From positions 219-32,772 of the forward strand of contig PFVX01000072.1 in the NCBI GenBank assembly GCA_002790835.1: DNA of 32,554 bases, read 5' to 3'. This document shows positions 1 to 32,554 of this stretch, in pieces; the first letter of the stretch is position 1; the number at the start of each line of letters is the position of its first letter. The notes beneath the pieces were generated by a model. It made no database searches. It was given only the letters and a program-made list of their open reading frames with translations, and was not told the origin of the DNA. A program made the position numbers and the translations under genes. This DNA is from a bacterium CG_4_9_14_3_um_filter_65_15 (GTDB lineage: Bacteria > Krumholzibacteriota > Krumholzibacteriia > LZORAL124-64-63).

Positions 1-1
1 G

Positions 2-349
2 GCCCTGCACGCCGGACGCGACGCCCTGGTCGGCATCGCCATGGTGCTGCAGGCGGTGGCCGAATCGGACGGATCCCTGGCGGACATGGCGGCCGCCCTG
101 CCGCCGGTGGTCATGCAGAAGGCCAAGGTTGACGCGGACCAGCTTCCGGGGGGTGAGGATCTGAAGCGGGCGCTGGCCGCTCTGGGGCCGGGAACCTTCG
201 ACGAGCGGGACGGCTTGAAGTGGGTCGGCGTGGGCGCCTGGGTCCACGTGCGGCCCTCGAATACCGAACCGGTGGTCCGCATCATCGCTGAAGCTCAAGA
301 TGAACAATCAGTTGCCGATCTGATACGGAAGGTCCGGCAGGCGGTCTGA
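2..349 (+). CDS. glmM: phosphoglucosamine mutase, C-terminal part (5' truncated)
   Basis: This is the last 115 residues of an alpha-D-phosphohexomutase, open from the window edge. The C-terminal domain 4 signature RPSNTEPVVRI is visible; this loop binds the sugar phosphate in the family. The upstream part, with the phosphoserine loop, the metal loop and the sugar loop, lies outside the window. In the glmM subfamily the enzyme converts glucosamine-6-P to glucosamine-1-P in the cytoplasm for UDP-GlcNAc synthesis. The glmM call rests mainly on the next gene being glmS, which makes its substrate and starts 22 nt downstream. Phosphomannomutase or phosphoglucomutase is the alternative, because the signature is shared across the superfamily. 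Confidence 0.8.
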   Translation, partial: ALHAGRDALVGIAMVLQAVAESDGSLADMAAALPPVVMQKAKVDADQLPGGEDLKRALAALGPGTFDERDGLKWVGVGAWVHVRPSNTEPVVRIIAEAQDEQSVADLIRKVRQAV

Positions 350-371
350 ATCCTTGCGGAAGGGCATTTCC

Positions 372-2192
<1,821 letters not shown>

Positions 2193-2218
2193 GCCGCCCG
2201 CCCGGTTTGCGGAGACGA

Positions 2219-2245
2219 GCGCCGGTGACGTCCTGTCACCGGCGC
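2219..2245 (+). terminator. terminator-like hairpin after glmS
   Basis: A perfect 11-bp inverted repeat (GCGCCGGTGAC / GTCACCGGCGC) with a 5-nt loop starts 27 nt after the glmS stop. It lacks a good T-run (only CTTTCC a few bases on), so it may be a weak or Rho-assisted terminator or a 3'-stabilising stem. Confidence 0.55.
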
Positions 2246-2487
2246 ACTCGCTTTCCGGGTCCCTCCGCCCTCCCGGCTCCGGAACCCTCCAGGACGTTCC
2301 GCCGACCGGTCCGTTGCATTCAATTCCGTTTATACCGAAGTCCCAACCGTCATCGGCATCCAGCGGGGTCATGGGCAGCGGGTTTGTGGGCAGTAGGCTG
2401 TAACCCGGATATTCGCCGTACGCGGGCCAGGGTTCGCTGATGCTCGAGGGATATGGCTGGCTGTCAAGTTTCCGGCCGGAAAGGGGC

Positions 2488-2516
2488 TTGGCGAGGAAGG
2501 CTGCGGGATCTAGTAT
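2488..2516 (+). promoter_or_regulatory. candidate sigma70-type promoter for ridA
   Basis: TTGGCG (2488-2493), a 17-nt spacer and TAGTAT (2511-2516) precede ridA by 36 nt. It follows the glmS hairpin, so ridA has a plausible promoter of its own. Confidence 0.5.
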
Positions 2517-2552
2517 CCCCGACGTGAAGAACCCCGAAAAGGAGCGTAACTC

Positions 2553-2936
2553 ATGACCCGCACCATCATCCACACCGACGGGGCTCCGGCGGCCATCGGA
2601 CCCTACAGCCAGGCCAACGCCGCCGGCGGTTTCCTGTTCACCGCCGGGCAGATCCCTCTGGATCCGGCCACCATGACCATCGTGGGAGAGACGGCGGCGG
2701 AGCAAACCCGCCAGGCGCTGACCAACGCCCAGGCCGTGGTCGAGGCCGGTGGTCTGACCCTGACCGATGTGGTCAAGGTGACCGTGTTCATCCGCGACAT
2801 GGCCCAATTCGGCAACATCAACGAGGTCTACCGGGAATTCTTCGCCGCCGAACCCCCCGCCCGCAGCGTGGTGGAGGTGTCCCGGCTGCCCAAGGATGTG
2901 CTGGTGGAAATCGAGATGATTGCTCACCGGGGGTGA
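2553..2936 (+). CDS. ridA: RidA family reactive intermediate (enamine/imine) deaminase
   Basis: This is a 127-aa protein of the YjgF/YER057c/UK114 family, which hydrolyses reactive 2-aminoacrylate and related enamines from PLP enzymes in the cytoplasm. Visible family motifs are GPYSQAN near residue 17, the segment LTDVVKVTVFIRDM, and the terminal block ARSVVEVSRLPKDVLVEIE with the substrate-binding arginine. The start ATG has AAGGAG (2539-2544) 8 nt upstream. It appears monocistronic, with its own promoter and a terminator directly after it. The last in-frame part of the gene (2892-2923) is duplicated exactly at 4354-4385. In that copy the same frame would run on to a different seven-residue tail (AYDSCGG), so the present C-terminus (AHRG) may be the product of a rearrangement. 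Confidence 0.93.
   Translation: MTRTIIHTDGAPAAIGPYSQANAAGGFLFTAGQIPLDPATMTIVGETAAEQTRQALTNAQAVVEAGGLTLTDVVKVTVFIRDMAQFGNINEVYREFFAAEPPARSVVEVSRLPKDVLVEIEMIAHRG
2892..2923 (+). repeat. 32-bp direct repeat, copy 1 (ridA 3' end)
   Basis: This is identical over 32 of 32 bases to 4354-4385, in the same orientation. It encodes KDVLVEIEMI and the first two bases of the next Ala codon of RidA. The pair flanks the minus-strand cytochrome gene. Confidence 0.95.
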
Positions 2937-2957
2937 AGCACCGGATTGGCGAGCAAC

Positions 2958-2986
2958 AAAAAGAGCGGCCTCAGGGCCGCTCTTTT
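2958..2986. terminator. bidirectional rho-independent terminator
   Basis: A run of As leads into AGAGCGGCC, a 4-nt loop and GGCCGCTCT followed by TTTT. With A:T pairs extending the stem, it can terminate ridA on the + strand and the convergent cytochrome gene (stop at 3006) on the minus strand. Confidence 0.85.
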
Positions 2987-3005
2987 CACCTTGAGGCCGG
3001 TGGGG

Positions 3006-4166
3006 TCACATGCCGATCAGGGCGACCCAGGTCAGGCGGCTCTCCTTGAACCTGGTGAATTCGGGATCACTGCTGTCGGGTACCGAAAGCTCACCCTCCC
3101 AGCCGAACTGGGTCATGGCGTTGGGGGCCAGTTGGATGTTGAAGAACACTCCCGCTTCGGTGAAACGGTCTTCCCCGTCATTCGCGGTATAGCTTCCGAT
3201 GTTGGCCGAGGGACCGTAGATGACGCCTCCGGATGAGGTGGCCCAAATGTTGCCCTCAAGCCCGACGAAGGTCTCCTGGGTGTCGGAGACGTCGTCCTTC
3301 TGAATGCCGAATAGGCCGTGGATGGCGGCGGGGCCCCGGAATGCCTGGAAGTCCGCTCCGAAGGTCGTCGTTTTGTCCTCTGACTTGCCGGTGGTCGAAT
3401 TGTAGGCCTTGGATACGGTTCCGAAGGCCCCGATGGAGAAGTCCTGGTTCACGTCGGCGACGATGCGTCCGGAGAAATCCTTGGGATCATGTCCTTCCAC
3501 ATCCCCGGCATTGCCGTGCCAGGCCCCGATGATCTGGACCTGATCGGTTGCCCGTGTGGACAGGCTGACGAACTGGGAGTTCCCGGGCATGAATTTTTTG
3601 GGGACCCAGGAGTTCCGGTTGGGATGGCGGTAGTTCACGGTGTTGTGGCCGTCCGCCCAGAACGGGGAACCGTATCCGGCGTGAACCGCGGTCGTGGGAG
3701 AAAGGGCGAATCCGACGGCGCCCATGGTGACTTCGGCGTTGAAATCGATCTCGTCCTCGGCTTCGATTTCCAGGAAGTAGGATATTTTGGGGGAGGCCAT
3801 TCCGGCGAAAAAGATTTCCACCTCGTGAAGCCCGCGGGTTTTCAGCTGCTTATCCTTGTCGGACAACTCGGCGGTGGTTTTGGCCTTAGACGTGCGCTTG
3901 TCGATCATGCGCAGGTTGATGATTGCGGAGCCGGGGAATGTGCCTTCCATGGGGGAGCCGTCGAGGTCCAGCTCCTGAACGAAACTGTAGCCCCCTTCCT
4001 TGTAGAGTCGGCCGGTCTCGTTAAGCTGGGGGAAAATCGTATGACACTCGTTGCAACTCATTTGTTCGGCCCGAGCGAATGTCGGGACGCCGGAGCTTAC
4101 GGCCGGCATCATTACGGCCACCGCGGCGGCAATAATCATGAGTGCAGTAAAGCGATTCCGTTTCAT
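3006..4166 (-). CDS. exported monoheme c-type cytochrome / outer-membrane beta-barrel-like protein
   Basis: The predicted product is 386 aa. An N-terminal signal peptide (about 1-31, hydrophobic core IIAAAVAVMMPAV, cleavage near TFA) is followed at once by a single heme-c motif, CNECH (Cys38, Cys41, His42), inside FARAEQMSCNECHTIFPQLNE. This layout is known in a family of porin-like proteins with a heme site at the mature N-terminus. The rest is rich in alternating polar and hydrophobic stretches with Gly and aromatic residues, as in a transmembrane beta-barrel; no second heme motif is present. The ATG at 4166 has AAGGAGG upstream (4180-4174) at good spacing, while the TTG at 4172 is too close. 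Three 60-nt lines of the gene count 52-55% GC against 67-72% in two glmS lines, which suggests acquisition. It stands alone and points against its neighbours. Electron transfer to an extracellular or periplasmic partner is a guess. Confidence 0.75.
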   Translation of the reverse strand: MKRNRFTALMIIAAAVAVMMPAVSSGVPTFARAEQMSCNECHTIFPQLNETGRLYKEGGYSFVQELDLDGSPMEGTFPGSAIINLRMIDKRTSKAKTTAELSDKDKQLKTRGLHEVEIFFAGMASPKISYFLEIEAEDEIDFNAEVTMGAVGFALSPTTAVHAGYGSPFWADGHNTVNYRHPNRNSWVPKKFMPGNSQFVSLSTRATDQVQIIGAWHGNAGDVEGHDPKDFSGRIVADVNQDFSIGAFGTVSKAYNSTTGKSEDKTTTFGADFQAFRGPAAIHGLFGIQKDDVSDTQETFVGLEGNIWATSSGGVIYGPSANIGSYTANDGEDRFTEAGVFFNIQLAPNAMTQFGWEGELSVPDSSDPEFTRFKESRLTWVALIGM

Positions 4167-4239
4167 GCCCAAATCCTCCTTGCTGGCTTGGCTACAGGAG
4201 TGATTTCCCGGGAGGGGAAAAACTCCGTGGATTGGTGGG

Positions 4240-4267
4240 ATATTGAAACCTCATTCTTCTTTGTCAA
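4240..4267 (-). promoter_or_regulatory. sigma70-type promoter for the cytochrome/barrel gene
   Basis: On the minus strand, consensus TTGACA (4267-4262), a 16-nt spacer and CAATAT (4245-4240) lie about 75 nt upstream of the ATG. This is one of the strongest promoter matches in the window. Confidence 0.65.
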
Positions 4268-4353
4268 GGTCTTTCCCGTGGTCATTCCCCATGGTCTGGG
4301 GCGGGCACGGCTTGGAGAGGTCGCTGTTGGACCACCGGGTTGGATCGCCAAGG

Positions 4354-4385
4354 AAGGATGTGCTGGTGGAAATCGAGATGATTGC
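4354..4385 (+). repeat. 32-bp direct repeat, copy 2 (upstream of tRNA-Sec)
   Basis: A perfect copy of the ridA 3' end (2892-2923). Here the ridA frame continues as AYDSCGG and a TAG stop at 4405-4407, 28 nt before tRNA-Sec. Sequence upstream of the copy shows no further ridA similarity that I can see. Confidence 0.95.
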
Positions 4386-4386
4386 G

Positions 4387-4392
4387 TATGAT
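4387..4392 (+). promoter_or_regulatory. possible -10 element for tRNA-Sec
   Basis: TATGAT lies 43 nt before the tRNA-Sec 5' end and directly abuts the repeat. No good -35 hexamer is present at 16-18 nt, since that position falls within the repeat. The call is weak. Confidence 0.3.
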
Positions 4393-4435
4393 TCCTGCGG
4401 CGGCTAGGCCCCGCTTTCGGCCCGTTTCGCCTTGC

Positions 4436-4534
4436 GGGAATGAGTGTCGTCTGGTGACGGCCGGGGACTTCAAATCCTTTTGTCGGGCGCGTCATACCGT
4501 CCGAGGTGGGTTCGATTCCCACACATTCCCGCCA
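4436..4534 (+). tRNA. selC: tRNA-Sec (anticodon TCA)
   Basis: This 99-nt gene has the hallmarks of bacterial selenocysteine tRNA. It has an extended acceptor stem (GGGAATG pairs with CATTCCC; the eighth pair, 4443/4523, is A-A), a GT linker, a 6-bp D-stem with a 4-nt TGGT loop (4446-4461), and an anticodon loop CTTCAAA with TCA at 4470-4472. A long variable arm of 6-7 bp (about 4483-4504) is followed by a 5-bp T-stem (GTGGG/CCCAC, 4506-4522), discriminator G4531 and encoded CCA. The anticodon stem has two G-T pairs. It decodes UGA as selenocysteine together with SelA, SelB and SelD, none of which is in the window. It lies 31 nt before the lipid kinase gene and may be cotranscribed with it. 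Confidence 0.93.
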
Positions 4535-4565
4535 AGTTCCCTTATCTCATTCGGAATGATGAATT

Positions 4566-5468
4566 ATGCAGGTCGTCGTCATCGCCAACCCCGTAGCCGG
4601 CACGTCCCATGGGAGAATCGGGGGAGAGACGGCGCGCGAACTGCTGACGGGGCGCGGCGCCGAGGTGGTTCTGCACACCACCGACCACCCGGGGCACGCC
4701 ACCGACCTGGCCCGGGATTCGGCCGGCTCGGCAGACGTCGTGGTGGCCGTGGGCGGGGACGGGACCTTGATGGAGACCGCCACCGGCATGGTGGGAACCG
4801 GCTGTCCGCTGGCGGTGTTGCCGTCCGGCAGCGGCAACGATTTCGCGACCGCCAACGGCATCACCAACCTGGAGGTCGGCCTGGAAAGCGTGTTTGCCGG
4901 GAACATCCGCGAACTGGATGTGGGAGACCTGGACGGGGACCTCTTCTTCAATTCGGTGGGACTTCTGGGCAGCGGAATGGTGTCGGCAGCCGCGGCCCGC
5001 TTGTGGCGCTGGCTCGGTCGCTATCGCTACGTCGTGGCCGGAGGCTGGGTGATCCTGCGCATGAGCGGCCAACGGGTCAGGTGGCTGGCGCCCGGCTGCG
5101 AGGAGGCCGTCATCGACGACCGCTTCATGCTGGTGGAAATCTGCAACGGCCCCTTGACCGGGGGCGGGTTCCGTTTCGCGCCCGACGCGGCGTTCGACGA
5201 CGGACTGTTGGACATCTGCCTGGTGCGGACCATGAGTGCCTGGACGGGTTTGGGTTTGTTGCCCAAGGCTTCCCGCGGCCGCATCATCGACCACGGAGCC
5301 GTGTCCGTGATTCGGTCACCGGACATGCAATTCGAGAGCGATGAGCCCGTGGGCTACCATCGGGACGGCGAGGCGGGTGTGCTGTCGCCGGGACGGCACC
5401 GAATCCGGGTGCGCGAGGAGAAACTTTTGTTCTGTCGACCGGCGAATCAAGGGACGGAGGTCGCGTGA
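4566..5468 (+). CDS. diacylglycerol/lipid kinase family protein (YegS/BmrU-like)
   Basis: A 300-aa protein of the DAGK catalytic-domain superfamily, which transfers the ATP gamma-phosphate to a lipid hydroxyl at the inner membrane. It opens with the family beta-strand and loop VVVIANPVAGTSHG. GGDGT, the nucleotide-binding signature, is at residues 63-67, and PSGSGNDFA follows near 90. The C-terminal beta-sandwich carries the usual GGGFRFAPDA and DGLLDICLV segments. Length matches the family (about 300). The substrate (diacylglycerol, phosphatidylglycerol or another lipid) cannot be read from sequence. The ribosome site before ATG 4566 is poor. The stop codon overlaps the next gene by 4 nt (GTGA), so the two are probably translationally coupled. 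Confidence 0.9.
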   Translation: MQVVVIANPVAGTSHGRIGGETARELLTGRGAEVVLHTTDHPGHATDLARDSAGSADVVVAVGGDGTLMETATGMVGTGCPLAVLPSGSGNDFATANGITNLEVGLESVFAGNIRELDVGDLDGDLFFNSVGLLGSGMVSAAAARLWRWLGRYRYVVAGGWVILRMSGQRVRWLAPGCEEAVIDDRFMLVEICNGPLTGGGFRFAPDAAFDDGLLDICLVRTMSAWTGLGLLPKASRGRIIDHGAVSVIRSPDMQFESDEPVGYHRDGEAGVLSPGRHRIRVREEKLLFCRPANQGTEVA

Positions 5469-6097
5469 GGAATCCGAGCGTGTGGGTCATCCTGGCGACG
5501 GCGGTGATAGCAGGGGCGGCCGCGCCTGCTCGCGGTGCGTCCGTGCCGGCGGATTCGACCGCGGTTGCGCCTGCGGTGGCGGCGCCGGATTCGGCGACGG
5601 CCGGGCCGCAACCCGTACCGGCGGCAACCGATTCCCTGGACATCTGGCACACGGGGATCAGCCCCTCGGCTGCCGTGCTCATGAGTCCGGTGTTTCCGGG
5701 GTGGGGCCAACTCTACGCCCGCAACAGCTGGCGTGCCGGTCTGGCGTTCGGAAGCCAGATGTTCTTCTGGACCAATCTGATCAGCCGCGACCAGCGCGCA
5801 CGCCGGGCAAGGGATTTTGCCGCCAACTTCGAGGAAGGGTCCGTCAACAACGAGTTCTACCTGGCCATCGGCGAGGAGGACTGGAAGCAGATGCGGGACT
5901 TTGTCTGGTGGTCCGGAGGATCCCTGCTGATCCTGGCCCTCGACGCCTATGTGGGCGCCCACCTGTTCAATTTCGACCGCGACCCCATGCCCGTGCCCGA
6001 CAACTGGAATGACGTGTTCGGCGCTCCGGGAAAGAGCCATCTGGAGTCGGGTACCGGCCCCCAGGTGACGCTTTTGCAGTGGCGAACGACCTTCTGA
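5465..6097 (+). CDS. exported DUF5683-like protein
   Basis: A 210-aa protein of unknown function. A signal peptide (about 1-24, core VWVILATAVIAGAAAPARG) precedes a low-complexity Ala/Pro/Asp/Ser linker (about 25-55). A conserved-looking block follows: SAAVLMSPVFPGWGQLYARN with a hydrophobic segment after it. The proline-glycine plus GQLY pattern and the flanking helices match DUF5683, found mainly in FCB-group bacteria. A second hydrophobic stretch, GGSLLILALDAYVGAHLF, lies near residue 150. The start is GTG at 5465, overlapping the kinase stop by 4 nt, with GGAGG at 5456-5460. Location is probably inner membrane or periplasmic. The coupling with a lipid kinase suggests an envelope role, but the sequence shows nothing more specific. 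Confidence 0.75.
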   Translation: MRNPSVWVILATAVIAGAAAPARGASVPADSTAVAPAVAAPDSATAGPQPVPAATDSLDIWHTGISPSAAVLMSPVFPGWGQLYARNSWRAGLAFGSQMFFWTNLISRDQRARRARDFAANFEEGSVNNEFYLAIGEEDWKQMRDFVWWSGGSLLILALDAYVGAHLFNFDRDPMPVPDNWNDVFGAPGKSHLESGTGPQVTLLQWRTTF

Positions 6098-6159
6098 ACC
6101 CTATCTTTGTGACCTGTCATGCCCGACCCAGCCGTCTTTCCGGGAGTTGATCCGTACCC

Positions 6160-7965
6160 ATGACCACAAACCTGCTGCAGATGCGGAATTTCTGCATCAT
6201 CGCCCACATCGACCACGGCAAGAGCACGCTGGCTGACCGGCTGCTCGAGCAGACCGGTACGGTTGTGGGCAAGGACCGGCAGGAACAGGTGCTGGATTCC
6301 ATGGACCTGGAGCGCGAACGCGGCATCACCATCAAGAGCCACCCCATCCGCATGATGTACGACGCTCCCGGCGGTGGAAACTACATGCTGAACCTCATCG
6401 ACACCCCCGGACACGTGGACTTCCACTACGAGGTCAGTCGCAGCCTCGCCGCTTGCGAGGGCGCCCTGCTGGTGGTCGATGCGGTGCAGGGCGTGCAGGC
6501 CCAGACCATCAACAACCTCTACCTGGCGCTCGAACACGACCTGACGATCATCCCGGTGATCAACAAGATCGACCTGCCTGCGGCCCGACCGGATTACGTG
6601 GCCGAGCAGTTCATCGACCTGATCGGCTGCGACCCCGACGACATCCTCAAGGTCAGCGCCAAGACCGGCGAAGGCGTGGCGGATCTGCTCACGGCGATCG
6701 TCGAGTTGGTGCCGCATCCCGAAGGCGACCCGGACCTTCCGCCCCAGGGGCTGATCTTCGATTCCATCTTCGACCCCTACGTGGGGGCCGTGGCCTACGT
6801 GCGCATGTTCCAGGGCACCATCCACAAAGGCGAACGCATCCGGCTGTTCGGCAACGACAAGCAGTTCGAGGTGGGGGAGATCGGCTGGTTCCGCCTGAAG
6901 CGCATGGCGACAAAATCGCTGGCCGCCGGCGAGGTGGGCTACATCGCCACCGGCGCCAAGGACGTGCGCCACGTGCGGGTGGGCGACACGGTGACCCTGG
7001 CGGAGGATCCCTGCTCCGGTCCGCTGCCCGGTTACACGGTGGTCAAGCCCATGGTGTTCTCGGGCATGTATCCGGTGGACAACGATCAGTACGACGACCT
7101 GCTCGACGCCCTGCAGAAACTCCAGCTCAACGACGCGGCCCTGACCTGGGAAAAGGAGACCAGCGCCGCCCTCGGCTTCGGGTTCCGCTGCGGCTTCCTG
7201 GGCCTGCTGCACATGGAGATCATCCAGGAACGTTTGGAGCGGGAGTACAACCTGAATCTCATCGCCACCCTGCCCAACGTGGAATACGAGCTGAAGACCA
7301 AGGACGGCACCGTGAGGCTGGTGGAGAATCCCGCCCTGCTGCCTGACGATCGGGAGATCCAGGAGATCCGCGAACCCATCGTTCATGCGGAGGTCATCAC
7401 GCCCAAGGAATTCGTGGGGCCGGTGATCCAGATTTCCCTGGAACGACGCGGCGTCCAGAACAAGATGGAGTACCTGGACACCGAGCGGGTGGCCATCGGG
7501 TTCGACCTTCCTCTGAGCGAACTGGTGGTGGACTACTACGACAAGCTCAAGTCGGTGACCCGTGGTTACGCTTCGCTGGATTACGAGTACGCCCGGCACC
7601 AGGTGGACGATCTGATCCGCCTGGACATCCTGATCAACGGCGAAATCGTGGACGCCCTGACCTGCATCGTCCACCGGGACAACGCCTACAACTGGGGTCT
7701 GAAGCTGTGTCAGAAACTCAAGGAGTTGATCCCGCGTCAGATGTACGCGGTGGCCATCCAGGCCGCGGTGGGCACGCGCGTGCTGGCGCGGACCACGGTC
7801 AAGCCCTTCCGCAAGAACGTGACCGCCAAGTGCTACGGCGGCGACATCAGCCGCAAGCGGAAGCTGCTGGAGAAGCAGAAAGAGGGCAAGAAGCGCATGA
7901 AGCAGGTCGGCTCGGTGGAAATTCCCCAGGAGGCCTTCCTGGCCGTCCTGAAAGTTGAACGATAG
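6160..7965 (+). CDS. lepA: elongation factor 4 (LepA GTPase)
   Basis: The protein is 601 aa, typical for LepA (about 600). It is a ribosome-associated translational GTPase of the EF-G family, thought to act in back-translocation or in 30S assembly and initiation. The GTPase motifs are intact: G1 AHIDHGKS (15-22), [20 protein letters not shown] and SAKTGEG. Domains II, III and V follow, then the LepA-specific C-terminal domain with [16 protein letters not shown] near the end. LepA lacks EF-G domain IV, as here. The start ATG has GGGAG at 6142-6146, a long spacing of 13 nt; ATG 6181 would also keep the G-domain and cannot be excluded. lepB starts 32 nt after its stop, so the two probably form one operon. 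Confidence 0.97.
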
Positions 7966-7997
7966 GCTGCGGTCCGGATCGCGGCAAGGGAGTGATG

Positions 7998-8840
7998 ATG
8001 AGCAAGCAGGGCAAGTCCAACAGCAGGAAGCAGGAGGCCGAGCCGCAGGGCGACGGCGGGAAGGTCGAAAGCGGCGCCACCGCCGGCGCCAAGGGCAAGG
8101 CCAAGCCGCCGAAGTCCAAGCAGAACGTCTTCGTGGAATACGCCAAGGCCATCGGCACGGCGCTGGTGATCGCCATGCTCCTGCGCCAGTTCATTTTCCA
8201 GGCCTTCCGCATTCCCACCGGTTCCATGCTGGAGACCCTGCAGATCGGGGATTTCCTGTTCGTCAACAAGTTCCTCTACGGAGCCAAGACTCCGGACCGG
8301 ATCCGCATCGGGAAGCTGACCCTCGTCGACGATCTGCCCGTGCTTCAGCTGCCGGCCATCCGACCGCCACGCCAGGGGGACATCATCGTTTTCGAGTACC
8401 CGCGGGACCGGAACCTCGATTACATCAAGCGTTGCGTTGCGGTGGCCGGTGACACCGTGGCCGTGAAGGACGGCGTCCTGTCGGTCAACGGCCAGATCTA
8501 CGAATCCAATTTCGGCGACCGCGACGGGGATCATTCCTGTGTGCCCGATTGGCAGGGCGGCGAGAATTGTCCGCCTCCCCGCACCAAGCACGACCAGTCG
8601 GCCTATCTGGGCAACTCGCGCAACCACGCGTGGCCCTGGGCGGGTATGCCGCAGACCTATGTGGTGCCCGAGGGGCACATCTTCATGATGGGGGACAACC
8701 GGTACAACAGCCTGGACAGCCGCTACTGGGGCGCGTTGGACGTGAACCTCATCAAGGGCAAGGCCATGTTCCTCTACTGGTCGTGGGACAAGGACCGGCA
8801 TCTGCCGCGGCTGAACCGGATCGGCGACATCATCCGGTGA
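7998..8840 (+). CDS. lepB: signal peptidase I
   Basis: This is the type I leader peptidase, which cleaves signal peptides from exported proteins at the outer face of the inner membrane. From ATG 7998 the protein is 280 aa. That start is chosen because AAGGGAG (7986-7992) is 5 nt away, while the GTG 7992 and ATG 7995 options overlap the site. The order is a Lys/Gly-rich cytoplasmic extension (1-40), one membrane segment (AIGTALVIAMLLRQFIF), PTGSM with catalytic Ser76, and DYIKRCVAVAGD with general-base Lys144. GDNRYNSLDSRYWG, the third conserved box, is near residue 230. A loop between the Lys box and the last box carries two cysteines (CVPDWQGGENC) that could form a disulfide. Its stop overlaps hemW by 4 nt. 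Confidence 0.96.
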   Translation: MSKQGKSNSRKQEAEPQGDGGKVESGATAGAKGKAKPPKSKQNVFVEYAKAIGTALVIAMLLRQFIFQAFRIPTGSMLETLQIGDFLFVNKFLYGAKTPDRIRIGKLTLVDDLPVLQLPAIRPPRQGDIIVFEYPRDRNLDYIKRCVAVAGDTVAVKDGVLSVNGQIYESNFGDRDGDHSCVPDWQGGENCPPPRTKHDQSAYLGNSRNHAWPWAGMPQTYVVPEGHIFMMGDNRYNSLDSRYWGALDVNLIKGKAMFLYWSWDKDRHLPRLNRIGDIIR

Positions 8841-9964
8841 GTGATGCACGGGGGCGCTACGGGCTGTACATCCACGTGCCGTTCTGCAGCTCCATCTGCT
8901 CCTACTGCCATTTTGCCCGCACCGACCGGCATGACTCCGGTCTGAGGCGCCGTTACGCGGAGGCTCTGGTGCGGGAGTATGAACTGCGATCGGAGGCGTG
9001 CCCTGCGCTGGGGTCGGGGCACAGGCGACTGGCCACCTGCTACCTGGGAGGCGGCACGCCGTCCCTGCTGGAGCCGGAAAACCTGCGCCGGGTGCTGGCC
9101 GGAACGCTGGGGCGAAGCGAAACCGTCGACGATCCGGAGGTCACCGCCGAGGCCAACCCCGAGTCCCTGACCGCTGAGCTGGCGACGGTCTGGCGTGAGG
9201 CGGGGATCAACCGGGTGTCGCTCGGCGTCCAGAGTCTCGACGACCATGTGCTGCGTCTGCTCGGCCGGGATTGCGATGCGGCCACCACCGCACGGGGGCT
9301 GGAACTGGCCTGCGCCCGTTTCGACCGCGTGGCGGCCGACTGGATCCTGGGCCCGGGGGTGGAGCTGGCTTCGCTGTGCGATCAGCTCGATCGGGCCGTG
9401 GATCTGGGTGTGGAACATTTTTCGCTCTACCTGCTGGAAGTGCACCGCGGAACCGCGCTCCAGCAGGACCTCGCCGCCGGAAAACTGGCCATGCCGAGGG
9501 ACGCGAAGTTCGAGCACCTGTACCTGGGGGCGGTCCGGCACCTGGCCAAGCGCGGGGTGCGCCAGTACGAAGTGGCGAATTTCGCCCGACCCGGGGCCGA
9601 GTCCCGCCACAACAGCGCCTACTGGCGGGGGGTGCCCTACCTGGGGTTGGGGCCCGGGGCCCACGGATTTTCCGGGCGCGGGCGCTACGCGAACCCCGGC
9701 GCCGTGGAAGCGTGGCTGGCTCCGCTGGAAGGCGGCCGCTTGCCCGATGGTCCCGTGGACCCGCTGGACCTGCAGGCCCGGCGCCTGGAACGGGTCATCC
9801 TGGGCTTGCGCACGACGCAGGGGGTGCCCCTGGCATGGTTGCCCGCGGGTTTCGACCCCGAACCGGAACGCGCGGACCGATTGTGGGATGTCCGGGAGGG
9901 CCGGCTGGTTCTGACCTCCCGCGGTTTCCTGCGGATCGACACCATCGAGGAATTCCTGGCCTGA
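8837..9964 (+). CDS. hemW: radical SAM heme chaperone HemW
   Basis: A 375-aa protein of the HemN/HemW radical SAM family; E. coli HemW is 378 aa. The iron-sulfur motif is C17-x3-C21-x2-C24 followed by HF, the HemW pattern rather than the CxC ending of true coproporphyrinogen dehydrogenase HemN. Further SAM motifs are GGGTPS and EANPE, with NRVSLGVQS after them. HemW binds heme and is thought to deliver it to respiratory enzymes. The start is GTG 8837, overlapping the lepB stop as GTGA. Longer open frames upstream run inside lepB and are not used. No strong ribosome site is visible, consistent with coupling to lepB. The lepA-hemW proximity is common in bacteria. Confidence 0.92.
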   Translation: MSDARGRYGLYIHVPFCSSICSYCHFARTDRHDSGLRRRYAEALVREYELRSEACPALGSGHRRLATCYLGGGTPSLLEPENLRRVLAGTLGRSETVDDPEVTAEANPESLTAELATVWREAGINRVSLGVQSLDDHVLRLLGRDCDAATTARGLELACARFDRVAADWILGPGVELASLCDQLDRAVDLGVEHFSLYLLEVHRGTALQQDLAAGKLAMPRDAKFEHLYLGAVRHLAKRGVRQYEVANFARPGAESRHNSAYWRGVPYLGLGPGAHGFSGRGRYANPGAVEAWLAPLEGGRLPDGPVDPLDLQARRLERVILGLRTTQGVPLAWLPAGFDPEPERADRLWDVREGRLVLTSRGFLRIDTIEEFLA

Positions 9965-9974
9965 GCAGGCCTTG

Positions 9975-10004
9975 TTGACACCCGGATTCCGCCTTGATTA
10001 CCTT
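9975..10004 (+). promoter_or_regulatory. candidate promoter of the hrcA-grpE-dnaJ block
   Basis: A consensus TTGACA (9975-9980) lies 10 nt after the hemW stop, with an 18-nt spacer to a poor -10 (TACCTT, 9999-10004). No CIRCE-type inverted repeat (TTAGCACTC-N9-GAGTGCTAA) overlaps it or lies between it and hrcA. Confidence 0.45.
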
Positions 10005-10028
10005 GGGCCACGATTCAGAGGTGAAACC

Positions 10029-11099
10029 ATGTCAGGCCCCAGCGCCAACATCCGCGGAAAACTGGATGCGAGGTCCCGAGAGGTCCTCGATGCCGTTGTG
10101 CGGCTGCATTCGGAGACCGGTCGGCCCGTCAGTTCGGGACTCGTGTCCCGGTTCCTGACGGATTCGCCTTCGCCGGCGACCATCCGCACGGTGATGAAGC
10201 AGCTGGAGCAGGACGGGTACCTGGATCAGCCCCACACGTCGGCCGGGCGCCTGCCCACCGACGCCGGATTCCGGGTCTATGTCGACGGGCTGGCCACCGC
10301 CTGGCCCCTGAACCGCTTCGACCTGCCGGCCGGCATGGTGGAAACCGTGCGGCGGGAAACCGACGGCTCCGATCCCCAGAGTGAAATCCGGGAGTTGGCC
10401 AAGTTGTTGAGTCTCCTGACCCGCAACATCAGCATCGTCGTGGGGCCTTCGGCGGACGGGATCCGGGTTGCCCACCTGGAATGCTATCCCCGCTCGGGCC
10501 GTCGGGTCCTGATGGTGATGATCCTGGATAACGGCCAAGTGACAACGCGCCTGGCCGACCTGGACGCCGATTACCCCCCGGCGGTGGTGGCCAAGGCGGC
10601 CGGCCTGCTGGTGGAGCGGCTGACCGGACGTTCCCTGGGGGAGCTGCGCGGGGAGAGGCATCCCACCTTGGACCTGATGCGGACGCCCGCCACCCGGTGC
10701 GCCGCCTCGTTGACCAGGGCATCGCTGGAACTGATGGACGAAGTCGAGGAAGCCGAAGTCGAGATGGACGGGGTCGCCCAGGTCCTGGAGGACCCGGATT
10801 TCCAGGACGCCGAACCGCTCAAGGCCCTGATCCGTTTCCTGGAATCGCCACGGGAGATCCGTGCGGCCCTGCAACGAATGTATTTGCTTGACCGGGAGCC
10901 CTTCGGGGTGTGGATCGGGGCGGAGAACCCCCTGGGCAGCCTGCGCCGGTTCTCGGTGATCACCGGGACCATCGAGCTCGCCGAGGGCCAGGGGTTGCTG
11001 GCCGTTTTGGGGCCACGGCGTTTGCCCTATCAGAGGACCTTCCAGGGCTTGGAGATTCTGCGCCACTTTCGCGGACGGCCGTACAGGGCCGCCCATTGA
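10029..11099 (+). CDS. hrcA: heat-inducible transcription repressor HrcA
   Basis: A 356-aa repressor that in other bacteria binds CIRCE operators of chaperone operons and is kept active by GroEL. The N-terminal winged helix contains LSPATIR-like SPSPATIRTVMKQLEQDGYL and the hallmark QPHTSAGRLPTDAGFRVYVD (about 65-85). A GAF-like middle domain and a C-terminal dimerisation region follow. ATG 10029 is chosen because AGAGGTGA (10017-10024) sits directly upstream; the in-frame extension to 9972 would overlap the promoter. The neighbours grpE and dnaJ support the call. The usual operator is missing from its own promoter region, so either the operator sequence has diverged or HrcA regulates other sites such as groES or dnaK. 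Confidence 0.94.
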   Translation: MSGPSANIRGKLDARSREVLDAVVRLHSETGRPVSSGLVSRFLTDSPSPATIRTVMKQLEQDGYLDQPHTSAGRLPTDAGFRVYVDGLATAWPLNRFDLPAGMVETVRRETDGSDPQSEIRELAKLLSLLTRNISIVVGPSADGIRVAHLECYPRSGRRVLMVMILDNGQVTTRLADLDADYPPAVVAKAAGLLVERLTGRSLGELRGERHPTLDLMRTPATRCAASLTRASLELMDEVEEAEVEMDGVAQVLEDPDFQDAEPLKALIRFLESPREIRAALQRMYLLDREPFGVWIGAENPLGSLRRFSVITGTIELAEGQGLLAVLGPRRLPYQRTFQGLEILRHFRGRPYRAAH

Positions 11100-11108
11100 G
11101 AAACACGC

Positions 11109-11150
11109 ATTGGGGGCCGCATCCCGTGCCCTGCTTGGGAGCCCCGCAAT
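11109..11150 (+). other. stem-loop in the hrcA-grpE spacer
   Basis: ATTGGGGGC (11109-11117) pairs with GCCCCGCAAT (11141-11150), 9 bp with one bulged G. An inner TCCC/GGGA stem (11122-11125 / 11137-11140) closes an 11-nt loop. It ends 3 nt before the grpE ribosome site AAAAGGA (11154-11160) and has no T-run, so it is not an ordinary terminator. A processing or stability element is possible. Confidence 0.5.
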
Positions 11151-11169
11151 CGGAAAAGGATAGGCTGGC

Positions 11170-11790
11170 ATGACCGCATCGCGTCACGGCAAGAAACACA
11201 AGAAAGAGTCTTCTCCGGAAGCCCCAGGTTCCGATCACACACCCGAGGCCGCCGCCGAGACGGCTGACCCCTCGGTGGTCGAGGCCGATGAGGCCGATGA
11301 GGAGGAGATCCTCGAACCGGAAGCGGAAGATTTCGATCCCCTGGCGGTTCTGGCCCGGGAAAGGGACGCCTTCCAGGAGAAGTGGTTGCGTGTGGTGGCC
11401 GAAATGGACAATCTGCGCAAGCGCTCCCGGCGCGAGCTGGCCGATTCGAGACGTTTGGCCCAGGCCGATGTCCTGCGCCCGATCCTGGGCGTCATGGACA
11501 ATTTCGAACGAGCCTTGCAGAGCATGGGCCAGAACGAGGACAATGCCGATCTTGAGAAGTTCCTCGAAGGCGTGGATCTGATCTTCCAGAATTTCCAGGT
11601 CGTTTTGAGGGATGTGGGGGTCGTGCCCCTGGAAGTCCTCGGCACCGAGTTCGACCCCAATTTCCACGAAGGGGTGGGCCAAATGCCCCGGGACGGGGTG
11701 GAACCCGGTCAGGTGATTGAAGTCGTCCAGAAGGGTTTCTTGTTCAAGGAACAGGTATTGCGGCCGGCCAAGGTCATCATTTCCGCGTGA
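11170..11790 (+). CDS. grpE: nucleotide exchange factor GrpE
   Basis: A 206-aa cochaperone that releases ADP from DnaK in the DnaJ/DnaK/GrpE cycle. A charged, disordered N-terminus (about 1-50, Lys-rich then Glu/Asp-rich) precedes the long coiled-coil helix (ERDAFQEKWLRVVAEMDNLR and RKRSRRE). The C-terminal beta-wing domain follows, with the family signature near the end (EVVQKGFLFKEQVLRPAKV). Length is typical (about 190-210). AAAAGGA lies 9 nt before ATG 11170. It sits 70 nt after hrcA and 10 nt before dnaJ. dnaK, which usually lies between grpE and dnaJ, is absent from the window. Confidence 0.95.
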   Translation: MTASRHGKKHKKESSPEAPGSDHTPEAAAETADPSVVEADEADEEEILEPEAEDFDPLAVLARERDAFQEKWLRVVAEMDNLRKRSRRELADSRRLAQADVLRPILGVMDNFERALQSMGQNEDNADLEKFLEGVDLIFQNFQVVLRDVGVVPLEVLGTEFDPNFHEGVGQMPRDGVEPGQVIEVVQKGFLFKEQVLRPAKVIISA

Positions 11791-11800
11791 TGGGGATATC

Positions 11801-12937
11801 ATGAGCACCAAACGGGACTATTACGAGGTATTGGGAGTCGGCAAGGATGAAGACGCCGGTGCCATCAAGCGGGCCTACCGCAAGAAGGCCATCCAGTTTC
11901 ATCCCGACAAGAATCCCGACGACCCCACCGCGTCCGAGAAATTCCGGGAAGCCACCGAAGCCTACGAAGTGCTGAAGGATCCCCAGAAACGCGCCCAGTA
12001 CGACCGCTTCGGCCATGCCCCCGAGGGCGGCGGTTTCGGCGGTGGCGGCGGAGCTGGTTTCGGCGAAATGAACATGGATCTGAACGACGCCCTGGAATCA
12101 TTCCTGCGCAACTTCGGCATGGGCGGCGGCGGCTTCGGGGACATCTTCGGCGGGCGCAGGGAAGGTGCCCAGCGCCGTGGGCGCGACCTTCAGCTGAGCC
12201 TGCAGGTGACCCTGCGCGAGGCGGCCCATGGCGCCCAGAAAACCGTCAAGCTCAACAAGCAGGTAGCCTGTGCCGATTGCAACGGGAGCGGTTCGGCCGC
12301 CGGCAGCACTCCGCAGTCCTGTTCCCAGTGCCGGGGGCAGGGGCGCGTGCGCCAGGTGCGGCAGTCCCTGCTGGGCCAGATGGTCACCGAGGGTGTGTGC
12401 CCCCGGTGCCAGGGCCGGGGCGTCCTGGTGACCGACCCATGCAAATCCTGCCGGGGGACCGGCACGGTGCGCGGCGAGGAGACCCTGTCCATCAAGGTCC
12501 CCGCCGGGGTCAGCACCGGCAATTACATGGAGTTGCAGGGCAAGGGCGACGCCGGAGACGCAGGGGCCGCTGCGGGCAATCTGCGGGTGGTGTTCGAGGT
12601 CACCGGCGACGACCTCTTCGAACGCCACGGCGACGACCTGCTGCTGGACGTGCCCATCTCACCACTGGACATGATGCTGGGCACCAAGGTCCAGGTGCCC
12701 ACCCTCGACGGCAAGGTGTCCCTGAAGATTCCCGCCGGTACCCAGAGCCACAAGGTGTTCCGGATGCGCGGCAAGGGCATGCCCCATGTGAACCGACCGG
12801 GAGCGGGCGACCAGCTGGTCCGGGTCCTGTCCTGGACTCCGCAGAAACTGGACAAGGACCTCAAGTTACGCTTGGAAGAATTGCGGGCCGATGTCGCTCC
12901 CTTGATTCCCGATCCCGGGACCAACCTTTACGATTGA
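11801..12937 (+). CDS. dnaJ: molecular chaperone DnaJ (Hsp40, type I)
   Basis: A 378-aa type I J-protein that stimulates DnaK ATPase and delivers unfolded clients. The J domain has the HPD motif at residues 34-36. A Gly/Phe-rich linker follows (about 75-115). The zinc domain has all four CxxCxGxG repeats (CADCNGSG, CSQCRGQG, CPRCQGRG, CKSCRGTG; Cys157 to about 220), so both zinc sites should form. The C-terminal substrate-binding domains follow. ATG 11801 is chosen because it gives the canonical MSTKRDYYEVLGV start; the longer open frame begins inside grpE. rsmE begins 9 nt after its stop. Confidence 0.96.
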   Translation: MSTKRDYYEVLGVGKDEDAGAIKRAYRKKAIQFHPDKNPDDPTASEKFREATEAYEVLKDPQKRAQYDRFGHAPEGGGFGGGGGAGFGEMNMDLNDALESFLRNFGMGGGGFGDIFGGRREGAQRRGRDLQLSLQVTLREAAHGAQKTVKLNKQVACADCNGSGSAAGSTPQSCSQCRGQGRVRQVRQSLLGQMVTEGVCPRCQGRGVLVTDPCKSCRGTGTVRGEETLSIKVPAGVSTGNYMELQGKGDAGDAGAAAGNLRVVFEVTGDDLFERHGDDLLLDVPISPLDMMLGTKVQVPTLDGKVSLKIPAGTQSHKVFRMRGKGMPHVNRPGAGDQLVRVLSWTPQKLDKDLKLRLEELRADVAPLIPDPGTNLYD

Positions 12938-12946
12938 GGGCCGCTC

Positions 12947-13726
12947 ATGCCCCAATTCCTGGTCATTCCTCCGGCCCGCAGGCCAGCTGCGGTGGGCGAC
13001 GTGCTCGTTCTCGCTGACGGGGAGGCCCGTCACCTCAAGACGGTGTTGCGCACCGACCCGGGGGTCGAACTGGCCCTGACCGACGGCCGCGGCTTCCGCT
13101 ACACCGGACGCCTGGTTACCGTCGGCAAGGGCGACCCCACCGTGGAAATCCTCACCGTGATGCAGGATGAAACCGAGGCCAGGCTTCCGCTGCTTGCGGT
13201 AGCGTTGGGGGTGGTCAAGGGCCGCCGGTTCGAGTGGGCCCTGGAGAAGGCCTGCGAACTGGGGGCGCACAGGATCCTGCCTTTGCGCACCGAATTCGGC
13301 GTGGTGGAACCCGGGGGGAACAAACAGGAACGCTGGCAGACGATTCTGGCCTCCGCCCTCAAGCAGTGCGGACGCTGCGTGATGCCGCAGCTGGCTGCCC
13401 CCGAGGGCCTGGCCGCGGTTCTGGAGGATGCCGCGGCAGAGGTGTGGTACGGCGCTTCACCGGCCGCCGAACGCACCCGCGCCGCCGGGTGGGATCCGGC
13501 CGATCCGGAAGCTCCGGTGGGCTCCGGCCTCCCCGGTGAGATCCTGGTGTGCATCGGACCGGAGGGCGGTTGGTCGACCGGGGAAATGGACATGTTGCGT
13601 CGATCCGGCGCCCGCCCGCTGGACCTGGGGCCTCACGTCCTGCGCACCGAAACGGCGGTCGCCGCTTCCCTGGCGGTGCTGCAGCGCCGCCGGCAGCGGC
13701 TGCAAGCCGTCGCCCGGGGGGCTTGA
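12947..13726 (+). CDS. rsmE: 16S rRNA (uracil(1498)-N(3))-methyltransferase
   Basis: A 259-aa SPOUT-superfamily methyltransferase that methylates N3 of U1498 in 16S rRNA on the assembled 30S subunit. An N-terminal PUA-like domain (about 1-75, HLKTVLRTDPG) precedes the trefoil-knot domain. The knot motifs are GVVKGRRFEWALEKACELG, CIGPEGGWS and LGPHVLRTETAVAASLAVL near the C-terminus; these bind S-adenosylmethionine. Length is slightly above the usual 240-250. The start ATG lies 9 nt after dnaJ, with GAGGG overlapping the dnaJ stop region. The dnaJ-rsmE order is common in bacteria, which supports the assignment. Confidence 0.95.
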   Translation: MPQFLVIPPARRPAAVGDVLVLADGEARHLKTVLRTDPGVELALTDGRGFRYTGRLVTVGKGDPTVEILTVMQDETEARLPLLAVALGVVKGRRFEWALEKACELGAHRILPLRTEFGVVEPGGNKQERWQTILASALKQCGRCVMPQLAAPEGLAAVLEDAAAEVWYGASPAAERTRAAGWDPADPEAPVGSGLPGEILVCIGPEGGWSTGEMDMLRRSGARPLDLGPHVLRTETAVAASLAVLQRRRQRLQAVARGA

Positions 13727-13751
13727 CAGGCCCCGTCTGCTGCGATTTCAT
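13723..13751 (+). promoter_or_regulatory. sigma70-type promoter for the yqeY-cvpA-mutS2 block
   Basis: Consensus TTGACA (13723-13728) overlaps the rsmE stop. A 17-nt spacer leads to TTTCAT (13746-13751, 4 of 6 matches). It lies 49 nt before the ATG of the YqeY-like gene. Confidence 0.6.
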
Positions 13752-13800
13752 GCGCGAGGAACATCCCCCTGCCGGGATCCCACAGGAAAGGAATCAAACC

Positions 13801-14256
13801 ATGGCTGCCAGCGAACTCCAGGGCCGGATCAAGAGCGAAGTGATCACGGCCATGAAGGCCAAGGACAAGCAGCGGCTCGGCGTCCTGCGCATGGTGCAGG
13901 CGGCGATCAAGCAGGTCGAGGTCGATGAGCGCCGGGGGCTCGACGATCAGGACATCCTGAAAATTCTCACCTCCTACGCCCGCAGGGTCAAGGAACAGGT
14001 CAAGAGCTACGGCGATGGCGGGCGGAGCGATCTGCAGGCCGCCGCCGAGGCCGAGCTGGTGGTGGTCAGCGAATTCCTGCCCGCCGAACTGGGGGATGCG
14101 GAGCTCGAAAAGATCGTGCGCGCCGCCGTCGCCGAATGCGGCGCGGCCGGGCCTCAAGACATGGGCAAGGTTATGAAGGCCGCGCTTTCCCAGGTGGCCG
14201 GCCGGGCCGACGGCGGCCGGGTCAGCGCCCTGGTCAAAATGATCCTGGCGGGTTGA
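13801..14256 (+). CDS. GatB/YqeY domain-containing protein
   Basis: A 151-aa helical protein of the YqeY family, which shares its fold with the tail domain of GatB and the tRNA-binding region of amidotransferases. It is often found beside rpsU and dnaG, and its exact role is unresolved. Visible features are LQGRIKSEVITAMKAKDKQRL at the N-terminus (typical of the family), EFLPAELGDAELEKIV in the middle, and DMGKVMKAALSQVAGRADGG followed by VS near the end. AGGAAAGGA (13784-13792) lies just upstream of ATG 13801; the longer open frame overlaps rsmE and the promoter and is not used. cvpA follows after 2 nt. rpsU, a frequent partner, is not here. Confidence 0.92.
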   Translation: MAASELQGRIKSEVITAMKAKDKQRLGVLRMVQAAIKQVEVDERRGLDDQDILKILTSYARRVKEQVKSYGDGGRSDLQAAAEAELVVVSEFLPAELGDAELEKIVRAAVAECGAAGPQDMGKVMKAALSQVAGRADGGRVSALVKMILAG

Positions 14257-14258
14257 CC

Positions 14259-14879
14259 ATGGAACCGGTGCTTCTGATTCCCATACCCTTCATCGTCATC
14301 CTGGCCGTGGTCGGTATGCGGGACGGCGTGGTCAAGCGCATCGTCGAGATCCTGGGGGTCATCGCCACGGTGATCTTCACGGCACGCTTCGCCGTCGCCG
14401 TGCAGCCATGGGTCATGGACAAGACCGGGGCCGAGGAAGAACCCGCCCTGTTGATCACCTGGGCCGTGCTGTTCTTCGCCGGCCTGATCCTCAGCCGTCT
14501 GCTGGCCGTCCTGATCAGCAAGCTGATCCGCCTGACCCTGCTGGGCTGGCTGGACCGCCTGGGCGGCGCCGTGCTGGGAGCGGCCATCGGGGTTCTTCTG
14601 GCCAGCGCCGTGGTCCTGGTGTTGGGGCAGATTCCGGGTGGCCAGGATCTGGATGCCGTCTACCGCGCCGACCCCTGGGGCCGCTTCATTCGCGACGCGG
14701 CGCCCAACGTCTACCAGGGCGCCCGCAGGCTGTGGGGTCAGAAGGACGATACGGTCTGGTCGAGCGCCCTGGACCGGGTCCGGACCACGGCCGACGATGT
14801 GGCCGACCGGACCCGCAAGAAGATCGGCGAATCCAAGCAACGGCTCGAAGAGGCCGCCGACAAGCTGCCGGACTCCTGA
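14259..14879 (+). CDS. CvpA family membrane protein
   Basis: A 206-aa inner-membrane protein with four hydrophobic segments (about 5-25, 28-48, 65-88 and 98-125). The family pattern includes GMRDGVVKRIVEILGVI and the LGWLDRLGGAVLGAAIGVLL block. In E. coli CvpA is linked to colicin V production and bile/envelope tolerance; the biochemical role is unknown. The C-terminus is hydrophilic and helical (RKKIGESKQRLEEAADKL). ATG 14259 starts 2 nt after the YqeY-family stop. mutS2 begins 7 nt after its own stop, so the three genes form a tight operon. Confidence 0.88.
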   Translation: MEPVLLIPIPFIVILAVVGMRDGVVKRIVEILGVIATVIFTARFAVAVQPWVMDKTGAEEEPALLITWAVLFFAGLILSRLLAVLISKLIRLTLLGWLDRLGGAVLGAAIGVLLASAVVLVLGQIPGGQDLDAVYRADPWGRFIRDAAPNVYQGARRLWGQKDDTVWSSALDRVRTTADDVADRTRKKIGESKQRLEEAADKLPDS

Positions 14880-14886
14880 TGGTCGT

Positions 14887-17337
14887 ATGATGATCCCCCT
14901 GCTGGACCAATTGGTGCGCCTGGAGGAGAACGCAGCCCCGGTCGTCGGGAAGCGGACTTCCGCCCTGCTCGAATGGGACGCGGTGACCGCCCAGGTCGCG
15001 GCTTTCTGCCGCAACGATCGGGCCGCCGAACGCATCGCCAACCGTGTGCCGAAATCCTCCCCACCCCTGCGCAGCCTGCGCAACGAACTCGCCGACCAGA
15101 TGCGGGTGCTCGACGACCGCGACGCGGCGGACCTGCCCCTTTGCCTGGTGGGTTCGGTGGCGGAACTTCTGGAACGGCCCGGCCCCATGCGCCTCGACGG
15201 CCCCGACCTGATCTGTGTCGCGGCCGCGGCCGAAGACCTGGATGTGCTGCGGGATTTCTTGACGGCCCACCGTAGCGAAGCCCCCGTCTGGGGTGATGCC
15301 GCAGTGGCCATGACCTCTCTGGGACAAGTGGCGGGCGCCTTGCGCCGCGCGCTGGACCCGGACGGTCGGATCGCCGACTCCGCCAGCAGCCGTCTGGCCG
15401 CCTTGCGGCGCCAGGTCGACAGCCGGGAGAGGGAGGTGCGCCGGGAAGTCGGCGCCGCCATGGAGAAGGCGCGCAGGGCGGGCTGGACCACCGCGGAAGA
15501 GGTCACCCTGCGCGGGGACCGGTTCTGCATCCCCTTGCGCTCGGGCGACAGCCGGCGCCTGCCGGGAATCGTTCATGACCGCTCCACCACCGGCGCCACC
15601 CTCTTCGTCGAGCCAGCCGGAGTGGTCAGTCGCGCCAACGCCCTGGTCGAGACCCGCCTGGAAATCTCCGCCGAGGAAGCCCGCATCCTGCTGGAACTCA
15701 ACCGGGCGGTGGAGACCGCCGCGCCCGCCCTGCGCTGCGGCCTGCAGCTGGTGCTGCTGGCCGATGAGGTCCGGGCCGGGCTCCGCTGGAGCCGGGCCGT
15801 GGGTGGTCGCCGGGCACGGCTGGATGCGGCCGGGCGACTGCGGATCAGCGGCGGCCGGCATCCCTTGCTCATGGAGGCCCTGGGTGAGGGCCAGGGCGAT
15901 GCGGCCGCCACCCTGCGCGCCGGACGAAAAAGGGTGGTGCCGCTGGATCTGGAGCTGGATCCCCGCCAGCGTGCCCTGGTCATCAGCGGTCCCAATGCCG
16001 GGGGCAAGTCCGTGGCCCTCAAGACCGTTGGCGTGTTTTGCCTGTTGACTTGGAGCGGATGGGACGTGCCCGCCCGTGACGACACCATCCTGCCGGAGAT
16101 GGACCGGGTGCTGGCCGACCTCGGGGACGAGCAATCCATCCGGCAGGGCCTCAGCAGCTTCTCCTCCCATCTGAAACACCTGGCCCGATTCCTGGAGGAT
16201 GCCGGCGACCACACCCTGGTGCTGTGCGACGAGATCGGCAGCGGCACCGATCCGCAGGAAGGCACCGCTCTGGCCATGGGGGTGCTGGAAAAATTGGTGG
16301 ACCGGGGCGCGCGTGTGCTGGCCTCCACCCACTTCGGGTTGCTGAAGGCCGCGGTTCACGATCACCCGCAGATGGTCAACGCCGCCATGGACTACGACGA
16401 ACAGGACCTGCAACCCCTGTTCTCCCTACGCGTGGGAGATCCGGGCACCAGTCATGCCTTCGATATCGCCGCGCGCATGGGGCTGCCAGCCGATCTGCTG
16501 GTCCAGGCCCGGGCGCGCGCCGGGACCGAACGGGTGCAGGTGGAGAAGCTGCTGGCGGATCTGGATCGCCGGGCCCGTGACCTGATCCGGACGCAGCACG
16601 ATCTGGAACAGGAACGCGCGGTCCACGCCAGCCGGAATCGGGAGCTCGAGAAGCGTCTGGCGGACATCGAGAAGGAACGGCGGGAGATCCTGAAGGCCAC
16701 GCGCAAGGATGCCGAGGAGCTGGCGCGTCAGGGGCGCCGGGCCATCGAGCAGGCCGTGCGGGACATCCGGTCCTCGGGCGCGGACAAGTCGGTGGTCCGG
16801 ACGGCTCGTGACCGGATTGCAGGCTTGGGCCCTGAAGCGGCGGATCCGGAAGGCGCGGGGGCCCGGCCGCCGCGGCTGGTCGTGGGGCAGCGGGTGCGGA
16901 TTCCCCATCTGAATCTCATCGGTACGGTGATGGAGGTGCGCAGCGGCAAGGTCGTGGCCTTGGCGGAAAACCTGCGCTTGAACCTGGATGTCGCCTCGGT
17001 CATGCCTCTGGAAGGGGAACAGGATACCGGCGCGACCCGGGATCCGGGAGCTGCGGGCGGCTGGGCTTGGCACGACGAGTCCCCGGCGGTCGCGCCCGAG
17101 ATCGATCTGCGGGGGCAACGGGGCGAGGAAGCCTGGGAACTCCTGGATCGGCTCATCGACCGGGCCATCCCCACCGGGATGGAAATCGTGAACGTGATCC
17201 ACGGGTTCGGGACCGGGCGTTTGCGCGACTTCATATACGAACGGCTGCAGAGGGATGCCCGGGTGGCCTCGGTTTCCGAAGCGGGGCCCGGCCAGGGTGG
17301 GGGCGGCGTTGCGGTCGTTCGCCTGAAGATTCGCTGA
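14887..17337 (+). CDS. mutS2: endonuclease MutS2
   Basis: An 816-aa MutS-family ATPase with a C-terminal Smr nuclease domain. MutS2 suppresses homologous recombination, or acts on collided ribosomes in some bacteria, and is not part of mismatch repair. It has no mismatch-recognition N-terminal domains. The order is core/lever domain (about 1-330), Walker A GPNAGGKS (368-375), Walker B with LVLCDEIGSGTDPQEGTALA, a charged coiled coil (about 520-625), a KOW-like segment with VGQRVRIPHLNLIGTV, and Smr with IDLRGQRGEEA and HGFGTG (from His772). All catalytic signatures are intact. Start codon ATG 14887 or 14890; the ribosome site is weak, so coupling to cvpA is likely. Length is close to the family norm of about 780-800. 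Confidence 0.95.
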   Translation: MMIPLLDQLVRLEENAAPVVGKRTSALLEWDAVTAQVAAFCRNDRAAERIANRVPKSSPPLRSLRNELADQMRVLDDRDAADLPLCLVGSVAELLERPGPMRLDGPDLICVAAAAEDLDVLRDFLTAHRSEAPVWGDAAVAMTSLGQVAGALRRALDPDGRIADSASSRLAALRRQVDSREREVRREVGAAMEKARRAGWTTAEEVTLRGDRFCIPLRSGDSRRLPGIVHDRSTTGATLFVEPAGVVSRANALVETRLEISAEEARILLELNRAVETAAPALRCGLQLVLLADEVRAGLRWSRAVGGRRARLDAAGRLRISGGRHPLLMEALGEGQGDAAATLRAGRKRVVPLDLELDPRQRALVISGPNAGGKSVALKTVGVFCLLTWSGWDVPARDDTILPEMDRVLADLGDEQSIRQGLSSFSSHLKHLARFLEDAGDHTLVLCDEIGSGTDPQEGTALAMGVLEKLVDRGARVLASTHFGLLKAAVHDHPQMVNAAMDYDEQDLQPLFSLRVGDPGTSHAFDIAARMGLPADLLVQARARAGTERVQVEKLLADLDRRARDLIRTQHDLEQERAVHASRNRELEKRLADIEKERREILKATRKDAEELARQGRRAIEQAVRDIRSSGADKSVVRTARDRIAGLGPEAADPEGAGARPPRLVVGQRVRIPHLNLIGTVMEVRSGKVVALAENLRLNLDVASVMPLEGEQDTGATRDPGAAGGWAWHDESPAVAPEIDLRGQRGEEAWELLDRLIDRAIPTGMEIVNVIHGFGTGRLRDFIYERLQRDARVASVSEAGPGQGGGGVAVVRLKIR

Positions 17338-17354
17338 TTCCTGCCGGTCGACAA

Positions 17355-17382
17355 TGGATTTTCGTAGTGATTATGTTATAAT
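17355..17382 (+). promoter_or_regulatory. extended -10 promoter for the endonuclease gene
   Basis: Perfect TATAAT (17377-17382) is preceded by TG at 17374-17375, the extended -10 motif. The -35 is weak (TGGATT, 17355-17360, 16-nt spacer). It lies in a short AT-rich island within otherwise GC-rich DNA. Confidence 0.65.
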
Positions 17383-17428
17383 TATACAGGAACTACGATC
17401 GATGGATGCCAAACCCGACAGGTGAATC

Positions 17429-18556
17429 ATGACCAAGTCCTCCCGTTTGATGGCGGCCTTCTTGGCGGCCGTGCTCCTGAGTTGGAGTCTCTGTGCCCTA
17501 GCCGATGCCCCGGCCGGGTATTACGACACCGTTGACCTGGCCAGCACGGCCACCTGCCGCGTGACCCTGCATGCCGTGATCGACCATCACACGGTTTATC
17601 CCTACACCTCGTCGTCCACCGATACGTGGAACATCCTCGAAAGCGCCGATGAGGATCCCCTGGTCAGCGCCAACATCCTCGACGTGTACAAGAACCACTC
17701 CTACGTGAAGATCGGGGGCGGTGTCGGTCCCTACAACCGCGAGCACTCCTGGCCCAAAAGCTACGGCTTCTCGTCGGAGAGTTGGGTGCCCTACACCGAT
17801 TGCCACCACCTGATGCTATGCGACTCCAGCTACAACTCCTCGCGGGGCAACAAGCCTTTCGACGATTGTCTCTCCGGGTGCACGAGCCGCCCGGCCGACA
17901 CCTACAACGGGGAGAGCGGGACCAACCTCTACGACACCGACAGCTGGGAGGTCTGGCAGGGGCGCAAGGGCGACGTGGCGCGGGCCATGTTCTACATGGA
18001 CGTGCGTTACGAGGGCGACGCCTCCAGCGAGCCGGACCTGGTCCTGACCGACAACCAGGCGCTGATCCAGGTGACCGACGGGGGAGTGGCCTACATGGGG
18101 CTGACTCCCGCGCTGCTGGAGTGGCACCTGGATGATCCGGTGGACGCCAGGGAGATGCTCCGCAACGATGTGGTCTATTCCTACCAGGGCAACCGGAACC
18201 CCTTCGTCGACCACCCCGAGTGGGCGGATTACCTGTTCGGCAGCGGCGTGATTTCGGGAGTGGGGGACGCCCCGCCGGCCATGGTGGCCATCGACCGCAT
18301 CGCCCCCAACCCCTTCAACCCCTCCACGACCGTGGAGTATTCCGTGCGGAACCCGGGCCATGTGGTGGTGCGCATCTACGATCTGACCGGCAAGGTCGTC
18401 TGTACCCTCGTGGATGAGAACAAGGACGCCCGCGACTACCAGGTCCGCTGGGACGGGCGGGACGACTCCGGACAGGTGGTGTCCAGCGCCACCTATCTTT
18501 GCCGGATCCAGGCCGGTTCCGCAGCGGCCATGTCCAAATTGACCCTCTTGAAATAG
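17429..18556 (+). CDS. secreted endonuclease I family nuclease with C-terminal sorting-type domain
   Basis: A 375-aa exported nuclease. A signal peptide (about 1-25, core LMAAFLAAVLLSWSLCALA) leads to the endonuclease I (EndA/NucM) domain. It carries NREHSWPKS at 103-111 and DCHHL at 124-128. NSSRGNKPF follows at 136-144, the metal and phosphate site of the family, and RNPFVDHPEW lies near 255. It should cleave DNA or RNA outside the cytoplasm, possibly for nutrient release. The last ~85 residues form a separate FlgD-like beta-domain: NPFNPST at 294-300, then VRIYDLTGKVV, WDGRDDSGQ and a terminal KLTLLK. Such tails mark type IX-like secretion or surface attachment in FCB-related bacteria. Several cysteines (125, 131, 147, 151) may form disulfides. 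It has its own promoter and terminator. Function is well supported; the secretion route is inferred. Confidence 0.9.
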   Translation: MTKSSRLMAAFLAAVLLSWSLCALADAPAGYYDTVDLASTATCRVTLHAVIDHHTVYPYTSSSTDTWNILESADEDPLVSANILDVYKNHSYVKIGGGVGPYNREHSWPKSYGFSSESWVPYTDCHHLMLCDSSYNSSRGNKPFDDCLSGCTSRPADTYNGESGTNLYDTDSWEVWQGRKGDVARAMFYMDVRYEGDASSEPDLVLTDNQALIQVTDGGVAYMGLTPALLEWHLDDPVDAREMLRNDVVYSYQGNRNPFVDHPEWADYLFGSGVISGVGDAPPAMVAIDRIAPNPFNPSTTVEYSVRNPGHVVVRIYDLTGKVVCTLVDENKDARDYQVRWDGRDDSGQVVSSATYLCRIQAGSAAAMSKLTLLK

Positions 18557-18604
18557 GGGCCTTTCGGAGTTAGTTCGCCATTTCAAGTGGTTGGGAGCAT
18601 TCGG

Positions 18605-18632
18605 GCTCCCCGGTAATCCGGGGAGCTTTTTT
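18605..18632 (+). terminator. rho-independent terminator after the endonuclease gene
   Basis: A perfect 9-bp stem (GCTCCCCGG / CCGGGGAGC) with a 4-nt TAAT loop is followed by six Ts (18627-18632). Confidence 0.9.
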
Positions 18633-18658
18633 CCTGCACGGAAAGCTAATGATAAAAT
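18630..18658 (+). promoter_or_regulatory. candidate promoter for the porin-like gene
   Basis: TAAAAT (18653-18658) lies 17 nt after TTTCCT (18630-18635), a poor -35 that overlaps the upstream terminator T-run. The segment is the start of an AT-rich patch (about 18645-18695), the most AT-rich in the 232-nt gap before the porin gene. Confidence 0.35.
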
Positions 18659-18669
18659 CAAATCATTTG
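18659..18669. promoter_or_regulatory. operator-like palindrome CAAATCATTTG
   Basis: A perfect 5-1-5 palindrome lies immediately after the candidate -10 of the porin gene, where transcription would begin. This is a typical position for a repressor site. The binding protein is unknown. Confidence 0.3.
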
Positions 18670-18788
18670 TGGAAAATTTTTGTTTACAAGTCGCCTTTCG
18701 GGTCCCACCCTTTGCTCTCGAACCGGCCGCCGGAGGATTTTAATCGGAGTTCCGGTCGGCGCACTGTCTTGACGAAAAGGAGATCGTT

Positions 18789-20006
18789 TTGAAGTGGATT
18801 AAGTGCTTACTTCTGGTGGTCGTGATGATCACGACCTTTGCGGCCTATGCCGCTGCCGGCTGTGACGCCAATGCCGACCGTGGGGATTTCACCATCACGG
18901 CCCAGTCCCGGTATCGTTTGGAAATGGATGGACGGAGCTTCATTCCCGACGCCAACTCCGACTGGATGCAGTACATGCGCACCCGCGTCGGTATCAAGGC
19001 CCACGCCAGCGAGAATGCCGGCCTGTTCGTCCAGTTCCAGGATTCCCGTATCCTGGGCGACAATCCGGGCACCGAGTTCTTCAACAACAACACCATGGAA
19101 GAGACCGGCATCCACCAGGCCTACCTGTGGTACAAGCCCTGTGATATGGGCTGGGTCAAGGCCGGACGCATGTCCGTGTCCATGCACAACGAGCGCCTGG
19201 TCGGCAAGTACGACTGGGACAACACCGGCCGTACCGAGGAAGGCATCATGTTCGGCCACAAGCTGGGCGACAACGTCGGCTTCACGGCGGCTGTCTGGCA
19301 GTTGGAAGAGAACAACTTCGACGACGTAGAGACCGGCGACCGTCTGATGGACCCCATGTTCTACGTCTTCAACCTCAACTTCTCCGAGCAGCAGTTCGAC
19401 CTGTTCGCCTACCTGTGGAAGGACGAGTACTTGGCGAACGCCAAGCTGTGGACCTTCGGTGTCTACAGCCAGCGGACCTTCGCCGACACCTGGTTCTACG
19501 ACGCCATGTTCGCCCTGCAAACCGGCAGCGACGACGTCGTCGATTACAGCGGTATGCTGATCAACGCCGAAATCGGTGACGAGTTCGCCAACGGGTTCAA
19601 GGTGTCGGCCCTGGTCGACTACACCACCGGTGACGATCCCGAGACCGTTGACGAGGTCGAAACGTTCAACAACCTGCTGTACTCCGGGCACAAGTGGAAC
19701 GGCTACATGGACTACTTCGTCGGTGGCCTGAGCTACGGCCTGATGGACTTCGCCATCAAGTTGTACTACCCGCTGGAGAAGGGCTGGTCCCTTAGCGGCA
19801 CCGGTCACTCCTTCTCCACCGCCGAGGACTATGACACCGCTGACGGTACATCCTCCTCGATCGGCACGGAGTTCGACTTCGGCGTGCGCAAGACCGACGG
19901 TCCCTTCGCCGTGCAGGCCGGCCTGGGCATCTTCTCGCCCAACAGCGACTGGTCCGACGGTGACAGCGGTACCTGGGGCTATGTCCAGGGTACCGTGAAC
20001 TACTAG
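18789..20006 (+). CDS. porin-like outer-membrane beta-barrel protein
   Basis: A 405-aa exported protein. The start is TTG 18789, supported by AAAGGAG (18776-18782) at 6-nt spacing and by the signal peptide that follows directly (MKWIKCLLLVVVMITTFAAY; cleavage near AYAAAG). The mature protein has many short amphipathic strands rich in Tyr, Trp, Gly and Asp (for example LFVQFQDSRIL and AYLWYKP, later YMDYFVGGLSYGL). It ends in an aromatic residue (GTVNY), as expected for a barrel recognised by BamA. The overall look resembles alginate-export-type or FCB porins of 14-18 strands. The substrate is unknown. Codon use is strongly biased to C-ending codons (AAC, TAC, TTC, GAC), suggesting high expression. 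It is flanked by its own terminators. Confidence 0.82.
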   Translation: MKWIKCLLLVVVMITTFAAYAAAGCDANADRGDFTITAQSRYRLEMDGRSFIPDANSDWMQYMRTRVGIKAHASENAGLFVQFQDSRILGDNPGTEFFNNNTMEETGIHQAYLWYKPCDMGWVKAGRMSVSMHNERLVGKYDWDNTGRTEEGIMFGHKLGDNVGFTAAVWQLEENNFDDVETGDRLMDPMFYVFNLNFSEQQFDLFAYLWKDEYLANAKLWTFGVYSQRTFADTWFYDAMFALQTGSDDVVDYSGMLINAEIGDEFANGFKVSALVDYTTGDDPETVDEVETFNNLLYSGHKWNGYMDYFVGGLSYGLMDFAIKLYYPLEKGWSLSGTGHSFSTAEDYDTADGTSSSIGTEFDFGVRKTDGPFAVQAGLGIFSPNSDWSDGDSGTWGYVQGTVNY

Positions 20007-20025
20007 TCGCGGCCCTGCCGCAACC

Positions 20026-20059
20026 AAAAGCCCCCGACATCGTGTGCCGGGGGCTTTTT
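20026..20059 (+). terminator. rho-independent terminator after the porin-like gene
   Basis: AAAAGCCCCCG pairs with CGGGGGCTTTT; an inner mismatched extension closes a short loop and five Ts follow. It lies 20 nt after the stop codon. Confidence 0.9.
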
Positions 20060-20146
20060 GCGTCCAGGAGGTGGCGGTGGGATCGTTAAGATGGAGAGAA
20101 TCAATATCATCAAAGAAAAAAAGATGCAACAAATGTCGCCGTGACC

Positions 20147-20176
20147 TTGCGGCGCACCCGCGCCTTCACCTAGTAT
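20147..20176 (+). promoter_or_regulatory. candidate promoter of dnaG-rpoD
   Basis: TTGCGG (20147-20152), an 18-nt spacer and TAGTAT (20171-20176) lie 60 nt before the dnaG ATG and downstream of the porin terminator. Confidence 0.5.
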
Positions 20177-20236
20177 ATAAGATTCCGGTAGTTCGCCCTG
20201 AACCGACACCAACGGCAGACCCGGGTCGAGTCGAAC

Positions 20237-22051
20237 ATGGCACCAGTTTTTTCGCCGGACATCATCGCCCGTGTCAAGGATGAGACCGACATTGTCGAGA
20301 TCGTCCGGGGACAGGTGAGCCTCAAAGCCGCCGGTGCCGTCTACAAGGGCCTGTGCCCCTTCCACAAGGAAAAAACCCCCAGCTTCATCGTGACCCCCGC
20401 CCGGGCCCGCTACCACTGCTTCGGCTGTGGCGCCGGCGGCGACGTCTTTTCCTTCATGATGGAGACCGAGGGGGTCACCTTCCCCGAGGCGGTGGAAATC
20501 CTGGCCCGGCCCCTGGACATCGATTTGTCGGATTGGCTGCGTGAGGACGAGAACGAGGGCGAGCGCCGCGCCTTCTTCCGCGCCAACGGGGTCGCCGCGG
20601 ACGTCTGGAAGGAGGCCCTCTGGGACGACCCCGCCGGACGTCAGGCCCGCACCTACCTGACCGGCAGGGGTTTTTCCGAGAAGGTCTTGCGGGAATTCAG
20701 CGTGGGCTGGGCCCCGGCCAGTTCCCCCTGGCTGCAGCGCAAGCTGGCGGCGGCCGGAGTCGACGAGGATCTGGCCCAGCAGGCGGATCTGATGCGCACC
20801 GGTAACGGGGGGGAGCTGTTTGCCTATTTCCGCAGCAGGGTTATATTCCCCATCAAGTCCATTTCCCGGCAAGTGACCGGGTTCGGGGGGAGGGTGCTCG
20901 GCGACGGCGAACCGAAGTACCTGAATTCGGCCGACAGTCCGTTCTTCAGCAAAGGCAATCTCCTTTACGGTTTCGATTATTCCCGCATGGCCGTGGCCCG
21001 GGAAAAGGCCGCCATTCTTGTCGAGGGATATCTGGACCTGATGGCCTTGGTGCAGGCTGGCTTCAACAACGTGGTGGCCACCTGCGGAACGGCCTTCACG
21101 CCCGGCCAGGCTCGGTTGATCCGCAGGGGTGCGCCGGCCGTTTACCTGCTGTTCGACGGCGACAAGGCCGGACGCAAGGCGGCGGTCCGCTCGGCGGATA
21201 TCGCTCTGCGTGAGGGCCTGGAGCCCCGGATCGCCTCCTTGCCCATGGGCCAGGATCCCGCCGACGTGGTCATGGCCGCGGGCCGGGAGGGAATCGCCGA
21301 CGTGCTGAAGGACGCTCCCGGCTATGTGGAATACCTGCGGAGGCTGGCCGAGCCGAAGTGGGACGACCGGACGGTCAAGGAACGGGCCGTCAAGCAGATC
21401 CTGGCGACGGTGGGCGGGATTGCCGACCCCCTGCGCCGGGAATATGTGCTCCAGGAGACGGCGGAGATTTTCGGCCTGGGGATCGATCTGCTGAGATCCA
21501 TGGTCGAAGCCGCCGCAGCGGCCGAACCGAAGAAAGGTGTGCGGCCCGCACAGCAGGCCGCTACGGCCGGAAAGAACAGGGATGCCGGCGGGAAGTTGGC
21601 CCTGGAAGCGCCGACCCGGCGGGCCCGGACCCGGGTCAAGCCTCTGGCCCGGATCAACGCCACCGGGATCGAGGCCGACCTGTTCGCCCACATCCTGATG
21701 GATGCCTCGGGCAGGGCTGCTGCAGCTTTCCTGAAGGCCCAGGGGGATCTGGAATTCGCCTCTCCCTGTGCCGGCACGCTGGCTTGCGAGATCGCCGAAT
21801 GGAGGGTGGCCCACCCCGCAGGGGCGGGCGGATCCCTGCGGGAATTCGTCCTGCAGCGTTGGAACCTGGTCGGCGACAACGATTACCGGGCCTTTGTGAC
21901 GGGCCTGCTGGATAGGCCGGAGCTGCCGGCGAACACGGATTTCGCCCAGGTGGCCCGGGATTGTCTGCAACGTCTCCAGCGCGCAAGACGGCAGCCCGCC
22001 CTGCGCGCGAACCTCACTGAAACCTCGGGGGTCGGACCAGAAGATGGATAA
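20237..22051 (+). CDS. dnaG: DNA primase
   Basis: A 604-aa primase that makes RNA primers at the replication fork in partnership with the DnaB helicase. The N-terminal zinc-binding domain has Cys40, His43, Cys61 and Cys64 ([11 protein letters not shown] and CFGCGAGGD). The catalytic core follows, with the TOPRIM motif [10 protein letters not shown] (Glu263 and Asp267) and [11 protein letters not shown] near residue 305. A variable, Ala/Arg-rich linker (about 430-475) leads to the C-terminal helicase-interaction region, which is poorly conserved as usual. Length is normal (about 580-620). The ribosome site before ATG 20237 is weak. Its stop overlaps the rpoD start by 8 nt. Confidence 0.96.
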
Positions 22052-23765
22052 GGAACAGTTCGAAACCATTATCGAGAAGATCCGCAAGGTTGCCACCGCC
22101 AAGGGCGGGTACATCCTGCACGAGGAAATCAACGATCTGGTCGTCGACGGCGTGGATGTCGACGCCTTCGACCGGATCTACGAGAAGCTGGGCGAGCTCC
22201 AGATCGACTACTACGACAGCGAGGATGAAGCGCGGAAGCGGATGTTCCGCCGCAAGAGCAAGGAAAAGAAGAAAGCCGCCGCCGCCCGCAAGGTGGTGCG
22301 CACCAACGTCAAGTACGACGACCCGGTCCGCATGTATCTGCGCGAGATGGGCCGGGTGCCCCTGCTGACCCGCCAGGGTGAGGTCAATCTGGCCCGGCGC
22401 ATGGAGGACGGCCGTATCGCCATCATCCATGCGACGTTGCGCTGCCGTCACGCGCTGAACGAACTGCGCCAGACCGCCAACCAGCTCCAGAACGAGGCCG
22501 TCCATGTGGACGAGGTGATCCAGCAGGACACCAGCACCTGGAACGTTCACCTTTCGGCCAAGAGCGAGGCCAAGCGGATCCTGCGCTGTCTGGACCAGAT
22601 CGAGAAGATGCAGGCGGAGATCGTCATTGCGCGCCGCGAACTGGGCTCCTGCCGCAAGCCCACTCGGGTCACCGTCCTGACCAAGATGATCGAATCGCGG
22701 GACCAGAAGATCCTGGACAGTTTCATGGACCTGAAATTGGCCCCCAACCAGGTGGAACAACTCGCCAACAAGCTGTTGCTGATCCACGGCAAGGTGTCGG
22801 ATCTGCAGGACCGCATGGCCCAGGCCGAGGAGGCCGTGGGGATGCCGTTTTCCGAGATGGCCCCGGCGATGAAGACCGCAGCCAAGGGCTCCGACGGCGC
22901 CGAAGCCATCCACGAAGCCCACCGGGTGATCAAGAACCTCCGCAAGCGCTTGGCCGAGATCGAGCGGGAGATCGGTTTGCCCTGTGAAGATCTGCACCGC
23001 ATCGGCACCGAGATCACCCTGGGCAAGCAGATGGTCGACACGGCTCAGCGCGAGATGATCGAGGCGAACGTGCGGCTGGTGATTTCCATCGCCAAGCGCT
23101 ACACCAACCGCGGTCTGGAATTCCTCGATCTTATTCAGGAGGGCAACAGCGGCCTGATGCGGGCGGTGGAGAAGTTCGACTACCGCAAGGGGTACAAGTT
23201 CTCCACCTACGCGACCTGGTGGATCCGCCAGGCGATCACCCGCGCCATCGCCGACCAGGCCCGGACCATCCGCGTGCCGGTGCATATGATCGAGGCCATC
23301 AACAAGGTCAAACGGGCCCAGCGCCAACTTCTCCAGGAGCTGGGGCGCGACCCCAAGGCCGAGGAAGTCGCCGCTTTCCTGGAAATGCCCCTGGAAAAGG
23401 TCCAGGGCGTGCTGCAGGCCAGCATGGAGCCGGTGAGCTTCGACCAGCCCATCGGCGAGGACGAGGACAGCAATCTGGGCGATTTCATCGAGGACGAGGG
23501 TGCGCCCTCACCGGCCCGGCAAGCGGCACACAGCATGCTCAAGGACCAGATGCAACGCGTTCTGAGCACCTTGACCCGCCGCGAGGAAAAGGTGATCCGC
23601 CTGCGCTTCGGCCTGGGCGACGGGACGCCCCGGACCCTCGAGGAAGTCGGCACCATTTTCAAGGTCACGCGCGAACGTGTGCGGCAGATCGAGGCCAAGG
23701 CTTTGCGTAAGCTTCGCCACCCCAGCCGCTCACGCAAGCTCAAGGGCTACGGGGAAATGGTCTAA
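22044..23765 (+). CDS. rpoD: RNA polymerase primary sigma factor RpoD
   Basis: A 573-aa housekeeping sigma factor. Region 1.1 is recognisable (about 15-60, [20 protein letters not shown]), which marks a group 1 sigma. Region 1.2 carries [11 protein letters not shown] and is followed by a non-conserved helical insert (about 130-320). Region 2 has [14 protein letters not shown], then the [17 protein letters not shown] block and [13 protein letters not shown], which binds the -10 element. Region 3 follows. Region 4 has the helix-turn-helix [17 protein letters not shown] (from residue 541), which reads the -35. The start lies inside the dnaG 3' end, so translation is likely coupled. This is the dnaG-rpoD part of the macromolecular-synthesis operon; rpsU is absent. 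A strong hairpin follows the stop. Confidence 0.97.
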
Positions 23766-23793
23766 CCGTAACCGGGTAGCGGTTGCGGCTTTG
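23766..23793 (+). terminator. hairpin directly after rpoD
   Basis: CCGTAACCG pairs with CGGTTGCGG (9 bp, one U-G) around a GGTAG loop, starting on the base after the rpoD stop. Only three Ts follow, so it is either a weak terminator or a 3'-end stabiliser. Confidence 0.55.
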
Positions 23794-23796
23794 GGA

Positions 23797-23825
23797 TTGA
23801 CCGGAAGTGGCGGATTGATTATCTT
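23797..23825 (+). promoter_or_regulatory. promoter of the two-tRNA unit
   Basis: TTGACC (23797-23802), a 17-nt spacer and TATCTT (23820-23825) place transcription start about 9 nt before the first tRNA, as expected for a stable-RNA promoter. Confidence 0.6.
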
Positions 23826-23840
23826 GCCTTCCCGGTTTGA

Positions 23841-23917
23841 GGGCCTATAGCTCAGATGGTTAGAGCAGCCGGCTCATAACCGGCCGGTCCCTGGTTCAAG
23901 TCCAGGTGGGCCCACCA
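23841..23917 (+). tRNA. tRNA with anticodon CAT, probably tRNA-Ile2 (lysidine-type)
   Basis: A 77-nt cloverleaf with encoded CCA, D-loop AGCTCAGATGGTTAGAGC, anticodon loop CTCATAA (CAT at 23875-23877) and T-loop GTTCAAGTC. CAT occurs in initiator Met, elongator Met and Ile2. The 5' GGGCCTA acceptor is fully paired with the 3' strand at position 1, which argues against initiator Met. The C4-G69 and C5-G68 pairs are those that TilS uses to tell Ile2 from elongator Met in E. coli, and discriminator A73 fits Ile2. Elongator Met remains possible. Confidence 0.85.
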
Positions 23918-23980
23918 GTTGTCGGCCCGAGACCGAACGGGCCCCAGCGCACCGGAACCCTGCGGCAAGATGATGCCGGG

Positions 23981-24057
23981 GGGCGATTAGCTCAGCTGGC
24001 TAGAGCGCTCGCCTCACACGCGAGAGGTCACTGGTTCGAGTCCAGTATCGCCCACCA
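23981..24057 (+). tRNA. tRNA-Val (anticodon CAC)
   Basis: A 77-nt cloverleaf with GGGCGAT acceptor paired to ATCGCCC and encoded CCA. The anticodon stem is CTCGC/GCGAG with loop CTCACAC (CAC at 24015-24017), and the T-arm has GTTCGAGTC. It lies 63 nt after the first tRNA, most likely in the same transcript. Confidence 0.95.
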
Positions 24058-24154
24058 TCATCTATCCGGTCGGTTCCGTGAGGTGTCGGTCCGAGGGGGA
24101 GAGGCGGGTTTGATTGCCCTGCAGTTCTCCGGCAGATCAGACGAGTGATCCGGG

Positions 24155-24178
24155 AAAGGGCGTTTCGGCGCCCTTTTT
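24155..24178 (+). terminator. rho-independent terminator after the tRNAs
   Basis: AAAGGGCG pairs with CGCCCTTT around a 6-nt loop and is followed by further Ts (T-run 24174-24178). It ends the tRNA transcript about 100 nt past tRNA-Val and 80 nt before the zinc-ribbon gene. Confidence 0.85.
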
Positions 24179-24258
24179 CTGTGCCTTTCGGCGGTCCTTG
24201 GCTGTACCGGGGCGCGGTCGCGTGATATGGTTCCGGAAAGCCCAAGCAGGAGGCGGGG

Positions 24259-24972
24259 ATGGAACCGGAAATCCTCATTGATGCGTTGGTGCAACTGGCC
24301 GGACTCGAAGGGGAAATGGCTGTGTGCCGCGCGCGTTTGACGCAGAGCGAGCGCATGACCGAGCGCCTTCTGGGCCTGGACCGGGAGTATGCCGCCGATA
24401 CGGCGACCGCCGACCGGCACCGCAGCCAAGCCCAGGTGCGCCAGCATTCCGCCGAGATCGACCTGGCGGCGGCCGAGGAAAGCCTGGCCCGCAAGCGTCG
24501 GCAGCTTGACGCGGCGACCGATGCCCGCAGTGTCGCGGCCCTGGAGCGGGAAATCAGCGGGATCATCGCCCGCCAGGAGGAGCTTCTGGAGGAAGCTTGC
24601 CGGTTGCTCGACCAGGAAAGCGCCAGCAAAAAGGAATCGGCGCAAGCGTGTGAAGACCAGCTCGTTCAGGAACGCAAGGCGGCCACACGGTTGCAGCGAA
24701 TCGCAGTGGAGCGGGATCAGGCGACCGCGGCCCTGCCGGAAATCGCCGCCGAAGTCCAGCGCCTGGCCGATATCCTGCCGGGGACGATCAGCCGCCATCT
24801 GAAGCGGTTGTGGGACCGCGGCGAGGTGGGTGTGGTGTACGGACAAGACGGGGCATGTACCGGGTGCGGAGCTCGGCTGACCCCCCAACAGGACCAGGCC
24901 GTCCAGCACGGGCGCGAAGTGGTGCGTTGCGCATCCTGCGCCCGCTTCGTCGTTCACCGGCCCTGGCGGTGA
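24259..24972 (+). CDS. coiled-coil C4 zinc-ribbon protein
   Basis: A 237-aa cytoplasmic protein. A long, charged helical coiled coil (about 10-170) precedes a C4 zinc ribbon made of CTGC (Cys200, Cys203) and CASC (Cys224, Cys227). This is the architecture of the zf-RING_7/DUF164 family. The family often lies beside RNase HI in Actinobacteria and other phyla; its biochemical function is not settled, and a nucleic-acid or nucleotide role is usually proposed. ATG 24259 has a very good AGGAGG site (24248-24253) 5 nt upstream. RNase HI follows after 50 nt and RNase P RNA after that, so the context points to RNA metabolism. No catalytic motif is visible. Confidence 0.85.
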   Translation: MEPEILIDALVQLAGLEGEMAVCRARLTQSERMTERLLGLDREYAADTATADRHRSQAQVRQHSAEIDLAAAEESLARKRRQLDAATDARSVAALEREISGIIARQEELLEEACRLLDQESASKKESAQACEDQLVQERKAATRLQRIAVERDQATAALPEIAAEVQRLADILPGTISRHLKRLWDRGEVGVVYGQDGACTGCGARLTPQQDQAVQHGREVVRCASCARFVVHRPWR

Positions 24973-25022
24973 ACCCAGGCGATGGCGCGGCCGAAGCGAC
25001 CCAGCAAAACGGGAGAGGCAAC

Positions 25023-25724
25023 ATGGTGACCAAGCAACCGGAAACCTTGACGGACTTGCTCAAGACCCTGGAGCGCAGCACGGATCTGCGTTCCCTGGCC
25101 CGTGATTGCGGCCTGTCGGTGCGTGAGCTCAGGCGGCGGCTGTCCATCTGGCGCCGCACCATGAGCGATACCGATGCACCCCCGGAAAAGGCCGTCGCCA
25201 AGAAAACTCCCCGCAGCAAAACCCCCCGCACCAAGGGCGAGGGGGCCAACGATCTCGAAGCGGTTCTCGCCCTAGTTCCGGCCGCCGACCTGCCGGCCAA
25301 CCCCTTGCCAGCCAAGGGGTCCGACATTCTGGAGATCTTCACCGACGGCGCCAGTCGCGGGAATCCCGGTCCGGCTTCAATCGGTATCCTCTTTCGCCAA
25401 AAGGACGGTCCCGATCTGGCCGCCCACTGCGAGGCCATCGGCATGACCACCAACAACATGGCCGAATATCAGGCCGTGGTCAGCGCCCTGGAGCATTGCC
25501 GGCGGTGGGGGGTTGAGCGCGTCCACCTGTTCATGGACAGCGAATTGATCGTTCGTCAGCTCAGCGGCGCCTACCGGGTCAAGAGCCCCGACTTGCGCCC
25601 CCTCTACCAGCAGGTGGTCTTTTTGACCCGCCAGCTCAAGGGATTCAAGGTGACCCATGTCAAACGGGCCCTCAATTCCGCCGCCGACGCCCTGGCCAAC
25701 CACGCTCTGGACCGCAAGGGCTGA
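25023..25724 (+). CDS. ribonuclease HI family protein with N-terminal helical extension
   Basis: A 233-aa protein. The C-terminal RNase H fold (about 100-232) removes RNA from RNA-DNA hybrids. All four catalytic acids are in place: Asp108 (TDGASRGNPGP), Glu148 (NNMAEYQAV), Asp172 (MDSELIVRQL) and Asp222 (SAADALAN). The type is that of the short bacterial RNase HI group (YpeP/Rv2228c-like), which lacks the E. coli basic protrusion. The first 95 residues hold a small helical segment with SLARDCGLSVRELRRRLSIW, which looks like a helix-turn-helix, and a Lys/Pro-rich linker. That extension is not part of the RNase H fold and could bind nucleic acid. ATG 25023 has GGGAGAGG (25011-25018) upstream. 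The longer open frame overlaps the zinc-ribbon gene and is rejected. Confidence 0.9.
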   Translation: MVTKQPETLTDLLKTLERSTDLRSLARDCGLSVRELRRRLSIWRRTMSDTDAPPEKAVAKKTPRSKTPRTKGEGANDLEAVLALVPAADLPANPLPAKGSDILEIFTDGASRGNPGPASIGILFRQKDGPDLAAHCEAIGMTTNNMAEYQAVVSALEHCRRWGVERVHLFMDSELIVRQLSGAYRVKSPDLRPLYQQVVFLTRQLKGFKVTHVKRALNSAADALANHALDRKG

Positions 25725-25751
25725 ACGGACGCTTCCCTGCGCAGTTTTTGC

Positions 25752-25780
25752 GGGACATCAGCCTGATTCGGGTATATCAT
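25752..25780 (+). promoter_or_regulatory. promoter of RNase P RNA
   Basis: GGGACA (25752-25757, 4 of 6), a 17-nt spacer and TATCAT (25775-25780, 5 of 6) end 6 nt before the first paired base of the RNA, the expected distance to the transcription start. Confidence 0.65.
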
Positions 25781-25785
25781 GGGGT

Positions 25786-26175
25786 CGTGAGAAGTCGGGG
25801 AGACAGTCGCGTCTCTTCCAACCCCCGGGTAGGGAGGTCCGAGGAAAGTCCGAGCTCCGCAGGGCAGGGTGCTGGCTAACGACCAGGGGGAGCGATCCCA
25901 CGGAAAGTGCCACAGAAAATAAACCGCTTCCGCTTCGGCGGCAGTAAGGGTGAAACGGTGAGGTAAGAGCTCACCGCGCCGCTGGTGACAGCGGTGGCAG
26001 GGTAAACCCCACCTGGAGCAAGACCAAATAGGGGAGGATGAGGTAGCCCGCCTCGTTTGCACTCCCGGGTCGGTCGCTTGAGGCCGCCGGTAACGGCGGT
26101 CCCAGATACATGATTGTCGCCCGGCGCGCTTGCGCGTCGCGGTAACAGAACTCGGCTTACGACCGGCTTCTCACG
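25786..26175 (+). ncRNA. rnpB: RNase P RNA, bacterial class A
   Basis: The catalytic RNA of RNase P, which trims tRNA 5' leaders. About 390 nt, close to the usual 350-400. The ends pair as P1 (CGTGAGAAG at 25786-25794 with CTTCTCACG at 26167-26175). Universal conserved regions are recognisable: GAGGAAAGTCCGAGCTCC (from 25841), GGGCAGGGTGCTGG, GGTAAGAGCTCACCGCGCC (25961 region), GAGCAAGACCAAATAGGGG, and ACAGAACTCGGCTTACGACC (from 26145), which forms P4 with the first region. It follows RNase HI by 61 nt, with its own promoter between, and precedes recJ. Confidence 0.96.
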
Positions 26176-26258
26176 CTATCCCAAACCGAAGGCGGCGTCT
26201 CGTGCCGCCTTTGATCCAGTTGCGGTCCCCGTGGACCGCCGGCTTTGGTGGAGGCGTG

Positions 26259-28133
26259 TTGAAGACCGACCCCGCGCAATCCCAGTCCCCCAATGTGGGG
26301 GTCTTTTCCGGACGCCCTTGGCTGCGCGGCATGGCTGTGGACGAGGACCTCATCACGTCCATGCACCGCAAGATCCCTCTGGATTTTCAGGTCTCCGACT
26401 GGTTGCTCCGGGTTTTGGCCTCGCGGGGAGTGACTTCCGGGCAGGAACTCGATCGCTTCTTTTACCCTTCCCTGGACCATCTCTACGACCCCTTCCTGTT
26501 GCAGGAAATGGACCTCGCCGTAGCGCGCATGTTCGATGCCGTGCGCAACGGCGAACGCGTGGCCGTGCACGGCGATTTCGACGTGGATGGCCTGACCGGT
26601 AGCGCCCTCCTCTACGAGACCGTCTCGAGTCTGCGTCTGGGCGAGACCAAGGTGCTGGCCGAACCTCCCTTCATTCCCGACCGGCTCATCGACGGTTACG
26701 GACTGGCCGAGCGCATGATCCGCGAGTGGGCCGCCAAGGGCGTGACCCTGTTGATCACCGTGGACACCGGCGCGGCCGCGGTGAAGGAGATCGAACTGGC
26801 GCGGGGCCTGGGCATGGAAGTGGTGGTCCTGGACCATCACATTTTCGAGGAGCGCCCGGGGGCAACGGCCCTGGTCAACCCCCGTCGCGAGGGGGCGACC
26901 TATCCCAACCAGGAGTTGTGCGGGGTGGCGGTTGCCTTCAAGTTCGCCCAGGCACTGACCGTGGCCGAACCGGGCTGTCTCCCGGAGAATTTCCTGCTCT
27001 CGGTACTGGATCTGGTGGCCCTGGGGCTGGTTGCCGATCAGATGGCCCTGGTGGGGGAAAACCGCATCCTGGTGAAGAAGGGGCTGGAGCTTTTCAACGA
27101 CCGCGGGCGCATCCGGCCGGGGCTGGCCGCCCTGCTGCGGGTTGCGGGGTTGGACCGGGGTTTCCCCGTCACCACCGGCGAATTCGCCTACCAGCTCGCC
27201 CCGCGCCTGAACGCCTGTGGCCGAATCGGGCGGGTGATGTCCGCCCTCGAACTCCTGTTGACGCGTGACCACGACAGGGCCCAGGTCCTGGCCCAGGAAG
27301 CCGACCGCACCAATTCCCGCCGCAAGGAGCAGGACCTGATCCTCAAGGAAGAGGCCATCGACCTGGCCTTGCCCTTCGTGCGCCGCGGAGATCCGGGCCT
27401 GGTGCTGGCCTCGAGTGATTGGCACAAGGGCATCATCGGGATCGGGGCAGCCCGTCTGGTGGAGCAGTACCAGTTGCCGGTGGTCCTGATCGCCATCGAG
27501 GGTGACGAGGCCCGCGGTTCCGTGCGCAGCGTGCCCCACATCGACGTCAAGGCCATCCTGGACAAGTGCGAGCGGCACCTGATCCGGCACGGCGGTCACG
27601 CCCAGGCGGCGGGCATGAGCCTGCGGTCCCGGGACATCGAAGCCTTCCGCGAGTCTTTCCTGACCGCTCTGCGCCTGCAGCCCGATACCGGGCCCGTGCC
27701 CGAGCACTACGACCTGGATCTCTGCCTGCAGGACATGGGCGCCCAGGACATCGCGAGCCTGGTGCGGGAGCTGGAGAACCTCGAACCCTTCGGCGCCGGC
27801 AACCGCAAGCCCGTCTTCCGTTGCTGCGGACTGCGGCTGCAGCGGCAGCCCACCAGCTTGAGCGGCGGCCTGCACCTGCGTTTCGCCTTTCGCGGGCCGG
27901 CGAGCAACGGCCCGACCGATACCCCTGCCCTCAGCCGGGAATTCATCACCTTCGGGACGGGTGAAGCCTGGCGGCGCATGCTGGTGCGCCAGGGCCTGGA
28001 GGGCTCTGACATGCAGGCTATGGAATGGGACATCCTGTTCCAGGTCGGGCGCAGCACGTTCCGGCCCCGCTCGGGGCATTATGACCCGGTCCAGCAGCTG
28101 TTGGTTGATATCCGTCCGGCGGTCGGGCAATGA
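26259..28133 (+). CDS. recJ: single-stranded-DNA-specific exonuclease RecJ
   Basis: A DHH-family 5'-3' exonuclease on single-stranded DNA, active in RecF recombination and base-excision/mismatch repair. With TTG 26259 it has 624 aa. Motifs: VHGDFDVDGLTG (Asp106, Asp108, Asp110), VVLDHH (Asp192, His193, His194), LAPRLNACGRIG, and RHGGHAQAAGM of the DHHA1 domain; an OB-fold-like C-terminus follows. The start is uncertain. TTG 26259 has GGTGGAGG (26247-26254) upstream and keeps the RPWLRG segment that aligns with the usual RecJ N-terminus. ATG 26331 gives 600 aa but removes that tryptophan and has no ribosome site. A hairpin that may end rnpB lies inside the first codons. The stop overlaps rel by 4 nt. 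Confidence 0.93.
   Translation: MKTDPAQSQSPNVGVFSGRPWLRGMAVDEDLITSMHRKIPLDFQVSDWLLRVLASRGVTSGQELDRFFYPSLDHLYDPFLLQEMDLAVARMFDAVRNGERVAVHGDFDVDGLTGSALLYETVSSLRLGETKVLAEPPFIPDRLIDGYGLAERMIREWAAKGVTLLITVDTGAAAVKEIELARGLGMEVVVLDHHIFEERPGATALVNPRREGATYPNQELCGVAVAFKFAQALTVAEPGCLPENFLLSVLDLVALGLVADQMALVGENRILVKKGLELFNDRGRIRPGLAALLRVAGLDRGFPVTTGEFAYQLAPRLNACGRIGRVMSALELLLTRDHDRAQVLAQEADRTNSRRKEQDLILKEEAIDLALPFVRRGDPGLVLASSDWHKGIIGIGAARLVEQYQLPVVLIAIEGDEARGSVRSVPHIDVKAILDKCERHLIRHGGHAQAAGMSLRSRDIEAFRESFLTALRLQPDTGPVPEHYDLDLCLQDMGAQDIASLVRELENLEPFGAGNRKPVFRCCGLRLQRQPTSLSGGLHLRFAFRGPASNGPTDTPALSREFITFGTGEAWRRMLVRQGLEGSDMQAMEWDILFQVGRSTFRPRSGHYDPVQQLLVDIRPAVGQ
26284..26307 (+). terminator. possible RNase P RNA terminator within the recJ 5' end
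   Basis: CCCCC (26287-26291), loop AATGT and GGGGG (26297-26301), extended by A-T and G-C pairs around a T-T mismatch, with TTTT at 26304-26307. It lies 109 nt past the RNA 3' end. Only five consecutive pairs are perfect. Confidence 0.5.
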
Positions 28134-30319
28134 CGCGCCGGGCCGACGCTCCGACGGTCGACCTGACCGGGATGATGGAAAAGATCCTCGCCAAGGTCCG
28201 CACCTACAACCAGCACGCCGACGAGGACAAGCTCTGGTTCGGTTTTCGTTTTGCCTCCGCCGCCCACGAGGGCCAGTTGCGCAAGAGCGGCGAACCGTTC
28301 TTCGCCCACGCCCTGACCGTCACCTCCATCCTGGCCGATCTGCGCCTGGACGTGGACACCCTGATCGCGGCGATGGTCCACGATGTGGTGGAGGATACGC
28401 GTTACGAACTGGACGATATCCGCCAGCGCTTCGGGGCCGACGTCGCCCACATGGTGGACGGCGTCACCAAGATCAGCGGCATCCGCAACGCCAACCCCGA
28501 CGCCCGCAAGGCCGAGACCTACCGCAAACTCGTGCTGGCCATCGCGCAGGATCCGCGCACCGTGTTGATCAAGTTGGCCGACCGCCTGCACAACATGCGC
28601 ACCATCAGCGCCCTGAAACCCGACCGGCAGCAGGACATCGCCCAGGAGACCATGGACGTCTACGCGCCGCTGGCCCACCGCTTCGGCATGGCGCGCATCA
28701 AGTGGGAGCTGGAGGACCTGGCCTTCAAGGTGCTGCAGCCGGAACGCTACTTCGAGATCGAATCGGGCATCAACCAGACGCGCACCGAACGCGAGCGTTT
28801 GATCCAACGCCTGGTGGACCCCCTGCAGGCGGCCCTGGACGAGGCCGGCATCTCCTGCACCCTGGCCGGTCGGCCCAAGCACTTCTATTCCATCTTCCGC
28901 AAGATGAAGGCCCAGGACATCGGCCTGGACCGGGTCTACGACCTGCTGGCCCTGCGCGTGGTGACGCCGACCAAGGCGGACTGCTATCACGCGCTGGGCG
29001 TGTTGCACAGCCACTATCCCCCGCTGGCGGACCGCATCAAGGATTACATCGCCACGCCGAAGCCCAACGGCTACCAGTCCCTGCACTCGACCGTGCGCAT
29101 CCCCGGCGGCAAGTACATCGAGGTGCAGATCCGCACCGCGGAGATGCACGAACGCAGCGAGCTGGGTATTGCCGCCCACTGGCGCTACAAGGAAGGCGGC
29201 GGCGCCGACAAGGCCGACCTGGCCGACATGGTCAAGTGGCTGCGCCAGATCATGGAGTGGGAGAAGGACGTCGACGACCCGCGGGAATTCATGAAGGCCC
29301 TGAAGGTCGACTTCTTCGACGACGAGGTGTTCGTGTTCAGCCCCGGGGGCGACGTGTTCCAGCTGCCTCGCGGCGCCACGCCACTGGACTTTGCCTTCCG
29401 GATCCATAGCGAGGTCGGGTTTCGCTGCACCGGGGCCAAGGTCAACGGCCGCATCGCCACCCTGCGGTCGGAACTGCACAACGGGGACAGCATCGAGATC
29501 CTGACCGGCAAGAATCCCAACCCCAGCACCGGTTGGCTGGACATCGTCAAGACCAGCCGCGCCCGGTATCACCTGCGCAAGTGGATCAAGTCCACCCAGT
29601 ATCAGGAGAGCGTCAAGCTGGGGCGGGAATTGCTGGAGAAGGACATCCACCGCGGCAAGTTCCACGTCAAGGTGGACGCCCTGGTCGACATCTCCCAGCA
29701 GATGGGCTACAGCGCGCTGGACAAGCTGCTGGCGGCGGTGGGACGCGGCGAGGTGTCCACGGCCAAGGTGACCGGCCGGTTGGAACCCCTCCAGGAATCG
29801 GCCGCGGAAAAAGTTTTCACCAAGGGAAAGGAGTTGTACGGCGCCCTGCTGCGGCGGACTTCCAGCGGCGTGCGGGTGGCCGGAGAGGACAACCTCATGG
29901 TGAGTTTCGCGCGCTGCTGTCAGCCCATTCCCGGCGACGGCATCGTGGGGCTCATCACCCGGGGGCGCGGCGTGTCCGTGCACCGGATGGGCTGCAGCAA
30001 CCTGAACGACCCCAACCTGGGGGCCGAGCGCCTCATCGAGGTCACCTGGGATTCCCGGCCCGATCAGATGTACCTGGTGAAACTCACCATCGAGGCCGAG
30101 GACCGCAAGAACCTGATCATGGACATCAGCAACGCCCTGAGCCGCACCAATTCCAATCTCAGCAGCGGCGATTTCTCCGCCGAGGACGACGTGGCGACGG
30201 TCACGCTGGTGGTGGAGGTCACCAACCTGAACAACCTCGAGAAGGTGATCAAGGAGCTGGACAAGGTTGCGGGCGTGCAGCGCATCGAGCGGTTCCAGCT
30301 GGGTGTGGCGCCGTCATGA
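28130..30319 (+). CDS. rel: bifunctional (p)ppGpp synthetase/hydrolase, RelA/SpoT family
   Basis: A 729-aa long RSH protein that makes and degrades the alarmone (p)ppGpp. The hydrolase HD domain is intact (AAMVHDVVEDT with His84-Asp85; LIKLADRLHNMRT). The synthetase domain has GRPKHFYSIFRKMK and RVYDLLALRVV, plus RIKD at 302-305 just before YIATPKPNGYQSLH. RxKD is the form found in bifunctional Rel/SpoT enzymes; monofunctional RelA carries ExDD. TGS (about 395-460), a conserved Cys/His module (SFARCCQPIPGDG and HRMGC) and a C-terminal ACT domain (about 645-725) follow, as in ribosome-sensing members. ATG 28130 overlaps the recJ stop as ATGA, and its own stop overlaps dtd in the same way. Confidence 0.96.
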   Translation: MTRRADAPTVDLTGMMEKILAKVRTYNQHADEDKLWFGFRFASAAHEGQLRKSGEPFFAHALTVTSILADLRLDVDTLIAAMVHDVVEDTRYELDDIRQRFGADVAHMVDGVTKISGIRNANPDARKAETYRKLVLAIAQDPRTVLIKLADRLHNMRTISALKPDRQQDIAQETMDVYAPLAHRFGMARIKWELEDLAFKVLQPERYFEIESGINQTRTERERLIQRLVDPLQAALDEAGISCTLAGRPKHFYSIFRKMKAQDIGLDRVYDLLALRVVTPTKADCYHALGVLHSHYPPLADRIKDYIATPKPNGYQSLHSTVRIPGGKYIEVQIRTAEMHERSELGIAAHWRYKEGGGADKADLADMVKWLRQIMEWEKDVDDPREFMKALKVDFFDDEVFVFSPGGDVFQLPRGATPLDFAFRIHSEVGFRCTGAKVNGRIATLRSELHNGDSIEILTGKNPNPSTGWLDIVKTSRARYHLRKWIKSTQYQESVKLGRELLEKDIHRGKFHVKVDALVDISQQMGYSALDKLLAAVGRGEVSTAKVTGRLEPLQESAAEKVFTKGKELYGALLRRTSSGVRVAGEDNLMVSFARCCQPIPGDGIVGLITRGRGVSVHRMGCSNLNDPNLGAERLIEVTWDSRPDQMYLVKLTIEAEDRKNLIMDISNALSRTNSNLSSGDFSAEDDVATVTLVVEVTNLNNLEKVIKELDKVAGVQRIERFQLGVAPS

Positions 30320-30777
30320 GGTGTGTGGTCCAGCGGAGCGGTTCGGCCCGGGTGGAGGTTTCCGGCAAAACCGTCGGCAGCATCGACCGCGGCCTCGTGG
30401 TACTGGCGGCCTTTTCTCCGCGGGACACCGAGCGGGAACTGGAATGGATGGCCGAGAAGCTGACCCGGCTGCGCGTCTTCAACGACGACGAAGGCCGCAT
30501 GAATCTGGCCCTGAATGATGTGGGCGGGGGGATCCTCCTGATCTCGCAATTCACCCTCTACGGAAACATCCGCAAGGGCACGCGTCCCAGCTTCACCGGT
30601 TCCGCACCGGGGGAGCAGGCGCGCAGGTTGTACGCACGCTTCGGTGAGCTGCTTCGCCTGCGGTGGGACGAGGTCGCCGAGGGGGAATTCGGCGCTCACA
30701 TGCAGGTCTCGCTGGTCAACGACGGCCCGGTGACCCTGATCCTGGAGCGCGAAGCCCCCATCGAGGACGAGTCATGA
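30316..30777 (+). CDS. dtd: D-aminoacyl-tRNA deacylase
   Basis: A 153-aa DTD1-type enzyme that hydrolyses D-amino acids, and mischarged glycine, from tRNA, acting as a chiral proofreader in translation. The N-terminus MRCVVQRSGSARVEV is typical. The two signature motifs of the dimer active site are present: SQFTLYGN near residue 80 and the cross-subunit Gly-cisPro motif in NDGPVTLIL near 137. Length equals the family norm (about 145-155). It begins with a 4-nt ATGA overlap with rel and ends with another into maf, so it is translated in series with both. A longer upstream open frame lies inside rel and is not real. Confidence 0.95.
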   Translation: MRCVVQRSGSARVEVSGKTVGSIDRGLVVLAAFSPRDTERELEWMAEKLTRLRVFNDDEGRMNLALNDVGGGILLISQFTLYGNIRKGTRPSFTGSAPGEQARRLYARFGELLRLRWDEVAEGEFGAHMQVSLVNDGPVTLILEREAPIEDES

Positions 30778-31439
30778 CCATCACCCCCTTCGTGCCCTGG
30801 TTCGACGACGAAATCCTGGTGTTGGCCTCCCGGTCGCCGCGGCGGGCCGAGTTGCTGGCCCTCGCGGGCATTCCCTTCGTGGTGGAAGCGCCGCCCGACA
30901 GCGTGGAGCAGGAGCATGGAGTCCGGTTGGCCGGGGCCGAGGCGGACCCCGCCGCCTACGCCGAATCCCTGGCCTTGGCCAAGGCCCGCGCCGTCGCCGC
31001 CAGCGGGCCGGGGCGCCTGGTCCTGGGCGCCGACACCGTCGTCCTGGTCGATGGAGAGATCCTGGAAAAGCCGACCGATGAGCAGGATGCCTTCGCCCTG
31101 TTGTCCCGTCTGTCGGGGCGCGGCCACGTGGTGATCACCGCCCTGGCGCTCCTGGACGGCCGCGGGGAGGGAAACCGCAGGGAAGTGGGGGAATGGTCCG
31201 GCCACGAGCGCACCGTGGTACGCTTCCTGCCCCTGGGGCCGGAGCAGATCCGCGATTACATCGCCACAGGTGAGCCCATGGACAAGGCCGGAGCCTACGG
31301 GATTCAGGGATATGGAGCCTTGATGGTCGCGGGTGTGGAGGGTTGCTATTTCAACGTCATGGGCCTGCCTCTGGCTCGCCTGGGCCAGATGCTGCGCAGC
31401 CTGCCGGCGGTGCCGAACGATCCGGAGGTACCTTCGTGA
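30774..31439 (+). CDS. maf: Maf family nucleoside triphosphate pyrophosphatase
   Basis: A 221-aa Maf/HAM1-fold enzyme that hydrolyses nucleotides such as dTTP, UTP or modified pyrimidine triphosphates to monophosphates, cleaning the nucleotide pool; family members also affect septum formation. Motifs: LASRSPRRAELL (18-29), LGADTVVLVDG, EKPTDEQDAFALLSRLSGR, and YIATGEPMDKAGAYGIQGYG followed by a YFNVMGLPLARL tail. The N-terminal extension of about 14 residues (MTITPFVPWFDDE) is slightly longer than usual. The start ATG 30774 overlaps dtd by 4 nt, and the stop overlaps mtnA (GTGA). Exact nucleotide preference cannot be read. Confidence 0.93.
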   Translation: MTITPFVPWFDDEILVLASRSPRRAELLALAGIPFVVEAPPDSVEQEHGVRLAGAEADPAAYAESLALAKARAVAASGPGRLVLGADTVVLVDGEILEKPTDEQDAFALLSRLSGRGHVVITALALLDGRGEGNRREVGEWSGHERTVVRFLPLGPEQIRDYIATGEPMDKAGAYGIQGYGALMVAGVEGCYFNVMGLPLARLGQMLRSLPAVPNDPEVPS

Positions 31440-32491
31440 GCACCTTGCCATTTCCTTTTCCGGTGGTCCGGTGGGACGCCGGGGACGTCGTCCTCATCGA
31501 CCAGACTCTCTTGCCGGGCCGGTTGGAATTCCGCCGCTGCCACACCGTGGCCCAGCTGTGTGTGGCCATCGGGGAACTGGCGGTGCGTGGGGCGCCCGCC
31601 ATCGGCGTGGCCGCGGGCTACGGTCTGGCGCTGTCGTGGATACGCGGCATGGAGGAGGGCCTGGGCAGTGAGGAGTGCGAGGCCCAGCTGGGCCGGGACC
31701 GCCGAACCCTGGCCGCCACACGACCCACGGCGGTGAATCTGGTGTGGGCCCTGGATCGGGTGCTGGCCCGGACCGAGCCGCTGCGCGCCGAGGCGAATTG
31801 CGAACAGGTCCTGGTCGCCCTGCTTTGCGAGGCCGACGCCGTCCTGGATGAGGATATCGCCATGTGCCGCGCCCTGGGTCGTGCCGGGCAGGAATTGCTG
31901 CCGCAGCAGGGCACCGTCCTGACCCATTGCAATGCGGGGGGGCTGGCCACGGGGGGATACGGCACGGCTGTCGGGGTGATCTATGCCGCACGGGAGGCGG
32001 GCAAGGAGATTGCGGTGTTCGCGGACGAGACCCGTCCCCAGTTGCAGGGCGCGCGTTTGACCGCCTGGGAGCTGCTCAGCCAGGGGGTTCCGGTCACGGT
32101 GCTGTGCGAGGGGGCGGCCGCCAGCGCCTTGCGCCAGGGTTTGATCGACGCGGTGATCACGGGGGCGGACCGCATTGCGGTCAACGGGGACGCGGCCAAC
32201 AAGATCGGGACCTACCCCTTGGCTGTCCTGGCGGCGCGTCACGCGGTGCCGTTCTATGTGGCGGCTCCCGCCTCGACTTTCGACCCCCGGGCCCGGACCG
32301 GGGGGGACATCCCCATCGAGATGCGCGACCCCCAGGAGGTGTGTTCCTGGCGGGGTGTGCGGAGCGTTCCGGAGGGGGTCGACGCCTGGAATCCCGCCTT
32401 CGATGTGACGCCGGCGGACCTGGTCACGGCCTTCATCACCGAGCACGGGGTCCTGAAGCCGCCTTTTCCGACCGCCCTCCTGGAGGGATAA
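31436..32491 (+). CDS. mtnA: S-methyl-5-thioribose-1-phosphate isomerase
   Basis: A 351-aa isomerase converting methylthioribose-1-P to methylthioribulose-1-P in the methionine salvage pathway; it belongs to the eIF2B-like fold. Family motifs are complete: RGAPAIGVAAGYGLAL, THCNAGGLATGGYGTA with catalytic Cys165, ADETRPQLQGARLTAWEL, and ITGADRIAVNGD with catalytic Asp245 and then NKIGTYPLAV. This full set separates it from the related eIF2B regulatory subunits and ribose-1,5-bisphosphate isomerase. Length is typical (about 345-355). GTG 31436 overlaps the maf stop. The rest of the salvage pathway is not in the window. It closes the recJ-rel-dtd-maf-mtnA chain; no terminator is visible after the stop. 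Confidence 0.95.
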   Translation: MSTLPFPFPVVRWDAGDVVLIDQTLLPGRLEFRRCHTVAQLCVAIGELAVRGAPAIGVAAGYGLALSWIRGMEEGLGSEECEAQLGRDRRTLAATRPTAVNLVWALDRVLARTEPLRAEANCEQVLVALLCEADAVLDEDIAMCRALGRAGQELLPQQGTVLTHCNAGGLATGGYGTAVGVIYAAREAGKEIAVFADETRPQLQGARLTAWELLSQGVPVTVLCEGAAASALRQGLIDAVITGADRIAVNGDAANKIGTYPLAVLAARHAVPFYVAAPASTFDPRARTGGDIPIEMRDPQEVCSWRGVRSVPEGVDAWNPAFDVTPADLVTAFITEHGVLKPPFPTALLEG

Positions 32492-32499
32492 AGGGGATC

Positions 32500-32554
32500 G
32501 TGATCCGGCATCAAAGAAAAAGAAAAACCTCGTTGGCCCTGGAAAACCAGGAAG
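32500..32554 (+). CDS. possible start of a further gene, truncated by the window end
   Basis: GTG 32500 follows AAGGGG (32491-32496) at 3-nt spacing, 8 nt after the mtnA stop, and is open to the window edge. The 18 visible residues are strongly basic (IRHQRKRKT). No family can be assigned, and the stretch may also be non-coding. Confidence 0.3.
   Translation, partial: MIRHQRKRKTSLALENQE

Follow-up and report, generated by a model that had tools for sequence, protein, structure and literature searches.

A putative divergent Cyc2-like cytochrome-porin in a Krumholzibacteriota genome

What is the role of an outer-membrane protein that appears to consist of a signal peptide, one heme-binding motif and a β-barrel? 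The question is raised by a gene on contig PFVX01000072.1 of the bacterium CG_4_9_14_3_um_filter_65_15 (phylum Krumholzibacteriota; genome G000, 3.39 Mb, 94 contigs, 95% complete), for which an earlier note had proposed an unusual one-protein electron conduit or a redox sensor. The whole stretch of DNA analyzed, 32,554 nucleotides, is referred to here as the window. Translation of 3006-4166 on the minus strand gives an uninterrupted protein of 386 residues, P0001, in which a signal-peptide-like stretch is followed by VPTFARAEQMSCNECHTIFPQLNETGRLYKEGGYSF and then by about 320 more residues. The probable signal peptide spans residues 1 to ~26 (4089-4166, minus strand) and, as read from the sequence, has a positive start, a hydrophobic core and small residues ahead of VPTFAR. 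Because homologues show an A|IPAFAR junction, cleavage probably falls just before VPTFAR, in which case CNECH (residues 38-42; 4041-4055, minus strand) would lie nearer 11-12 residues from the signal peptide than the 7 or so estimated earlier. CNECH, a heme c attachment motif, is the sole CxxCH of P0001, and its position close to the mature N-terminus is as originally described.

Could this motif be a chance or vestigial CxxCH in an ordinary porin? Nearby partner genes are missing and the GC content is somewhat low, as detailed below, which would suit such an origin. Against it, CxxCH and its flanking block are the best-conserved part of the protein and are invariant in homologues from several phyla. 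The heme block, PTFARAEQMSCNECHTIFPQL (residues 28-48; 4023-4085, minus strand), corresponds to the Cyc2 consensus region (PMC8406198), and P28, A31, R32, C38, C41, H42, T43, I44, F45, P46 and L48 are invariant across nine aligned homologues. The two cysteines and the histidine, whose loss among homologues would have spoken against the original reading, are thus kept, and we consider an ordinary porin very improbable. Judged from its sequence, P0001 probably carries a covalent heme on CNECH and probably resides in the outer membrane.

The rest of the chain had been described as outer-membrane strands. AlphaFold2 was unsuccessful with an alignment of two sequences (pLDDT 28.1). With nine sequences it predicts a 16-strand β-barrel at residues 79-385 (3012-3932, minus strand), yet with a mean pLDDT of just 58.9 and a pTM of 0.59; residues 1-77, heme segment included, have a pLDDT below 50. 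A Foldseek search with this model matches general 16-strand porins (best E 2e-10), and the VIA-align Z scores are 20.3 for VhChiP, 18.7 for OprP (2o4v) and 18.5 for OprO (4rjw). The 16 strands and the matches to OprP and OprO count in favor of a Cyc2-like reading, since the Cyc2 authors describe Cyc2 likewise and name OprP and OprO as its structural homologues (PMC8406198). Sequence searches of the PDB found no relative of P0001, of the pentaheme-linked family described below or of the PSFARQTG set of Cyc2-like proteins. The last residue of P0001 is Met and not aromatic; outer-membrane barrels usually end in an aromatic residue, and we therefore count this against the barrel and the Cyc2-like explanation. 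Structure prediction, which might have returned no barrel, has returned one, and homology together with this one modest model argues for a predicted barrel with modest confidence, short of proof.

To which class does P0001 belong? Cyc2 is a fused monoheme cytochrome-porin that oxidizes Fe2+, and its published criteria include an AXPXFAR[Q/K][T/Y] motif ahead of CxxCH, a PXL motif four residues beyond CxxCH, a minimum of 365 aa and a porin of 16 strands (PMC8406198). The same paper gives a potential of 208 mV for Cyc2 of Mariprofundus ferrooxydans PV-1. P0001 has the single CxxCH near its mature N-terminus, PXL in CNECHTIFPQL, and 386 aa when the signal peptide is included. Upstream of the heme motif it has GVPTFARAE, which agrees with the consensus at P, F, A and R and differs by G for A, A for Q/K and E for T/Y; elsewhere the heme block fits the published Cyc2 region in both spacing and content. 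Since the strict motif is absent, we name P0001 Cyc2-like, not Cyc2. In Pfam, all matches of P0001 are sub-threshold: DUF7744 at E 0.0032 (18 bits, where the cut-off is 27) and magnetochrome at E 0.15. NCBIfam gives no match.

Profile comparisons reach further. With hhalign, the three-member family of P0001 and its relatives matches 12 pentaheme-linked proteins at 99.2% (E 7e-20, 334 columns) and six PSFARQTG Cyc2-like proteins at 99.4% (E 3e-21, 321 columns). Matches of this length indicate that homology extends through the barrel, so that heme segment and barrel are homologous along the chain to the wider fused cytochrome-porin superfamily. A profile of the three relatives finds the heme segment of every one of the 48 other fused cytochrome-porins (i-E<1e-5), gives an extra match to the barrel only in 25 of the 48 at i-E<0.01 and in 7 at <1e-4, and matches none of 1000 shuffled sequences. 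Taken together, P0001 very probably belongs to the Cyc2-like fused cytochrome-porin class. Homology to Cyc2 and other fused cytochrome-porins gives good support to the proposal of a one-protein electron conduit, but the architecture is already in print (PMC8406198) and P0001 is therefore not unusual in kind. What is known is the architecture; what is uncharacterized is this distant Cyc2-related branch in a little-studied phylum.

The closest relative of P0001, from genome G038, is 44% identical and aligned along most of its length; the same protein is found on JAJRXK010000069.1, from the Krumholzibacteriota MAG Dive96_bin3.147. A relative from G120 is 31% identical, again over most of the length. 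At full length the P0001 type occurs in 2 of 80 Krumholzibacteriota genomes (its own and G038), with one further match to the N-terminus only, and it was not found in three other genomes of its genus (85-93% complete). One of 395 genomes in the phylum of G081 has it, whereas in the phylum of G080, with the cut-off unchanged, none of 395 does; in the phylum of G085, 14 of 398 genomes matched at 1e-15, covering at most profile positions 2-168. Viral contigs and plasmids gave no match to P0001. At E<=0.001, P0001 matched in 30 of 58 genomes, although, barring P0001 itself and the G038 protein, these matches ran via a second, pentaheme-linked type. When genome contigs were scanned, the single protein P0001 gave no match and the two-sequence alignment gave eight loci. 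A third match in the genome of P0001 (contig C94, locus L003, E 0.03) was dropped, as it lacks the heme block.

In a tree of 50 sequences, in which long branches meet and the root is arbitrary, P0001 and its two relatives form their own group with support of 100/96. For Cyc2 itself, three clusters with FeGenie HMMs and a tree of 1,593 sequences have been published. The other groups are the pentaheme-linked proteins (27 rows, 100/99), the PVFARKYGM proteins (11 rows) and the PS[FY]ARQTG proteins (9 rows), and the order among the groups is unsafe because of the long branches. Excluded from the tree were L003; L050, L078 and L085, in which CxxCH is present but the strict cutting pattern was missed; L007, L014, L043, L054 and L088, which are truncated or short; L041, which shares a contig with L004; and five duplicates.

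The surroundings of the gene bear on its partners and its origin. On one flank lie genes that we take, from their protein sequences, to be glmS and ridA; on the other lie a selenocysteine tRNA (4436-4534; ARAGORN; Rfam RF01852, 69.6 bits) and what is presumably a diacylglycerol-kinase-like gene, dagK. This tRNA makes it probable that the bacterium produces selenoproteins. Genes were called, here and at the relatives' loci, by a simple codon-composition script and not a trained gene finder; in the window, one other called gene has a CxxCH, that of a radical-SAM protein at 8549-9964 which we take to be HemW-like. The calls for the window include no second cytochrome gene, and hence no separate multiheme cytochrome stands beside the porin as in MtrAB-type systems; an electron-transfer partner gene is adjacent neither at this locus nor beside the closest relative in G038. 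The gene is thus alone at its locus, as the earlier note held.

Solitude of this kind is what a redox-gated porin or redox sensor might show, a pore closed by the heme segment and opened or shut according to the redox state of that segment. The segment is indeed short and N-terminal, as a plug would be. On the other hand, no signaling partner lies beside the gene, and the closest characterized relatives are described as electron conduits (PMC8406198). No evidence for the sensor suggested earlier was found and, as there is no partner at all, we rate gating or sensing as improbable.

A further claim, that the GC content is lower than that of the neighbors, is borne out: it is 0.593, against 0.655 for glmS, 0.661 for ridA, 0.674 for dagK and 0.652 for the window. 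Windows of equal length with a GC content as low number 24 of 628, and GC3 of the gene is about 0.78. Three other genes of the fused cytochrome-porin class also fall below their own loci in GC content, which makes this weak evidence. An exact direct repeat of 32 bp, the only one of at least 24 bp found in the window, has its left copy in the 3′ end of ridA (2892-2923, plus strand) and its right copy between the cytochrome-porin gene and tRNA-Sec (4354-4385, plus strand). Repeat, GC content and GC3 suggest that the gene arrived in a segment of some 1.4 kb, duplicating the end of ridA. Separately, the lowest-GC part of the window holds another outer-membrane barrel gene (18789-20006; Alginate_exp PF13372, E 8e-10), which has no heme motif.

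The absence of multiheme partners, true of this locus, does not extend to the whole genome. A second fused cytochrome-porin of 400 aa, with AIPAFARRYKLSCTTCH, is encoded on contig C12 (L039:4801-5997), directly after a 447-aa protein that has five CxxCH and gives Cytochrome_C554 and NapC/NirT-type matches. Among the loci L001-L032, 31 of 32 have the heme block (L003 lacks it), and 29 of these 31 are of the second type. In the sample of 29 Krumholzibacteriota loci of this type (L002 and L005-L032; on C12 the two genes lie at L039:4801-7358), a same-strand multiheme frame lies directly upstream in all 29, its stop codon beginning 2-125 bases before the assumed porin start in every case. Five CxxCH are present in 28 of these frames, and three in one that is cut by the contig end. 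Pentaheme cytochrome and fused cytochrome-porin possibly form a porin-cytochrome complex of new make-up. A literature search short of full text found no description of a multiheme gene paired with a fused cytochrome-porin, which is weak evidence that the pairing is not in print. This two-gene module is possibly more widespread than the P0001 gene. Some 2.6 kb away from this pentaheme gene, C12 also carries a gene for a tetraheme class III cytochrome c (L039:9997-10404; four CxxCH; PF02085, E 3e-12).

L057, the third relative and a distant one, likewise departs from the claim of missing multiheme partners: its locus has a multiheme cytochrome followed by an MtrB/PioB barrel (PF11854, E 9e-144), and L057 itself is the second gene downstream of this barrel. 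G120 has a same-strand series (L058:3980-9205) of multiheme cytochrome, MtrB/PioB barrel, response-regulator-like gene and fused cytochrome-porin, in this order. Systems of MtrB/PioB and multiheme cytochromes can work in either direction. The neighborhood of L057 supports the passage of electrons across the outer membrane, not its direction, and it lends something to the idea that P0001, as a member of the same class, is put to another use, namely electron export to extracellular acceptors or metal detoxification. So do the distant Cyc2-like relatives L044, L046 and L048 from other taxa, which adjoin genes that, read by eye, resemble MacAB/HlyD/TolC or RND efflux genes. These efflux neighbors, however, belong to another subfamily, and no such neighbor is found at the P0001 locus; moreover, the characterized Cyc2 proteins are described as oxidizing iron (PMC8406198). 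We regard such another use as possible, if on the unlikely side.

The explanation we favor, by a narrow preference over all others combined, is that P0001 is a divergent Cyc2-like cytochrome-porin whose heme-loaded barrel would pass electrons from a reduced metal, most likely Fe2+, towards an oxidase. P0001 would be exported, and system II (ResB-CcsA) would attach one heme c to CNECH. In the outer membrane the protein would then form a barrel of 16 strands, with the small heme segment at the periplasmic opening of this barrel or within it. The donor, a reduced metal ion in solution and most likely Fe2+, would enter the pore and pass one electron to the heme; soluble c-type cytochromes of the periplasm would take the electron from there to a terminal oxidase. 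Both the direction of electron flow and the substrate are proposed by analogy, and for metal oxidation as the function of P0001 we see even chances.

The genome offers the likely components. ResB and Cytochrom_C_asm domains share one frame of 1230 aa, which identifies system II cytochrome c maturation in the form of a ResB-CcsA fusion; the maturation genes that the earlier note had suggested looking for are thus present. Cytochrom_C matches over the cut-off number 14, of which 8 are on contig C77, and heme-copper oxidase genes are represented by four COX1-family matches. The genome thus encodes the maturation machinery, electron carriers and oxidases that a chain of the Cyc2 type would use. 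In Candidatus Manganitrophaceae, Cyc2 has been proposed to act in Mn2+ oxidation (PMC9040806), and the Cyc2 authors call the function of divergent Cyc2 homologues uncertain (PMC8406198). A survey of the Southwest Indian Ridge reports Cyc2 homologues in 39 MAGs from 17 phyla, including Krumholzibacteriota, whose MAGs came from sample Dive96 and are described as putative heterotrophs (PMC9769843); this putative heterotrophy counts against the harvesting of electrons from Fe2+. In favor of the Cyc2-like explanation are the Cyc2 homologues reported from this phylum and the origin of the closest relative of P0001, whose MAG, Dive96_bin3.147, belongs to the Dive96 series.

Strands 2 and 3 of the predicted barrel (3750-3824, minus strand) carry E115, E117, E133, E135, E137 and E139, all six invariant in the three close relatives. 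Spaced by two within each strand, the six glutamates should share one face, and their charge and the alternation of residues suggest that this face is the pore. The run [DE]x[DE]x[DE]x[DE] is present at strands 2-3 in 3/3 close relatives and absent from the barrel part of all 20 PS[FY]ARQTG and PVFARKYGM proteins from other taxa; it occurs in 10 of 27 pentaheme-linked sequences, at different places. At the places aligned with the six glutamates, the PSFARQTG rows have mostly Q, S, T and D, and the pentaheme-linked rows printed have mostly G/A, K, Y, F/Y, S/D and K/R. The acidic residues could bind cations on their way to the heme. It is conceivable, though rather unlikely, that the three-member clade is functionally distinct, with a glutamate metal path beside the heme, a selectivity other than that of Cyc2, be it for Mn2+ or a different cation, and a mobile cassette as its vehicle, here between the 32-bp repeats by tRNA-Sec.

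Fused cytochrome-porins serve as marker genes of microbial iron oxidation, and their divergent branches therefore decide how far that inference reaches. P0001 is such a case, since part of the diagnostic motif is missing, homology is clear, and the gene shares its genome with a second type, whose partner is a multiheme cytochrome. The two types, together in one genome of a putatively heterotrophic phylum, are of use for the question whether fused cytochrome-porins have roles other than iron oxidation. As Cyc2 homologues have already been reported in Krumholzibacteriota (PMC9769843), P0001 is a divergent variant of a known architecture, not a new class.

Among known systems, the phosphate porins OprP and OprO share the 16-strand fold of the P0001 model, at an identity of about 8%. 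To our knowledge, they carry no heme. The second porin on C12 and its Krumholzibacteriota relatives have the same heme block as P0001, a similar length and a profile-profile match of 99.2%; they differ in having an AIPAFAR-type motif and a multiheme gene directly upstream, and BLASTP aligns the C12 porin well with P0001 over the first 63 residues only (29%). In MtrAB, MtoAB and PioAB electrons likewise cross an outer-membrane barrel, but by means of a separate decaheme protein and a 26-strand barrel (PMC8406198), whereas P0001 would use one polypeptide and one heme. Closest is Cyc2 of Acidithiobacillus ferrooxidans and Mariprofundus ferrooxydans PV-1, which, by the published criteria, shares with P0001 the signal peptide, the N-terminal CxxCH with PxFAR before and PxL after it, the predicted 16-strand barrel and a length above 365 residues (PMC8406198). 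Unlike Cyc2, P0001 is without the leading A and the Q/K-T/Y of the motif, has acidic strands 2-3 and falls in a separate clade.
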